From a bacterium (GTDB lineage Bacteria; Zhuqueibacterota; Zhuqueibacteria; Zhuqueibacterales; Geothermadaptataceae), in assembly GCA_024275575.1 (NCBI GenBank), contig JAJRYV010000076.1, forward strand, positions 1 to 64,000: a DNA stretch of 64,000 nucleotides, given 5' to 3'. Under the pieces are notes generated by a model. The model saw only the letters and a program-made list of their open reading frames with translations, made no database searches and was not told where the DNA came from. The stretch's first letter is position 1, and each line of letters opens with the position of its first letter. Positions 1 to 64,000 of this stretch are shown here, in pieces. Position numbers and translations under genes: made by a program.

Positions 1-974
1 AATTGCGTATGTTTGTAAAGAATATTGAGAATAACAAGCGGTTTTGCATCCCGTTTTAGTTCAAGAACGATACGCATGCCGTCGCGGTCGGATTCATCAC
101 GAATATCTGCAATGCCGTCAACTTTCTTTTCGCGGACGAGATCAGCAATTTTTTCGATAAGATTCTTTTTATTGACCTGATACGGTAATTCACTGATGAT
201 CATGCGCTGACGATCGTTGGGTGCATCTTCGACATCAGAAATCGCCCGTACCCGAATTGTGCCCCGTCCGGATCGATAAGCCTCATCGATGCCTTCTTCC
301 CCATAAATCTGACCACCTGTGGGAAAATCCGGGCCGCTGATAAATTGCATTAAATCGTCGATCGATGCTTCTGGTAATTTGATCAAATGCTGCAGCGCAT
401 CGATGACTTCCGTCAGGTTATGGGGTGGGATATTCGTCGCCATGCCCACAGCAATGCCGGAGGAGCCATTGACGAGAAGATTCGGCAATACTGCGGGAAG
501 GATCGTCGGTTCTTCCAGCGATTCATCAAAATTTGGTATGAAATCAACTGTTTCTTTTTCGATATCGCGCAAGATTTCTTCTGCGATTTTCGCCATGCGC
601 GCCTCTGTATATCGCATGGCTGCCGGCGGGTCCCCATCAACTGAACCGAAGTTTCCCTGACCATCGACGAGGGGATAGCGCAGACTAAAATCCTGCACCA
701 TACGCACCATGGTATCATAAACTGCCGAATCACCATGCGGGTGATACTTACCGAGCACTTCACCCACAATTCGTGCAGATTTTTTATATGGAGTTCCAGG
801 GCGCAGATTGAGGTCGCGCATCCCGTATAAAACACGCCGATGTACCGGTTTGAGCCCGTCACGCACATCCGGCAATGCTCGGGATACGATCACTGACATC
901 GCATAATTAATATACGATTCTTTCATTTCCTTTTCGATAAGAACGGGAATGATTCTGCTTTTCTTTGTTTCCAT
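1..974 (-). CDS. gyrA: DNA gyrase subunit A, N-terminal part (cut by window edge)
   Basis: This is the breakage-reunion subunit of gyrase, which works with GyrB as an A2B2 complex to add negative supercoils. About 324 N-terminal codons are visible; the rest lies beyond position 1. Translation starts at ATG 974-972 with [20 protein letters not shown]. The winged-helix motif [13 protein letters not shown] is intact, with Ser83 and Asp87 at the same numbers as in E. coli, so the quinolone-resistance positions look wild type. The catalytic tyrosine is Tyr122 in [10 protein letters not shown]. The gene follows gyrB after 37 nt on the same strand, so the two are probably co-transcribed. GyrA and ParC are related; the pairing with gyrB next to recF and dnaN favours GyrA. 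Confidence 0.97.
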
Positions 975-1011
975 ATTTTTAACTCAATTGAAAATTGATG
1001 TTTGACTGAAT

Positions 1012-2919
<1,908 letters not shown>

Positions 2920-2958
2920 TTAATTCTCAGTTTTTAAGTGCAATTTCCTGTAAGTATT

Positions 2959-3234
2959 CTATCGGAAAACAATTTTATTAACAAGTGTTTCTCGCAAATC
3001 ACGGTTGAGTGAATCCCTAATTTGCAGAGACATCATATTGAGTTCGTTGCGCCATGCAGCAGAAGAAACCTTAACGATGAGCACACCCTGATAAAATGAT
3101 TTTGCCTGAGATATCCGGGCAATTTTTTCTCCCACCGTAAGCGGATATACTGTTAAAACTTTAGCTTCAACATAATGGGATCGCAGTACGGGATCCGAGA
3201 AAATTTTATCTAAAATACTGGATAAAGCATTCAT
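2959..3234 (-). CDS. dciA: DciA-family (DUF721) helicase-loader-like protein
   Basis: This small basic protein of 91 residues resembles the DUF721/DciA family, which helps load the replicative helicase DnaB in bacteria that lack DnaC/DnaI. Family marks seen are the N-terminal LSSILDKIFSDPVL and the core SFYQGVLIVKVSSAAWRNEL with a conserved tryptophan. A longer reading begins at TTG 3258 inside recF. I prefer ATG 3234, which begins one base after the recF stop. The position between recF and gyrB is typical for DciA. The function is inferred from family and context, not proven by a catalytic motif. Confidence 0.8.
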   Translation of the reverse strand: MNALSSILDKIFSDPVLRSHYVEAKVLTVYPLTVGEKIARISQAKSFYQGVLIVKVSSAAWRNELNMMSLQIRDSLNRDLRETLVNKIVFR

Positions 3235-3235
3235 T

Positions 3236-4339
3236 TTATCTGTCGTAATTTTCTGCAAAATACCCGTTTAATATCCGAAAAACCTGCCCGGCTTCGGTAG
3301 GTTGTGCCGCGGGGTAAAATGTTGATGTTATGAAAGTTTGACCCATTTGAGAAAGATGGGCAATAATTTGTGCTTGCCTTTTGCTGTCCAATTCTGAATA
3401 TATATCATCCAAAAGTAGTATGGGTTTCGTCGCTGTTGTCTTATGCAGAAAATTATATTCGACGAGTTTCAACGCCAGGAGAATACTTTTATGTTCTCCC
3501 CGCGAAGCATGCCGTCGAACATCTTTTTCGTCGAGTGCTAAATCGAGATCATCTCTGTGCGGTCCATATAACGCTGATTTTGCTCCAATCTCTTTATCTC
3601 TTGCTCTGTTGAGTAAATTTTCAAACTCCAATTGCTCCTTATTTTCCATACCACCTGAAAATTGATAGAAAATGTCAAGTTGTGTAGCCGAAGCAGAGAT
3701 CGTTTTGTAAAACTGCTGAATTTCATTTCTGATCGCTTCGATCAACTGCACTCTTCTGAAAATAATTTTGACCGCAACTTGCGCAAAAATCTGATTCCAG
3801 TAGAGTAATTGATCCAGATTCGCCTCCTTGCGGCTGATGCAATCAAGAAGGTGATTTTTTTGCTTAAGCGTCCTTTTAAAAATTTGCAGATTTTTTAAAT
3901 ATTGATGATCGGACTGGCTTAAAACGACATCCAGCCATTTTCTGCGTTCAGCAGGAGGACCGGAGGTAATCTTGTGATCTTCCGGGTTAAATAAAACGAC
4001 AGGAATTTTTCCGATAAGCTCTGAATGTTTCTGTATTCGTTTTCGGTCGATACTGATCGCTTTGTGCGATTTTGTCGCTGTAATTCCTACCTTATGTTTG
4101 ACTTTATGATCCGAAAGAAACTCACCGTATATTTGAAATTCTTCGTTTCCTTTGCGAATCAGATCGCTGTCTTTATTGGTTCGAAAACTTTTAGCCAGGC
4201 CGAGACAATAAATACTTTCCAGCAAATTTGTTTTACCCTGCCCATTATCTCCAACAAGATGATTTATACCGGAATGAAACTCGACATCTTGTGACTCATA
4301 ATTGCGAAAGTTATGCAAATAGAGTTTCTGCAGGATCAT
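3236..4339 (-). CDS. recF: DNA replication and repair protein RecF
   Basis: RecF is an SMC-like ATPase that acts with RecO and RecR to load RecA at single-strand gaps; recR lies at the other end of this window. The protein has 367 residues with Walker A GDNGQGKTNLLES near the N-terminus, an ABC-type signature region near SRGEHKSILLALKL, and Walker B PILLLDDIYSELD. It starts at ATG 4339, four bases after the dnaN stop, so it is translated from the same mRNA as dnaN. The stop is one base before the preferred start of the DciA-like gene. Confidence 0.97.
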   Translation of the reverse strand: MILQKLYLHNFRNYESQDVEFHSGINHLVGDNGQGKTNLLESIYCLGLAKSFRTNKDSDLIRKGNEEFQIYGEFLSDHKVKHKVGITATKSHKAISIDRKRIQKHSELIGKIPVVLFNPEDHKITSGPPAERRKWLDVVLSQSDHQYLKNLQIFKRTLKQKNHLLDCISRKEANLDQLLYWNQIFAQVAVKIIFRRVQLIEAIRNEIQQFYKTISASATQLDIFYQFSGGMENKEQLEFENLLNRARDKEIGAKSALYGPHRDDLDLALDEKDVRRHASRGEHKSILLALKLVEYNFLHKTTATKPILLLDDIYSELDSKRQAQIIAHLSQMGQTFITSTFYPAAQPTEAGQVFRILNGYFAENYDR

Positions 4340-4343
4340 TCTC

Positions 4344-5465
4344 TCACACTGAATCGCTGATGCGAATGGGCATGATCAACATCATTAAATCTTCATCTTT
4401 CTGTTGCTCGCTGGGTCGAATGATCGCAGCACTGCCGGAATCCTTTAAATGAAAAATGATATCTTCGCTATCGAGGTGACGAAGAATGTCGTGAATATAG
4501 GCACCGTTATAGCCGATTTGTAAAGGTTCACCACTGTAATCAATCGGAATCGATTCCTGTGCTTCACCACCCATTTCAGCATCCTCAGCTTGAATGATCA
4601 AAGAAGATGGACTTAGTGCTAATTTTACCTGGTGTGTATAAACGCTTGAAAAAATTGAGATGCGTTTAACAGTTGACATCATCAATTCTCTATTTACATA
4701 CATTTTCAAATCATTGTCAATAGGAATAACACGGTTATAATTTGGAAATTTACCTTCGATCACCTTACTGAAAATTTTGGTATTTCCCGAGGAAAATGTC
4801 ACATGATTTTCGCCGACGCCAATTTGAAGATTACCAGTATCATCCATATTTTTAGTTACCAGTTGCAGTGCTTTTGTTGGCAAAATAACCGAAGTAGAAT
4901 CTTCATTACCCCTGTATGAGAGATCACATATCTTTGCCAGCCGGTGCCCATCCGTCGCAGCCATGCGAAGTTCGTTCGGCGTCAATTGCATAAGCACGCC
5001 CATCAGCGTCGTTCGCAGTTCATCACTGCTCACTGCAAAACTGGTCTTTTCGACCATCCGGGAAAATTTTGCCAATGACATTGTAAAACTAATATCCGCC
5101 TCTTCAACACCGATTTGCGGATATTCATCTTCTATTTCTCCGACGAGTTTGTATGTTCCCTTATCTGTGGAGAGTGTAAGTACGTTATTTTCATCGGCAA
5201 TGATTGTAATGGGCACTTCAGGCAGTTCACGAACAATATCAAAAAAACGTTTCCCCTGAACAGTTATACCGCCATCTTCCGCATCAAATACACTGCATTT
5301 TGTCGTGATCGATATTTCCAGATCAGTGCCTGAGATAGAGAGTGTATCATTTTCAAGTTTTAGTAAGACATTACTTAAAATGGGCATGGTCGTCTTCTGT
5401 GGAATAACACCAATTACTTTCTGCAAGCTCTGAAAAAAATCGGCTTTGTTTACCGAAAATTTCAT
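4344..5465 (-). CDS. dnaN: DNA polymerase III beta sliding clamp
   Basis: This is the beta clamp that tethers DNA polymerase III to DNA, 373 residues from MKFSVNKADFFQSLQKVIG, with the three repeated clamp domains expected for the family. It ends with LMMLIMPIRISDSV, the usual (M)PMR-type clamp tail in slightly altered form. A TTG 12 nt upstream could extend it by four residues. ATG 5465 is preferred because a perfect GGAGG (complement of 5471-5475) lies 5 nt before it. It is followed tightly by recF. The upstream gap to dnaA holds the likely origin. Confidence 0.98.
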   Translation of the reverse strand: MKFSVNKADFFQSLQKVIGVIPQKTTMPILSNVLLKLENDTLSISGTDLEISITTKCSVFDAEDGGITVQGKRFFDIVRELPEVPITIIADENNVLTLSTDKGTYKLVGEIEDEYPQIGVEEADISFTMSLAKFSRMVEKTSFAVSSDELRTTLMGVLMQLTPNELRMAATDGHRLAKICDLSYRGNEDSTSVILPTKALQLVTKNMDDTGNLQIGVGENHVTFSSGNTKIFSKVIEGKFPNYNRVIPIDNDLKMYVNRELMMSTVKRISIFSSVYTHQVKLALSPSSLIIQAEDAEMGGEAQESIPIDYSGEPLQIGYNGAYIHDILRHLDSEDIIFHLKDSGSAAIIRPSEQQKDEDLMMLIMPIRISDSV

Positions 5466-5784
5466 AGGATCCTCCAAATGGTCAATCCTTTATTATAATA
5501 AAAAGATTAGATATAGAAAAGAAATATTTATAGTAGTAGGCTGTGTTAATTTGTTAATAAATGTCGTTCAAATTAAGGTAATTCTTTAAAATTATTGATA
5601 TTCATGGCTGAGCGGTTTATGAACAATTCAGCAACATCTCATTGAAAAAATGTTAAATAAATGTGTATGACTTTGTTTCGTATTTTAAAAGGAACCAAAA
5701 CATACGAAGAATTCTTGATAACATCGACTTTATTTACAGCTTATCCACTGTTATCAAGATATCCAGTGTTGATAGCTTTTTTTA
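5466..5784. other. Probable oriC region between dnaA and dnaN
   Basis: This 319-bp gap has no convincing gene. The dnaA-proximal end holds a cluster of DnaA-box-like nonamers: TTATCCACT at 5741-5749 (8 of 9 to TTATCCACA), TTATTTACA at 5730-5738 (7 of 9), TTATCAAGA at 5751-5759, and the inverted TGTTGATAG at 5767-5775. The middle, about 5480-5690, is strongly AT-rich and could serve as an unwinding element. Position between dnaA and dnaN, plus the nearby parS sites, supports an origin. A TATAAT on the minus strand (complement of 5492-5497) could be a dnaN -10 box, but I see no good -35. GC skew was not computed. Confidence 0.6.
5471..5475 (-). promoter_or_regulatory. Shine-Dalgarno site fixing the dnaN start
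   Basis: GGAGG on the minus strand, five bases upstream of ATG 5465. It sits between the alternative TTG and this ATG and so decides for the shorter dnaN reading. Confidence 0.8.
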
Positions 5785-7203
5785 TCAAATTGATGACAAG
5801 TTTATTTTTTTACCGATTTCAGATATATCATCTGCCAGGACTTTGTCTTGTTTCATATTATCTTCGATGGCGTTAATTGCATGGATAACCGTGCTGTGAT
5901 CCCGTCCGCCGAAATGCAATCCTATCGTTTTGAGTGAGTGTTTTGTGTGTTGCTTGCTCATGTACATTGCAATTTGGCGTGCCAGGGCCACTTCTTTTTT
6001 TCGCGTTTTTGCCCGAAGAAAATCCTCAGGAATATGGTAATAATCTGCAACAATTTTTTGAATATCTTCTATTGTAATATGTTTTTGTTTTTGTGAAATG
6101 ACATCTTTTAAAACTTCCTTGGCCAGCAAAATATTAATATCACGGCCGCGAAGCGATGCATGTGCCAACAATTTTACCAGTGCTCCCTCTAGTTCGCGAA
6201 TATTTGAAGTCACATTATAAGCCAAAAGCTGAATGACTTCGCTATCGAGTTCGGTTTCACTTTGCTCCGCTTTTTTCTGTAAAATAGCAATTCGGGTTTC
6301 AAGGTCGGGAGGTTGAATATCTGCGACAAGTCCCCATTGGAAACGCGAAAGCAGTCGTTCTTCAATACCGGTGATATCTTTTGGGGGGCGGTCTGAAGAG
6401 AGCACGATTTGTTTTCCATTTTGATGCAATGTATTAAATGTGTGGAAAAATTCTTCTTGAGTTCTTTCTTTATTACTGAAAAACTGAATATCATCGACGA
6501 GCAACAAATCAGCATTACGATATAATTGACTGAATTCTGTCGTTTTATTATTTTGAATTGAATTTATAAAATTGATGGTGAACTTTTCACTCGAAACATA
6601 CATCACTTTTTTTGCGATACCGTTTTGCAATGAAAAATTACCAATTGCTTGGATCAGGTGTGTTTTGCCCAACCCAACACCGCCATAAATGACCAACGGA
6701 TTGAAAGATGTTTTTCCCGGTGCTTCGGCGACAGCGAATGCAGCTGCTTTTGCAAATTGATTGCTACTGCCTTCAACAAAATTAGAAAAAGTATAACGTT
6801 CATTAATTGGATGCTGATCTTCTTCTGAATCAATAACTTTGGTTGATTTTAGCATGCCGGTTCTTTGCGGGCCGTCATGAACCGTAGACTCAATCACAGT
6901 TGGAATATCCAGTGCATCGATTTCTTCCAAAGGTGTAATTTCATAATTGTAGTTCGCAGCAGCACCGAGAATACTACGCAGGGCATTGATGAGAATTGTT
7001 CTGTAATTGTCCTGTATCCATTTTTTTACGAAATCACTTGGCACTTGAATTGTCAACGTCGCACCATGCAGGCCAACCGCTTTAATTGGCTGAATCCAGG
7101 TATGAAAGCTTTGTTCATTTAAATGCGGTTGGATTTTTTGCAAACAGTTTTGCCAGACTTCCCGTGCCGCATCTTGCATTAAAGGCCCGTTACTTTCTTT
7201 CAA
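5785..7203 (-). CDS. dnaA: Chromosomal replication initiator DnaA
   Basis: DnaA binds DnaA boxes in oriC as an ATP-dependent oligomer and melts the origin. Domain I (about residues 10-90) has WQNCLQKI and FHTWIQPIKA. The AAA+ domain has Walker A GGVGLGKTHLIQAIG and Walker B LLLVDDIQFF. Domain IV has the DNA-binding signature GGRDHSTVIHAI. The reading shown begins at TTG 7203, which has AGGAAG nine bases upstream. ATG 7179 would give a protein eight residues shorter, closer to the usual distance to the first tryptophan, but has no clear ribosome site. dnaN and recF follow on the same strand; rpmH diverges upstream. Confidence 0.97.
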   Translation of the reverse strand: MKESNGPLMQDAAREVWQNCLQKIQPHLNEQSFHTWIQPIKAVGLHGATLTIQVPSDFVKKWIQDNYRTILINALRSILGAAANYNYEITPLEEIDALDIPTVIESTVHDGPQRTGMLKSTKVIDSEEDQHPINERYTFSNFVEGSSNQFAKAAAFAVAEAPGKTSFNPLVIYGGVGLGKTHLIQAIGNFSLQNGIAKKVMYVSSEKFTINFINSIQNNKTTEFSQLYRNADLLLVDDIQFFSNKERTQEEFFHTFNTLHQNGKQIVLSSDRPPKDITGIEERLLSRFQWGLVADIQPPDLETRIAILQKKAEQSETELDSEVIQLLAYNVTSNIRELEGALVKLLAHASLRGRDINILLAKEVLKDVISQKQKHITIEDIQKIVADYYHIPEDFLRAKTRKKEVALARQIAMYMSKQHTKHSLKTIGLHFGGRDHSTVIHAINAIEDNMKQDKVLADDISEIGKKINLSSI

Positions 7204-7274
7204 ATTAACAAAACTTCCTTTCTTTGCTCAATTAAATGAATGCACTTAATTTTAGGATGGTAGAAAAATGCTCT

Positions 7275-7302
7275 AATTTAAAAAGGAAACACTTACTTTC
7301 AA
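7275..7302 (-). promoter_or_regulatory. Possible dnaA promoter
   Basis: On the minus strand TTGAAA (complement of 7297-7302), a 16-bp spacer, and TAAATT (complement of 7275-7280) lie about 70 bp before the dnaA start. The match is moderate and the region is AT-rich, so a chance match is possible. Confidence 0.35.
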
Positions 7303-7376
7303 ATGATAATTAATTCTTTTCAACAGACGCCAGTCATTTATGATGATACATTTCATTATTGGACAATAGATTTGAC

Positions 7377-7405
7377 TTGACTTTTAAGGCTCGAATCTTT
7401 AAAAT
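7377..7405 (+). promoter_or_regulatory. Sigma70-type promoter for rpmH-rnpA
   Basis: TTGACT at 7377-7382, a 17-bp spacer, and TAAAAT at 7400-7405. The TTGACT is repeated in tandem (7372-7377 and 7377-7382). It lies about 45 bp upstream of the rpmH start, in the divergent gap with dnaA. Confidence 0.65.
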
Positions 7406-7448
7406 GATAGACTTGTTTTGAATCTAAATATTATCACAAGGAGCTGTA

Positions 7449-7595
7449 ATGAAAAGAACTTTTCAACCCCATAACAGAAAACGTGTTAATAAACACGGAT
7501 TTCGTGCCCGAATGAGTAGCAAAGCCGGTCGTCTGGTTTTAAAACGCAGAAGAGCCAAAGGGCGCAAGCGTCTCACTGTGAGTGATTCTTTGTAG
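7449..7595 (+). CDS. rpmH: 50S ribosomal protein L34
   Basis: This 48-residue, very basic protein reads [20 protein letters not shown] from the start, followed by [20 protein letters not shown], which is textbook L34. ATG 7449 is preceded by AAGGAG in the right place. It stops at TAG 7593-7595. The gene is adjacent to rnpA and divergent from dnaA, as in most bacteria. Confidence 0.97.
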
Positions 7596-7599
7596 AATT

Positions 7600-7941
7600 A
7601 TGAAGAAAAATGGACTGCCCAAGTATTTGATTAATTCAAATATAAATGAAATACGCATATTATTCCAACGGGGAAAATGTATAAATTCGCAGTCCTTCGA
7701 TCTTCTTTATTTGCAAAACCGCCCTAAATTAACGGTTTTATTTGCCGCTTCAAAACAATTTAATTCTCACGTTCATAAGAACCGAGCAAAACGTTTATTG
7801 CGCGAATTGTTTCGATTGAATCACAGTCTGTTACCGAGCGATAAAAGTATCGCACTCATTGCAAAAAAAAGTATTTTAAAACAAAAATTCATTCATCTGG
7901 AAAATGAGTACAAAAAAGTTCTTGGATCAGCTTTTAAGTGA
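7600..7941 (+). CDS. rnpA: Ribonuclease P protein component
   Basis: This is the protein subunit of RNase P, which helps the catalytic RNA trim tRNA 5' leaders. It has 113 residues from ATG 7600, four bases after the rpmH stop. A GTG start at 7582 would overlap rpmH and add six residues; it is less likely. The family's RNR motif is present as HKNRAKRLLRELFRL, and the protein is strongly basic. The next gene is yidC after 102 bp in which I see nothing; yidD, often found here, is absent. Confidence 0.93.
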   Translation: MKKNGLPKYLINSNINEIRILFQRGKCINSQSFDLLYLQNRPKLTVLFAASKQFNSHVHKNRAKRLLRELFRLNHSLLPSDKSIALIAKKSILKQKFIHLENEYKKVLGSAFK

Positions 7942-8043
7942 GCAAAGGATTACGTTAAACCACCTCCCTTTTTTACCTCAAATTCCCGTTTTTCAAAACT
8001 GGTGAAAATGAATGATTTTAACAAGAAGGTTTGATCGTTTTCA

Positions 8044-9882
8044 ATGGATAAAGATAAAAATACAGTAATCGGTTTAGTTTTAATCGGATTCATCATTCTT
8101 CTGACCTACTCTGATTTTTATAAAAAATGGGTCTTGGGAGATAACTACGAGAGTGACATTTCTCAAAATGCGTTGCCAAATGAAAAACCTTTGGGTGAAA
8201 CTTCACCCAAAGTATTGCCGAATCCTGAAGAGAAAAGGCCCGAGCCTGTAGTTCCGACGGCCCCTTTTTCGGAAAAAAAACGTCTCAAACCGCTCTTCGT
8301 TAATAGTGAATTCAATCAGGATGACGAGCGAATTATTACCATTGAAAATGAATTACTGATCGCTAAGATTTCCACAAAAGGACCAAGCCTGCAATATTTT
8401 GCATTAAAAAAATATCAAAGCAATAACCCTGCATCACCGGGGAATGTCAATTTGATTTACGATCCTCATGGTAATATTTCCCTGAACATTCCTGTTAATA
8501 ATGATACATTGCGACTTGCTGATAAAAACTTTACCTTTTTGGGAAACAAGGAAAAATATACACTGACGGCCGGGCAAAAGAATATCAAGTTACCTTTTCG
8601 CTATTATTTGGGTGAAAATAAATATATTGATCAGATATTCACCTTTTCTCCTGAAGATTACAGTTTTCATGTGAAAGTGAGATTTGTCAACTTAACCAAT
8701 TTCATCGATGGTTATAAATATGGTTTACAATGGGCTGGCGGTATCTCTTCTCCGGAAAAATTATTAAGTGAGGATATGCAATACACCAAAGTCTGGGCAC
8801 TGACTGCTGATGAAGTTATTGAACGCGACGTTTCCGAAGATGAAATCCTTCATGAATTTAACGATGACTGGACGATTCGATGGGGAGCGATTCGCAATAA
8901 ATACTTTACCACTGCAATTATACCACAAAGTCAAAAGGGATCAGGTATAAAATTGCATGGAAGAACAATAGAACTTTCCCAGGATCATTTTTTTAAAACT
9001 TATGGTTATGAAATAATGATGCCGGTGTTGAAAGTTAACCACGAAGATGATTTTCTGGTTTATATCGGACCACTTGAGTATTCGACGCTGATGTCATATC
9101 AAGCTGATCTTGATCGGATGATGAATTTCGGGTGGCCAATAATCCGGCCAATTTCAAAAGGAGTTTTGTGGACCCTGAAAAAATTACACCTGGTCATCCC
9201 GAATTATGGTTTTGTCATCATTCTATTTTCAATTCTTATTAAATTAGTCCTTTATCCTTTGACCAAGAAAAGCTTTCAATCGATGAAGGAAATGCAGGTA
9301 ATTCAACCCGAAGTAGCTGTTCTGCGTGAAAAATATAAAGATAATCCGCAGAAAATGAATTCCGAAATGATGGCTTTATACAAAGAACATGGTGTCAATC
9401 CACTGGGTGGCTGTATACCGATGCTCTTTCAGATGCCAGTCCTTTACTCTTTGTTTATTATTTTTCGCACCACCATTGAACTGAGAGGCGCTCATTTTAT
9501 CTGGTGGATTACGGATTTATCTGCACCGGATACTGTATACACGCTTCCGGTTACATTACCATTATATGGTGATGGAGTCAATATTTTGCCCCTTTTGATG
9601 GGATTGACGATGTTCTTTCAGCAAAAAGCCTCGATTCAAGATCCGAAACAGAAAGCAATGGTTTATTTTATGCCGTTCCTGTTTACTTTTATGTTCAATT
9701 CATTTCCCTCCGGATTAACTTTGTATTACACACTGTTCAATCTTTTTTCGATGCTACAGCAGAAATATGCCCCGGCCACGGTGAAAAAAAAGCCGGACAA
9801 AAAAAGCGGAAAAAAAACCAGGAAGCCTAAAAGCAGGCTTGATTTTTATCGGCAGCAAGCAGAAGCCCGAAAACGAAAATAA
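8044..9882 (+). CDS. yidC: Membrane protein insertase YidC
   Basis: YidC inserts and folds inner-membrane proteins, alone or with SecYEG. The 612 residues start with a transmembrane helix (about 7-25), continue with a large beta-rich periplasmic domain (about 80-370) as in Gram-negative bacteria, and end with the conserved membrane core containing YPLTKKSFQSMKEMQ, NPLGGCIPMLFQMPVLY and FPSGLTLYYT. In the hydrophilic cavity the arginine of E. coli (VRGIMYPLTK) is replaced by lysine (IKLVLYPLTK). The lysine-rich tail may contact the ribosome. A clear terminator follows. Confidence 0.97.
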   Translation: MDKDKNTVIGLVLIGFIILLTYSDFYKKWVLGDNYESDISQNALPNEKPLGETSPKVLPNPEEKRPEPVVPTAPFSEKKRLKPLFVNSEFNQDDERIITIENELLIAKISTKGPSLQYFALKKYQSNNPASPGNVNLIYDPHGNISLNIPVNNDTLRLADKNFTFLGNKEKYTLTAGQKNIKLPFRYYLGENKYIDQIFTFSPEDYSFHVKVRFVNLTNFIDGYKYGLQWAGGISSPEKLLSEDMQYTKVWALTADEVIERDVSEDEILHEFNDDWTIRWGAIRNKYFTTAIIPQSQKGSGIKLHGRTIELSQDHFFKTYGYEIMMPVLKVNHEDDFLVYIGPLEYSTLMSYQADLDRMMNFGWPIIRPISKGVLWTLKKLHLVIPNYGFVIILFSILIKLVLYPLTKKSFQSMKEMQVIQPEVAVLREKYKDNPQKMNSEMMALYKEHGVNPLGGCIPMLFQMPVLYSLFIIFRTTIELRGAHFIWWITDLSAPDTVYTLPVTLPLYGDGVNILPLLMGLTMFFQQKASIQDPKQKAMVYFMPFLFTFMFNSFPSGLTLYYTLFNLFSMLQQKYAPATVKKKPDKKSGKKTRKPKSRLDFYRQQAEARKRK

Positions 9883-9890
9883 CTTTACAG

Positions 9891-9914
9891 ACCCTGATTT
9901 TCAGGGTTTTTTTT
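9891..9914 (+). terminator. Rho-independent terminator after yidC
   Basis: Stem ACCCTGA (9891-9897), loop TTT, stem TCAGGGT (9901-9907), then a run of T. It ends four bases before the mnmE start, so mnmE needs readthrough or a promoter inside yidC. Confidence 0.8.
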
Positions 9915-9917
9915 ATT

Positions 9918-11321
9918 ATGGAACAAAAAGACTCTATCGTTGCTCTGGCAACACCTCCGGGACGCAGCGCAATTGCCGTAATTCGATTATCCGGCCCAGA
10001 TTCTTTCGATATTTTCGCCCGGATAATTCCTCCTGCTGCACAAAAAAAAATTACTCATAATAAACTATTATTAATAAAGTTATGTCAATTAAAACATAAC
10101 CGCTTATTACCCATAGATGAATGCATGGTTGCCCCCTATTTTGCGCCACAGTCTTACACGGGTGAAAATGTGATTGAAATATTTTGCCATGGTAATATCG
10201 TCATCGCAAATCTTATTATACAAAGTTTAATTGAAAATGGTGCTCGCATTGCACGACCAGGAGAATTCACTGAGCGAGCTTTCTTAAATGGGAAAGTTGA
10301 TCTTGCACAAGCCGAAGCAATCGATGCACTTATCAATGCATCGACACAAACCGAAATTTTACTTATTCACAATCAATATTCCGGTCAATTTTCCCGAGCA
10401 ATTCTAAATCTGCGTCAACAGTTGCTGGATCTCCTGAGCCTTCTTGAATTGGAGTTGGATTTTTCTGAAGAAGATGTGGAATTCGCCAGTCGAACTAAAC
10501 TCTCAGAATTACTTAACGCAACGGAAAAATCACTCATGGATTTATTAAACACTTTCCAGCGTTCGCATATCATTCGCGATGGATTTAAAGTATCAATCGT
10601 TGGGCAGCCAAACGTCGGCAAATCGAGCCTCCTGAATTTGATTCTTAAAAAAGAACGGGCTATCGTTACTGATATTGCTGGAACGACGCGTGATATAATA
10701 TCAGAGCAAGTGGATATTAACGGCTATAAATTTGTCTTTAACGATACAGCTGGTATTCACCAAACAGATGATATTATAGAAAAAGAAGGTATACGCCGAA
10801 GTTGGAAAATTCTGAAGAGTGCTGAACTTGTTTTTTTTATGGTAGATAGCAGTAAAGCACCAGGCAAAAATGATTGGGATTTACGGGATAAATTATTAGC
10901 GCTGCAAGAAAAAAAGCAAATTAAAATCATCTTATTACTAAATAAAATTGATCTTGCTGTTTCCGGAATTAAAGATAAGTTTGCGAATTTTATCTCAAAA
11001 TTTAAGGTTATTCAAATTTCTTGTATTGATAATACGGGGTTTGATAAGTTAGAATCAGTACTTTTGGATGCTGTGAAAAACATTACAGAACAACCGCGGA
11101 CGCCTGCTGCTGCGATTATTAATGAACGACAAAAAACGATAGTTGCTGATGTTTTGATCTGTATCGGAAATGCAAAGAAAAGCTTGGCAACGGATTTAAC
11201 GCAGGAATTTATTGCCGCGGATATTCGGCATGCGGTGACGACTCTTGGGGAACTCACCGGGGAAATAACAATTGAGGACGTTTTGTCTCAAATATTTTCG
11301 AAATTCTGTATTGGGAAATAA
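9918..11321 (+). CDS. mnmE: tRNA modification GTPase MnmE
   Basis: MnmE, with MnmG, installs the carboxymethylaminomethyl group on wobble uridine 34 of certain tRNAs. The 467-residue protein has an N-terminal tetrahydrofolate-binding domain, a helical domain, an inserted G domain (GQPNVGKSSLLN, DIAGTTRD, DTAGI, NKID), and the C-terminal CIGK motif with the essential cysteine. ATG 9918 lies directly after a terminator, with no strong ribosome site because the T-run fills the space. The partner mnmG follows 38 bp later, with a parS site in between. Confidence 0.97.
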   Translation: MEQKDSIVALATPPGRSAIAVIRLSGPDSFDIFARIIPPAAQKKITHNKLLLIKLCQLKHNRLLPIDECMVAPYFAPQSYTGENVIEIFCHGNIVIANLIIQSLIENGARIARPGEFTERAFLNGKVDLAQAEAIDALINASTQTEILLIHNQYSGQFSRAILNLRQQLLDLLSLLELELDFSEEDVEFASRTKLSELLNATEKSLMDLLNTFQRSHIIRDGFKVSIVGQPNVGKSSLLNLILKKERAIVTDIAGTTRDIISEQVDINGYKFVFNDTAGIHQTDDIIEKEGIRRSWKILKSAELVFFMVDSSKAPGKNDWDLRDKLLALQEKKQIKIILLLNKIDLAVSGIKDKFANFISKFKVIQISCIDNTGFDKLESVLLDAVKNITEQPRTPAAAIINERQKTIVADVLICIGNAKKSLATDLTQEFIAADIRHAVTTLGELTGEITIEDVLSQIFSKFCIGK

Positions 11322-11326
11322 ATCCA

Positions 11327-11342
11327 TGTTTCACGTGAAACT
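11327..11342. other. parS-like ParB binding site 1
   Basis: TGTTTCACGTGAAACT matches the bacterial parS palindrome TGTTTCACGTGAAACA at 15 of 16 positions. It lies in the mnmE-mnmG gap, 4 kb from dnaA. parS sites bind ParB to nucleate origin segregation. Confidence 0.85.
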
Positions 11343-11359
11343 TTTGAAGAGTTGATCGA

Positions 11360-13282
11360 ATGATAAACAAATATGAGGTCATCGTTATTGGTGGAGGACA
11401 TGCAGGCAGTGAAGCTGCACTTGTCTCTGCCCGCATGGGCGCTAAAACGTTGCTGATGACGATGAATATTTTTACAATCGGCCAGATGTCCTGCAACCCG
11501 GCGATTGGCGGGCTTGCAAAAGGACAGTTGGTGCGTGAACTTGATGCGCTTGGCGGTGAGATGGGTATCGCCATCGATCGTACTGGAATCCAGTTTCGTA
11601 TGCTTAACAAGTCAAAAGGCCCGGCTGTTTGGTCGCCGCGAGCACAAGCGGATCGTTACAGATACGCGAATCATATTCGTTTTGCCTGCGAATTTCAGGA
11701 CAACCTCTCAATTGTTCAAGATATGGCAACCGGACTTTTGTTTGACAGGAATAAAATTATCGGTGTAAATGGGCAATTTAACGCAGAGTATTTTTCAGAT
11801 GCTGTTATTTTAACTGCGGGTACTTTTCTTGGCGGAAAAATATTTGTTGGCCTCGATGAGACCAGCGGTGGCCGGTCTGGAGAACATGCCGCTTTTGGGT
11901 TGACAGAGTCTTTACAAAAAAAAGGATTCCTGACTGCAAGATTGAAAACCGGAACACCGCCACGCCTCGATCGCCGAACAATCGATTTTGAAAAAACAGA
12001 AATTCAAGTTGGTGATGAGCCACCTCCGTTTTTTTCATTTCGGAGCAAGCCAGCAAAAATAAAACAAATTCCGTGCTTCATCACTTACACAAACAATAAA
12101 ACACATGAAATATTACGTTCCGGCCTGGACCGTTCTCCGATTTACACCGGCGCCATCAAAAGTGTCGGACCGAGATATTGCCCTTCCATCGAAGATAAAA
12201 TTGTCCGTTTCGCAGAAAAGGATCGCCACCAGATATTTCTTGAGCCGGAGGGTGAAAAAAACACTGAAATTTATGTTAATGGCTTTTCCACAAGCCTGCC
12301 GATCGAAATTCAGTATGCGGCAATCAGAACCGTGCCTGGCCTGGAAAAAGCCCAAATTATGCGTCCGGGTTATGCGGTTGAATATGATTATTTTGATCCA
12401 GCACAGCTTTCGCATACTCTTGAAACGAAACGCATTGCCGGCCTTTATTTTGCTGGTCAAATTAACGGCACAACCGGCTATGAAGAAGCAGCCGTGCAAG
12501 GATTGATGGCCGGAATAAATGCCGTTCAAAAAATCCGCGGCAACGCACCGTTTATTCTTGATCGCGGTTCTGCATATATCGGAGTGCTTATCGACGATCT
12601 CGTCACCAAAGGAACGATTGAACCGTATCGCATGTTTACTTCCCGGGCAGAACATCGACTGATTTTACGTCAGGACAATGCCGATTTGCGATTGATGACT
12701 CATGGCTACGATTTTGGATTGATTGATCAGGATGTTTATCATTCTTTTCTGTTTAAGAAGAGAATGATAAAAGATCTGCTGAGTGCTTTGCAATCAAAAT
12801 CGGTAAAACCAGGTCAAATCAACCATCTGCTTGCAGCGTCAGGAAGTTCAGAGATTAGTGAAAGCGATAAATTGTGGTCATTGCTTAAAAGGCCGGAAAT
12901 ATCAATAAAAGCGATGATTTGCGAATTTCCTGAATTACAGCCTGCCAGACAACAGAGGAAAGATGAAAATTTCTGGAAAGAGGTTGATGCCCAGGTTGAA
13001 ATTGAAGCAAAGTATGGTGGTTTTATTGTGCGTGAACAAAAAATGGTTGATCGCTTGCAAAAACTCGAATCAAAAAAATTGAATCCGGCCATTGATTATT
13101 TAAGAATTGAAAGCCTTTCCATTGAATCCCGACAAAAATTGAACAAAGTCAAACCAGTAACTCTAGCGCAGGCGTCGAGGATATCGGGAGTTTCACCGGC
13201 GGATATTACTGCACTGATGTCTTTTCTTGTAAAATCAAACCGCAATGTTTCACGTGAAACAACAGATGGAGGGGAAGCATAG
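11360..13282 (+). CDS. mnmG: tRNA uridine-5-carboxymethylaminomethyl modification enzyme MnmG
   Basis: This FAD-dependent partner of MnmE is 640 residues long. It begins [20 protein letters not shown], the dinucleotide-binding motif, then has [13 protein letters not shown]. The family signatures LKTGTPPRL and [17 protein letters not shown] are present, and the C-terminal MnmE-interacting helices follow. The last codons contain a perfect parS palindrome, so the peptide ends [12 protein letters not shown]. The TAG stop (13280-13282) overlaps an ATA codon that seems to be the natural start of rsmG. Confidence 0.97.
13246..13261. other. parS site 2 (perfect palindrome)
   Basis: TGTTTCACGTGAAACA, a full 16-of-16 match to the consensus parS, embedded in the 3' end of the mnmG coding sequence. 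With the site at 11327 it makes a pair 1.9 kb apart near the origin. Confidence 0.93.
13268..13272 (+). promoter_or_regulatory. Strong Shine-Dalgarno pointing at an ATA codon (rsmG)
   Basis: GGAGG at 13268-13272 is followed by six bases and then ATA at 13279-13281, which opens the rsmG frame. No ATG, GTG or TTG lies at this distance in that frame; the first usable codon is TTG 13303, which has no ribosome site of its own. Confidence 0.55.
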
Positions 13283-13302
13283 AACCCGACAAGTTAGATC
13301 GG

Positions 13303-13941
13303 TTGAGCAGTATTCTACTCGAAAAATACGAATTCGATGCATCTGTTTTTCACCAACGGCTGATTCTTTTTCAGCAGTTATTATTCGAGCAGAACAAAAT
13401 TACTCAGCTTATTTCGAGAAAAGATGAACCGTTTTTTTTTGAACGCCACGTTTTGGAATGTTTTGCTCCAACGCTTGCGATCGATTTTTCACGGGTTAAA
13501 ACCGTGATTGATCTCGGAACCGGGGCGGGTTTGCCCGGAATTCTTTTTGCAATTCTATTCCCGGAGTTGCCTGTTATTCTTGTAGATTCAAAATTTCGCC
13601 GGGTTGATTTTTTGAAGGAATCTGTGCAGGTATGTGGATTAGATAATGTGAAAATATTTTGGAGCCGAATTGAACATCTATCCTTACCGAAGTTTTCTCA
13701 AGGTGTTATCGTGATTGCGCGCGCGGTTTCATCTCTATTGAATTTATGGTTGTGGAGTGCCCCGTTGTTTCGAAAAAATGCATGCGTTTTACTGGCGATG
13801 AAAGGTGGAAGTTTAGACGAAGAAATTGCGGTGTTGCAACGAAAATTCCCCACTATTCATGTTGAAAAAATAAGCTATGACCCGCGCCTTGTAGAAGCAT
13901 TCACTCAACGAGTTTTAGTCAAAATAAAAGCAAAAGGATGA
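13303..13941 (+). CDS. rsmG: 16S rRNA (guanine-N7) methyltransferase RsmG
   Basis: RsmG (GidB) methylates G527 of 16S rRNA using S-adenosylmethionine. The protein has the Rossmann motif VIDLGTGAGLPGI, then VILVDSKFRRVDFL and VIVIARAVSSL, all typical. The first standard start is TTG 13303 (212 residues, close to the family length). The only good ribosome site suggests initiation at ATA 13279, which would add eight residues (EPDKLDR after the initiator). The gene ends in an ATGA overlap with the murQ region. parA and parB, often next here, are absent. Confidence 0.93.
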   Translation: MSSILLEKYEFDASVFHQRLILFQQLLFEQNKITQLISRKDEPFFFERHVLECFAPTLAIDFSRVKTVIDLGTGAGLPGILFAILFPELPVILVDSKFRRVDFLKESVQVCGLDNVKIFWSRIEHLSLPKFSQGVIVIARAVSSLLNLWLWSAPLFRKNACVLLAMKGGSLDEEIAVLQRKFPTIHVEKISYDPRLVEAFTQRVLVKIKAKG

Positions 13942-13946
13942 TTTTG

Positions 13947-14858
13947 ATGAGCCAGGCCGTTTATGATGAAATAAAAAATCTCGTCACAGAGTCTCAAAAT
14001 GAAAATACAAAAAATATCGATACTGCTACTGTTGAAGAAATTTTAAACCTGATCAACCGGGAAGACCATCGAATTCCGGCAATCGTCGCACGAGAGATTC
14101 CTTATATTGCCAAAGCTGTAAATATCTGTGTGGAAATTTTTAAAAATGGCGGCCATTTGTTCTACGTCGGCGCCGGAACAAGTGGCCGGCTGGGCGTTTT
14201 GGATGCCTCGGAATGCCCGCCGACTTTTGGTAGCGATCCTGAAATGGTGCAGGGTGTCATCGCCGGGGGATATAAAGCATTGAGTGCCGCCATGGAAGGT
14301 GCTGAAGATAAGTACGAGCAAGGAGCCATCGATTTACGAAATGCTGGATTTTGCAAAAAAGACGTGGTTTGCGGAATAGCAGCAAGCAAACGAACGCCTT
14401 ACGTTCTCGGTGCCGTAGATTATGGCATCTCTGTCGGTGCGAAATCGTTATATGTCACCTGCAATCCACGGGAAAAGTTTGATATTCCCGTAGATGTGGC
14501 AATTTGTACCGTGGTCGGCCCGGAGGTTGTGATGGGCAGCATGCGTATGAAGGCCGGCACTGCAACAAAATTAGTGCTGAATATGCTTACAACGGCTTCA
14601 ATGATTCGCCTCGGAAAAACCTATGGGAATATGATGGTTGATCTGATGATGACTTCAAAAAAGCTCGAAGAACGGTCAAAAAGAACGGTAATGTTAGTCG
14701 CAGGTTTAGACTATGAGGCGTCTGCCGAACTTTTGCATGCTGCTAATGGCCATGTGAAAACAGCGCTTGTAATGACTCTTGCAGGTGTTAATATGCAGGA
14801 AGCGCAAAAAAGACTGAAATTAGCAGATGGATTCGTGAGAAAGGCACTTGAACTTTAA
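13947..14858 (+). CDS. murQ: N-acetylmuramic acid 6-phosphate etherase
   Basis: MurQ cleaves the lactyl ether of MurNAc-6-phosphate, giving GlcNAc-6-phosphate and D-lactate during recycling of cell-wall sugars. The SIS-domain protein of 303 residues has the signatures GAGTSGRLGVLDASECPPTF and GIAASKRTPYVLGA, and SMRMKAGTATKLVLNML. An ATG at 13938 overlaps the rsmG stop but is hard against AAAAGG. ATG 13947 has better spacing from that site and fits the family start. No MurNAc transporter or kinase is adjacent, so the supply of substrate is not visible here. Confidence 0.93.
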   Translation: MSQAVYDEIKNLVTESQNENTKNIDTATVEEILNLINREDHRIPAIVAREIPYIAKAVNICVEIFKNGGHLFYVGAGTSGRLGVLDASECPPTFGSDPEMVQGVIAGGYKALSAAMEGAEDKYEQGAIDLRNAGFCKKDVVCGIAASKRTPYVLGAVDYGISVGAKSLYVTCNPREKFDIPVDVAICTVVGPEVVMGSMRMKAGTATKLVLNMLTTASMIRLGKTYGNMMVDLMMTSKKLEERSKRTVMLVAGLDYEASAELLHAANGHVKTALVMTLAGVNMQEAQKRLKLADGFVRKALEL

Positions 14859-14860
14859 CC

Positions 14861-17800
14861 ATGACCAGTCATCTTCTGCCTCTCGTTGATGAAATAGAAA
14901 AACTTGATATTTTTTCCCGAGCAATAAATCAGTTCAAACCAGGGGACGATCTGGAAATTGTCGCCGCGGTAGGCGCATTGCGCCCATTGCTTGTTTCCAC
15001 TCTTTATAAAAAAAACGATCTCACCTTTTTATATTTGTTTGATTCGATCGCTGTTGCACAGCGTATCATGATTGATCTAGCCCTGTTAACAAGCGAATCA
15101 GATGTTATGTTGTTTCCTGAAAAGCGGAAGAGCCGCTGGGGAAAAGACGACATGCACATCATTTCCCAACAAGCCGGTGTGCTCCAGGCACTTTCGCAGC
15201 AACAAAAAAAAATTATTATTTCCACTGTGAATGCATTGAAAACACCGGTGCGCAGCCCGAAAGAACTCGACATCGATATTATTAATCTGAAAGCCCAGGA
15301 AGAATCAGATTTCGAAATTTTACTGGAATGTTTAACACAGGCAGATTATAATCGTTGTGACATTGTCGAAAAACCAGGCGATTTTGCTGTGCGCGGTGGC
15401 ATTGTCGACGCCTTCCCTTATACCGCATCCAGCCCTGTGCGTGTAGAGTTCTGGGGAAATCTGGTAGAATCCATTCGTGAGTTTGAAATTCAGACACAAC
15501 GTTCAATCCGCAACATTGAAAAAGTGAGTTTGCTGCCAAACCCGAGTTTAGAAGCGGAAAAAGCAGCAACATTGTTGGAACATTTACACTTACAAGTAGT
15601 TGTTTCTTATGATAATACACCAGAAATACTCAAGCAGCTTGATCAATTAGATGTTCTTGATAAGTTTTTGAATCTAAAGAAGTTAGTTGGTTTTTTACGA
15701 CAACGGCAAAGTCTATATTTTTCACCGATAAAAGGTTGCTTCGCTAAACAAAATATTAATTTCGCTGCAAAGCATCACCGGCCGTACAAAGGGAATATTA
15801 AACTGTTGGCAGACGACCTGATCGGAGAATTTTCAACAGCAATAGCTCAAAAAAATTATTTCCTTTGTGATTCGCCGCAACATGCCGTGCAAATGAGAGA
15901 GCTCTTTTCCGAATATGGTGTTCTGCCACAACAGGTGCAGGTGCTCGATAACGGACTTGATGAAGGCTTTAGTCTCGATTCTGCGGAATTGAAGGTTTTC
16001 ACGGATCATGAGTTTTTTGGGCGTATTCGCCATCGCCCGGCAGCCCAACGATTCAAAACAGGCCTTTCACCCAAACAATTAAAAACGCTCAATATCGGTG
16101 ATTTTGTCGTGCATACGGACCACGGAATAGGACGATTCTCAGGATTAAAGAAAATCAAAGTTGCCGGTCATGAACGTGAATGTCTGGTTTTGGATTATAC
16201 TGACGGTGATAAACTCTATGTCCGCCTTGATCACATGGACCGTGTGCGAAAATATTCTGCCAAAGAAGGTATCGCTCCTAAAATTCACAAGTTGGGAGCG
16301 CAGGAATGGAATCGTTTAAAAAAACGCACCAAAGCAAAAATTCAAAATATGGCCAAAGAACTGGTGCAGCTTTACGCCATGCGTTTGCGACAAAAAGGCC
16401 ATTCATTTTCTCCCGACACTACTTGGCAAAAGGATTTGGAAGCTTCTTTTCAGTTTGAAGATACAGAAGACCAGCGTCGATCGACAGCAGAGATTAAAAA
16501 AGACATGGAAAAAAGCAACCCTATGGATCGATTGCTTTGCGGTGATGTGGGTTATGGAAAAACCGAGGTCGCCATTCGAGCTGCGTTCAAAACCGTTCTC
16601 GATGGTAAACAGGTGGCGGTGCTCGTGCCCACGACGATTCTTGCAGAACAACATAATTTGACATTTTGTGATCGTTTTCGCCGCTATCCTGTCCGGGTGG
16701 AAGCCATCTCTCGTTTTCGCAAGCCTGCGGAACAGCGGAGAATTCTTCAGGCGCTCAAGGAAGGTAAGGTCGATATTCTGGTCGGTACGCACCGCTTGTT
16801 GTCGAAAGATGTGGAATTTGCTGATCTCGGACTACTCATTATCGATGAGGAACAACGCTTTGGCGTGCGACATAAAGAAAAACTGAAACGCATGCGTATC
16901 AATGTCGATGTGTTATCTTTGAGCGCGACACCGATTCCACGGACATTGCATATGTCGTTGCTCGGCGTTCGTGACATGTCTCAAATCAACACACCACCGA
17001 TGGACCGGTTACCGGTGACAACTGAAACCATCGAATTCGATGAGAAATTGCTACGCCGTGCAATTCAATATGAAATTCAGCGCGGTGGCCAGATATTCTT
17101 CGTTCACAATCGGGTTGAATCCATTTATAATGTGGCTGATAAAATTGCTGCATTGGTGCCGGCGGCCAGCATAACCGTGGGACACGGACAAATGCGCGAA
17201 ACGGAGCTGGAACGGGTGATGAAAGCATTCATGGCAAAAGAATATGATATTCTCGTTGCCACGATGATCATCGAATCCGGGCTGGATATGCCGAATGTCA
17301 ATACGATTATCATCAACCGCGCTGATAAATTTGGCTTGGCGCAATTATATCAGTTGCGTGGCCGGGTCGGCCGGGCGGATAAGCAAGCCTATTGTTATCT
17401 CATCGTGCCGCCGTTGAAATCGTTGACCCCGGAAGCCATTCGTCGTCTCGAAACGATTGAAGAATTTACCGACCTCGGCAGTGGATTTCAAATTGCGATG
17501 CGGGATCTCGAAATTCGTGGCGCCGGCAGTATCTTGGGCGGAGAACAAAGCGGTTTTATCGAATCTCTCGGCTTTGATACTTATATGCAAATTCTTGAGG
17601 AAGCCATTCTTGAATTTAAAAATGAAGAAAAACGAAATGGCCTGTCACAGAAAAATCTTCCCGGCGAATGTAAAATAGATGCGGATGTTGATGCTTATCT
17701 GCCGGAAAAATATGTTGCGCAGGCATCCGAAAGAGTTGATATTTACCGAAGGCTGGCGCACGCAGGAAAAGCCGGGCCCATAGACGAATTGATCGATGAA

Positions 17801-18136
17801 CTGCGTGATAAATTCGGTCGTTTGCCGGATGAAGCCGAAAATCTTTTGCGAATTTCGCTGTTGCGCATTCTTGGCCGGTTAAACGGTTTCATGACGATTC
17901 AACTGCGTGAAAACCATGCTCGGTTAATTGTCGCACCGCAATTTATTGGAAAAGATGAAGAAGAGTTTAAACCGTGGCTCGGCAAAATCGTTTCTGTTGC
18001 ACCGGGTGAAGTTGAATTTGCCCCCGGAGGGAATTTTGAAATCAAACTTTTTTTTAACACTGGAAATCCGGCTCCATTGCAATCGCTGGTGGCTTTTTTA
18101 AGGGAACTACTCAACGAGGAAGACAGAAATGGTTGA
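14861..18136 (+). CDS. mfd: Transcription-repair coupling factor Mfd
   Basis: Mfd displaces RNA polymerase stalled at DNA lesions and recruits UvrA. The 1091 residues show the UvrB-homology region at the N-terminus ([10 protein letters not shown]), the RNA-polymerase-interacting CarD-like domain ([19 protein letters not shown]), and the RecG-like helicase core with Walker [22 protein letters not shown] box [12 protein letters not shown], and motifs [14 protein letters not shown] and QLRGRVGR. It starts with ATG 14861, three bases after the murQ stop. Its 3' end overlaps the next gene by eight bases. Confidence 0.98.
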
Positions 18137-19100
18137 TTTATGGAACCGTGCTAAAATAATGCGTCATACTGTTTTACTTGTTGCACTTCTTGCGATCTTT
18201 TTTGCGTGTGAAAAACAATCACACGAAATTCTGGTGGCAAAAGTAGATAATAAAAACATTTTTGACACTGCAATCGTCGAAAGTTTTAAAAAGTTGATAC
18301 CACAGCCGGATGCGAGAAACTTTAATCGTGTTGCCGCACTGGAATTGTTACAGCATATTATCGAAAAAAAAATCATTTTGAACGATGCAGCCGCTCATGG
18401 TTTTATCGATGATGTGCGCATTAAAAAGAGTTTGGCAAAAATAAGAAACCTTGTATATTACCTGGCGGCCAGACAACAGTTTCTTCTCCGCAACAAAACT
18501 AAAACAAAAGCACAGCAAGAAGCCGTTCTTCGGGTGGAATCTCAAAAATTGCTTCAAAAATACGGATTCGTTTTAAATGAAGAAGAAATAGAGAAATCTT
18601 TTCCCGAGATTAAAAAACAAAATGGGCCTGTTGATGAATTGCTGACGTCTCGGGTTTTGGCTGAATTTAATGGGGGAAAAGTTTTTCTTTCTGACTTGAG
18701 AATCGCCGATGAGACCACCAATAGTATAAAAGAATTTCGGCGCCATGTTTTTGCAATCGCCAGGAAAAAAGTGTTTGCAGTCTGGGCGGTTAAAAATAAA
18801 TTGCATGAGAAGAGAAGTATCATCGCACAAGTCGAGGACGAGCAGAAAAACTTCATCCTGGAAAAATATGAACTGGTGCAATTCAATAGATTTCTGAAAT
18901 CGATAAATAGAAAACGTCTGAATATTTCAAACTCATCATTATCGAGTTTTACTAAAAAGATGAATCCACGGCAAATTGAAAGGTGGAACAATTACCGCAG
19001 CTCATGGATTGAAAATATCAAAAAAAGACATAAAATAATGCTGTCGGAAAAAGGCCTGCAAATCGCGATTGCAAAAATTCAGCGATTGAGGGCGAAATGA
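18129..19100 (+). CDS. Putative lipoprotein, SurA-N-like, no visible PPIase domain
   Basis: This 323-residue protein is first of three envelope genes. The N-terminus [20 protein letters not shown] continues into a hydrophobic stretch ending FFAC, a weak lipobox, so it is probably a lipoprotein. The following VAKVDNKNIFDTAIVESF resembles the opening strand-helix of SurA-type chaperones, and the rest is helical and basic. I see no parvulin active-site pattern. A ribosome site AGGAAG lies six bases before ATG 18129, which favours this start over ATG 18159. The gene overlaps mfd by eight bases and the next gene by ATGA. A chaperone role is inferred from context. Confidence 0.7.
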   Translation: MVDLWNRAKIMRHTVLLVALLAIFFACEKQSHEILVAKVDNKNIFDTAIVESFKKLIPQPDARNFNRVAALELLQHIIEKKIILNDAAAHGFIDDVRIKKSLAKIRNLVYYLAARQQFLLRNKTKTKAQQEAVLRVESQKLLQKYGFVLNEEEIEKSFPEIKKQNGPVDELLTSRVLAEFNGGKVFLSDLRIADETTNSIKEFRRHVFAIARKKVFAVWAVKNKLHEKRSIIAQVEDEQKNFILEKYELVQFNRFLKSINRKRLNISNSSLSSFTKKMNPRQIERWNNYRSSWIENIKKRHKIMLSEKGLQIAIAKIQRLRAK

Positions 19101-19990
19101 GGAATGCAGTGCGACGTACAAGGTTTAAGTTTTTTATTGTTCTGATTTTGTTTTCTGGTTGTGCTGAGAAAAAAGAAAAAAGCCCGATCATCGTGCGAAT
19201 AGGTAACCAGACGCTGACAGTGGCCGATCTGCAATCGAGTTTGCCAAAAGAAACCAAAGCAACGATGAGCAGAGACGATATCCGTGAATATGTTCGTTCC
19301 TGGATGAACAACCAAATTCTTTATCAGGAAGGCATGCGCAAGGGATACGGCAATGATCCCGATATCCTCAGACGGGTAGAGAATTACCGCATGCTGCTCA
19401 TCGGTTCAGCTTATATCGATAAGCATCTCGGGGAGGAAATCACATTTGCTGATACCGTTGTTCAAAATTATTATGAAGCAAATGGGGATGATTTCACCCG
19501 CAAAGACGATGAGGTCTATTTATATCACATCCTTATGCCAACTAAAAAACAGGCAGACTCAGTTTATAATTTAATCCGCTACAGCAGGCAGCCATTCGAT
19601 TCGATGGCGCAAAAAATCGCCTCGCTGCAGCAGCTAAAAAAAGAAGAGTGGGATCTGGGTTATGTCTCGCAAGGCATGCTGCTGGATAAACTTTACAGAG
19701 CTGTGCGCAAGCGGCGTGTCGGATTACCCACACGGGCGATTGAAACCGATTTCGGTTTTCATCTTTTACAAGTCCGAGATCGCAAACGCAAAGGAACACA
19801 GCGGGAATTGGACGATGTTTATGATGAAATCCTTTCACGCTTGCGTCATATCAACCGAAATGAGCGCTACAGGCAGCATCTGAGTTTGTTGAAAAATGGC
19901 GCTACAATTGAGACGAATTTCCAATTGATCGATTCGATGCCCCTGGATTCGCTATTATACAAAACGAATTTTACAACCCAAAGTGAGTGA
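19097..19990 (+). CDS. Parvulin-type peptidyl-prolyl isomerase lipoprotein
   Basis: This 297-residue protein has a clear lipobox, LFSGC, after a signal sequence, so it should be anchored to a membrane outside the cytoplasm. It has a SurA/PrsA-like N-domain (VRIGNQTLTVADLQSSL) and a central parvulin-like domain (YLYHILMPTKKQADSVYNLI to ETDFGFHLLQVRDRK). The core GG-motif of parvulins is poorly conserved (WDLGYVSQGML), so catalytic activity is uncertain. It overlaps the preceding gene (ATGA) and lies three bases before surA. It probably helps fold exported proteins. Confidence 0.8.
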   Translation: MRNAVRRTRFKFFIVLILFSGCAEKKEKSPIIVRIGNQTLTVADLQSSLPKETKATMSRDDIREYVRSWMNNQILYQEGMRKGYGNDPDILRRVENYRMLLIGSAYIDKHLGEEITFADTVVQNYYEANGDDFTRKDDEVYLYHILMPTKKQADSVYNLIRYSRQPFDSMAQKIASLQQLKKEEWDLGYVSQGMLLDKLYRAVRKRRVGLPTRAIETDFGFHLLQVRDRKRKGTQRELDDVYDEILSRLRHINRNERYRQHLSLLKNGATIETNFQLIDSMPLDSLLYKTNFTTQSE

Positions 19991-19993
19991 GAG

Positions 19994-20950
19994 ATGCGCA
20001 AATTTATAATTTTATGTTTATTCTATGTCATGTCCATACCGCTGCGATCACAGGATTTGCTCGACCGTATTGTTGCGATCGTCGATGATAATATCATTCT
20101 ACAATCGGAATTGATGCAGTACACACGGCAATATGCGATGCAGGCGCGAATCGATTTGCGGAGCAACCCCGAGCGTTTGACAGCATTGCAAGATCAGGTT
20201 TTGAAAGAATTGATTACTTCAAAAATCCTTCTTGTAAAAGCCCGTGAAGACAGTGTTGAAATCGATGAAAAACAGGTCAGCTCGGCCCTCGATGACCAGA
20301 TAAACAACATGATTCAGCAGGTGGGATCGCAAGAAAAACTGGAAAAGGAATTTGGCTTTCCCATGCGAATTATCCGCAAGCGTTTTCGTGAACAGATTGA
20401 AGAAAATGCCCTGGTGACCGCATTAAAACAAAAGAAACTCTCAGAAATCCGAATGTCCCGGAGAGAAGTCAATCAATTTTACGAGACGATGAAAGACTCT
20501 CTGCCAGACGTACCGCCAACAGCTAATTTGAGCCACATTCTCATCTCCGTCAAAGCCGGGGGCGCTGCCCGGCAGATTGCACTTGAAAAAATCAAAAAGA
20601 TTCAAAAGCAATTGCAGGAGGGCGCTGATTTTGCAGAATTGGCACGCCAGTATTCCGAAGATCCGGGATCAAAAAGCCGCGGTGGCGATCTGGGATTTAC
20701 CTCCCGCGGAGAATTTGTTAAACCCTATGAAGAAGCTGCTTTTACCATGAAAACCGGCGAAGTCTCCGATATCGTGGAAAGTCAGTTTGGATTTCATCTC
20801 ATCGAGGTACTCGACCGTCGCGGTGAAAAAGTGCATACACGGCATTGTTTGATTCAATTGCCCATCTCCCCCGAGGATGAAAAAAGAACGATTGCCAAAC
20901 TCGACTCGATTCGTGCTGATATCATCAGCGGCAGAATAAATTTTACCTAA
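19994..20950 (+). CDS. surA: SurA-like periplasmic chaperone / PPIase, 5' part ending at a premature TAA
   Basis: SurA escorts outer-membrane proteins across the periplasm. A signal peptide (MRKFIILCLFYVMSIPLRSQ) is followed by the SurA N-domain (LLDRIVAIVDDNIILQSEL). A first parvulin domain runs from ANLSHILISVKAGG through FAELARQYSEDPGSKSRGG to QFGFHLIEVLDRRG. A second parvulin domain begins (HTRHCLIQLPISPED) but is cut by TAA at 20948-20950 after 318 residues. The same frame continues as good parvulin sequence to 21271, so the intact gene would be 425 codons. The truncated product keeps the chaperone part and one full PPIase domain and may still work. Confidence 0.88.
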   Translation: MRKFIILCLFYVMSIPLRSQDLLDRIVAIVDDNIILQSELMQYTRQYAMQARIDLRSNPERLTALQDQVLKELITSKILLVKAREDSVEIDEKQVSSALDDQINNMIQQVGSQEKLEKEFGFPMRIIRKRFREQIEENALVTALKQKKLSEIRMSRREVNQFYETMKDSLPDVPPTANLSHILISVKAGGAARQIALEKIKKIQKQLQEGADFAELARQYSEDPGSKSRGGDLGFTSRGEFVKPYEEAAFTMKTGEVSDIVESQFGFHLIEVLDRRGEKVHTRHCLIQLPISPEDEKRTIAKLDSIRADIISGRINFT

Positions 20951-21271
20951 GCCGCCAAAAAATATTCTGAGGATCCCCAATCGCGGGAAACCGGCGGTAA
21001 TCTCGGCTGGTTCGAAATCGATCAAATTTCAATTCCGGAATTTCGCCAATTGGCTAATACGCTAAAAGCGGGCGAAATTTCAGCGCCGTTCAAAGGGCCG
21101 ACAGGCTTTCACATCGTGCGATTAAACGAGCGCAAGGAAGCGCGGAAAATTTCACCTGTGGAAGATTTTGATACCCTGCATATGTGGGCGCTCAACCGAA
21201 AACAGACACAACTTTTTAAAGATTGGATCGAGAAGTTGCGCGGTGAGTTATTTATCAAAATCAACAGATGA
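20951..21271 (+). pseudogene. surA: 3' part of surA, in frame after the premature stop
   Basis: Reading on after the TAA in the same frame gives AAKKYSEDPQSRETGGNLGW and then GPTGFHIVRLNERKEARKI, the second half of a parvulin domain, ending at TGA 21269-21271. It aligns with FAELARQYSEDPGSKSRGG of the first domain, with the stop at the place of Glu. No ribosome site or good start lies at its 5' end, so independent translation is unlikely. It is expressed only if the stop is read through or is a sequence error. Confidence 0.8.
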
Positions 21272-21348
21272 ACCCATCGTTATGCCCGGCCGGTTCCAGC
21301 CTTACACGAAACCTGGAACGAGCAGTGAAATCAGAAAGTTGGGAATAA

Positions 21349-21374
21349 GGCTTCTTCCGCGTGAAGAAGCTTTA
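21349..21374 (+). terminator. Hairpin, possible weak terminator after surA
   Basis: Stem GCTTCTTC (21350-21357), loop CGCGT, stem GAAGAAGC (21363-21370), followed by TTTATCATTT. The T-run is short. It lies in the 179-bp gap between surA and the DUF456 gene, which otherwise holds nothing I recognise. Confidence 0.4.
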
Positions 21375-21450
21375 TCATTTCAGGCTTAAGTCAGGCGAGA
21401 TTGAACAAAGTGTCGATGTTTAATGTCGAACAACAAAAAGATAGCGAAAG

Positions 21451-21966
21451 ATGATAGAGACCATTGGTATCCTTGGTGGGCAGATTTTTTTCTGGCTGGT
21501 CATACTCATAAGTATAATTCTTGTACCACTGGGTCTGCCAGGTACGTTTTTGATTGTGGTTGCCGTGCTGCTGCATGGCTATTTTACCGGTTTTGTACCA
21601 TTCACGGTCTCATTAATTTTGTGGCTGTTTCTGATTGCGGTCGTTGGCGAATTGATCGAGTTTTTCTTCGGCGCAGCTTCAGCAAAAAAATTCGGTGGCT
21701 CGCGAAATGCAATGTGGGGCGCTGTTCTTGGTGGTTTTGCCGGCGCTGTTTTCGGTTCTGGAATAACCCCCGTTGTGGGTACCGTGATCGGTGCTTTTCT
21801 CGGCGCTTTTTGCGGCGCCGCATTATTTGAATATGTAACAAACCGTGATTCCGGTGCGGCAATTCGTGTCGGTTTTGGTGCTTTTCTCGGCGCTTTGGGT
21901 GGCCGTTTTACTAAATTGATACTGGCGATCATCATGGTACTGATCACAGCGATCAATTTTTTCTGA
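21451..21966 (+). CDS. DUF456 family membrane protein
   Basis: This is a 171-residue integral membrane protein. A hydrophobic N-terminus (ILGGQIFFWLVILISIILVP) and LPGTF are typical of DUF456. After a short loop (ELIEFFFGAASAKKFGGSRN) come glycine-zipper helices GAVLGGFAGAVFGSG and GTVIGAFLGAFCGAALFEY. Function of the family is unknown. It is eight bases upstream of a DUF4159 gene, so it may head the envelope operon that runs to 29106. Confidence 0.8.
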   Translation: MIETIGILGGQIFFWLVILISIILVPLGLPGTFLIVVAVLLHGYFTGFVPFTVSLILWLFLIAVVGELIEFFFGAASAKKFGGSRNAMWGAVLGGFAGAVFGSGITPVVGTVIGAFLGAFCGAALFEYVTNRDSGAAIRVGFGAFLGALGGRFTKLILAIIMVLITAINFF

Positions 21967-21974
21967 GGACGGAA

Positions 21975-22652
21975 ATGACGGCAAAAAAAGTGGCTCTCAT
22001 CTGTTTAGTGTTTTTCAGCAGCGCGACCGGTGCACGGGCGCAGGACGCCTGGGACCGCTCGGAATTCACGATCACGCGGATCAAATATCGTGGTGGTGGC
22101 GACTGGTATAACGACCGCTCAATCATTCCCAACATGCTGCGATTTTTATCACAGAACACCAACATCCGCTGTGCGGAGGAAGAACGCTATGTCGAATTGA
22201 ACGATGTCGCTCTTTTCAGTTATCCCTTTCTTTTTATCACCGGACACGGCAATATCGAATTTTCTGCGGAAGAGGCCGAAGCTCTGCGAATTTATTTAAG
22301 TGCTGGCGGCTTTTTATATGCGGATGATGATTACGGCATGGATGCAACTTTCCGCAAACAAATGGAAAAAGTCTTCCCGCTTGAAAAATGGGTAGAACTG
22401 CCTTTTGATTTTGAGATTTTTCACAATGTTTTCAAATTTAAAAACGGCGTTCCAAAAATTCATGAACACGATGGCGGCCCCGGTAAAACATTTGGCTTGT
22501 TTCATCTATCGCGTTTGGTCGCCATTTATACATACAATACGAATATTTCAGACGGGTGGGCCGATAGCGAGGTGCACAATGATCCTGAAAATATTCGCGA
22601 AAAAGCCTTTCAATTTGGTACCAATATCATCGTCTATGCCCTCTCACATTAG
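21975..22652 (+). CDS. DUF4159 domain exported protein
   Basis: This 225-residue protein has a signal peptide (MTAKKVALICLVFFSSATGARAQ) and then the DUF4159 fold: FTITRIKYRGGGDWYNDRS, FLFITGHGNIEFSAEEAEAL and SAGGFLYADDDYG. DUF4159 resembles glutamine-amidotransferase-like domains and is usually seen next to large membrane proteins of unknown role. Here it lies between DUF456 and DUF4175 genes with gaps below 10 bp. Catalytic activity cannot be judged from sequence. Confidence 0.82.
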   Translation: MTAKKVALICLVFFSSATGARAQDAWDRSEFTITRIKYRGGGDWYNDRSIIPNMLRFLSQNTNIRCAEEERYVELNDVALFSYPFLFITGHGNIEFSAEEAEALRIYLSAGGFLYADDDYGMDATFRKQMEKVFPLEKWVELPFDFEIFHNVFKFKNGVPKIHEHDGGPGKTFGLFHLSRLVAIYTYNTNISDGWADSEVHNDPENIREKAFQFGTNIIVYALSH

Positions 22653-22661
22653 CAGTCTGAT

Positions 22662-25600
22662 ATGAATGCTTTTAACACTCTGATTAAGCGGATCGCCAGA
22701 TATCGCAGGCGCAAAAAAATACTGTGTTTTATCGAACAAAGCCTGCAATTTTTTTGCTTTGCCGGTGTGATTTTTATTGCGCTGCCGTTGCTGTATAAAA
22801 TAGGTAAAAGCGATCTCATTTTCCGCTGGCTGATGTCGCTGAGCACCGGAGGATTGTTCTTCTTTTTTGCGATCCGGAAAATTCTCCAGCCTCTCATTTC
22901 ACTGTTCGTATTTCGTAAAACTCCGGCTATCGACCAGAGCGCACTGGAAATCGGAGAGAAATTCTCCGCGATTAAAGATGATTTGAGCAACGCCGTTCAA
23001 CTTTTGCAGGATCAACAAAATCGAGAGAATCCTTTAGTTCTTGCCGCGTTCGAAAAAATCGTCAGGCGAACAGCGGCAATCGATTTTTGCAGTCGCTTCT
23101 CGTTGAAAAAAATTCGCCGGATGTCCCTGGCGATGATTGCCGTGCTCTTCACCGCAGTGATAAATCTTACATTTTGGTACGCTTCCTATGAAGAATCGGT
23201 CGCGATGTTGTTAAAACCGGGAAATTTTCCAGCTTCACAGGCGCTTGGTTTTTCCGTTCGTCCGGGCAATCTCCGCATTCCCCGGGGCGAGTCTCTTGAA
23301 ATATTTACAGAGATCTATGGTGAGATCTCCGCACCGCCCGTTTTAAAAACAATTCACCCCGAAGGCGCGCAAAATGAGGAGGTGATGATCCCATCAAATT
23401 CACCGGCTATTTTTTCTCATAAGATGGAAAATATCAATACTTCATTTGAATATTATATCCGCTCCGGGAGAAAAACCAGCGACAAATATTTTATCGAAGT
23501 CATCGATTTGCCGGAAGTTTTAACGCTGCAACTTTTTGTTAGGGCTCCTGCTTATGCGAATTTAAAAACAGACACTCTGGAGCGAAATATTGGAGATGCT
23601 GCAGTGCTGCCGGGCTCTGATATCGACATCGCAATCGTTGCGAATAAAAGGATAACCGCTGCAAAAATAGTTTTCCCGGACAGCACGAAAAAAGATATGC
23701 CGGGTAGCGGAACAGAATTTACAGCACAGATTAAAATTTCAACACCGTTAAAATACAACATCATTTTGCAGGATGAGCTTGGATTAAAAAATAAATCACC
23801 AATCGATTACAGCATTTCTCTCAAAGAAGATCAATATCCATTGGTTAAAATAGAGGTGCCCGGTAAAGATGTGGACCTCGATGAGAGCATGGAAATTCCC
23901 TTACAGGTTTTAGGAGAAGATGATTTCGGGTTTTCAAAACTGGACCTGTTCTTTCGCATTCTGAAAAACACATCCGGCGATTCGCTCGGATTTCAAAAAA
24001 AGAATTTATCCTTCAAAGTACATGAGGGCATCTTGCTCGCCAGTATGTTTTGGGATTTGATGCCGCTGGAGATTTATCCGGAAGATATCGTTGAATATTT
24101 TGTACAACTTTATGACAACGATATGATCTCCGGGCCTAAAAAAGCAAGCAGCAAAGTCTACCGGTTGCGATTGCCTTCGATCAAGGAATTGTTCGCAGAA
24201 TCGGATGCGACGCAGGATGAAGCCACTTCTTCCATCGAGGAGTTATACGAGGAATCCCGGGAGCTTGAAAAGCAGGTTGAAAATGTATTGCAGAATATCC
24301 GGCGAAATCAGCAGTTGAAATGGCAGGATGAGCAGGCCATAAAAGAGACGCTGGCACGGCAAAAGGAGATGCTGGAAACGCTTGATGAAGTAAAGCAAAA
24401 TCTCGCGGAAATGGTTGACAAGCTCGATAAAAATGATCTGCTTGCCCTTGAGACGCTGGAAAAATATCAGGAGTTGCAAGACCTGATGGAAAAAATTGCT
24501 TCCCCCGAGTTGCGGGAAATGATGGAAAAACTGCGACAGGCGCTGGAGAAAATGGACCCGAAACAAATGCAAAATTCGTTGGAAAATTTCCAGGCGATGC
24601 AGGAAGAATTTATTCAGAATATGGAGAAAACCATCAATTTGCTCAAGCAGCTTGAAGCGGAGCAAAAACTCGATGAGACCATGAAGCTGGCGGAATTGCT
24701 GGTGAAAAAGCAGCGGGAAATAAATGAGAATTTGCAGAAGACGAAGCAACCGCAAGATTTACAGCAAAGCGCCGGTGAACAGCAGCAACAGGCAGAGCAG
24801 TTAGAAACCGTAAAGAAAAATTTACAATCTTTGCAGCAAAGCGCCGAAGCGTTGCCGCAGATGCAGATGCCCGGGGAGATGTTATCGGATATTCAGGAAC
24901 AAGCTGGTCAGATCGGACGGGAAATACAAAATGCCGTAGAGCAAATGCAATCAGCAAATCAAAAAGGTGCGAAAAAATCCGGTCGGCAGCTTTCGCAACA
25001 GTTGCAGCAAATGCAATCATCACTTTCCAAAATGCAGCAGCAAATGCAGCAAAATCAGAAATCGGAAGTTCTGAGTGCTTTGAAGCAAAGTCGCCGTAAT
25101 ATTCTTCGGTTATCCAAACGGCAGGAAAAACTGGCAGGTCAGTCTGCTAAACATGATCCGACACAATATCGTGATATTGCGAAAAACCAGCAGGATTTGC
25201 TTTCAGCGATGCAACGGACCGGAGAACAAATGTACCGTCTTTCCGAAAAGTCATTTTTTGTGCCTCCGGAGATCAGTCGCAAGTTTGGCGAGGCTCAGCA
25301 GAAAATGCAATCGTCTATCGATGCATTGGAAAAAAATCGTGGCGGCAAAGCAGGGCAGGAACAACAAAATGCGATGCAGGCATTGAATGGCGCTTTGAGC
25401 GAATTACAACAGGCGATGCAAAGCTTGCAGGGCCAGTCCGGCGGCGGGTCGATGCTCGACCAGTTCCTGCAACAGATGCAGTCGATGTCACAACAGCAAC
25501 AGGGCATCAATCAGGGCACACAACAATTGGGCATGCAGGGACAATTGACGCCCTCGCAACAGGGGCGTTTGATGCGCCTTGCTGCACAGCAGGAAGCATT

Positions 25601-25997
25601 GCGCCGGGCACTCGAAAGACTGCAGGCGCAAAAAGAAGGTGGTGAGATGCTGGGAAGCTTGGCAAAAATTGCCGAGGAAATGCGTCAGGCGGCAAAAGAA
25701 ATGCGGACGCAAAAAGTGAATCGCAAAACCATAGAAAGACAGGAGCGAATTCTTAGCCGTTTGCTCGATGCACAAAAATCAGTGCGAAAACAGCAATACA
25801 GCAAAAAGCGCCATTCCCGCAGCGGCAAAGAATATTTCGCCATCGATCCAGGCACATTACCTGATTTAAGTGCGACAAAAAAGGAATTGCTGAAAAGAGA
25901 TTTGCTGCGTGCCATGCGGGCAAATTATTCCAAAGACTATAAGCTTTTAATTCAGAAATATTTTGAAGCACTGACGAAAGAGCTCGAAAGCAAATAA
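22662..25997 (+). CDS. DUF4175-like membrane protein with long Gln-rich coiled coil
   Basis: The 1111 residues begin with two transmembrane helices (about 26-45 and 54-71) and a third near 150-170. A beta-rich extracytoplasmic domain follows to about residue 510. Then comes a very long coiled coil, about 510-1050, rich in Gln, Met, Glu and Lys (for example QQLQQMQSSLSKMQQQMQQN), and a basic C-terminus. This matches the DUF4175 architecture known from FCB bacteria. The coiled coil may scaffold a large envelope complex; that is inference. DUF4159 lies upstream and a TPR gene starts one base downstream, so co-translation is likely. Confidence 0.8.
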   Translation: MNAFNTLIKRIARYRRRKKILCFIEQSLQFFCFAGVIFIALPLLYKIGKSDLIFRWLMSLSTGGLFFFFAIRKILQPLISLFVFRKTPAIDQSALEIGEKFSAIKDDLSNAVQLLQDQQNRENPLVLAAFEKIVRRTAAIDFCSRFSLKKIRRMSLAMIAVLFTAVINLTFWYASYEESVAMLLKPGNFPASQALGFSVRPGNLRIPRGESLEIFTEIYGEISAPPVLKTIHPEGAQNEEVMIPSNSPAIFSHKMENINTSFEYYIRSGRKTSDKYFIEVIDLPEVLTLQLFVRAPAYANLKTDTLERNIGDAAVLPGSDIDIAIVANKRITAAKIVFPDSTKKDMPGSGTEFTAQIKISTPLKYNIILQDELGLKNKSPIDYSISLKEDQYPLVKIEVPGKDVDLDESMEIPLQVLGEDDFGFSKLDLFFRILKNTSGDSLGFQKKNLSFKVHEGILLASMFWDLMPLEIYPEDIVEYFVQLYDNDMISGPKKASSKVYRLRLPSIKELFAESDATQDEATSSIEELYEESRELEKQVENVLQNIRRNQQLKWQDEQAIKETLARQKEMLETLDEVKQNLAEMVDKLDKNDLLALETLEKYQELQDLMEKIASPELREMMEKLRQALEKMDPKQMQNSLENFQAMQEEFIQNMEKTINLLKQLEAEQKLDETMKLAELLVKKQREINENLQKTKQPQDLQQSAGEQQQQAEQLETVKKNLQSLQQSAEALPQMQMPGEMLSDIQEQAGQIGREIQNAVEQMQSANQKGAKKSGRQLSQQLQQMQSSLSKMQQQMQQNQKSEVLSALKQSRRNILRLSKRQEKLAGQSAKHDPTQYRDIAKNQQDLLSAMQRTGEQMYRLSEKSFFVPPEISRKFGEAQQKMQSSIDALEKNRGGKAGQEQQNAMQALNGALSELQQAMQSLQGQSGGGSMLDQFLQQMQSMSQQQQGINQGTQQLGMQGQLTPSQQGRLMRLAAQQEALRRALERLQAQKEGGEMLGSLAKIAEEMRQAAKEMRTQKVNRKTIERQERILSRLLDAQKSVRKQQYSKKRHSRSGKEYFAIDPGTLPDLSATKKELLKRDLLRAMRANYSKDYKLLIQKYFEALTKELESK

Positions 25998-25998
25998 T

Positions 25999-27807
25999 AT
26001 GAAAAAGACGATTATTATTTTTTGTTTAATGCTGGCTGGCGTCGCGTTTTCCGTTGCTCAGGACAAAAACGAACTCAAGCGCCTGTACAGTGTGGCGCTG
26101 CAAAAAGAAAGAAGCCGTTCATACGAACAGGCAGCGATTAACTTTGAGCGACTTTTTCATTTGTATCCCGCAAACAATGCCTATTATCAGGGATTAAAAA
26201 GAAACCTCGTTCGTCTGGAAAGATACCAGCTTTTATTGACCGTTATTGAAAAAAGATTATCGGTTTTAAATGATGTCGCCGCCCATGCAGACCTCGGGCT
26301 GGTTCTTTATAAACAGGGGCAAATCAGAGAGGCGCAGCGGCAGTGGCAAAATACATTAGACCGGTTTTCCACCAACGCTATGGCATATATTCAGGTTGCC
26401 GCCGCCCAGTTGGGTGAGGGGCTCGTAGCGCAGGCGATAAAAACATACAAGCGCGGGCGAAAGAAGTTGGGAGATAATGCTATTTTTGCTGTCGAGTTGG
26501 CAAATATTTATGCCGGTAGCGATGAAAAAGCCAAAGCAGCAGCAGAATATTTAAAATATTACCGTAAAAATACACGCCAGGTTCGCTGGGTGGAAGCGCA
26601 GATACTCTCCTATCTCAATTCTTCCGACAGCCTGCAAATCCTGATGACCATTCGCCGGGAAATTGAGGCGACCGACCCGCCGGATTTAAATTTGTTGAAA
26701 ATTTATGCCAACAGCTTAAAAAGTATGAACAGAAGACGCTCTGCAATGCAGACTTTGATAAAAATTGAGGAAGTCGCATCAAAAATCGTACGCAATTACC
26801 GACCGGGTGAATATTTGAGTCGGTTTGCGCAGGAGTCGTATCAACAGGAAAAATATGAAATTGCGCTTTCGGCCTATACGACACTGCAAGAGCAATGGCC
26901 GGACAGTCCTTTTAACCGGGAGGCCTTTTATAAAGCAGCACAGATTTATGAAAAAAAAGGTGATTATTCTGCTGCATTAAACCAACTGCAGGCATTTCTC
27001 GCAAACAACAGGCAGCATTTTAACGGCAATTATTTGCAGGGCATGATTTATTTGAGTGATTTGCACCAACCGGAAAGAGCAATTCCCGTATTTGAATTGC
27101 TCTTTAAAAGCAGTCGCACGCGCCGGCAGAAAAGGCAGGCAGCGCTGGCTCTCGGAGATGCATTTTTACAGCATGGAGATTTAATAACCTCCGCCCGTTG
27201 GTACCGCGAAGCATTGGGCAAATCAGAAACTTTTGACGTCGCCCGGAAAAATGAGGTTTACTATAAACTTGCAGGGGTCCAGTTTGTTGGCAAGAAGTTT
27301 TTGCAGGCCGGACAGACGCTCGCCAAAATAAAATCGGCTCGCGGCTCAAACAATCATGATGATTTGATGAATGATGCTTTGGAATTCTCCTTTTTGATTG
27401 CAGACAATCTGGCTGATAGTGCGGCTGCACTTTCCCGCTTCGCTGATTATAAACTATTTCTTGCGCGTAACGATTTTAAGGCGGCAGAAAGCGCGCTTGA
27501 AGATGTAGCGCAAAAGTATCCCGCCTCAGCATTAGCGCCGGAAGCATTGATTGGGCTTGCAACGCTTTATGCTCAGCAAAATGATGAGCATAAACAGGAG
27601 CTCACCTTACGCCGTTTCACGGAAAAGTTCGCAGAATCCGACTTGATGGATGAGGCCTGTTTTTCGCTGGCAAAAATTCTGGCGCAAACTGGACATTCCC
27701 GGGAAGCGGCCGAATATCTCAACAAAATATTAGTAGAATACCCCTATAGCACATTTTTGGAAGAATCCCGAACGCTGTTGCGACAACTGTCACTGGTAAC
27801 GCAGTGA
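25999..27807 (+). CDS. Exported TPR-repeat protein
   Basis: This 602-residue protein has a signal peptide (MKKTIIIFCLMLAGVAFSVA) and tetratricopeptide-like repeats along its length, for example YEQAAINFERLFHLYPANNA, YEIALSAYTTLQEQWPDSPF, YSAALNQLQAFLANN and SREAAEYLNKILVEYPYSTF. The pattern resembles outer-membrane assembly lipoproteins of the YbgF/BamD type but without a lipobox, so it is probably periplasmic. It starts one base after the DUF4175 stop. A role as docking protein for the DUF4175 complex is plausible but unproven. Confidence 0.8.
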   Translation: MKKTIIIFCLMLAGVAFSVAQDKNELKRLYSVALQKERSRSYEQAAINFERLFHLYPANNAYYQGLKRNLVRLERYQLLLTVIEKRLSVLNDVAAHADLGLVLYKQGQIREAQRQWQNTLDRFSTNAMAYIQVAAAQLGEGLVAQAIKTYKRGRKKLGDNAIFAVELANIYAGSDEKAKAAAEYLKYYRKNTRQVRWVEAQILSYLNSSDSLQILMTIRREIEATDPPDLNLLKIYANSLKSMNRRRSAMQTLIKIEEVASKIVRNYRPGEYLSRFAQESYQQEKYEIALSAYTTLQEQWPDSPFNREAFYKAAQIYEKKGDYSAALNQLQAFLANNRQHFNGNYLQGMIYLSDLHQPERAIPVFELLFKSSRTRRQKRQAALALGDAFLQHGDLITSARWYREALGKSETFDVARKNEVYYKLAGVQFVGKKFLQAGQTLAKIKSARGSNNHDDLMNDALEFSFLIADNLADSAAALSRFADYKLFLARNDFKAAESALEDVAQKYPASALAPEALIGLATLYAQQNDEHKQELTLRRFTEKFAESDLMDEACFSLAKILAQTGHSREAAEYLNKILVEYPYSTFLEESRTLLRQLSLVTQ

Positions 27808-27822
27808 AGAAAAACTGGTGAA

Positions 27823-29106
27823 ATGGCTAATTTTATGAAAATTAAAAATATCGTTTGCTGTTGTCTGTTTTGTATCTGCCTGTCTAACCAGGCAATATAC
27901 GGCCAGAAAATTCTCATCAATATGGATTTGAAGCAGACTGACCATCTGAAAGCCTATGGCGCCGCTTACTGGATTCTGGAACAGGGCGTCAATGTCGAAT
28001 GGCTGCTCAATTATCGTGGTGGTTCTTTTCTGGTCGATCAATACCCGGAAATTGAGCAAATATTACGCATGCGCGGAGTGCGTTTTGAGGTTGTCGCAGC
28101 GGGCATGATCACCCAAATTTATGCTAAAATTGAATCCGGCAATATGGATGTTGTACTGCTGGAAAAAGCACCCAAAATCGTCGTTTATACGCCGGAGACC
28201 AAGCAGGTTTGGGATGACGCGGTGACCATGGCGCTGAACTATGCCGAGGTGCCATACGAAAGAGTTTGGGATGAGGAGGTTTTGCGCGGTGATCTCGATA
28301 AATATGATTGGCTGCATTTGCATCATGAGGATTTCACCGGGCAATACGGCAAATTTTATGCATCATACCACAATGCCCCCTGGTACCGCGAACAGGAAAC
28401 GGTCAATGAAGCGCTTGCAGTAAAGCTCGGCTTTGCCAAAGTCAGTCAATTGAAACTTGCGGTGGTAAAAACAATAAAAAACTTTGCTGCAGCCGGCGGT
28501 TTTGTTTTTGCCATGTGTTCGGCGACGGATTCTTTCGATATCGCGTTGGCGGCAGAAGGCGTTGATATCGCGGCTGCAATTTATGACGGCGATCCTGCAC
28601 AGCCAAACGCAAGCGCTGCTCTCGATTTCAGAAAAACGGTTGCTTTTGAAAAATTTAAACTGGTGGAAAACCCTCTGATTTATGAATTCTCCGATATCGA
28701 TATTCCCTCGACTAATAATCCGCGCCCGCGCAATCCCAATGCGGATTTTTTTGATCTCTTCGTCTTTTCTGCAAAATATGATCCTGTCCCGACGATGCTG
28801 ACACAGAATCATGTCTCTGTTGTCAAAGGGTTTATGGGACAGACGACGGCATTTAAAAAAAACTGTATCAAACGCTCTGTAACGATTCTCGCCGAAAAAA
28901 CCGGCAGCGATGAAGTTAAATATATCCACGGCAATATCGGCAAAGGCACTTTTACTTTTTATGCCGGTCACGACCCGGAGGATTATCAACACCTGGTCAA
29001 TGATCCGCCAACCCAGCTTGCATTGCATAAAAACTCTCCCGGCTATCGCCTGATTTTGAATAATATTTTATTCCCTGCAGCAAAAAAGAAGAAACGCAAA
29101 ACCTGA
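27823..29106 (+). CDS. Exported protein of the family labelled 'asparagine synthetase B' in FCB genomes
   Basis: This 427-residue protein has an N-terminal signal sequence (KIKNIVCCCLFCICLSNQAI). The core reads KILINMDLKQTDHLKAYGAA, WLLNYRGGSF, YDWLHLHHEDFTGQYGKFYA, and GGFVFAMCSATDSFDIALAA. From memory, close relatives in Bacteroidetes carry the label asparagine synthetase B. I see none of that enzyme's domains: no N-terminal nucleophile Cys and no ATP pyrophosphatase motif. The AMCSATD stretch suggests an amidotransferase-like fold related to its DUF4159 neighbour. The true function is unknown. It ends the 21451-29106 gene group. Confidence 0.75.
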   Translation: MANFMKIKNIVCCCLFCICLSNQAIYGQKILINMDLKQTDHLKAYGAAYWILEQGVNVEWLLNYRGGSFLVDQYPEIEQILRMRGVRFEVVAAGMITQIYAKIESGNMDVVLLEKAPKIVVYTPETKQVWDDAVTMALNYAEVPYERVWDEEVLRGDLDKYDWLHLHHEDFTGQYGKFYASYHNAPWYREQETVNEALAVKLGFAKVSQLKLAVVKTIKNFAAAGGFVFAMCSATDSFDIALAAEGVDIAAAIYDGDPAQPNASAALDFRKTVAFEKFKLVENPLIYEFSDIDIPSTNNPRPRNPNADFFDLFVFSAKYDPVPTMLTQNHVSVVKGFMGQTTAFKKNCIKRSVTILAEKTGSDEVKYIHGNIGKGTFTFYAGHDPEDYQHLVNDPPTQLALHKNSPGYRLILNNILFPAAKKKKRKT

Positions 29107-29217
29107 TCCGTTCTTTTTTTTTTCAACACATCTATTTTATTGGAAGTTAAGCGGATAATTCTTAAATAGTAGAATTGAATTTAGATCGATGCTAATTTGA
29201 TGTGATTGAAACAGAAA

Positions 29218-30210
29218 ATGCGTGAGAAAATATATAAAATCGGTATTACTATTGGCGACATCAACGGTATCGGCCCGGAAGTTATCATCAGAGCACTGTC
29301 ATCCTTGCCTGTCGCTGCGGATGAGCAGATATGTTTAATCGGCCCGCAAGCGGCTTTTTATTTCTGGGGCGAGAGGGTTGGCGATAATTTATGGCGCGAA
29401 GTGTTGCGAAACCGGGGTGCGGCGCTTTCAATTGTCGAGCCCGACGAGATACCGTCTCCTCAATTCACCATCGGGCAACCGACAGAGGTGAGTGGAAAAA
29501 TCGCCGCCCGTTCGATCATCTCCGCTACTGAACTCGCCCTCAGTGGAAAAATCGATGCTATTGTCACCGCCCCTATTTCAAAAAATGCCCTGCAGAGGGC
29601 CGGTTATAATTTCCCCGGCCATACAGAGTTTTTCGCCTCTCTCGCCGATGTTTGCACACCCGTCATGTTGATGATGACAGAAAAAATCCGTATTGCTGTT
29701 GCAACAACCCATGTGCCGCTAAAGTCGGTTGCAGCGCTTGTTACCGTTAAAATGCTTGTTGAAAAAATAGAAATTTTGCACCGGGAACTGCAGGATCGTT
29801 TCGGTATTCGTCATCCCGGCATTGCTGTTACGGCGTTGAACCCACATGCCGGTGAGGGAGGAAAAATCGGCAGCGAGGAAACAGAAGTCATAGAAGTTGC
29901 CCTAAGGGCCGTGCAAAAAAAGGGCATCGATGCCACCGGGCCGTATCCCGCAGATTCCTTGTTTTCATACAATGCCGGGCCGTATGTCGATGCTTATTTG
30001 GCCATGTATCACGATCAGGGTCTCATTCCTTTCAAAATGCTGGCTGCGGGCAAGGGCGTCAATTACACTTGTGGGTTACCGTTTATCCGCACCTCCCCGG
30101 ATCATGGGACGGCGTTTGATATTGCCGGCCGAAACAGGGCCAACTTTTCAAGCATGCTGGAGGCGATTCGCCGTGCAAAATCACAGGGATCAATCAATCG
30201 AAGAGGTTGA
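29218..30210 (+). CDS. pdxA: 4-hydroxythreonine-4-phosphate dehydrogenase
   Basis: PdxA oxidises 4-phosphohydroxy-L-threonine in the DXP-independent start of pyridoxal phosphate synthesis (the PdxJ route). The 330-residue protein has GITIGDINGIGPEV, VTAPISKNAL, the metal-binding FPGHTEFFA, NPHAGEGG, YHDQGLIPFK and the closing RTSPDHGTAFDIAG. A TTG start at 29206 would add four residues; ATG 29218 is preferred. The 3' end overlaps the start of the methyltransferase gene. Confidence 0.95.
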   Translation: MREKIYKIGITIGDINGIGPEVIIRALSSLPVAADEQICLIGPQAAFYFWGERVGDNLWREVLRNRGAALSIVEPDEIPSPQFTIGQPTEVSGKIAARSIISATELALSGKIDAIVTAPISKNALQRAGYNFPGHTEFFASLADVCTPVMLMMTEKIRIAVATTHVPLKSVAALVTVKMLVEKIEILHRELQDRFGIRHPGIAVTALNPHAGEGGKIGSEETEVIEVALRAVQKKGIDATGPYPADSLFSYNAGPYVDAYLAMYHDQGLIPFKMLAAGKGVNYTCGLPFIRTSPDHGTAFDIAGRNRANFSSMLEAIRRAKSQGSINRRG

Positions 30211-30952
30211 TAAATATCACATTGTCGCGACATTTTACGATTATCTTATGCGACATGTCAATTATCAACGCTGGTTCAAGTTTGTCTCGGTCATTCTGAG
30301 AAAACACCGGATCAAACCCGGCCGGTTGCTGGAAGTCGCCTGTGGCACGGGTACCATGCTGACCCAGTTCGCCGCTGACGGGTGGGATATTGTGGGAATC
30401 GACAAATCAGCGGCCATGCTGCAACGGGCGCGGCGCAAGCTTCCTGCTGAAATCACCGACAAGGCTTTGGTTGTTGCAGATATGCGCACGCTAAAAATTT
30501 ATGGGCAGTTTGACGCTGTAATTTGCCTCTACGACAGTATCAACTATTGTATGAATGAAAAGGAATTGACCGCTGCACTCAAAAACATGCTCGCAAATTT
30601 ACGTTCAGGTGGTTTGCTGATTTTTGATATTTGCACGATTTATAATTGTCGTCATAATTTTCGTGATTATTACGAAAGAGAGTTTTATCTGAATCTCGAT
30701 TATACGCGGGAGGCTTTTTTTAACCCGGCGAACAACCGGCAGACAAATGAATTCTGGATCAGTCGGGACGGGCAAGATAAAATCATTTATCATGAGAAAC
30801 ACGTTCAGCAGATGTACAGAATCACCACGGTAGAGAAAGTTTTGCTCAACGAAATTGGCGGATGCCGTATCAAAGGCATATTCGAAAACTATACCCACCG
30901 TCCCGGGTCTGAAAAATCAGAACGGGTTCATTTTGTTATTCGAAAAGAATGA
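30173..30952 (+). CDS. Class I SAM-dependent methyltransferase
   Basis: This 259-residue methyltransferase has motif I LLEVACGTGTMLTQFA, motif II VGIDKSAAML, and VVADMRTL, then FDAVICLYDSINY and GGLLIFDIC. The substrate is unknown. The open frame extends far into pdxA, but the true start is most likely GTG 30173, inside the pdxA 3' end: GGAGG (30159-30163) lies nine bases before it and the protein then starts at a normal length. The gene ends in an ATGA overlap with ftsE. Confidence 0.82.
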   Translation: MQNHRDQSIEEVDKYHIVATFYDYLMRHVNYQRWFKFVSVILRKHRIKPGRLLEVACGTGTMLTQFAADGWDIVGIDKSAAMLQRARRKLPAEITDKALVVADMRTLKIYGQFDAVICLYDSINYCMNEKELTAALKNMLANLRSGGLLIFDICTIYNCRHNFRDYYEREFYLNLDYTREAFFNPANNRQTNEFWISRDGQDKIIYHEKHVQQMYRITTVEKVLLNEIGGCRIKGIFENYTHRPGSEKSERVHFVIRKE

Positions 30953-31605
30953 AGAAAATACAGTTTAACGCAGTCACGGCCACGTATAAAAATGGCGAGG
31001 GTATCCGGAGAGCGGATTTCGTTCTCAATCCGCATGAATTTCTTTTTCTCACCGGTCCCAGTGGTGCTGGCAAGACCACTATTTTGAAGTTGATTCTTAT
31101 GTCTATGCTGCCGGACAGCGGCGATGTGCAGGTCGGCAAATATAACTCACAGCATATCAGCAAAAAAGAAATACCGCTTGTGCGCCGGCAAATCGGGTGT
31201 GTTTTTCAGGATTTCCGTTTGCTTGAAGACCGCAATATTTATGAAAATATAGCCTTTGTCCTGCGAATAACCGGGCACCGGGAAAAATCGATCAAACGCA
31301 AAACCTTCAAGATGCTCGCCGAGGTTGGGCTGAGCCATAAACGCAATCAGAGGCCGCAACAGCTTTCCGGCGGCGAACAGCAACGTATCGCCATTGCACG
31401 CGCGCTGGCAAACGATCCATTCGTCATTCTTGCTGATGAACCAACCGGCAATCTCGACCCGGAAACAGCGAAGGATATACTTTCACTTTTCAAAACGATT
31501 AATGAGCGAGGCACAGCCGTGCTGATGGCGACGCATAATCAAAATCTGGTGGCGCAATATGCCTATCGCAAACTTGAGTTGAAAAACGGAAGAGTGTTCG
31601 GGTGA
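30949..31605 (+). CDS. ftsE: Cell division ATP-binding protein FtsE
   Basis: FtsE is the ATPase of the FtsEX complex, which activates peptidoglycan hydrolases at the division site. The 218 residues contain Walker [18 protein letters not shown] signature [15 protein letters not shown], Walker [13 protein letters not shown] and the switch histidine in MATHNQ. It overlaps the methyltransferase stop (ATGA) and the ftsX start. Confidence 0.96.
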
Positions 31606-32450
31606 GTTTATTTCTATTTATAATAAAGGATGGCTTTGCCGGCTTGGTCAGGTCTAAATTTACTTCCTTTCTGACGATGATTACACTTTCACTGGCCGTG
31701 CTGCTTTTACTCTTTTATTTTCTGATCAGCCAAAATATTTTATTGAAAATATCTGAATTAAAATCCCGCGTAACAATCGAGATATTTCTCGATCCCGATC
31801 TCGACAGCAGTGATATCGAAAATTTTAACCGACGTCTTCAAAAAATTACCGGAGTCGATTCCGTCAGATTTGTCAGCAAAGAAGCGGCCCTGGAAAAATT
31901 TAAGGAATTGTTCTCCGGCGATTATGTTCAACTGATCGATGAAAACCCGCTACCGGCCAGTTTTCAGGTCAAATTGACTGCAGAGATGAATCAGGCGTAC
32001 GTACAAAAGATCATTGCTGAAATAAAAAGCCTCGGAGCTGTAGACGAGGTCGTTTACCACCGTAAATTGCTCAGCGCGCTAAATCAATACTATGACTCTT
32101 TGCGCCGGATTTTCGTTGGTGTCGGGCTCGGGCTGGCGTTGTTGAGTTTTTTTCTGCTCTGGATCAATATCAAGCTGACGTTAAAAATCAAAGAGCGGGC
32201 TATCGAAACGATGAAATTGGTGGGAGCAAAACCCGGACTTATTCTCGGCCCGTTTTATGTTCAGGCGGCAATTGAAGGCGCAACAGCCGGTTTGATATCA
32301 CTGCTCGCTGTTCGATTGATCTTTCGGTTTTTTCGCTTTGATGAATTATTTCCTGCGGGGGTGAATTTTTCAACTTTAAACTGGGCGGTTGGAGTTTCTC
32401 TTTTATTTTCAATTTTTACTTGTTATTGGGCAACGCGCAGGCTGGTCTGA
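31602..32450 (+). CDS. ftsX: Cell division protein FtsX (permease-like)
   Basis: This membrane partner of FtsE has 282 residues: one N-terminal transmembrane helix, an extracytoplasmic domain (RVTIEIFLDPDLDSSDIENF, VDSVRFVSKEAALEKFKELF), then three helices at the C-terminus, the usual FtsX layout. It starts with GTG 31602, overlapping the ftsE TGA by three bases. It ends about 100 bp before hrcA. Confidence 0.93.
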   Translation: MSLFLFIIKDGFAGLVRSKFTSFLTMITLSLAVLLLLFYFLISQNILLKISELKSRVTIEIFLDPDLDSSDIENFNRRLQKITGVDSVRFVSKEAALEKFKELFSGDYVQLIDENPLPASFQVKLTAEMNQAYVQKIIAEIKSLGAVDEVVYHRKLLSALNQYYDSLRRIFVGVGLGLALLSFFLLWINIKLTLKIKERAIETMKLVGAKPGLILGPFYVQAAIEGATAGLISLLAVRLIFRFFRFDELFPAGVNFSTLNWAVGVSLLFSIFTCYWATRRLV

Positions 32451-32464
32451 GCAAGAGTTTTTGC

Positions 32465-32493
32465 TTGACAAGCCATTTGAAAATTATTATCTT
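32465..32493 (+). promoter_or_regulatory. Sigma70-type promoter for the hrcA operon
   Basis: TTGACA at 32465-32470, a 17-bp spacer, and TATCTT at 32488-32493, just upstream of hrcA. No CIRCE element (TTAGCACTC-N9-GAGTGCTAA) is present between it and the gene. Confidence 0.65.
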
Positions 32494-32549
32494 GCCCGAA
32501 TCTATTTTCAGGAACAACGAGCGCGAAATATACAGATTAAATATAAATT

Positions 32550-33605
32550 ATGGAAGAGCTTGAGCTCAATCAGCGCGAAAAATTCGTGCTAACATCGATA
32601 GTTGAGAAATTTGTTGTTAACGCCGCACCGGTCGGCTCGAAGCTCATTGAAAAGGGTTGTGACGGTGCGATCAGTTCAGCGACCATCCGAAATGTTATGG
32701 CTGATCTCGAGGTTCGGGGATATGTCAGGCAGCCGCATACTTCCGCCGGGCGTACGCCGACAGATAAAGGCTATCGCTTTTATGTCGATTCTCTTATGCC
32801 GGCGGCAAAGTTGGCACTGAATGAGAAAAAAAATATTTTTGAAACCCTTGTACGGGTCTCAAAAGATGTGGAAAGCGTTCTGGAAGCAGCTTCGCAAACA
32901 CTGGCAAGTATTTCAAACCAGCTTGGATTAGCTCTGGCACCGCGTTTTTATGAGGGTATTTTTGAAAAAATCGAACTGATTCCCATCGCCTATAAAAAAG
33001 TTCTTGTCGTTATCAGTATCAAGTCCGGGTTAGTGCGTACGATCACGCTGGAGATTGAAAAAGATATATCACGTGATCATCTGAATGAATCGGCGCGTAT
33101 CATCAATGAACGATTGCACGGATTAACGCTTAAGGAAATTAAAAATACGATCGATTTGCGGTTGCATGGCGTAACGATTGGCGAGAGTAATTTTATCGAT
33201 TTCGTGATTAATTCTTCCAGCCGTCTGTTTTCCGAGTTGTCTCCGTATGATCTCCACCTGGGTGGTACGGCAAACATCATGAGTTTGCCTGAATTTACCG
33301 ACCAGGCAAGCATAATAAAAATCATGGAGCTCATCGACGATAAAGAAATTCTTATTCATCTGATCAATGAGGAAAACACATCAGACATAATTCCGGAAAA
33401 TAATATTCGAATAACGATCGGTGATGAAAACAAGAAGGAGCTTGTTTCTCACTGTTCGTTGATCACGACGACATACCAGGTCGGCCAGATTTCCGGAACG
33501 ATTGGAATAATGGGGCCGACACGCATGCATTATTCAAAACTTGTCGCCATCATCGATTATATGGCAAAAGTTTTAGCAGATATTTTTAAGACAAATACGG
33601 ATTAA
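32550..33605 (+). CDS. hrcA: Heat-inducible transcription repressor HrcA
   Basis: HrcA represses chaperone operons by binding CIRCE and needs GroEL for activity. The 351 residues start MEELELNQREKFVLTSIVEK. The winged-helix signature ISSATIRNVMADLEVRGYVR and HTSAGRTPTDKGYRFYVD follow, and the GAF-like regulatory part contains INERLHGLTLKEI and RITIGDEN. The gene starts the hrcA-grpE-dnaJ set. No CIRCE is seen here, so its targets, such as groESL or dnaK, may lie elsewhere. Confidence 0.95.
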   Translation: MEELELNQREKFVLTSIVEKFVVNAAPVGSKLIEKGCDGAISSATIRNVMADLEVRGYVRQPHTSAGRTPTDKGYRFYVDSLMPAAKLALNEKKNIFETLVRVSKDVESVLEAASQTLASISNQLGLALAPRFYEGIFEKIELIPIAYKKVLVVISIKSGLVRTITLEIEKDISRDHLNESARIINERLHGLTLKEIKNTIDLRLHGVTIGESNFIDFVINSSSRLFSELSPYDLHLGGTANIMSLPEFTDQASIIKIMELIDDKEILIHLINEENTSDIIPENNIRITIGDENKKELVSHCSLITTTYQVGQISGTIGIMGPTRMHYSKLVAIIDYMAKVLADIFKTNTD

Positions 33606-33627
33606 GTTATAGAATTTTGAGGCTTTA

Positions 33628-34197
33628 ATGAAAGATATAGCAAAATCAAAAGAGGAAGAGATCAAGGTTTCCAACAACGGTAATAAAAAAATCAATAAAA
33701 ACAGCAGTAAAAAAGAAGATAAATCGACCTCAAAAGTGAAAAAATTAGAAAAAGAGATCGCAGCTTTGAGAGCCGAGGTCGAAAGATTAAATGATGCGAA
33801 TTTGCGGCGTGCCGCCGAGTTCGAAAATTATAAAAAGCGCAAAGAGCGTGAAACAGAAGAATTCTGGAAACTGGCCAATGCCGGCCTGATCAAGAAACTT
33901 TTGCCGATCGCCGATGATTTTGAGCGAACGCTGCAGGCGGCTGGAAAAGATGAAAATTGCGAATCGTTGCTTCAGGGTGTCGAATTGGTCTACAAAGCGT
34001 TGCGATCGGTTTTTGCCGAAGAAGGCGTGGTCGAGATTGACGCGCTTAACCAGCCATTTGACCCGGAAATTCATGAAGCATTGCTGCAAGTTGAAAAAGA
34101 GGGTGTCGATTCGAATATCGTTCTCGATCAGCACCAAAAAGGTTATATGATGGGTGATAGCCTTATTCGTCCCGCACAAGTGGTCGTCAGCAAATAA
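33628..34197 (+). CDS. grpE: Nucleotide exchange factor GrpE
   Basis: GrpE releases ADP from DnaK. The 189-residue protein has a charged Lys-rich N-terminus, a long coiled coil (about 30-90) with LRRAAEFENYKKRKERETEE, and the beta-wing domain with LLPIADDFERTL, PFDPEIHEALLQVEK and the C-terminal GYMMGDSLIRPAQVVVSK. It lies between hrcA and dnaJ with small gaps. dnaK, usually adjacent, is not in the window. Confidence 0.96.
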   Translation: MKDIAKSKEEEIKVSNNGNKKINKNSSKKEDKSTSKVKKLEKEIAALRAEVERLNDANLRRAAEFENYKKRKERETEEFWKLANAGLIKKLLPIADDFERTLQAAGKDENCESLLQGVELVYKALRSVFAEEGVVEIDALNQPFDPEIHEALLQVEKEGVDSNIVLDQHQKGYMMGDSLIRPAQVVVSK

Positions 34198-34220
34198 CCC
34201 CCTGAGAGATAAATAAATTT

Positions 34221-35360
34221 ATGGGTAAACGAGATTATTATGATATCTTGGGGATTTCAAAAAATGCCTCAGATGATGAGATAAAAAAAGCCTATCGCAA
34301 GCTGGCGATGGAATATCATCCGGATAAAAATCCCGGAGATAAAACGGCAGAGGAGAATTTTAAAGAAGCCTCTGAAGCTTATGAAGTGCTGCGCGATTCA
34401 CAAAAACGCCAACGTTATGATGCTTATGGCCATGCTGGTGTTAAGGGGCAGCCGAATCCGTTTGAAGGGATGGAGTTTGATCTTACCGATGCCCTGCGGA
34501 CTTTTATGGCCGGTGGATTTGGTGGTTTTGGCGATATTTTCGGCATGGGCGGCGGCAACCGGCGTGAGCAGAAAATGCGCGGTGCCGACCTGCAATTGAA
34601 AATGCGCCTGACACTTGAAGAAATCGCGACCGGCGTGACGAAGAAAATCCGCATTAAGAAACAGGTGAAATGCGGCGATTGTAGTGGCAGCGGTGCCCAT
34701 GCCGGCAGCAGCTCAACAACCTGCCCTGGTTGTAATGGTGCTGGAGAAGTTCGCCAGGTATCCCGTTCCATTTTAGGACAATTTGTCAACATAGCGACGT
34801 GCTCCCAGTGCCGTGGAAGTGGACAAATCATCGAGCATCTGTGCACAACCTGCCACGGCGAAGGGCGAGCACAAGCTTCCGAAGAGCTGGAAATCGATAT
34901 TCCTGCCGGTGTGGCGACCGGCAATTACCTGACCATTCAGGGGCAGGGCAATATCGGGCCCAAAGGCGGTCCGCCGGGTGATGTGATCATTATTATCGAA
35001 GAACAGGAGCACGAATACTTTGAACGCAACGGTGATGACATTATTTATGAACTGCCGATAAGTTTTGTGCAGGCAGCATTAGGCGACAAAGTCAACGTGC
35101 CAACGCTGACCGGTGTGGCTGAAATCGATATTTCTGCCGGTATACAGTCTGGAAAAATCCTGCGGATGCGCAGCAAGGGTTTGCCCCATCTGCGCCAGCA
35201 TCACCGTGGAGATCAACTTTTGCGTGTGCGTGTTTGGACGCCAACCAAGCTTAACAAGGAAGAGCGGCGTATTTTAGAGAAATTGCGAACGAGTGAAAAT
35301 ATAAAACCACCCAAGTCAATCAAATCGGTTTTTGAAAAAATAAAAGGCGTGTTTAATTGA
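34221..35360 (+). CDS. dnaJ: Chaperone protein DnaJ
   Basis: This is a type I DnaJ of 379 residues. The J domain ([23 protein letters not shown] in [10 protein letters not shown]) is followed by a Gly/Phe-rich linker ([15 protein letters not shown]). The zinc-finger domain has four CxxCxGxG-type repeats ([32 protein letters not shown]) and is followed by the C-terminal substrate-binding domains. It works with DnaK and GrpE in folding and stress response. Confidence 0.97.
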
Positions 35361-35372
35361 TCGGAGGAAAAC

Positions 35373-35789
35373 GTGGGGGGATTTTCGCGGCTGCAACTTT
35401 CTGCTTTGTTTATTCTGGTGGCGTTCTATCTTTTGGGAGTCGGTTTTCGGGAATGGCGAACACAGCGCCCGCTTCCGGCTATCGATCAGAGAACCATGGC
35501 GCGATTTAAATTCGTTGCTGACAGCCTTAACGAGATAAAGCATAAAACCATAAAAAGCAAAAAGCGGGTCAAGAAGCACAGGAAAAAGTTGGCCCGTAAA
35601 ATAAATATCAATTCAGCACCTGTTCAGGATTTAATTCTGCTTCCCGGAATCGGACAAACGCTGGCCAAACGAATCGTGAAATATCGATCGGATCACGGCC
35701 CTTTTCATACTGACAAGGACATTAAAAAAGTAAAGGGTATCGGGGAGAAAAAGTTTCTTTTAATAAAAGAAAATATTATCTTACACTAA
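35373..35789 (+). CDS. ComEA-like helix-hairpin-helix protein with N-terminal membrane anchor
   Basis: This 138-residue protein has one transmembrane helix near the N-terminus (LSALFILVAFYLLGVGF), a very basic linker (KSKKRVKKHRKKLARK), and two HhH motifs: NINSAPVQDLILLPGIGQTL and KDIKKVKGIGEKKF. This is the pattern of ComEA-type DNA receptors for competence, though many such proteins have unknown roles. It starts with GTG 35373 after GGAGG. dprA, another uptake-related gene, is elsewhere in the window. Confidence 0.82.
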   Translation: MGGFSRLQLSALFILVAFYLLGVGFREWRTQRPLPAIDQRTMARFKFVADSLNEIKHKTIKSKKRVKKHRKKLARKININSAPVQDLILLPGIGQTLAKRIVKYRSDHGPFHTDKDIKKVKGIGEKKFLLIKENIILH

Positions 35790-35807
35790 TTCAATGAATT
35801 AAATTAA

Positions 35808-35835
35808 TTGGATATCAAAACTGTTTTGCTATCCT
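35808..35835 (+). promoter_or_regulatory. Possible promoter for the pilM-like group
   Basis: TTGGAT at 35808-35813, a 16-bp spacer, TATCCT at 35830-35835, about 40 bp before the next gene's start. The match is moderate. Confidence 0.35.
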
Positions 35836-35872
35836 CAAGAGTCCTTAGTTTTTCCGGAGAGAGGGAGGAAAT

Positions 35873-36778
35873 ATGGCTGATAATTATGGAAAAGGCCGCC
35901 TGATCTACAAAGTTCTCATTCTGGTTTTGTTTGCAGCACTAATCGGATCGATTTACTATCCCAAAACGCTTTGGGACAAAGAAGCAAAAAACGTCGAATT
36001 GAGCCACTATCGAATGTCGAACATCTATAATGCGGAGCTGCAGTATCATTATTTTCACGAATCATATACCGATAGCCTGCCGGCCCTGATAGAGTTTGTC
36101 AAGACGGATACAGCTTACCATAATTATGTTGATAGTCTTTTCACAAGTGCCATTGCTAATGTAATCACTGAATTTGATTCGATGAAAGCGCTTCAATATG
36201 AACTCGATGAGTTTGTAAAATCCGTTTCACCCACCGATACGGCAATGACTGATTCGTTGAGCAATCGGGTTGATGATCTGACCTGGGGTGTCCGCCATTT
36301 ACGTGATAAACTGATCATCATCAGCGACCGAATGAAAAACCACCCCTGCTCTCCGATAGACATCCTCGATTCTGCCCGGGAAATTGTTGAGCGAAAAGAT
36401 TTTTTTATGCGTTTTAACATGGTCAAAAATCTGGTCGTGCAGAATAAACACGCCTCTGCTCTAGCTGCCAGTGATAAAATAAAAGCAAGCTATGATTTGA
36501 TTATACAAAGGTTACAAAAAACAATTGATAACCTTGATAAAATATTTACAGAGATAGATTCATTATATTATTGCCCTACATCCCGCAAAGCTTTCAAATT
36601 GTCGGTAATTGATACCTCAGTGATAAAACGCGTCGTGATAGAATCTCCAATCGATTCTGCCTTTATTGCTGGAGTTGAGTCTGATTTTATGAAATCCGTC
36701 ATCGGCGCATTGAAAATTAAAAATCATGGCAATATCAATAACGGCGAAAAAAGTTGGTCGAGCGGCCCCGGGAAATAA
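35873..36778 (+). CDS. Hypothetical single-span membrane protein upstream of pilM
   Basis: This 301-residue protein has one N-terminal transmembrane segment (YKVLILVLFAALIGSIYY) and an extracytoplasmic region of helical, charged sequence. The N-terminal segment followed by an amphipathic stretch (VELSHYRMSNIYNAELQYHY) recalls pilin-like proteins, but there is no prepilin peptidase site with Gly before Phe and Glu at +5. A strong ribosome site (GGGAGG) precedes ATG 35873. The position next to pilM suggests a role with a type IV pilus-like or type II secretion-like machine. I do not recognise a named family. Confidence 0.65.
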   Translation: MADNYGKGRLIYKVLILVLFAALIGSIYYPKTLWDKEAKNVELSHYRMSNIYNAELQYHYFHESYTDSLPALIEFVKTDTAYHNYVDSLFTSAIANVITEFDSMKALQYELDEFVKSVSPTDTAMTDSLSNRVDDLTWGVRHLRDKLIIISDRMKNHPCSPIDILDSAREIVERKDFFMRFNMVKNLVVQNKHASALAASDKIKASYDLIIQRLQKTIDNLDKIFTEIDSLYYCPTSRKAFKLSVIDTSVIKRVVIESPIDSAFIAGVESDFMKSVIGALKIKNHGNINNGEKSWSSGPGK

Positions 36779-36812
36779 TTAAATTTTTCTCAGAATGAAT
36801 TAGGAGATGTTA

Positions 36813-37778
36813 ATGAATGAAGTGCCAGCCGAGGAAGGCCTGGTCGGCATTAGCATTTGCGGCAATCAGTTAAGGATGGCTGAAGTTGTTGTCAGATCCG
36901 ACAAGAAAAATATTTCCAGAGTTGCGACCTGTAAAATAGGTGTGCCGTTTGAATTTGGCGCTATTCGTAATCGGGAAAATATTACTTCTATTGCCCGGGA
37001 GATAAACAATCTCTATGAATCAGGTGGTTTTGGACCCAGCCGAGCTTCATTTTCTCTTGATTCATCTAAAGTGTTAATCCGGAAAATCCCGGTAGATTTC
37101 CCAATTGACGCGACGGATATGCGAGAACATGCGCTTTGGGAAGCCAGCCAGGTCATGATCAATCCTCTGGAAGACTATATCGTTGATTTTCATCTGCAAA
37201 ACGGAAGCACGGGAAGTGATCACGAACGCATGATCATTCTCGTCATCGTCCGTAAAGCCATAATCGACTATCTGAAAGAGGTGTTTGCTTCAACAAATCT
37301 GCATCTGCATGGCGTCGATGTCGACATCTTTGCGGCGCAGCGCGTTGTTGAAAATACGTATGATTTCTCAGATGATGCGAAAGTGACCCTGATTGACATT
37401 CGTGAAAAAACGATTCAATTTTCTGTATTACATCATGGATTTTTTCTCGAACAGGCAGTCGAACTCAATGATAAAAGACCTGCTGACAAAGGAGAAAAAA
37501 ACAATTTTCTCTCACGGTTAATCTCCAAAGAAATGCGGCGAATAATCCTGGATAACAAGCTCGGAAAGAGCGTTGATGATATGCAGGAGATATTCGTTTA
37601 CGGAGAGGCCGTCGATGAAGATGTAATCGAATCTCTGGTAAACGAACATGACGTCAATTTGCACAGAGTGAACCCGTTCGAAAAAATTACGCTCGAAACG
37701 ACACCGGTTGACCCCGACGTCACAAAACATCCTGAAGCATATGTCGCTTCAGTTGGTACAGCAATAAAGGGACTTTAG
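36813..37778 (+). CDS. pilM: PilM-like actin-fold ATPase
   Basis: PilM is the cytoplasmic actin-like protein that binds the PilN tail in type IV pilus assembly. The 321-residue protein reads GLVGISICGNQLRMAEVV at the start, ASFSLDSSKVLIRKIPVDFP and DAKVTLIDIREKTIQFSVLH in the second half, as in the PilM fold. ATG 36807 sits directly on the ribosome site TAGGAG; ATG 36813 has correct spacing and is preferred. It is 32 bp before the PilN/PilO-like gene. Confidence 0.78.
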   Translation: MNEVPAEEGLVGISICGNQLRMAEVVVRSDKKNISRVATCKIGVPFEFGAIRNRENITSIAREINNLYESGGFGPSRASFSLDSSKVLIRKIPVDFPIDATDMREHALWEASQVMINPLEDYIVDFHLQNGSTGSDHERMIILVIVRKAIIDYLKEVFASTNLHLHGVDVDIFAAQRVVENTYDFSDDAKVTLIDIREKTIQFSVLHHGFFLEQAVELNDKRPADKGEKNNFLSRLISKEMRRIILDNKLGKSVDDMQEIFVYGEAVDEDVIESLVNEHDVNLHRVNPFEKITLETTPVDPDVTKHPEAYVASVGTAIKGL

Positions 37779-37810
37779 CATGATTATTCATCAGCTCACG
37801 GAGGTAGAGC

Positions 37811-38830
37811 ATGGTTGACATCAACTTGTTAGGTAATGAGGAATCCAGCGAGAAAAAATTCGAGTCCGACAAGTTTTCTCAAACGATAAATCTCGACAAT
37901 GAACTCGGGGCAACTTCAGGATTTCAATCCGATTTTTCAGAAATTCCACAGAAAAGCAACAATTCACGCTTGCTCATTTTACTGGCAGTACTGGCAATCG
38001 TTGTCGTTGCGGTGATCTGGCAGTTGCTTCCAGGAGATGAAAGCCTTGACGCCGAACTGATGCCGATGACTTCTTTGAGCGATCCCGATGTGACAGCGAC
38101 ATCCCCGGCAGCTAACCCACAAATGACCGACGCTGGCAATCTCAACCCGGCTGCAGGTTCGGGAGGTATCGAGCCGCTGAAAACTGTTGAACCACAAATT
38201 ACATTTGAATCCCTTTCACCATTGCAACAACAGATGTTGTCTTCAACTCGCTTGGGTTGTTTCGCTCTCTCAGCGATCTCGGAGTCTGCGACTGGTTCCA
38301 CTGTTTTTACATTGATCCGGTATGCAGGCAAATCATTCCTGGCTCAGTTTATCACCGGGTCTGCCGGAGAAACCTCTGATTTGGTGGCGAATATGCAGCG
38401 TCAACTCGCTGCGGGAAATTTGAAAAAGGAATCGGAAGAGACGGTTACCTCCCTTAGCCGTGGCGGCAAAAGGGTAATAATTTCAGGATTGCTGTCTATC
38501 GATTCTGCTCCCGTCGACTTGAATTCAAATGTTCAGGATATGAGTTTAAGCGAGTTTGAGAATTGGATAAATCAAACCGCATCCACAAACGGCCTTGAAA
38601 AAAATGATTATACCAAAGGACGGCCGACTTCGGAAGACGGATATAATGTAACACGAATTCAGCTAAACTTGAAAGGCAGCCTTAATGGCGCCCTTGCTTT
38701 TCTGGAAGAATTAAATCAATCGGCTCCGAGCATCATCATCGATAAATTTCTCTTGATTAATGAGGATGCTAGCGCACAAACAGCAAATACTGTTAACTTG
38801 GTGCTCGTTTTAAAGCATTATAGCTATTAA
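37811..38830 (+). CDS. PilN/PilO-like inner membrane protein
   Basis: This 339-residue protein opens MVDINLLG, the typical PilN start that binds PilM. A cytoplasmic stretch, one transmembrane helix (RLLILLAVLAIVVVAVIWQL, about 53-75), a low-complexity Pro/Ala/Ser linker, and a C-terminal domain with RIQLNLKGSLNGALAFLEEL follow; the last resembles the PilO/GspM ferredoxin-like fold. It looks like a combined PilN start and PilO end. A GGAGG precedes ATG 37811. No PilQ secretin, PilB or PilT is in the window, so the machine it serves is unknown. Confidence 0.68.
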   Translation: MVDINLLGNEESSEKKFESDKFSQTINLDNELGATSGFQSDFSEIPQKSNNSRLLILLAVLAIVVVAVIWQLLPGDESLDAELMPMTSLSDPDVTATSPAANPQMTDAGNLNPAAGSGGIEPLKTVEPQITFESLSPLQQQMLSSTRLGCFALSAISESATGSTVFTLIRYAGKSFLAQFITGSAGETSDLVANMQRQLAAGNLKKESEETVTSLSRGGKRVIISGLLSIDSAPVDLNSNVQDMSLSEFENWINQTASTNGLEKNDYTKGRPTSEDGYNVTRIQLNLKGSLNGALAFLEELNQSAPSIIIDKFLLINEDASAQTANTVNLVLVLKHYSY

Positions 38831-38832
38831 TC

Positions 38833-39381
38833 ATGCGGGTCATTGCAGGATCAGCAAAGGGAACCAGACTGTTTGCCCCTGCAGGTGAAAAAACACGGCC
38901 GACAACCGATCGGGCCAAACAAAAACTTTTTGACACGCTCTATTCTCTGGGTGCCAGGCCGGAAATTATACTCGATCTGTTCGCCGGTTCGGGCGCGTTG
39001 GGTATTGAAGCTTTGAGCCGGGGTGCGACCCACGCGGTATTTGTTGAAAAAAACCGGTCGACTGTGGACGTCATTCGCAGAAACCTGGAAAAGACGTATC
39101 TGTCACAAAAAAGCAAAACAGTTGTGAAGGATGCGTTTCTTTATTTAAAAAAGGAAAAATCTGTAAAATTCGATGTGATTTTTGCAGACCCGCCTTATCA
39201 ATCGGGTTGTATACAGAAATTGATCAGCTTGATTACTTCCAGTGAAATACTCAATGTCAATGGCTTGTTAATTCTTGAGGAAAACTCTGCTGCGGAACTG
39301 AAAATAACGGGAAACCTGACCCTGGTCCAAACCAAGATTTCGGGCTGTACAGCACATTTTATTTTACAAAAGAATGAGTAG
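38833..39381 (+). CDS. rsmD: 16S rRNA (guanine966-N2) methyltransferase RsmD
   Basis: RsmD methylates G966 of 16S rRNA. The 182-residue protein has MRVIAGSAKGTRL, TRPTTDRAKQKLFDTL, motif I LDLFAGSGALGIEALSRGA, and the catalytic DPPY in VIFADPPYQSG. It overlaps coaD, a common pairing in bacteria. Confidence 0.95.
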   Translation: MRVIAGSAKGTRLFAPAGEKTRPTTDRAKQKLFDTLYSLGARPEIILDLFAGSGALGIEALSRGATHAVFVEKNRSTVDVIRRNLEKTYLSQKSKTVVKDAFLYLKKEKSVKFDVIFADPPYQSGCIQKLISLITSSEILNVNGLLILEENSAAELKITGNLTLVQTKISGCTAHFILQKNE

Positions 39382-39385
39382 TCAA

Positions 39386-39874
39386 ATGGAGCGAATTGCT
39401 GTCTATCCGGGTACGTTTGATCCGATTACAAATGGCCATATCGATGTGATTTTCAGGGCGAGCAATATCTTTGACAAGGTCATCGTTGCTGTCTCGACTC
39501 ATCCCAAAAAGTCACCGCTTTTTACATTGAAAGAGCGTGTAACGCTGATTGAAGAGGTGACGAAGAATCATGCCAATGTGCTGGTCGAATCGTTTTCCGG
39601 TTTGTTGGTCGATTACGCAGAGTCCAGAAATGCATGCGCCATCATTCGCGGTTTGCGTGCGGTTTCTGATTTTGAATATGAAACGCAAATGGCGTTGGTC
39701 AACCGAAAAATTTCATCAGGCATCGTGACTATTTTTATGGTGCCGAATGAACGTTATACTTATTTAAATTCGACGATCGTTAAAGAGGTTGCCGGCCTTG
39801 GAGGAGATGTCAGTAGTTTTCTCCCGCATGCTGTTTTGGGAGAATTGAAAAAAAAATTTAAATCAGGGAAATGA
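39386..39874 (+). CDS. coaD: Phosphopantetheine adenylyltransferase
   Basis: CoaD transfers AMP to 4'-phosphopantetheine in coenzyme A synthesis. The 162-residue protein begins MERIAVYPGTFDPITNGHID, with the nucleotidyl-transferase motif TNGH, and later has IIRGLRAVSDFEYE and the second signature YTYLNSTIVKEVA. An ATG at 39374 overlaps rsmD and would add four residues. ATG 39386 matches the family start. Confidence 0.95.
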   Translation: MERIAVYPGTFDPITNGHIDVIFRASNIFDKVIVAVSTHPKKSPLFTLKERVTLIEEVTKNHANVLVESFSGLLVDYAESRNACAIIRGLRAVSDFEYETQMALVNRKISSGIVTIFMVPNERYTYLNSTIVKEVAGLGGDVSSFLPHAVLGELKKKFKSGK

Positions 39875-39889
39875 TAAAGGTCTCAGGAA

Positions 39890-41074
39890 ATGAAAACATC
39901 TGTATTTGCAAATAAAATTGAAGGCTCCAAAACCCTTGCGGTAACAGCCCGGGTTGCCGAGCTTCGCCGTGAGGGAAAACCGATAATCGGCCTCGGAGCG
40001 GGGGAGCCCGACTTCGCTACGCCGGAAATGATTTGCGAGGCAGCTAAAAAAGCAATCGACGCCGGTTACACAAAGTATACTGCTAATGCGGGTATTCTGG
40101 AATTGCGCGAAAAAATCGCAGTCTACCTGCAAAAATTCGGCAGCCGATTCACCTCTGCCGAAATTGTCGTCAGCAGTGGAGCAAAACAGGCGGTGCTCAA
40201 TGCATTATTCGCCACATGTAACCCGGGTGATGAGGTCATTTTGCCGGCGCCATTTTGGACCAGCTATCCGGAGCAAATCAAAATGGCCGGTGCAGAGGCG
40301 GTGATTTTACCGGCATCAGAAGAAACGGAGTTTAAAATCACACCAGCACAACTCCGCGATGCCATTACAGACAGGACGAAGGTATTGATCTTTAATTCGC
40401 CATCCAACCCGACCGGCGCCGTTTATTCACGTTCTGAAATTGATGAAATCGTCAAAGTTATTGCTGAGTCGGGTATTTATGTCATCAGCGATGAAATCTA
40501 TATTGAGCTGGTTTGGGATAATGTGGAGACCGCCTCCTTGTGCGCTTATCCGGAAATTGCCGGCCAGCTATTGCTCGTCAACGGCTTGTCGAAAGCCTAT
40601 TCGATGACCGGGTGGCGGATTGGCTACCTGGCGGCACAACAACCAGCGATCGGAGCTGTCAATAAAATTCAGAGCCACTATACTTCAAACGCTTGCAGTA
40701 TTTCGCAATACGCTTCGCTCGCAGCATTTGATCTCGACAGCGCTGTTCTCGATCATATGAAAGAGGAATTTACTCACCGCCGGGATTATGTTTATGAACG
40801 ATTTTCAAAGATAGCGGGTATTTCTGTTCCCAAACCACGAGGCGCATTTTATATCTTTCCCAACGTGGCGGCGTTTTTCGGCAAATCGTTCAATGGAACG
40901 ACTCTTCATTCTGCTCTGGCGCTTTCCGGCTTTTTACTCGAGCAGGCGAACGCTGCGGTCGTTCCCGGGGAAGCATTCGGTGCGCCTGAAAATATTCGTG
41001 TATCTTATGCAACTTCGATGGAAAATTTACAATCAGCCATCGATCAAATAGAAAATGCTTTAGGGCTTTTGTGA
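39890..41074 (+). CDS. Class I pyridoxal-phosphate aminotransferase (aspartate aminotransferase-like)
   Basis: This 394-residue enzyme resembles the aspartate aminotransferase Ib group, which moves amino groups between aspartate or aromatic amino acids and 2-oxoglutarate. Seen are GLGAGEPDFATPE, YTKYTANAGI, FNSPSNPTGAVYS, ISDEIYIELVW and the cofactor lysine Lys235 in NGLSKAYSMTGWRIGY, and the C-terminal substrate arginine in NIRVSYATS. The exact substrate cannot be fixed from sequence. Confidence 0.92.
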   Translation: MKTSVFANKIEGSKTLAVTARVAELRREGKPIIGLGAGEPDFATPEMICEAAKKAIDAGYTKYTANAGILELREKIAVYLQKFGSRFTSAEIVVSSGAKQAVLNALFATCNPGDEVILPAPFWTSYPEQIKMAGAEAVILPASEETEFKITPAQLRDAITDRTKVLIFNSPSNPTGAVYSRSEIDEIVKVIAESGIYVISDEIYIELVWDNVETASLCAYPEIAGQLLLVNGLSKAYSMTGWRIGYLAAQQPAIGAVNKIQSHYTSNACSISQYASLAAFDLDSAVLDHMKEEFTHRRDYVYERFSKIAGISVPKPRGAFYIFPNVAAFFGKSFNGTTLHSALALSGFLLEQANAAVVPGEAFGAPENIRVSYATSMENLQSAIDQIENALGLL

Positions 41075-41114
41075 TGATCACTTTATTGAAGTAAGAGTTT
41101 AATGGGAGAATTTT

Positions 41115-41372
41115 ATGCCGACATATGAATATAAATGCAATGATTGCGGCTTTTTCTTTGAAGAATTTCAAAGCATCGTTTCAGCGCCGTTGGAAATCTG
41201 TCCCCAGTGTCACGGGCGGATCAAACGTATGATCGCCGGAGGAGTGGGGCTTATATTTAAAGGAAATGGTTTTTACCTGACAGATTATAAAAACAAAAAA
41301 AACGGCGGTGACGCTGTAAAACCGGCAGAGAAAAAAGATACAGTGTCCAAACCGAAGAAAACAGAAAAATAA
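41115..41372 (+). CDS. FmdB-family zinc ribbon protein
   Basis: This 85-residue protein begins MPTYEYKCNDCGFFFEEFQS and has a second knuckle CPQCHG, giving a four-cysteine zinc ribbon of the FmdB family. The C-terminus is lysine-rich and disordered. The family was named from a putative regulator of formamidase genes; the general function is unknown. Confidence 0.88.
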   Translation: MPTYEYKCNDCGFFFEEFQSIVSAPLEICPQCHGRIKRMIAGGVGLIFKGNGFYLTDYKNKKNGGDAVKPAEKKDTVSKPKKTEK

Positions 41373-41411
41373 TTCGCCATTGGACAATAACAGGCACCTT
41401 GGGAGAACACC

Positions 41412-42539
41412 ATGCAGAACTTGGGTTTGAATAGTGATATCAATCTGGGAAATCAACGCCTTCATGTTCAGACCAGCTTTTCTGATGCAGGATCATCGAT
41501 TACGGCAAATGTGTTTGACAGCGGGCGCGTTGTCGAGTCGCACGAAATAAAAATCACCTCCGGTTCAGATGTCGATGTCATCGAAACCCGGATAAAAAAA
41601 TTGCATCAGAAGGTCGTCGCAGATATTGAATTGCTGTTTTACATCGGCGAAAAGGTGCAGCAAGTGAAACATCCGGTTTCCTGCAACAAGATAGGCCTGG
41701 TTTTGCTGCATAAAGGATTTGTGGAGCATGCTATTAAATACTTTGAACTGGCAACATCTGTCGATTCGAAGTTTGGCGAAGCCTATAATAACCTCGGCGT
41801 CTGTTATCTCGAGCTGCTTGATTTGCGCAAGGCGGAGGAAATATTTCGCCACGGTCTGGAAATGGCACAGGGTTTTGCCGATTTGCATTTGAACCTCGGC
41901 CGTGTTCACCTTGAAAAAAATGCCTGGGCCGAAGCTGTGCGTACAATCGATGCCGCACTGGAACTCAACGAGTCCTATTTTGAGGCGAATTATTATATGG
42001 CGCTGGCCTTGCTCAAATCACTTGCCGGGAAAAGCGATACGACGCAACTACCGCCTGCGAGCATCCGTGTCAAAAGAGTGTTCGAATATATGAGCCGGGC
42101 AGCCGATATCTTTAAACCTTTCGCAACCGATAAATATCATACGGCGACTGCATTGGTTGACGAAGCAAAATTTGATGAGGCTATCTCTGCTTTTGAAGCC
42201 TGTTTTGCCGAAACTAATAAACGCATGGACTTAACTTTTGAACATGAGTTCTTTTTGAAGTTCATGTACGGTGGAAAAGGAAAGGATAACCAGTTTATCG
42301 GTGGTTATGTCGAACGGTTAAAATCCTCGATTGAAGATTATCCAAAGTATGCCGACCTGCACAACAGCCTGGGCATCGCCTATTTAATTATGTGCCGGAA
42401 TTTGTTTTTAAAAGCATTGGATGAATTTCGCAAGGCGCTGGCTATCAACCCCAGATTTAAGCGGGCTGAAAAAAACCTGAAATTAGCAGAAAATGATGGA
42501 AAGGGATTTTTGATTTTATTACGGGCGATTCTCAAATAA
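41412..42539 (+). CDS. TPR-repeat protein
   Basis: This 375-residue protein has no signal peptide, so it is probably cytoplasmic. After an N-terminal domain of about 90 residues (LGNQRLHVQTSFSDAGSSIT) come several TPRs: FVEHAIKYFELATSVDSKFG, AYNNLGVCYLELLDLRKAEE, DLHLNLGRVHLEKNAWAEAV and, near the end, FLKALDEFRKALAINPRFKR. Tetratricopeptide arrays bind other proteins. It is the last gene before the long gap that leads to the giant surface protein; a functional link is possible but not shown. Confidence 0.75.
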   Translation: MQNLGLNSDINLGNQRLHVQTSFSDAGSSITANVFDSGRVVESHEIKITSGSDVDVIETRIKKLHQKVVADIELLFYIGEKVQQVKHPVSCNKIGLVLLHKGFVEHAIKYFELATSVDSKFGEAYNNLGVCYLELLDLRKAEEIFRHGLEMAQGFADLHLNLGRVHLEKNAWAEAVRTIDAALELNESYFEANYYMALALLKSLAGKSDTTQLPPASIRVKRVFEYMSRAADIFKPFATDKYHTATALVDEAKFDEAISAFEACFAETNKRMDLTFEHEFFLKFMYGGKGKDNQFIGGYVERLKSSIEDYPKYADLHNSLGIAYLIMCRNLFLKALDEFRKALAINPRFKRAEKNLKLAENDGKGFLILLRAILK

Positions 42540-43023
42540 CACAGGTTCTGTTTGATATTAAAACAGGGTGTTCCAGGTTTGATACAATTATCGCCCGCTT
42601 CCTGCATTTTAAGTCCGATCAAAAGTTGTCATAAACCTCAGACTTACCTTAAAAAGACCGATTTGGTCTCTTCTTTTATTATTAGTTTATTTCCGAAAAC
42701 TGGTATGCTTCTTGCTGATAGTTGCAAGTTGAAACAAAAACTTAAATAGCCAATTTGGCAACTTAAGCGTAAATTTAAACGAAAAACCGCTAAATTTTAA
42801 GCGGATTACGAATACGTAATCTGGTTGATAGAGAAAATTCAACGACATGTTTTTTTGATTTATAAAGCGTTAATTATTATTTATCTAAAATTGATTTTTG
42901 TACGATAATTAAAACAATGATCTGCAAATGATCGTTTGAGGGAAAATGCAAATCTCGAGTGTGTTGAGTTGAATTCTTCACGATAGATTTTCCTCAGGTT
43001 CCGTCCCAAAAACTTTAAACCGC
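42540..43023. other. 484-bp AT-rich gap and leader before the giant surface-protein gene
   Basis: No convincing gene is present; a 65-codon frame at 42552-42749 has no family look. The gap holds a terminator-like hairpin near 42652-42680. Two back-to-back hairpins follow: CCGCT/AGCGG at 42787-42804, and GATTACG/CGTAATC with loop AATA at 42804-42821. The rest is AT-rich. Promoter boxes are not clear. The length suggests a long 5' leader or a regulatory region for the 43024 operon. Confidence 0.5.
42652..42680 (+). terminator. Probable terminator after the TPR gene
   Basis: Stem AGACC (42655-42659), loop GATTT, stem GGTCT (42665-42669), then CTTCTTTTATT. The stem is short but the T-rich tail fits. 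Confidence 0.45.
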
Positions 43024-46000
43024 ATGGAAAGCAACTCGGTTAAAATGAAAATCACAACAGGAATGAAAATTGTAGCATGGATTGCTATATTCACTTCAAC
43101 TGCTTTTGCCAATCCTGCCCCGCGATTTACGGCATTCTCCGCGACGTCATCAACGCTGGTCGCCGGTAAAACAGCAAACTATACGATCACTTTTACACCA
43201 AGTACAGTCGTTACAAAAAATGCGCAATTCACCGTCAATTTTCCGGCGAGATTTGACCTGACGGGAGTGAATAGCGGCGCAATTCTGAATGGCGGCATTG
43301 ATGGTACTATTTCAGTTACCAATCACCCTGGTGCCGATAGTGCGAATTATGTCATCATTACTCGAAATAATGATGGCACATCTCCCTTGCTCGGTACGGA
43401 ACTTCAACTGCGGTTTGATGGCGTCGTCAACACTGATTCAACCGGAGACTTTACTCTGACGATCAGGTACTCCGGTTCTGGTGAAACACCGAGCAATACA
43501 ACCGTCACAATCACACCGGATGTGCTCGATCATTTTATCGTGACCAATACTGCGGACGGCAATGTTGCGACGCAAACTGCCGGCACCGATTTTTCTATTA
43601 AAATCACGGCAAAAGATCAGTACGAAAACACCGTGACGAGCGCTACCAACAGCTTGACGCTCTCCGATAATACCGCAACATTGACACCGACATCAGCCAC
43701 GCTGGCAAGTGGAACGGTTACGGTGAACAATGCCAATATCACCAAAACCGGCGCTGCAGTCAACATCACCGCGACCAGCGGTGCGATTACCGGCACTTCG
43801 AACAATTTTACCATCGATCCCGGTGCTCTCAATTATTTTACAATTACCGACACTTTTGATGCCGGCATCGGCAACCAGACAGCGGCCTCCGCATTTACGA
43901 TTAAACTCACGGCTTTCGATCAATTTGACAACACAAAAACAGATTACACCGGTTCACCGGCGCTTACGGTCAACAAGGGGGATATATCCCCTGCTTCAGC
44001 GGTATTTTCGGCAAATGGCACAGTAAATGTTAGCACAACGATTAATACAGCCAACACCGGCGTGACGATCATCGCCACGGATGGTGCTGTTGCCGATACT
44101 TCAAATGCGTTTGATGTCGTTGTTGGTGCTATTGTATCGATCAAAATTCTATCGGATGCTTCAGGAAATACCGCGGTTTTATCCGGGAAATCCGTAACGA
44201 CCGACTCTCTGATCATAGCGCATACAGCAGGTTTTGATGCCGGCGGTAATTATGTTCAGGATGAAATCGCCAGTTGGACTTTGAGTGACACCTCTGTTGG
44301 TGATCTTTCGGTGACCACGGGTGTGTCAACAACTTTTGACCCGCGTAAACCGGGAACGAGTGAATTGCAGGCCAGCCATTCAGCTACAGGAAGCAGTGCC
44401 GGTTCTGGAGATTATACTGTTGCTGTGGGTGCCGTTCAACACGTGAAAATCTTGACAGGCGCTTCCGGTAATACGGCCGAGCAAGGTGATGCAACAGTCG
44501 TTTCGGGAGCGACGTTGACCGTGCATGCAGGTGGTTATGATTCTGATTTTAACTATGTGCAGGATGAAACGGTGAGCTGGAGTGTCACCGGCGGCATTGG
44601 CTCAATTGATACCGGACCGAGCGTGAGTGCTGTTTTTACAGGTTTAACCGTCGGCACGGGGCTCATCAAAGCTGATCATGCTTCTGTCAATGTACTCGAT
44701 ACGTATTCCGGTACGATAACGGTTAGTCTCGGCAGTATCGATCATGTTTTATTACGCACTGCAATCAACGGCGGTGGTCAGGTTTTTACAACATATACCA
44801 TGACGGCAGATGAATCGGTAACGATTTACGCCGCCGGCTACGATGCGCAGGATAATTACATTGGTAACGAGAGTGTGACCTGGTCAGCAGCAAGTGGATC
44901 TTTTTCACCAACAACCGGCGCCACAACGGTGTTTTCTCCGACTGTAACGGGAAATGTGACCGTTGTAGGTACACCAACAACCGGCACAGCCGGTTCGGCG
45001 ATAATAACAGTTAATCCGGGTGTGCCGGCGGGAACCCTTACCCTCACACCGGCGGCCACAACTCTGCCGGCGGATGGTTCATCGGAAACCACCGTGACCT
45101 CGAGTATTATTCAGGACGCCAGCGGAAACAATGTCGGTGCGGGAAAAGAGTTTACCATTTCTTTGAGCAATTCCTCTCTTGGAACGATTTTAAATGATGC
45201 CAATACGAATCTTGTCGGTGTGCAAATCGCTACTGATGCGAGCAGCAAGCTGGTTTTTATTTTTCGTGCCGGCACAATCGGCGGCACAACGAGTATATTT
45301 GCCAGCAGTGTCGATGGGTCGGCGAACGGCAATACGGAAATATCGCTGAGCAGCATGAACATCGTATCGCTTTCCACGGCTTCCTCCACTGTTTCCCGTG
45401 GCCAGCAGGATGCACAAATTACTTTAACGGTTGAAAATAACGGCGCACAGGATATTACAATAAGCTCGGCAAACCCGACATTCACCAGCGCTTCGGATGG
45501 GGTGACACCTTGGACCGGTTTCGAAAATATTACCAGGACCAATCCGGAGATTACCAGCATTCCGGCAAATGGCGGATCAGTAGCCTTGACTTTTAACGTC
45601 GATATTACCAACAGCGCCGCAGTCGACTCGGTCATCGTCGATGGCATCGTAAACGGCACAGCTTCCGGTACTGCTGTTAGTGATTCTGCGGCAGAGAACC
45701 GCGCACCGCGCTGGAATATTCAAAAAAATCCAACTGTTGACGTCGTTTCGGTTGTGGCGGCTGATGCGATCGTTGACCAGGGAACCGCCGGACATATTGT
45801 AAGTGTGACGGTGAACGTTTCCGGTGCTGATGCGGAAACCGCTGACGCTGTTATCGATAATATTAATTTGGTGTTTAAAGACGGCAATACCGATGTCTCA
45901 ACCGGATACATCGTCTCTCCGGTTGCCGGAAACCCGATTGTGATTCCTGGCTCCGGTGGTAATGTGATCCTTGATTATAAAGTGGATATTCTCTCGCAAG

Positions 46001-48312
46001 CCCAAATTGGTGTTATCACTATTGATGCCAAACTCTACGCGCATGATGCCAATTCCGGTTTGCAGGTTTCTGACACCACTGGAGCCGGAGCTGCGGGCAC
46101 ATGGACGGTTGAGAGCTCGGAATCGGTAACGATTGTTTCTGTGACACCGAGCCAGTCAACTGTTTCTGCAGATATGACAAAACAGTGGACGCTCAGTGTT
46201 GTGGTCGATAACAGCAGTTCGAGTACGGTTAATGTAATCAGTCTGGATTTGCGGTTTTTTATCGGTGCTGTAGAGAAGACGAGTGAATATACGATCGTTC
46301 AGCCGACTTTGACGGCCATAGCGCCGCACACCCAGGGTACTTATATTTTTGCCATCGATACAACAGGCTCGAGTACCGGGCTGGTTTCGGTGGATGCTCA
46401 TTTTGTCGGCTCGGATGGCAGTCTGATCGATCTGACTGATGCGAACAGCACGTTTACAGTGCAATCTCCTGCTGTTGTTTCTATTAAAGAAATGATCGTT
46501 CCGGCTTCTGCAACGACGGGTCAAACCCGGCCGTGGCAGGCAAAAGCTGTTTTGCAAAATACAGGTCAGGCAAGCGCTGAAATCCATTTTAATGTCGATT
46601 CAACTTTTTATCTGTTCAGTGATACCAATGGGTATGCGATTGCCAATCCAACCCAACTTGCGGGTGGAAACATGTTTCTTGCAGGAAATTCTGTTGATAC
46701 ACTGACTTTTGTTGTCAATACAACTGGCAGCGTCGTCGGACAACTTGATGTCGGCGCTGTTGTGCGAGGTTATGATAAAAACTCGAATGTGGTTTTCAAA
46801 GATTCTACAACGGCTCTCGAGTTGCAATCGGTGATAATTCAAACACCGGCCACGCTGACGATCGATTCAACTTATATTTCCAGTTTGAATGCACCGTTAG
46901 TAAACCGCTTGCAGAGTTTTCAAATTCGTGTGCGGATTAAAAACGAGGGACAGGAATCATTGGACAGCGTCGTTGTGGCGCTGGCGAGCGATGAACTTGC
47001 CTCGCCATCGGGTTTTGCATCGCAAACGGCAGCGTATACGGTCCCGGGACTGAGTTCGGTTGAAATTCCGGTCGATATTACCGCAGCCGACCGCTCCGGT
47101 TTTGAGACTTTCACAGCTTCGATATACTCGGCAAAAGGATACAATACCGGCACTGCGATTATGTCTTCCGCTGCAATCGATTCCAGCGAACAAGCGACCT
47201 TGCAGACGGCGGCGGCATTGCAGATCGTGCAGGTTGTTTCCTCGAATGCTTCTGTTTTTGCCAACCAGCTCGTACCCTGGACGGTGACGGCAACGGTTAA
47301 AAACAATGGCGAAGCAACAGCACAACTGCGCCCACAGGCGGATGATTTGACTTTCGTCGTCAATTCACTCAACGATACACAAAATTATACAGTGACCGTC
47401 GGCGGAACGGTTGATTTGCCTGGAAACGGTCAGGAAACGGACCTCGTTTATACGATCAATCGCACCGGTATTCAAAGTGGCACGGCCGATATATCGGTTG
47501 ATCTCGGCGCTATTGATGTTAATACCGGTGCGTCGATCGGTGCTGCCGGCAATGTCTCCAAATTGATTGAAGAAAATTCATCGGTACTGATTATAAAAGC
47601 AGAAATTTTGGCGCCTAATGTGGTAAACTGCGAGGGTATTGTAAATACCGGGCAAACATTCACTATTCGGGTTTCAGTTAAAAACAACGGCATTGACGCC
47701 GTGCGTGACGCCGGCGTTCGTTTGCAGAATATGTTTGCCGGTGGTGCATTCACCGAAGTGTCAGCCGTCATCGATACGATTCAACCGAATCAAATTAAAA
47801 CAGTCGATTTTGCTATTGTTGCGGGGATAAACCAAAACGATATTGGCGAGACAGTCGTGGCGCATTTGGATACGGCGACGGTCATTTCCAGCAATAACGG
47901 CGCAAATATTGGTGAGCCGGTGAAAAATGAAGTCAAATTTTATACTCAGGTTCCTGCTGAGCTTGAGGTTACGGCTTCATCGGATTTTATCCATTACCAG
48001 TTGCAAAAATCTCAGGAATTTCGCGTGATGGCAACGGTTGCCAATCGCGGTCAGGCCGCTTTGTCGGGCACAGGGCAGTTGCGCATCGAATTTCCTGCCG
48101 GTTATCAATTTTCACAGGACTCGGTGCAGACAAATAATGTGAATTTTGATATGATTTCACCGGTATTAACATGGCGTCTCATTTCACCCGCAACGAACAG
48201 TAGTTTACCCGGCGGTGATCCGGTGAGTATCAGCTTTCTCGGGACGCCGACCGACGTCAATAGCGGGGTTGCTGCAGCACAGTTTAAGGCCGGTGATACT
48301 TTGTTTTATTAG
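43024..48312 (+). CDS. Giant secreted Ig/CARDB-repeat protein, 5' part ending at an in-frame TAG
   Basis: This 1762-residue piece has a signal peptide (KIVAWIAIFTSTAFA; the start may be ATG 43024, 43045 or 43063). After it come beta-sandwich repeats. Two filamin/invasin-like repeats share FxIKxTAxDQ (from about residue 168). Three Big-like repeats share AGxDxxxNYV near residues 402, 502 and 604, a period of about 100. From about 780 there are many CARDB/DUF11-like repeats of the type VVVDNSSSSTVNV or VRIKNEGQESLDSV. It is rich in Thr, Ser, Val and poor in Cys, as in surface adhesins or stalk proteins. TAG 48310-48312 interrupts the frame, which goes on coding to 50619. Confidence 0.82.
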   Translation: MESNSVKMKITTGMKIVAWIAIFTSTAFANPAPRFTAFSATSSTLVAGKTANYTITFTPSTVVTKNAQFTVNFPARFDLTGVNSGAILNGGIDGTISVTNHPGADSANYVIITRNNDGTSPLLGTELQLRFDGVVNTDSTGDFTLTIRYSGSGETPSNTTVTITPDVLDHFIVTNTADGNVATQTAGTDFSIKITAKDQYENTVTSATNSLTLSDNTATLTPTSATLASGTVTVNNANITKTGAAVNITATSGAITGTSNNFTIDPGALNYFTITDTFDAGIGNQTAASAFTIKLTAFDQFDNTKTDYTGSPALTVNKGDISPASAVFSANGTVNVSTTINTANTGVTIIATDGAVADTSNAFDVVVGAIVSIKILSDASGNTAVLSGKSVTTDSLIIAHTAGFDAGGNYVQDEIASWTLSDTSVGDLSVTTGVSTTFDPRKPGTSELQASHSATGSSAGSGDYTVAVGAVQHVKILTGASGNTAEQGDATVVSGATLTVHAGGYDSDFNYVQDETVSWSVTGGIGSIDTGPSVSAVFTGLTVGTGLIKADHASVNVLDTYSGTITVSLGSIDHVLLRTAINGGGQVFTTYTMTADESVTIYAAGYDAQDNYIGNESVTWSAASGSFSPTTGATTVFSPTVTGNVTVVGTPTTGTAGSAIITVNPGVPAGTLTLTPAATTLPADGSSETTVTSSIIQDASGNNVGAGKEFTISLSNSSLGTILNDANTNLVGVQIATDASSKLVFIFRAGTIGGTTSIFASSVDGSANGNTEISLSSMNIVSLSTASSTVSRGQQDAQITLTVENNGAQDITISSANPTFTSASDGVTPWTGFENITRTNPEITSIPANGGSVALTFNVDITNSAAVDSVIVDGIVNGTASGTAVSDSAAENRAPRWNIQKNPTVDVVSVVAADAIVDQGTAGHIVSVTVNVSGADAETADAVIDNINLVFKDGNTDVSTGYIVSPVAGNPIVIPGSGGNVILDYKVDILSQAQIGVITIDAKLYAHDANSGLQVSDTTGAGAAGTWTVESSESVTIVSVTPSQSTVSADMTKQWTLSVVVDNSSSSTVNVISLDLRFFIGAVEKTSEYTIVQPTLTAIAPHTQGTYIFAIDTTGSSTGLVSVDAHFVGSDGSLIDLTDANSTFTVQSPAVVSIKEMIVPASATTGQTRPWQAKAVLQNTGQASAEIHFNVDSTFYLFSDTNGYAIANPTQLAGGNMFLAGNSVDTLTFVVNTTGSVVGQLDVGAVVRGYDKNSNVVFKDSTTALELQSVIIQTPATLTIDSTYISSLNAPLVNRLQSFQIRVRIKNEGQESLDSVVVALASDELASPSGFASQTAAYTVPGLSSVEIPVDITAADRSGFETFTASIYSAKGYNTGTAIMSSAAIDSSEQATLQTAAALQIVQVVSSNASVFANQLVPWTVTATVKNNGEATAQLRPQADDLTFVVNSLNDTQNYTVTVGGTVDLPGNGQETDLVYTINRTGIQSGTADISVDLGAIDVNTGASIGAAGNVSKLIEENSSVLIIKAEILAPNVVNCEGIVNTGQTFTIRVSVKNNGIDAVRDAGVRLQNMFAGGAFTEVSAVIDTIQPNQIKTVDFAIVAGINQNDIGETVVAHLDTATVISSNNGANIGEPVKNEVKFYTQVPAELEVTASSDFIHYQLQKSQEFRVMATVANRGQAALSGTGQLRIEFPAGYQFSQDSVQTNNVNFDMISPVLTWRLISPATNSSLPGGDPVSISFLGTPTDVNSGVAAAQFKAGDTLFY

Positions 48313-50619
48313 GTTGGTGATCTGGAGTTGGCCATTGATTCTATCCGTGTTATTTCGCCGCCGGGCTCTGCTGAAAGCAATAAAATTTCTTCCAGCTCAA
48401 CATTTGTATTGAAAGCGTATATTTATGGTTGGCGCCGGTTGATGAACACAACAGCGACATTATTCTTGCCGGCCGGGTTTGTTTTTGCCGCTGGTGGAGG
48501 TGGTGCATTGCCGATCTCACCTGTACAGGGTGACGAAAACCTGGGCGTTGTTGAATGGACTGTTGTCGCTCCATCTGATGCTTCGGTGACAGAAGCAAAA
48601 TCTTTTGGTGTGACGTTGCTGGGTTTTGATGGTGCAGGAAATCCTGTCACCCGCCAGCGCAACATCAGTCTTGATCTTGTACCCAGAGCTTTGCTGCAAC
48701 TGGTGATGGGTGATGGTGAATCAACAAATTTGAGCCTGGCGATGGGGCAAGCCTATGATTTACGGGTCATTTTACAAAATACAGGATCTGCAGATGTTTC
48801 AAATGCAGCCACGATCGTGATTGATACAACAAGTTCGAAAATAACTTTTATACCGGCGCCGGTGCAGAGTGATACACTTGAAGGCGTAACTGTTGGTGAT
48901 ATCAATACCTGGCGTTTGCAGATGCCCAACCAGGCGGTGCAAACATCGCTTAAGGTGAGACTGATCGATCCGCGCCCGCTGGATATCTATACCGGCCAGC
49001 AAGCGGCGGTTGTACCCGGCGGCGATGAATTGCACATCAATATTTCCGTGCGTGAAACCGGGTCTATCGTCGTTAATGAATTTGCAATTTTTGAACCGGT
49101 GGGTGCAATCGATAATACGATCAGTACTGATCAGCAGTTCAAAATAAAGGTCAACTTAACCGGCCTGGAAGTCAAGGATGTTAACATCACCCTGCGCCAG
49201 GAATCCGGTAGTGGTTTTATCATTGCCGATGCCGACCGGACGCCAACATCTATCGATAATTTTAACTCATTGGGCGAGACTTTTGAATGGACGGTAACCG
49301 CGCCGGCCAATGCGCTTAGCGAGTCATTCGTTGTTGGCTGGAATTATAAAGATGCAACCAGCGGTGATGGTGTCTTAACCGGCGAATCCAGTAAGTTGTC
49401 GGTGATAACGGTTCGCAAAGCCGCTTATTCTTTCTCGGCCAATATTGTTGCACCGGCCTCGGCAACAGATAAAATCGTTTCTCCAAATCAGGAGTTCACG
49501 ATTCAGGCGACGTTGAATAAACTTGGGACGGCCAATTTGCAGGCCGGCTCGTTGATCAATGTTCGACTGAAACCGTTGCCGCCGGGTTATGAAACGGTAT
49601 CACCGGAGAATCAATCCGTCGGCAGCCTGGGTGGCGCGATGAACTGGATAATTACTGCACCTGAGAATAAAACAGAGACAGAAACGATTGAATTTGAATT
49701 ATTCAGCCTGCCGCTGGATGAAAACAGCGGTACCACGGCTGAATTTTCACAAACCAATATTCCAATCCCGATACGCACGAAAAGCGGACAACTGGAAATG
49801 CGCGAAATGTATATTTCGGCCAGCAGCGTTGTTGCTGAAGGGCAGCAAGAAGTCGAATTGTTGCGTCTTGGATTTACCAATAAAAGCGATGAAAATGTGA
49901 GCTTGATCGATTTACTGTCGATCAGGTTGGATGTCCTCGATCAATTGGGCGAACTTCTGCCGGCAAGTGAGGTTTTGTCCAGTCTGACGGCAAAACAAAT
50001 AATCGCTGATACGCAAACCGTTGCATTGAACACCAGCATTAATCCAGCAGATTTTACTGAAACCTGGGTTGAGACAGTTTTTCCAGATACATTGAAATTT
50101 GAACCCGACTCCTTGTTTGTTCTCTCGCTTTACGGTAAAATTAAATCGGGCACGAAAGATAAAAAATTCTCATTGCGGATTTCTGAAAAAAGTTATATCA
50201 ACGCGCAGGATCATGACAGCCAGGCTCAGGTTGGTCTGGAACTGGTGGATAAAAACGGTAACGGCCGCGATAATTTGCAAATTTCCTCAAATATGATGGT
50301 TGTCGTCGGCAGTGATTTTTTAGAAAACTTCTTCAACTACCCCAACCCGTTTAATCCAAATAGCGGGTCGACACGATTCTCGTACACATTGCAAGAGGCT
50401 TCAGAAGTCGTTTTCGAGGTTTACACATTGTTTGGTGAGTTGGTTTATCATCAGGAATTTAGCGCCACAGATCCCCAAGGAATGGGTGGCGGCGCCGCAC
50501 GGACAATAGAATGGAACGGGCGCAATGGAGCACATCAAATCGTTTTAAGCGGTATTTATGTGGCTTATATTAAAGCAGGTTCTAAAATCGCAAAGACTAC
50601 AGTTGCGGTTATTCGCTGA
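48313..50619 (+). CDS. Giant secreted protein, 3' part with FlgD-like / YPNPFNP sorting tail
   Basis: This continues the frame of the 43024 gene after the TAG: VGDLELAIDSIRVISPPGSA and further CARDB-like repeats, about 768 residues. The end carries NYPNPFNPNSGSTRFSYTL and then EWNGRNG and LSGIYVAYIKAG, the FlgD-Ig-like tail common in FCB secreted proteins and similar to type IX secretion sorting domains. A TTG at 48328 could start a separate product, but there is no signal peptide and no ribosome site, so it would not be exported. The piece is therefore probably the far end of one protein, silenced unless the stop is suppressed or is an error. Confidence 0.78.
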   Translation, partial: VGDLELAIDSIRVISPPGSAESNKISSSSTFVLKAYIYGWRRLMNTTATLFLPAGFVFAAGGGGALPISPVQGDENLGVVEWTVVAPSDASVTEAKSFGVTLLGFDGAGNPVTRQRNISLDLVPRALLQLVMGDGESTNLSLAMGQAYDLRVILQNTGSADVSNAATIVIDTTSSKITFIPAPVQSDTLEGVTVGDINTWRLQMPNQAVQTSLKVRLIDPRPLDIYTGQQAAVVPGGDELHINISVRETGSIVVNEFAIFEPVGAIDNTISTDQQFKIKVNLTGLEVKDVNITLRQESGSGFIIADADRTPTSIDNFNSLGETFEWTVTAPANALSESFVVGWNYKDATSGDGVLTGESSKLSVITVRKAAYSFSANIVAPASATDKIVSPNQEFTIQATLNKLGTANLQAGSLINVRLKPLPPGYETVSPENQSVGSLGGAMNWIITAPENKTETETIEFELFSLPLDENSGTTAEFSQTNIPIPIRTKSGQLEMREMYISASSVVAEGQQEVELLRLGFTNKSDENVSLIDLLSIRLDVLDQLGELLPASEVLSSLTAKQIIADTQTVALNTSINPADFTETWVETVFPDTLKFEPDSLFVLSLYGKIKSGTKDKKFSLRISEKSYINAQDHDSQAQVGLELVDKNGNGRDNLQISSNMMVVVGSDFLENFFNYPNPFNPNSGSTRFSYTLQEASEVVFEVYTLFGELVYHQEFSATDPQGMGGGAARTIEWNGRNGAHQIVLSGIYVAYIKAGSKIAKTTVAVIR

Positions 50620-50631
50620 GAGTTAAAATAT

Positions 50632-52605
50632 ATGGTTCAGGAAATGAAGATCACATCAAGGATGAAAAAATCGTTTGGTGAAAGAAAAAAAGGAAAAATG
50701 CTTTTCCTTTTACACTCGGGATTATTGCTGTTTTTAAGCTTCACTTTTTGCGATCAGCTCTTTTCCCAGAATGGCGGTTTAAAACCGGTTTTTCAACAGG
50801 CTTTCGGGGCGCGCGGCATAGGGCTGGGCGGCGCCTACACCGCTTCGCCTGATGACGCAACAGCGATTTTTTGGAACCCTGGAGGGCTTGATATTCTCGA
50901 GCGAAAATCATTTTCGCTCTATGTTTCCAATCTGCTTGTGGGGCAGTCACAATTCCTTGCCTATGCCCACCCGACGGTCAATATCGGTACTTTTGGTGCT
51001 GCAATGATCCGTGTTGGTATTTCCTCCAACGATCTTGTTGGGCGAGATGGAAACGCGAATATTACGACGAATTTCGGATATTCGCATTCACTTTATATAT
51101 TATCATATGGAAAGAAAATAAAGTATAACCTATCGTTTGGTATCAATACAAAAATCGAGCAGCAGGATTTTGAAAGCCAGAGTGCTTCCGGCTTTGCTAT
51201 GGATGTTGGTCTGGTTTACCGCCCGGATTGGATGCCTGAGGTTCTGCAGAACTCTTCCATAGGTTTTATTATACAAGATATGGTGACGCCGGGATTGAAA
51301 TTTACCGGTACACCGGCAAAAACACCACGAAACGCAAAGCTGGGATTAGCTTTTCCTTTTGACATTTCCAGCGGCGCCGATCGATTTACCTTGTTCATGG
51401 ATATTGAAACCTCATCATATAGCGATATTTCGACCTCGTTTCATTTGGGTGGCGAATATAATTACCATGATACCGGCATGTTGCGATTTGGCCTCGATGA
51501 TAGCTCCGTTGTTTTTGGCGGTGGTGTTGCATTTAATAACAAAGGCATCAACTACCGGCTTGATTACACCGTTTCAAATTATGCAATTCTCGGCGGACCC
51601 GAAAAAGCGCATAATTTCTCGTTAACAATCAATTTCGGCAAAACCAAAATACAAATTATCGAAGCAGCGAGAGAGCGGCGCGACCGGGAGATCGAAGCAC
51701 AAGTTCTGCAGCGCGAACGCATCAATAAAGGCATCGACATTAAACGTCATGTCAACGCGGGTAAATCAAAATATCGTGCGGAAAACTTCCTCGGCGCTAA
51801 AATTCAGTTTGATGAAGCGCTTCTTCTCGATCCGGATAATGCGACAATCAAGCAGTGGAGTGAGCGCTCTTTTGTGCAATATAAGAAATTGCAAAAGGCC
51901 CGGATTGAAGCGGCTGCTGCCGAGAATCTGGCACGCCAGGACATCATTCGCAAAAGGGAACAAGTGCAGAATTTGCTTGAAAGTGGGAAAACTTACTTTG
52001 AGGCTGGAAAATGGAAAGATGCGCTTGCTGAATGGCACCGGGGCCTGGAACTTGACCCGTCGAATGCCGAAATTAAAGACTGGATTGCACAAACTCGTAT
52101 TCAGATCGATCTAAAAATTGACGAATTGATAAAAGAAGGCGATCGTCTTGCGCGGCAGGGGAGTTATCCTGATGCAGTCACTAAACTCAGGGAAGCCTTG
52201 CAAGTCGGTATCGAAGATAGTGCAACACGCAAATTGATCAACAGGAAAATCGGCCAGTGGAACAGCCGGCTCAATTTTGATGCCGCGTACCAGCAGGGTC
52301 TGGTGCAGTATGAACGTCGAAACTGGAAGGAAGCGATTCGCTATTTTAACCAGGCGCTCAAAGCAGAACCTGATAATAGAGCGGTCAAACACAAAAGAAA
52401 GTTGGCCAATTCCTGGCTCAATGCTAATCAGGACAAGTGGTTAAATAAAAAAATCAGGAAGGACTGGCAGCTTGCCAAGCGTTATAACAGTCAGGGACGG
52501 TATCGTGAGGCTTTGGAAATATTAAAAAGAATATATGAGCTGCAACCCTTTAAAACGCCCATTCTGGTTGAGCTTGAAAAAGCAGAAAAAGCATTGAATG
52601 AATAA
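50632..52605 (+). CDS. PorV/PorQ-family outer-membrane protein fused to TPR domain
   Basis: This 657-residue protein has a signal sequence (MLFLLHSGLLLFLSFTFCDQ region). The PorV hallmark FGARGIGLGGAYTASPDDAT, then IFWNPGGL, is followed by a barrel of about 14 predicted strands to near residue 340 (HNFSLTINFGKTKI). PorV shuttles type IX secretion substrates in Bacteroidetes. Unusually, a C-terminal half of about 300 residues consists of TPR-like repeats: FLGAKIQFDEALLLDPDNAT, WKDALAEWHRGLELDPSNAE and WKEAIRYFNQALKAEPDNRA. These would lie in the periplasm. It starts 12 bp after the giant protein, suggesting that protein is its client, and 16 bp before the kinase/phosphatase gene. Confidence 0.8.
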   Translation: MVQEMKITSRMKKSFGERKKGKMLFLLHSGLLLFLSFTFCDQLFSQNGGLKPVFQQAFGARGIGLGGAYTASPDDATAIFWNPGGLDILERKSFSLYVSNLLVGQSQFLAYAHPTVNIGTFGAAMIRVGISSNDLVGRDGNANITTNFGYSHSLYILSYGKKIKYNLSFGINTKIEQQDFESQSASGFAMDVGLVYRPDWMPEVLQNSSIGFIIQDMVTPGLKFTGTPAKTPRNAKLGLAFPFDISSGADRFTLFMDIETSSYSDISTSFHLGGEYNYHDTGMLRFGLDDSSVVFGGGVAFNNKGINYRLDYTVSNYAILGGPEKAHNFSLTINFGKTKIQIIEAARERRDREIEAQVLQRERINKGIDIKRHVNAGKSKYRAENFLGAKIQFDEALLLDPDNATIKQWSERSFVQYKKLQKARIEAAAAENLARQDIIRKREQVQNLLESGKTYFEAGKWKDALAEWHRGLELDPSNAEIKDWIAQTRIQIDLKIDELIKEGDRLARQGSYPDAVTKLREALQVGIEDSATRKLINRKIGQWNSRLNFDAAYQQGLVQYERRNWKEAIRYFNQALKAEPDNRAVKHKRKLANSWLNANQDKWLNKKIRKDWQLAKRYNSQGRYREALEILKRIYELQPFKTPILVELEKAEKALNE

Positions 52606-52621
52606 TTGAGAGTTTTCCAAT

Positions 52622-55600
52622 TTGTTTAAAGATGTCATAAAAGAGCAGCTAAAAGTCCCCGCTCACATCGATTATCTCGGCGAATTACGTGATTTTGTCA
52701 TGCGTGTTGGCAAGAGATATGGCCTCTCCGGAAAAATCATCAACGCCTATAAACTGGCGATTGATGAAGCGGGTACGAATATTATCCGCCATGCCTATCG
52801 CGGGCAAGAGGAACCGGGATTCATTCTGCTGCGCGTTATCATCCGGAAAAACAGCGCCACTGTCAGCCTTATTGATACGGGTAAATACTTTGACCCGAGA
52901 ACGGTAAAAGCACCGGATCTCGACCGCTATGTCGAAATCGGTAAAAAAGGCGGTCTCGGCATCTTTATCATCCGTAAGTTGATGGATGAAATCGACTACC
53001 GCAAGACAGAAGAAGGCAATGAGTTGCGGATGACCAAATACCGGGACAAGCGCGAGAAAAGCACCAGCGCTCGCCCCGATGTTTTAAAATCGACAGCAGG
53101 CATTCCGTTTACGCTCAAGGGACAATATTTCTGGCGAATTTCGCTGGCTTTTACAGTCGCCGTTATGGGCAGTTATGGCTACTTGTTTTATAAGGCCGGC
53201 ACAGACAAAACCCGCGAAGCTTTCAACCGTTTTAACAGTATCGGGCAGACGGCAAAATTCAACCTCGAATCGGTTGCAAAAAGGAATCTTGAGCTGAAAG
53301 ATGAAGCAAAGCGAAAAGATATTCTACGCAACGAATACTATGATGAAATTTCATTGGCTATTACGCCTCTTGTTGAAGAGAATAAGGAGCAAATCGTCGA
53401 TTTATTTGTTGTCGATGGCCACCAGAATTTGATTTCGGGGCATGTCAACATCAACTGGCAGGGAGCGGAATATAGTACTGAATATCCGCAAATCCCGCCA
53501 GATGCCGAGCAGTTATCCGATAGTGTAAAGCTCTATGTCTATGAGCTCACTCTCGAAAACGAAAAAGTACAGCAGACGGAAATCTATGATTTCAGGATTC
53601 CGGTTTTCTATCCGGATACGGGTGCAAAATATGGTGATATTCATGTTTTAGTGTTGAAAGAACATATCGCCGCTGAAATTTCAACTCTGCGCTGGGCCTA
53701 TTTCAAGCTGACACTGTCAATTCTTATTTTGGCCTACGTCGGTGTATTTGTTCTCGTTTATATTTTACTCAATCCGTTCAAGAAATTGGCAAGCTGGATC
53801 CGCGCAATCGACCATGGGGAGGTGGGGGATGAGATGGATATCGATGCCTCAACGGAAATCGGTGAAATTGCGCAAGCCTTTAGCGAGATGACGACCAAGT
53901 TTCGCGAATCGCAAAAAAATCTGGCAGAACAGGAACGCTTGCAAAAAGAAATGCAGGTCGCTCAGGAAATTCAACAAACCCTGCTGCCCTCGGAATTTCC
54001 AAAGCTGGAAGGCTGTGAAATCGCCTCATACTATCAGGCGGCAAAAGAGGTCGGTGGTGATTACTATGATTTTGTCCAGGTGGATAAAGATACCCTGGGC
54101 ATTGTTGTCGCAGACGTTTCCGGTAAAGGTGTTCCCGGCTCGCTTGTGATGACGATGATTCGCACTGCCCTGCGCACTGAAGCCCGCAGTGTGCATGATG
54201 CCGCAGAGGTGTTGGCACGCGTCAACGATTTTGTGGCTACGGATATGAAAAAAGGGATGTTTGTTACGGTTTTTTATGTAATTATCGATACAAAGAGACG
54301 ACGTCTGAATTTTGCGAGCGCCGGGCATAATCCGATGATACTCTACCGCCCATCAACCCAAAAAACCTACTATTTAAACCCCAAAGGTTTCCCTATCGGC
54401 ATCCAGTTGGCCGAAAAGGATTTATTTCGTCAGTCGATTGAATCGGATACGATTCAAATGACCGAAGATGATATTCTTCTGCTTTATACCGACGGGATAA
54501 CCGAAGCGATGAATGGACGGCGGCAATTATTTGGCGAAGAACGCCTGCTGAAGATAATTCGGGAGCAGGGCGGCCTCGCTGCATCAGAGTTTGTCGACAA
54601 GCTGCGCCTCGAAATCGAGAACTTTATCGAAGGCAATTTGCAATATGATGATATCACCTGTGTGACGGTTAAAGAAGAATCAAATTCTGAAAAAGAAGAA
54701 TTGCGGCGCGCTAAAATTGCGCATCGGGAAATTGAGGCGGGTACAAATATTCGCGACGCCTGTGAAAAAGCCGGGCTGACAACCTATGCTTATTATAATA
54801 AATATAAAAAGCAATTCGAAGATCACGGTATTGATTCCTACGAAATTGATGAAGAGGTTTCTCTCGAGGCCAAGCATTTCAGTATTGAAGATAAAACAAA
54901 AGTATTTGATATTATTAAAAACCATCCGGAGTATGGCGCAAAGCGAATTAGTGAAGAATTAAATACCGAGAAATACAGTTTTACCGTTATCTCTGAAAAG
55001 AAAATTTACGATGAACTCGTTCGCAGCAGACTCAATACAAAGCAACTTCGGGAAGCGTATATCGCCCGAGGAACACGCAATAAAAAACGCATCAAACCGC
55101 CCGGCACACCCATGCTTACGCTCGATGGTCGTATTATTATCGACAGACAAGAAGAGCCGGAAATTCCCGAGGTCAAACCTCTTGAGATTGAAGAGCCGCA
55201 ACCAGAAAAAGAAAAAACGACTGAAGTCAACATATTAGACAAAGAAGAGAAGCCGACTTCCATCGATGCTGAAGCCGACACTATTTCTCAGCCATTAGAA
55301 GATTTGTTGCAAAATCCTGCCGGAGAAAACCCGACCAATACAGAAAGCAGCGAAAAACCTGAGCAAGAATTGACCGTTCCTGATGGAGCGTCTGCCGGGG
55401 AGCCTGTTGATGCGAACGAATCATCGCTTTCATTTCTCGATATTCTGCACGGTGGAAATATTAATCCCCCCGTTGAAGACCGGGAGACTACGGCAGTAGA
55501 TGAACAAGAAAAATCTGCGGAGCAAATCTTGTCGGAAGAACCGGATAACACTTCGATAGATGCTGTTGACGCCTTGCTGCAGCAGGAAATTTCAAACAGC

Positions 55601-56473
55601 TTTGACGATGAATCTTCTTCGATCGTCATGGAGCAGGATGACGAGGAGTCTGCAGAAAATGCCGAAGAAGTAAATTTACAGGAACCTCTCGAAAGCAGCA
55701 ATCATGTTGCTGCTGAAGCTGCTCCTGTAGAAGACGCGAAAACATCGAATATCTCTAATGGTGAGGAACGGGAAGACCCTGCTTTTAAAGATGAAACGCT
55801 GGAATTACTCAGCACAGATCTGCTGGCGACTGAAGAAACTGATGACGGTGACACATCCCCGTTCATTGAAGTGACTGAAGATGGTACGGAGAAGTTCGAA
55901 GCTAACGACAAATACAGCAGGGAGAATTCGGACGATACCGGAATTTTCATTGAGTTGTTTTCTGCTGCCAACGATGCGGAACCAGATGAACAGGACATGT
56001 TGCCGATGTTTTCAGACCCACAGGAAGTCTTTGTTAAAAAGCGAAAGAAACCTGCCGGGACTGTAAAGCGATCGCAAAATGGTGAAGATGAAAAGATTGG
56101 GAAAATAAAAGAAAAAGAACAACTGCTCATCGATGGGTTACGTTGTTATAAACGCAAGGAATTTGAACAGGCAATCATTAAATTTAACGAGGCGGTTCAG
56201 AAACATCCCGATTTTAAAGAAGCTCATAGTATACTCGGTAATGCATTTTTCCGCACAGGGCAGTATGACCAGGCCATCAAAGCATACCAGGAAGTGATAC
56301 GGCTGGATAGTACGGATGCGACGGCGCATGAAAATATCGGTGTGATATACGCCAATCAGGGCAAGTATTCGCAGGCGGTGGATCAGTGGAAAAAAATTCT
56401 CAAGCATGACCCTTTGCGGGCAGATATTAAAATAAAAATTAATAAAGCATTGGATTTAATAGGGCATAAATAA
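52622..56473 (+). CDS. Multidomain partner-switching regulator: RsbW-like kinase, membrane sensor, PP2C/SpoIIE phosphatase, HTH-like segments, TPR
   Basis: This 1283-residue protein has these parts in order. Residues 1-140: GHKL serine kinase of the RsbW/SpoIIAB type, with DEAGTNIIRHAY (N53) and GKKGGLGIFIIRKL. 169-190: transmembrane helix. 191-358: extracytoplasmic sensor. 360-383: second helix. 384-435: HAMP. 440-685: PP2C/SpoIIE phosphatase with all metal aspartates (GGDYYDF 478-484, ADVSGKG 497-503, YTDGITEA 622-629, YDDIT 675-679). About 690-735 and 750-815: two HTH-like, transposase-like segments. About 840-1150: acidic disordered linker. About 1160-1283: TPRs. The only start in frame after the upstream stop is TTG 52622. 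The STAS partner follows. It likely both phosphorylates and dephosphorylates STAS proteins. Confidence 0.88.
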   Translation: MFKDVIKEQLKVPAHIDYLGELRDFVMRVGKRYGLSGKIINAYKLAIDEAGTNIIRHAYRGQEEPGFILLRVIIRKNSATVSLIDTGKYFDPRTVKAPDLDRYVEIGKKGGLGIFIIRKLMDEIDYRKTEEGNELRMTKYRDKREKSTSARPDVLKSTAGIPFTLKGQYFWRISLAFTVAVMGSYGYLFYKAGTDKTREAFNRFNSIGQTAKFNLESVAKRNLELKDEAKRKDILRNEYYDEISLAITPLVEENKEQIVDLFVVDGHQNLISGHVNINWQGAEYSTEYPQIPPDAEQLSDSVKLYVYELTLENEKVQQTEIYDFRIPVFYPDTGAKYGDIHVLVLKEHIAAEISTLRWAYFKLTLSILILAYVGVFVLVYILLNPFKKLASWIRAIDHGEVGDEMDIDASTEIGEIAQAFSEMTTKFRESQKNLAEQERLQKEMQVAQEIQQTLLPSEFPKLEGCEIASYYQAAKEVGGDYYDFVQVDKDTLGIVVADVSGKGVPGSLVMTMIRTALRTEARSVHDAAEVLARVNDFVATDMKKGMFVTVFYVIIDTKRRRLNFASAGHNPMILYRPSTQKTYYLNPKGFPIGIQLAEKDLFRQSIESDTIQMTEDDILLLYTDGITEAMNGRRQLFGEERLLKIIREQGGLAASEFVDKLRLEIENFIEGNLQYDDITCVTVKEESNSEKEELRRAKIAHREIEAGTNIRDACEKAGLTTYAYYNKYKKQFEDHGIDSYEIDEEVSLEAKHFSIEDKTKVFDIIKNHPEYGAKRISEELNTEKYSFTVISEKKIYDELVRSRLNTKQLREAYIARGTRNKKRIKPPGTPMLTLDGRIIIDRQEEPEIPEVKPLEIEEPQPEKEKTTEVNILDKEEKPTSIDAEADTISQPLEDLLQNPAGENPTNTESSEKPEQELTVPDGASAGEPVDANESSLSFLDILHGGNINPPVEDRETTAVDEQEKSAEQILSEEPDNTSIDAVDALLQQEISNSFDDESSSIVMEQDDEESAENAEEVNLQEPLESSNHVAAEAAPVEDAKTSNISNGEEREDPAFKDETLELLSTDLLATEETDDGDTSPFIEVTEDGTEKFEANDKYSRENSDDTGIFIELFSAANDAEPDEQDMLPMFSDPQEVFVKKRKKPAGTVKRSQNGEDEKIGKIKEKEQLLIDGLRCYKRKEFEQAIIKFNEAVQKHPDFKEAHSILGNAFFRTGQYDQAIKAYQEVIRLDSTDATAHENIGVIYANQGKYSQAVDQWKKILKHDPLRADIKIKINKALDLIGHK

Positions 56474-56492
56474 TACAATCCTATCGTTTCCA

Positions 56493-56521
56493 TTGACATT
56501 TTCTTGCGTGTATTGTATATT
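56493..56521 (+). promoter_or_regulatory. Near-consensus sigma70 promoter for the STAS gene
   Basis: TTGACA at 56493-56498, a 17-bp spacer, TATATT at 56516-56521. It lies in the 90-bp gap after the kinase/phosphatase gene and 40 bp before the STAS start. It resembles the promoter of the tRNA cluster at 59595. Confidence 0.75.
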
Positions 56522-56563
56522 ATTTAATGCTTAATTTGCGAAAAATATCTTTAGGAGATAACC

Positions 56564-57238
56564 ATGGAAGGTATTCAGGTGTCGGTTGAACACACAGGTG
56601 CGAACAGGAATATCGCCGTAATCAAGGTCGGCGGTTATATTGACACCACCACATCAGCAGAGTTGGAACATTCATTAAATACCTTAATTAAGGCCAATAC
56701 TTTTAAAATCATCATCGACCTCGGCAACGTCGATTATATCAGCAGCGCCGGTTGGGGTATTTTTATAAGCGAAATTAAGGGTATTCGTGAAAAGGGTGGC
56801 GATCTGAAGTTGATTCGCATGATTCCGGATGTTTTCGAAGTTTTTGAATTGCTTGAATTCCATTATATCATCAAAGCTTTCGATACGCTGGAAGAAGCAG
56901 TCAACGATTTTGAAGGTGTGAGCACACCTGCGCCTGCGAGACCGGCGCCACAGCCTGCGGGAGAATACAGAAATGCTGCCGAAAATGAATTATCCGGCAG
57001 GGAGAACAAAGCAGATTCTTCATATTCAGCCGCACCAACAAGTGCGCTTTCATCAAATGATTATGTTATTCGGGCAGCGACAGAGAACCCCATGGCTGGT
57101 GTGTTAAAGTTGAAAAAACTACTAAAAAGCCCGAAATATGGCAACGTACGCATCGGTTTTTTTCAATTGCGAAAAGTTTTAAAACAGCATAATCTCGATT
57201 CAAAAAACAAAAGAGTCGAATACGCGAAACCCGGTTGA
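56564..57238 (+). CDS. STAS-domain anti-sigma factor antagonist with C-terminal extension
   Basis: This 224-residue protein begins with an RsbV/SpoIIAA-like STAS domain (about 1-115): AVIKVGGYIDTTTSAELEHS, IIIDLGNVDYISSAGWGIF. Ser61 aligns with the phosphorylated serine of RsbV and SpoIIAA. A Pro/Ala-rich linker (about 118-165) leads to a small C-terminal domain (about 178-222) with LLKSPKYGNVRI and LDSKNKRVEY, which matches a segment of the upstream kinase/phosphatase. In partner switching the unphosphorylated antagonist binds the kinase and frees a target such as a sigma factor. TAGGAG precedes ATG 56564. It has its own strong promoter. Confidence 0.9.
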   Translation: MEGIQVSVEHTGANRNIAVIKVGGYIDTTTSAELEHSLNTLIKANTFKIIIDLGNVDYISSAGWGIFISEIKGIREKGGDLKLIRMIPDVFEVFELLEFHYIIKAFDTLEEAVNDFEGVSTPAPARPAPQPAGEYRNAAENELSGRENKADSSYSAAPTSALSSNDYVIRAATENPMAGVLKLKKLLKSPKYGNVRIGFFQLRKVLKQHNLDSKNKRVEYAKPG

Positions 57239-57442
57239 GAAAAAAGGTGGTCTTGATCCTCGCGGCACCTCCCCTCCTGGTTTTTTTTTCGCAACGCAGA
57301 ACAATAATCGGATATAATCGCCAGATACTGCATGCTTGCCATTTTAAATTGGCGGTCTAATTTATGGTGAGTCAGCGTGCAAACACCTCCGGCTTTAGGT
57401 TTAAGGCAGGGCATGTTCCTGCCTTTTTATGTTGGGATAATC
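57239..57442 (+). promoter_or_regulatory. Leader region between the STAS gene and obg
   Basis: This 204-bp gap has a nine-T run at about 57282-57290 after GGTG/CACC repeats, probably the terminator of the STAS gene (weak stem). It then has TTGCCA with an imperfect repeat near 57341. A clear terminator-like hairpin at 57403-57430 follows, just before obg. No gene is seen. Confidence 0.45.
57403..57430 (+). terminator. Terminator-like hairpin 13 bp before the obg start
   Basis: Stem AAGGCAGG (57403-57410), loop GCATGTT, stem CCTGCCTT (57418-57425), then TTT. Its place directly before the obg ATG suggests attenuation of obg rather than simple termination. Confidence 0.65.
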
Positions 57443-58423
57443 ATGTTTATTGATCGGGCAAAAATTTATGTTGAATCCGGCCGCGGCGGCAGCGGTTGTG
57501 TGAGTTTCCGCCGGGAAAAATTTGTTCCCAAAGGCGGGCCGGATGGTGGCGATGGCGGCGATGGCGGTAGTATAATAATTGTTGCCAATCCAGCGATGCG
57601 CAGCTTGCTGGATTTTCAACATAAAAAACATTTCCGCGCGAAAAGAGGTGAGCATGGTCGAGGGGCAAACTGCCACGGGAAAAATGGCGCCGACATTAAA
57701 ATAAAAGTGCCTGTCGGCACCGTTGCCTATGATGCTGATACAGGTAAAATGCTTGCCGACATCACGGAAGAACGACATAAGGTGGTTATTGCAAAAGGAG
57801 GTCGCGGTGGAAAGGGTAATGCCCGTTATAAATCTTCAACCCGGCAGGCACCCAGAAACTGGCAGACTGGCGAACTGGGAGAATCATACAATATCCGGCT
57901 CGAGCTAAAAACCATTGCTGACGTCGGCCTTGTAGGCTTCCCCAATGCCGGCAAATCGACATTTCTTTCCCGGGTTTCCTCAGCTCGGCCCAAAATTGCC
58001 GATTATCCATTTACGACTTTGCAACCCAATTTGGGAGTCATCAAATATCGTGATTTTTCCACTTTTGCCATTGCTGATATCCCGGGATTGATCGAAGGCG
58101 CACATAAGGGCAAGGGGTTGGGACATGAATTCTTGCAGCATATCGAACGTACACGAGTGCTGCTCTTTTTGATTGATCCCAATAGTGAAAATCCGTACAA
58201 TGATTATCAAATTTTATTAAACGAGCTGCAATCGTTCAATGCAAACCTGTTGACAAAACCCCGTATCGTCGCCATCTCGAAATGTGATACATTGGTCGAT
58301 GGCCTGCCTCCTGCGCTGCTTGCTCAGTTTGAAGAGCCGGTTTCGCCTGTTTCCAGCATAACCGGTGAAGGGATCGAAACATTGCTTGATGATTTGTGGA
58401 AATATATTAACGAACAGGGATAG
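57443..58423 (+). CDS. obg: GTPase Obg/CgtA
   Basis: Obg is an essential GTPase in large ribosomal subunit assembly and stress control. The 326-residue protein begins MFIDRAKIYVESGRGGSGCV, the glycine-rich Obg fold, with GGDGGDGGS and RGGKGNARYKSSTRQAP. The G domain has GFPNAGKSTFLSRV, DIPGLIEGAHKGKGLGHEFL and SKCD. A longer frame starts at GTG 57377, but the family start is at ATG 57443. The optional C-terminal OCT domain is absent. It lies after a terminator-like hairpin and before dprA. Confidence 0.96.
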   Translation: MFIDRAKIYVESGRGGSGCVSFRREKFVPKGGPDGGDGGDGGSIIIVANPAMRSLLDFQHKKHFRAKRGEHGRGANCHGKNGADIKIKVPVGTVAYDADTGKMLADITEERHKVVIAKGGRGGKGNARYKSSTRQAPRNWQTGELGESYNIRLELKTIADVGLVGFPNAGKSTFLSRVSSARPKIADYPFTTLQPNLGVIKYRDFSTFAIADIPGLIEGAHKGKGLGHEFLQHIERTRVLLFLIDPNSENPYNDYQILLNELQSFNANLLTKPRIVAISKCDTLVDGLPPALLAQFEEPVSPVSSITGEGIETLLDDLWKYINEQG

Positions 58424-58446
58424 TAACTTCAAGTTTTGGAGATGAT

Positions 58447-59568
58447 GTGGAACATTGGTGGGCATCTCAAAACGAATTGGCGCTGCTGTTGAATTTGACA
58501 CGGGTGAACGGGATCGGCCAGGCCCGGTTGCGCCGGTTGGTGCAAAACCTCAGGTGTCCATCAAATATTCTTGCAGTTTCACCACATGAATTAACAACGT
58601 TTGGTGGCATTAACAAAGAGCGTGCACTCGCCGTACGAAAGGCAGCAAGCGATCGGTATGGGGAATTGCAATTGGCAAAAGCCTCCGCTTTTGGTTGTGA
58701 AGCCATCTCCTTCTGGGATTCTCGATATCCGGCAAAGCTCAGAAATATTCCTGACCCGCCGATCTTGATATTCGTCAAAGGCAAGCTTGAAGTATTAAAT
58801 AAATTTGCAATTGCTATCGTCGGTACACGTGTGCCAACACCTTATGGCAGGAATATAACAGCCAAAATTACGCGAGATCTCATCGAATCGGGTATGACGA
58901 TTGTTAGTGGCCTGGCGCGTGGTATCGATACAATCGCCCATTCGGAAACAGTGAAAGCCGGTGGGCACACGATCGCTGTTTTGGGTAGTGGCTTCGACCA
59001 GTTATACCCGCCGGAAAATGGAAAGCTGGCAACCGAGATTTGTAAAAACGGCGCCGTTATTTCCGAACTTCCCTTTGGCGCTAAACCTGATGCGATGAAT
59101 TTTCCACGCCGGAATCGTATTATTAGTGGATTAGCTGCCGGTACAGTTGTGACAGAGGCGGGTGAAAAAAGCGGCGCCCTGATAACAGCTTATCTCGCTA
59201 TTGAGCAGAACCGTGAGGTATTTGCCGTGCCGGGTAGTGTTTTTTCACCAAAAAATGCAGGTCCGAACCGGTTGATTAAAGAAGGCGCCAAGCTCGTTAC
59301 CTCTGTTGATGATATTTTCGTCGAATTACCACGACAGGGAGAATTGTTTGCCAATTCAACCATGCGCCAGGATATGGCGCGCGAGTTCTCGATAATTGAA
59401 AAGGAAATACTCGCTGTTTTACGCGACGGTGAGAAACATATCGACAAGTTATCGCATCTGTTAAACAAAAGCACGCCATTGTTGTTGAGCGCCCTGTTAA
59501 AACTGGAGTTAGATGGTGTTGTGCAGCAACAGCCCGGCCAGATTTTCCTCTTGAATAAAAGTTATTAA
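58447..59568 (+). CDS. dprA: DNA processing protein DprA/Smf
   Basis: DprA binds incoming single-stranded DNA during natural transformation and loads RecA; many non-competent bacteria also keep it. The 373-residue protein has an N-terminal SAM-like HhH domain (LTRVNGIGQARLRRL). The Rossmann-fold core has AIAIVGTRVPTPYG, VSGLARGIDTIAH, VLGSGFDQLYPPEN, FPRRNRIISGLAAGTVVTEA and KSGALITA. A C-terminal winged helix (about 305-373) follows. GTG 58447 is preceded by GGAG five bases away. Confidence 0.95.
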   Translation: MEHWWASQNELALLLNLTRVNGIGQARLRRLVQNLRCPSNILAVSPHELTTFGGINKERALAVRKAASDRYGELQLAKASAFGCEAISFWDSRYPAKLRNIPDPPILIFVKGKLEVLNKFAIAIVGTRVPTPYGRNITAKITRDLIESGMTIVSGLARGIDTIAHSETVKAGGHTIAVLGSGFDQLYPPENGKLATEICKNGAVISELPFGAKPDAMNFPRRNRIISGLAAGTVVTEAGEKSGALITAYLAIEQNREVFAVPGSVFSPKNAGPNRLIKEGAKLVTSVDDIFVELPRQGELFANSTMRQDMAREFSIIEKEILAVLRDGEKHIDKLSHLLNKSTPLLLSALLKLELDGVVQQQPGQIFLLNKSY

Positions 59569-59594
59569 AAAGCGCTTTTTAGGGGAAAAATAAA

Positions 59595-59624
59595 TTGACA
59601 TTGTTTGCTATTGTTTTGTATATT
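59595..59624 (+). promoter_or_regulatory. Promoter of the tRNA cluster
   Basis: TTGACA at 59595-59600, an 18-bp spacer, TATATT at 59619-59624, 11 bp before tRNA-Ser(TGA). The bases after -35 and before -10 (TTGACATT and TTGTATATT) are shared with the STAS promoter. Confidence 0.75.
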
Positions 59625-59635
59625 CCACGTCTCCA

Positions 59636-59719
59636 GGAGGGCTAGTCCTAATTGGTAAGGCAGCGGTCTTGAAAACCGCCGGGTTTACGCCCTTGGGGGT
59701 TCGAGTCCCTCGCCCTCCG
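59636..59719 (+). tRNA. tRNA-Ser(TGA)
   Basis: Acceptor GGAGGGC (59636-59642) pairs with GCCCTCC (59712-59718). The anticodon loop is CTTGAAA with anticodon TGA. A long variable arm marks it as a class II serine tRNA. CCA is not encoded. Confidence 0.95.
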
Positions 59720-59731
59720 CGATGATTTTAA

Positions 59732-59818
59732 GGAGAGGTGGCTGAGCGGCTGAAAGCGGCACCCTGCTAAGGTGTTATACTGGTAACGGTATCGAGGGTT
59801 CGAATCCCTCCCTCTCCG
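59732..59818 (+). tRNA. tRNA-Ser(GCT)
   Basis: Acceptor GGAGAGG (59732-59738) pairs with CCTCTCC (59811-59817). The loop is CTGCTAA with anticodon GCT, and there is a long variable arm. It reads AGC and AGU codons. Confidence 0.95.
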
Positions 59819-59835
59819 CAGAGTTTTATAAAAAT

Positions 59836-59909
59836 GCGCCCGTGGCTCAATTGGATAGAGCGTCTGGCTACGGACCAGGAGGTTGGAGGTTCGAGTCCTC
59901 CCGGGCGTA
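59836..59909 (+). tRNA. tRNA-Arg(ACG)
   Basis: Acceptor GCGCCCG (59836-59842) pairs with CGGGCGT (59902-59908), with a G-U first pair. The loop is CTACGGA with anticodon ACG, and the T-arm is GGAGG/CCTCC. A34 is the target of the TadA deaminase encoded next to it. Confidence 0.95.
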
Positions 59910-59920
59910 CTTTTTACATA

Positions 59921-59953
59921 AACAAGGAATCAATGCTGGTTCCTTGTTTTTTA
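59921..59953 (+). terminator. Terminator after the first tRNA group
   Basis: Stem AACAAGGAA (59921-59929), a 10-base loop, stem TTCCTTGTT (59940-59948), then TTTT. It lies between tRNA-Arg and tadA. Confidence 0.75.
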
Positions 59954-59966
59954 TATAGGCAGCCAA

Positions 59967-60422
59967 ATGGACGAACGCTGGATGAAATTGGCGCTTAAAG
60001 AAGCTGTTAAAGCGCGAGATCTCGGCGAAGTACCTGTTGGTGCAGTGATCGTAAAAAACGATTTACTCCTTGGGCGCGGTCACAACCAGGTAGAGAAGAG
60101 TACAGACCCCACGGCGCATGCCGAAATTGTCGCACTTAAAAACGCGGCAAAAAAAAGTGATACCTGGCGCCTGAACAACGCTACATTGTATGTCACTTTA
60201 GAGCCCTGCCCGATGTGTTTGGCTGCGCTGCATTTGGCTCGTTTAAACAAAGTTGTTTTTGGCGCTCGTGATCCGCGATTTGGTGCTTGCGGTAGTTATA
60301 TCGATTTGCTCAAATTGCAAGTGATGACAACGCCGTTTGAAGTTACCGCCGGAATTTTGGCAGACCAGTCACGAGCACTACTGCAGCAGTTTTTTGCAGG
60401 TTTGCGAAAAAAACAAAAATGA
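59967..60422 (+). CDS. tadA: tRNA-specific adenosine deaminase TadA
   Basis: TadA converts A34 to inosine in tRNA-Arg(ACG), so that one tRNA reads CGU, CGC and CGA. The 151-residue zinc enzyme has the catalytic HAE in TDPTAHAEIVALKNA and the zinc-binding cysteines in LEPCPMCLAALHLAR, with VVFGARDPRFGACGS typical of TadA. It begins 57 bp after its substrate tRNA gene. It is followed within 3 bp by tRNA-Ala, so it may be cut out of a mixed tRNA transcript. Confidence 0.95.
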   Translation: MDERWMKLALKEAVKARDLGEVPVGAVIVKNDLLLGRGHNQVEKSTDPTAHAEIVALKNAAKKSDTWRLNNATLYVTLEPCPMCLAALHLARLNKVVFGARDPRFGACGSYIDLLKLQVMTTPFEVTAGILADQSRALLQQFFAGLRKKQK

Positions 60423-60424
60423 TT

Positions 60425-60498
<74 letters not shown>

Positions 60499-60509
60499 AA
60501 ATAAAAATC

Positions 60510-60596
60510 GGAGAGGTGCCAGAGCTGGCCGAATGGGGCGGTCTCGAAAACCGTTGTGGTCTTTGATCACCGGGGGTTCGAATCCCTCCCTCTCCG
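60510..60596 (+). tRNA. tRNA-Ser(CGA)
   Basis: Acceptor GGAGAGG (60510-60516) pairs with CCTCTCC (60589-60595). The loop is CTCGAAA with anticodon CGA, and there is a long variable arm. Confidence 0.95.
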
Positions 60597-60655
60597 CACT
60601 ACTGGGGGATAACTTAAATTGTCATCCCTAAAATCGTATGGCCGTTTCCCGCCTC

Positions 60656-60742
60656 GGAGAGATGTCTGAGTGGCTTAAGGAGCACGCTTGGAAAGCGTGT
60701 GTAGGGCTTTCCCTACCGAGGGTTCGAATCCCTCTCTCTCCG
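60656..60742 (+). tRNA. tRNA-Ser(GGA)
   Basis: Acceptor GGAGAGA (60656-60662) pairs with TCTCTCC (60735-60741). The loop is TTGGAAA with anticodon GGA, and there is a long variable arm (GTAGGG/CCCTAC). Confidence 0.95.
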
Positions 60743-60779
60743 CTAAATTTTTTCAGCCGGTTTCTTAATCTGCTGTCAC

Positions 60780-60810
60780 AGGTTTATTCAGATAAACCTT
60801 GCCTTTTTGA
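60780..60810 (+). terminator. Hairpin terminating the second tRNA group
   Basis: Stem AGGTTTAT (60780-60787), loop TCAG, stem ATAAACCT (60792-60799), then TGCCTTTTT. The T-run is four bases away from the stem. Confidence 0.5.
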
Positions 60811-60827
60811 AGATGCTTGTTTAAATA
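60799..60827 (+). promoter_or_regulatory. Probable promoter of the SRP RNA gene
   Basis: TTGCCT at 60799-60804, a 17-bp spacer, TAAATA at 60822-60827. The predicted start near 60834 coincides with the 5' end of the SRP RNA stem. Confidence 0.5.
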
Positions 60828-60832
60828 TTAAT

Positions 60833-60940
60833 GCGGAAAAGCCCCGCGCAATAAAGTCGTGCCCAACCCCGTCAGGACCGGAAGGTAGCAGCGGCAAGTA
60901 CTGTCTTTATGTGCCGCGGGAAAGCTTTTCCGCGTTTTTT
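60833..60940 (+). ncRNA. ffs: Signal recognition particle RNA (small bacterial type)
   Basis: The conserved SRP apical domain is plain: ACCCCGTCAGGACCGGAAGG, then TAGCAGCGGCAAG, the Ffh binding site with the GGAA tetraloop. Flanking arms pair (CCCGCGCAATAAAG with CTTTATGTGCCGCGGG), and the outer stem GCGGAAAAG (60833-60841) pairs with CTTTTCCGC (60925-60933) before a run of T that also ends transcription. It is about 100 nt, the 4.5S type without the Alu domain. dnaX follows, a frequent pairing. Confidence 0.95.
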
Positions 60941-60985
60941 TAATCACGCTCTCGGCAATGATCTCTGGGAAAAAGAGGAGGTTTA

Positions 60986-62731
60986 ATGTCTTACCTCGTT
61001 CTCGCCCGCAAATGGCGTCCAAATGCATTTTCTGAAATCATCGGTCAGGAACATGTAACCGTAACACTCAAAAATGCCATTAATAAAGATCGCCTTGCCT
61101 CTGCCTATATTTTTTCCGGGCCGCGCGGCGTTGGCAAAACTTCGACGGCACGTATACTCGCCAAAGCGCTCAACTGTGAAAAAGGTCCAACGACGGATCC
61201 TTGTAATGAATGCGACGTTTGCAAAGAAATCAACACAGGCAACGGCATCGATGTTCTGGAAATCGATGGCGCTTCTAACCGCGGTATCGATGAAATTCGT
61301 AACCTGCGGGAAAGCACGCGCTATTCTTCCGCCCGGCAACGCAGTAAAATTTACATCATCGATGAAGTTCACATGTTGACGACAGAGGCTTTCAATGCAC
61401 TCCTGAAAACCCTCGAGGAGCCTCCGCCTCATGTCATTTTTATCTTTGCAACGACCGAAGCGAACAAAGTTCCGGCAACGATTCTCTCCCGCTGTCAGCG
61501 ATTCGACTTCCGCCGTATTCAGGCGGAAAAAATAACTGCACAGCTCGGCAAAATATGCAAAGCTGAAAATATTGAAATAGACAATGTTTCTCTCTCCCTC
61601 ATCGCGGGTAAATCTGAAGGCTGCATGCGAGACAGCCAGAGCCTTTTGGATCAGGTGATTTCATTTTGCGGAGAAAAGATCGAAGAAAAGGATGTCGCCG
61701 GCCTGCTGGGTGTCATTGGGCTGGATATCTATGTTGAGATATTGTCAGCGACGGCAGTGCGTGACTCAGTTAAAGTTTTTGAAATCTCTCGAAAAGTTTA
61801 CGAAAAAGGTTATTCTTACTCCGATTTACTGAACGGCCTGGCTGAATATGTCAATCACCTGTTGATCTGTAAAACTACCGGTGCGGTTCGTTTGCTGGAA
61901 GACAAACGTGAATTGATCGATACGTTTAAAGACCAGGCTAAATCGTTTACGGAAACAGATTTGATTCGTATGTATCAGGCCATTGTCGAAGCGGCAAACG
62001 ATTTGCGCTGGAGTATGAATCCGCAATTGCATGTCGAAATGTTGCTCATTCGCCTCACCAAAATGGTGAAATCAATCGAACTCGATCAAATACTCACCGA
62101 TCTGGATACCTTAAAAAAAAAAGACCTGATTGAGATAGAAAGGCCCGCAAATAATACGGTTCGTATCGTACCGGAAATTCAACCACAAAAAATAAAGGGT
62201 GGATTATTCGGCGGGCTCAACGGCGTGCAAGATGACCGGGCATCCCCTACCGGGCCGGCTGAAGAGCCCGAAACGAACAGGATTGCGCACAGGCAGGACT
62301 TTCCGCTTTCGCTGCCGGAAATCCGAGCAAAATGGAATGAGGCCCTGGCACGAATCAAAAAGGAACAAATCTCTATTGGCTCGTTTCTTGAAGAGGGGGT
62401 GCTTAATAAACTCACCGGTAATCAGCTCGAAATCCTGTTCGACGGGTCAAAAAAATTTCATGTTAAATCGCTCAACGACAATCGATTTTCACTACAAAAA
62501 CAACTCTCTGCGTTTTTTAAACACCCGATATTGATCGAATTTGTGATCGGCCAGCCGTACCCGCCGGAGGAAGCAAAAGCAGAGCAGGAATCAACGCCGG
62601 AAAACGGGCATATCGAAACTCCGGATCAGGAAAATAAACAGGCGCCATCATCATCTGGCGATGACTGGATAAAAGACTATCCGGCAGCACAAATGCTGAT
62701 CGAGTCGCTGGGTGGTGAAGAAATTAATTGA
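60986..62731 (+). CDS. dnaX: DNA polymerase III subunits gamma/tau
   Basis: DnaX is the ATPase of the clamp loader. The 581 residues contain RKWRPNAFSEIIGQEHV, Walker A FSGPRGVGKTSTARILAKAL, the zinc-binding cysteines CEKGPTTDPCNECDVC, Walker B IYIIDEVHMLTTEAFNALL, and the SRC motif in ATILSRCQRFDF. Domain III and an acidic C-terminal tail (about 520-560) follow. AGGAGG precedes ATG 60986. I see no obvious slippery run that would give a short gamma form. The ebfC and recR genes follow, the standard order. Confidence 0.97.
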   Translation: MSYLVLARKWRPNAFSEIIGQEHVTVTLKNAINKDRLASAYIFSGPRGVGKTSTARILAKALNCEKGPTTDPCNECDVCKEINTGNGIDVLEIDGASNRGIDEIRNLRESTRYSSARQRSKIYIIDEVHMLTTEAFNALLKTLEEPPPHVIFIFATTEANKVPATILSRCQRFDFRRIQAEKITAQLGKICKAENIEIDNVSLSLIAGKSEGCMRDSQSLLDQVISFCGEKIEEKDVAGLLGVIGLDIYVEILSATAVRDSVKVFEISRKVYEKGYSYSDLLNGLAEYVNHLLICKTTGAVRLLEDKRELIDTFKDQAKSFTETDLIRMYQAIVEAANDLRWSMNPQLHVEMLLIRLTKMVKSIELDQILTDLDTLKKKDLIEIERPANNTVRIVPEIQPQKIKGGLFGGLNGVQDDRASPTGPAEEPETNRIAHRQDFPLSLPEIRAKWNEALARIKKEQISIGSFLEEGVLNKLTGNQLEILFDGSKKFHVKSLNDNRFSLQKQLSAFFKHPILIEFVIGQPYPPEEAKAEQESTPENGHIETPDQENKQAPSSSGDDWIKDYPAAQMLIESLGGEEIN

Positions 62732-62785
62732 TTTAAACCCTAAAGCTCCGTATAGTTAAGTTTTGTAAAATCTTGGAGAGACAAC

Positions 62786-63124
62786 ATGGCCAAACCAGGC
62801 TTCGGCAATATCATGAAGCAGGCGCAGCAAATGCAGGAGCGCATGCAGAAAGTTCAGCAGGAATTACTTGAAAAACGCGTCGAGGGAAATTCCGGTGGCG
62901 GCATGGTCAGTGCAATCACTAACGGAAAAGGTGATCTCGTGCAATTGAAAATCGATCCGGAAGTCGTTGATAAAGAAGATGTTGAAATGCTGGAAGACCT
63001 CATCGTTGCTGCCGTCAATCAGGCAACGAAAAAAGCCCAGGAACTTTCCGAAGCTGAAATGAGCAAAATCGCCGGCGGCATACTCCCCAATTTGCCGGGC
63101 GGTTTCAACCCGTTTGGAATGTGA
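62786..63124 (+). CDS. ebfC: YbaB/EbfC family nucleoid-associated protein
   Basis: This 112-residue protein begins MAKPGFGNIMKQAQQMQERM and has VEGNSGGGMVSAITNGKGDL and the acidic LIVAAVNQATKKAQEL helix, typical for the DNA-binding YbaB/EbfC dimers. It ends GGILPNLPGGFNPFGM. It sits between dnaX and recR as in most bacteria. Confidence 0.96.
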   Translation: MAKPGFGNIMKQAQQMQERMQKVQQELLEKRVEGNSGGGMVSAITNGKGDLVQLKIDPEVVDKEDVEMLEDLIVAAVNQATKKAQELSEAEMSKIAGGILPNLPGGFNPFGM

Positions 63125-63127
63125 GCG

Positions 63128-63724
63128 ATGCAATATACGGCTGACGCACTTAACATTGCGATCGAGGAATTTTCAAAATTGCCGGGCATCGGCCGTAAAA
63201 GTGCACAACGTCTGGTCTTTTTTCTACTCAAATATGACAAGGAAGAAATCCATTCACTCGCTGAATCCATTCTAGCTTTGAAAGATAAAATCCAGTATTG
63301 TGAGACTTGTTTCAATATCACCGATTCAAATCTCTGCGCTATTTGTGCTAACGAATCGCGCGACCACAAAATCATTTGTGTGGTGGAAGAGGCTAATGAC
63401 GTGCTCGCCATAGAAAGAACAAACGAATATCACGGCATTTATCATATTTTGGGCGGCGTTCTTTCGCCGCTCGACGGCATCGGCCCGGATGACCTCAGAA
63501 TTCGTGAACTCATACAGCGCTTGGGTGGTCAGGTCGAAGAAGTGATTCTGGCGATGAATGCCAACGCGGAAGGCGAGGCGACCGCGGTTTATTTAAGCAA
63601 GTTTATCAAATCGCTCGATATCAAAACGAGCCGTATTGCCAGGGGGATACCGATGGGTGGAGATTTGGAATATACCGATGAAGTTACTCTCGCCCGGGCT
63701 TTATCTGAACGAGTCTGGATTTAA
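63128..63724 (+). CDS. recR: Recombination protein RecR
   Basis: RecR forms a ring clamp that acts with RecF and RecO in gap repair. The 198-residue protein has the HhH (FSKLPGIGRKSAQRLVFFLL), the four-cysteine zinc finger (CETCFNITDSNLCAICANE), and the TOPRIM domain (ICVVEEANDVLAIERT, and GGVLSPLDGIGPDDL). It begins three bases after ebfC. Confidence 0.97.
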   Translation: MQYTADALNIAIEEFSKLPGIGRKSAQRLVFFLLKYDKEEIHSLAESILALKDKIQYCETCFNITDSNLCAICANESRDHKIICVVEEANDVLAIERTNEYHGIYHILGGVLSPLDGIGPDDLRIRELIQRLGGQVEEVILAMNANAEGEATAVYLSKFIKSLDIKTSRIARGIPMGGDLEYTDEVTLARALSERVWI

Positions 63725-63747
63725 GCTGTTTCATTCGTGATTTGAGA

Positions 63748-64000
63748 TTGAAGTTATATATCTCTTTTCCTAATCAATTAACGATACTGCGAATTTTACT
63801 GACACCGGTTTTTGTCGCCTGTTTGTTCGTTGAAGAATATAATTATCGCCTGGCGGCATTAATCATTTTTTTTATTGCTGCACTAACCGATTGGTATGAC
63901 GGTTACGTCGCCCGTAAATTTGGTAGTGTGACAAATTGGGGCAAGTTTCTCGATCCCCTGGCAGATAAAATTCTCGTCTTGTCAGCATTTTTATCACTGG
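63748..64000 (+). CDS. pgsA: CDP-alcohol phosphatidyltransferase, probably PgsA (cut by window edge)
   Basis: PgsA makes phosphatidylglycerol phosphate from CDP-diacylglycerol and glycerol-3-phosphate in the membrane. The visible part reads FPNQLTILRILLTPVFVACL. The family motif D-x2-DG-x2-AR-x8-G-x3-D-x3-D is complete (TDWYDGYVARKFG, then KFLDPLADK). No ATG or GTG starts the frame; TTG 63748 (or TTG 63742) is the best choice, without a visible ribosome site. The length and specificity cannot be judged because the gene runs out of the window. Confidence 0.85.
   Translation, partial: MKLYISFPNQLTILRILLTPVFVACLFVEEYNYRLAALIIFFIAALTDWYDGYVARKFGSVTNWGKFLDPLADKILVLSAFLSL

Follow-up and report, generated by a model that had tools for sequence, protein, structure and literature searches.

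How a partner-switching circuit delivers its output when no sigma factor lies nearby is the question raised by the locus at 52622 to 57238 of the window, by which we mean the whole stretch of 64,000 nucleotides that was analysed. The original prediction had placed a kinase, an extracytoplasmic sensor, HAMP, a phosphatase, HTH-like segments, an acidic linker and TPRs on one polypeptide, followed by a STAS gene. The coordinates of the two genes (52622-56473 and 56564-57238) proved exact, and Pfam domains confirmed the single chain of 1283 residues, referred to here as KINPHOS. Its features are as follows, all on the forward (+) strand.

52622..56473, +: KINPHOS, predicted bifunctional membrane kinase/phosphatase, 1283 aa, TTG start
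52658..53038, +: RsbW/SpoIIAB-type serine kinase domain (residues 13-139; Pfam HATPase_c_2, 2e-27)
53129..53191, +: probable first transmembrane segment, TM1 (about residues 170-190), moderately hydrophobic and assigned from its location between the kinase and the sensor
53192..53707, +: extracytoplasmic sensor, Cache-like and poorly conserved (about residues 191-362)
53714..53770, +: second transmembrane segment, TM2 (residues 365-383; Kyte-Doolittle 2.84)
53753..53902, +: HAMP (residues 378-427; Pfam 9e-6; present in 18/18 homologues)
54086..54673, +: SpoIIE/RsbU-type PP2C phosphatase (residues 489-684; Pfam SpoIIE 2e-51)
54704..54826, +: first HTH, transposase OrfA-like (about residues 695-735; IS481 in 45/45 and IS3 in 44/45 homologues; AF2 helices)
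54875..55081, +: second HTH, an HTH_21-like winged helix (residues 752-820), homologous by profile to the tail of the STAS protein
55094..55141, +: conserved basic motif KxPGTPxLTLDGxVI (residues 825-840), nearly invariant, directly after the winged helix
55157..56116, +: acidic low-conservation linker (residues 846-1165)
56138..56431, +: TPR repeats (about residues 1173-1270; Pfam)

The kinase domain matched RsbW in the PDB (6m36, 9.4e-12), and the statement that all key residues are present was borne out in an alignment of 54 sequences comprising orthologues and a few paralogues. The GHKL signature was found in full: E49 and N53 of the N-box were kept in 53 of the 54 sequences, the remaining one having a gap, and the G1 box (D85/G87) and G2 box (G111/G113) were kept in 52-54 of 54. 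PP2C metal ligands were likewise in place (D480, D483 and D498 in 54/54; D624 and D676/D677 in 53/54), with the metal-ligand motif starting 5′ of the SpoIIE match, at D480/D483. Identity to the window per block was 0.4-0.8 for the kinase, 0.5-0.96 for the phosphatase and 0.5-0.8 for the HTH region, against 0.1-0.3 for the sensor, the least conserved folded part, and mostly 0.03-0.25 for the linker, which had been put at about 300 residues and has 320, with a net charge of -65. This pattern indicates that KINPHOS is under selection along its whole length, sensor and linker excepted. TM2 was strong, while TM1 fell below the hydropathy threshold used. An extracytoplasmic sensor had been predicted, and a Cache-like region is there; an assignment to dCache was dropped, as dCache_1 appeared only once (E=0.085) and sCache_3_2 was found in 4/18 homologues. 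A search with a profile of residues 1-850 detected KINPHOS in 76/82 genomes of the phylum, the genomes without a finding being mostly incomplete, so in these relatives the domains remain fused and are not encoded by separate genes. Outside the phylum it was found in 6/208 genomes. Among named sequences, the 1283-aa protein came closest to one from a Calditrichaeota MAG, with 76% identity along its full length; further matches carried the label KSB1 and, in one case, Bacteroidetes.

The gene downstream, STAS1, had been read as the STAS antagonist. That reading stood, but a winged HTH (wHTH) at its C-terminus had been overlooked.

56493..56521, +: promoter-like TTGACA-N17-TATATT before STAS1, near-consensus sigma-70
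56564..57238, +: STAS1, STAS-wHTH protein, 224 aa (ORF and Pfam STAS)
56603..56899, +: STAS domain of STAS1 (Pfam 4.6e-17; Foldseek match to SpoIIAA/RsbV, probability 1.0)
57050..57229, +: C-terminal winged HTH of STAS1 (residues about 163-222, net charge +10)

Ser60 and Ser61 (56741-56746) were invariant in 44/44 sequences, and with the fold match this gives STAS1 a candidate phospho-serine; from alignment to RsbV/SypA-type motifs, Ser61 is the expected phospho-site. Kinase and phosphatase very probably act in opposition on this protein. In the gap before STAS1, a sigma-70 promoter match of at least 10/12 was present in 42/50 genomes versus 2.1 expected, which suggests that STAS1 has a constitutive-type promoter of its own; plausibly, we infer, the protein is produced in excess over KINPHOS.

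The last 60 residues of STAS1 are predicted to form a four-helix domain (pLDDT about 90), whose helices have the same spacing as those predicted for the second HTH of KINPHOS. Judged by profile comparison, the two domains are homologous. hhalign gave 96.7% probability (E=3e-10), and the profile score was 53.7, where 40 column shuffles gave at most 15.8 and a reversed profile 13.4. The STAS-tail profile alone recovered the KINPHOS wHTH genome-wide, at E=3e-4 in the window's genome and down to 3e-8 in others, and in the reverse search the KINPHOS profile recovered outgroup STAS tails at about 1e-9. In genomes of about 5 Mb, matches fell only on STAS or KINPHOS-type ORFs as far as inspected (threshold E<0.001, with inspection of a subset of matches). 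Each of the STAS-tail matches listed for 40 genomes had the size of a small STAS protein, of a kinase/phosphatase or of STAS3, a longer STAS protein, and the ones inspected individually agreed. Thus, as far as inspected, the wHTH appears exclusive to this signalling set.

The HTH-like segments suspected earlier are real by the same kind of evidence. The KINPHOS pair matched the IS481 transposase HMM in 45/45 homologues (best 5.9e-14) over positions 1-124 of 284, which corresponds to the DNA-binding N-terminal HTH pair of IS481/IS3. The match stops at position 124, and no DDE (rve) catalytic domain is among the Pfam hits shown, so the region resembles the DNA-binding part of a transposase that was recruited on its own. 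A PDB sequence search with the wHTH profile gave no match, and Foldseek of the KINPHOS HTH region against the PDB gave nothing significant; its matches at E>1 include paired-domain and transposase DNA-binding domains (Pax, TnsB, IstA, SETMAR) and were not counted as evidence.

The overall layout had been regarded as without precedent, and here the original prediction did not hold. SypE of Vibrio fischeri already combines an N-terminal serine kinase, a central regulatory domain and a C-terminal serine phosphatase that work on one STAS substrate, SypA, and the syp locus, which the sigma-54-dependent activator SypG controls, has an exopolysaccharide/biofilm output (PMC3610818, PMC4517449). HsbR of Pseudomonas aeruginosa likewise acts now as a kinase, now as a phosphatase on a single STAS protein, HsbA (PMC5085249). 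The kinase-sensor-phosphatase layout is therefore already known from SypE/SypA, and KINPHOS shares its domain order in one chain with a separate STAS. SypE, however, is a soluble response regulator without TM, HAMP, HTH or TPR, whose central REC is replaced in KINPHOS by HAMP and a Cache-like sensor, and SypA is STAS-only with its target unknown, whereas STAS1 has a wHTH. HsbR is receiver-controlled, and HsbA acts via FlgM and HsbD, not DNA. Rv1364c of Mycobacterium tuberculosis also holds several partner-switch domains in one chain, but in the order PAS-phosphatase-kinase-STAS, with the STAS fused and no membrane sensor or HTH described.

For STAS1, the nearest likeness is CapS, described in 2026, in which STAS is followed by a wHTH and serine phosphorylation breaks the dimer and frees DNA; its kinase CapK is a GHKL kinase that also carries an HTH (PMC13373217). 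Both proteins have an N-terminal STAS (with a candidate phosphorylatable serine in STAS1) and a C-terminal wHTH. The wHTH of CapS is ArsR/MarR-like, though, and that of STAS1 transposase (HTH_21)-like. CapK, moreover, has the order HTH-STAS-GHKL with no phosphatase or membrane sensor, senses ssDNA and controls immune operons, while the neighbour of STAS1 is a membrane kinase/phosphatase and the flanks hold PorV, Obg and DprA. With the SypE order but no REC, and the CapS architecture but no CapK or immune genes, KINPHOS/STAS1 is filed as a member of neither. What appears to be new is a STAS-wHTH homologous to the HTH of its kinase, in a domain confined, as found, to these partner-switch proteins; kinase and STAS protein alike would have acquired DNA-binding domains from transposases.

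A direct DNA output had been suspected from the HTH-like segments. That suspicion is strengthened, since STAS1 carries a homologous wHTH and the STAS-wHTH protein CapS is of a proven DNA-binding kind (PMC13373217), and on these sequence grounds we lean slightly towards such an output. In the scheme we favour, the Cache-like sensor and HAMP would set the balance between kinase and PP2C phosphatase, which in SypE is the task of the receiver; the kinase would phosphorylate, and the phosphatase dephosphorylate, Ser61 (or Ser60) of STAS1. The phospho-state would then decide whether the STAS remains with the kinase or instead forms a dimer that binds DNA via the C-terminal wHTH, as in CapS, and the IS481-derived HTH pair of KINPHOS may bind the same sites or dock STAS partners. 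Enzymatic activity, substrate identity, DNA binding, the sign of regulation and the ligand are the parts of this scheme that we infer. If it is correct, the CapS principle of a phosphorylated STAS-wHTH regulator extends beyond immunity, with a membrane sensor, and the built-in phosphatase makes a CapS-like switch reversible.

The same domain could instead be a docking or dimerisation module by which KINPHOS picks its STAS substrates among approximately 15 STAS proteins, with a protein-protein output like that of SypA and HsbA, both of which work through protein partners. Occurrence only in the two partners would suit this, as would the high conservation of the KINPHOS copy (79% mean identity) in spite of its membrane tether. 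Of the loci outside the phylum, L156, L157 and L158 have clearly retained HTHs and L159 and L161 match weakly, whereas L160 has lost them from the kinase and keeps a STAS whose tail matches only weakly, again in line with docking. However, IS481/IS3 ancestry means DNA binding, CapS binds DNA, and the STAS tail is strongly basic (mean charge +7.6, n=44), so that we regard docking as the sole role as doubtful. The weakly basic KINPHOS wHTH and the lack of a Foldseek match do count against the DNA-binding scheme, as does the fact that no transcriptional output is known for SypE/SypA.

As to which genes would be controlled, the idea of a single STAS partner was too narrow. Two STAS-wHTH proteins occur in nearly every genome, and at least two in every well-covered one. 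By pairwise identities, the closest STAS to STAS1 in the genome is STAS2 (51% identical in the STAS domain), wHTH-less STAS domains of the genome reaching at most 39% to STAS1. In the window's own genome, STAS2 and STAS3 are placed as follows.

L100:7943-14445 (contig C20): sigma-54-type promoter followed by STAS2-wHTH, at the head of an exopolysaccharide operon with wza, wzc, epimerase and WbaP
L101:4777-12870 (contig C112): STAS3, consisting of STAS, a long linker and an HTH_21-like tail, at a second locus of wza/wzc-TPR-CpsD-epimerase-deacetylase

In 29/29 genomes inspected, STAS2 has glgA or galT on one side and wza-wzc-epimerase-WbaP on the other. STAS3, in genomes that have it, belongs to a wza/wzc-TPR-CpsD-deacetylase locus, and was also found in L131-L135. 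A sigma-54 -24/-12 element of the form TGGCAY-N5-TTGYW precedes STAS2 in 18/29 genomes, compared to 0.05 expected from shuffled sequence, and it precedes any other gene tested in 0-2 genomes; it was first spotted by eye in the output of an operator search and then counted, that is, after part of the data had been seen. rpoN was present in 4/4 genomes checked. This element apart, neither gapped palindromes nor 9-mers revealed a shared operator upstream of the STAS2 operon, which counts against the scheme.

We therefore take exopolysaccharide and envelope genes as the most likely regulon, and the STAS2 and STAS3 paralogues as probable further substrates of KINPHOS, although with about ten other RsbW-like kinases in the genome they could have other kinases. 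Whether polysaccharide forms part of the regulon we judge evenly balanced. The explanation in its general form, an ancient one-chain phospho-switch with a STAS-wHTH DNA output onto envelope polysaccharide, we hold at about even confidence; the domains, catalytic residues, shared wHTH, operon order, position of STAS2 at the exopolysaccharide operon head and promoter types support it at the level of sequence. A bolder form, in which membrane KINPHOS itself binds, or competes for, the operators of its STAS substrates through the common transposase-derived domain, giving sigma-free transmembrane control of exopolysaccharide operons phylum-wide, is put forward tentatively. STAS2 at the head of a wza-wzc-WbaP operon and the near-universal presence of KINPHOS in the phylum likewise appear to be new. 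The output of STAS proteins encoded close to polysaccharide loci, SypA and its kin, has long been missing, and with a DNA-binding-type domain on the STAS and STAS2 heading a sigma-54-type exopolysaccharide operon it becomes directly testable.

The immediate surroundings of KINPHOS point to another possible target. Two conserved neighbours lie upstream.

48328..50619, +: large protein of secreted type whose C-terminal domain is type IX-like (matches below cutoff)
50632..52605, +: PorV-family outer-membrane protein with TPRs (NF033709 above cutoff)

Counted over loci with enough flank by a simple ORF caller, so that the counts are lower bounds, the PorV-like gene is directly upstream of KINPHOS in 51/53 phylum loci and is itself preceded by the large secreted-type protein in 48/49. 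A STAS with the invariant serine is directly downstream in 49/52, two STAS-less exceptions being the paralogues L076 and L077. The PorV-KINPHOS pairing recurs in 4/6 loci outside the phylum, and in a fifth (L161) a PorV-like gene lies one position further away. The switch might accordingly serve secretion or attachment through this PorV/type IX-like surface protein operon and not polysaccharide, leaving STAS2 with another kinase to control exopolysaccharide. But the neighbours may feed the sensor input rather than be the output, and STAS2 has a STAS1-like STAS and wHTH and sits in the exopolysaccharide operon, so we find this unlikely.

Classical partner switching, in which the kinase would be the anti-sigma factor of one of the approximately 20 sigma factors encoded elsewhere (as Sigma70_r2 matches) and STAS1 would free it, is decidedly improbable: kinase (RsbW/SpoIIAB-type), STAS (RsbV-type) and PP2C domains do resemble RsbW/RsbV/RsbU-sigma B with all key residues, but, as originally stated for the surroundings, no Sigma70_r2 was found on the window's contig (C52), nor in any conserved neighbourhood, the kinase shares its chain with a membrane sensor and the phosphatase, and STAS1 has its own DNA-binding-type domain.

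Several minor observations were made at these loci. In the window, two large secreted-type proteins (43024-50619) lie upstream of the PorV-like gene, the second with the weak type IX C-terminal domain; Pfam gave nothing above cut-off on either. In many genomes the STAS gene has Obg and DprA downstream (57377-59568 in the window). Obg reportedly interacts with RsbW-type proteins elsewhere (PMC3056739), but it is not claimed as part of the system because it lies within 6.5 kb downstream in only 32/49 loci, sometimes with other genes between. In a sister genome, an isocitrate dehydrogenase-like gene (L031:10722-12149) stands between STAS1 and Obg, where the window has none. Longer paralogues of 1640-1990 aa (L079-L083) keep kinase and phosphatase, but their HTH region is degenerate and neither STAS nor a PorV-like gene adjoins them. 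In genome G049 (L084:8021-12249), the KINPHOS and STAS genes are both split, probably by assembly frameshifts. In a single genome from outside the phylum, KINPHOS and STAS are separated by a ParA/BcsQ-like ATPase gene (L158:5452-6207).
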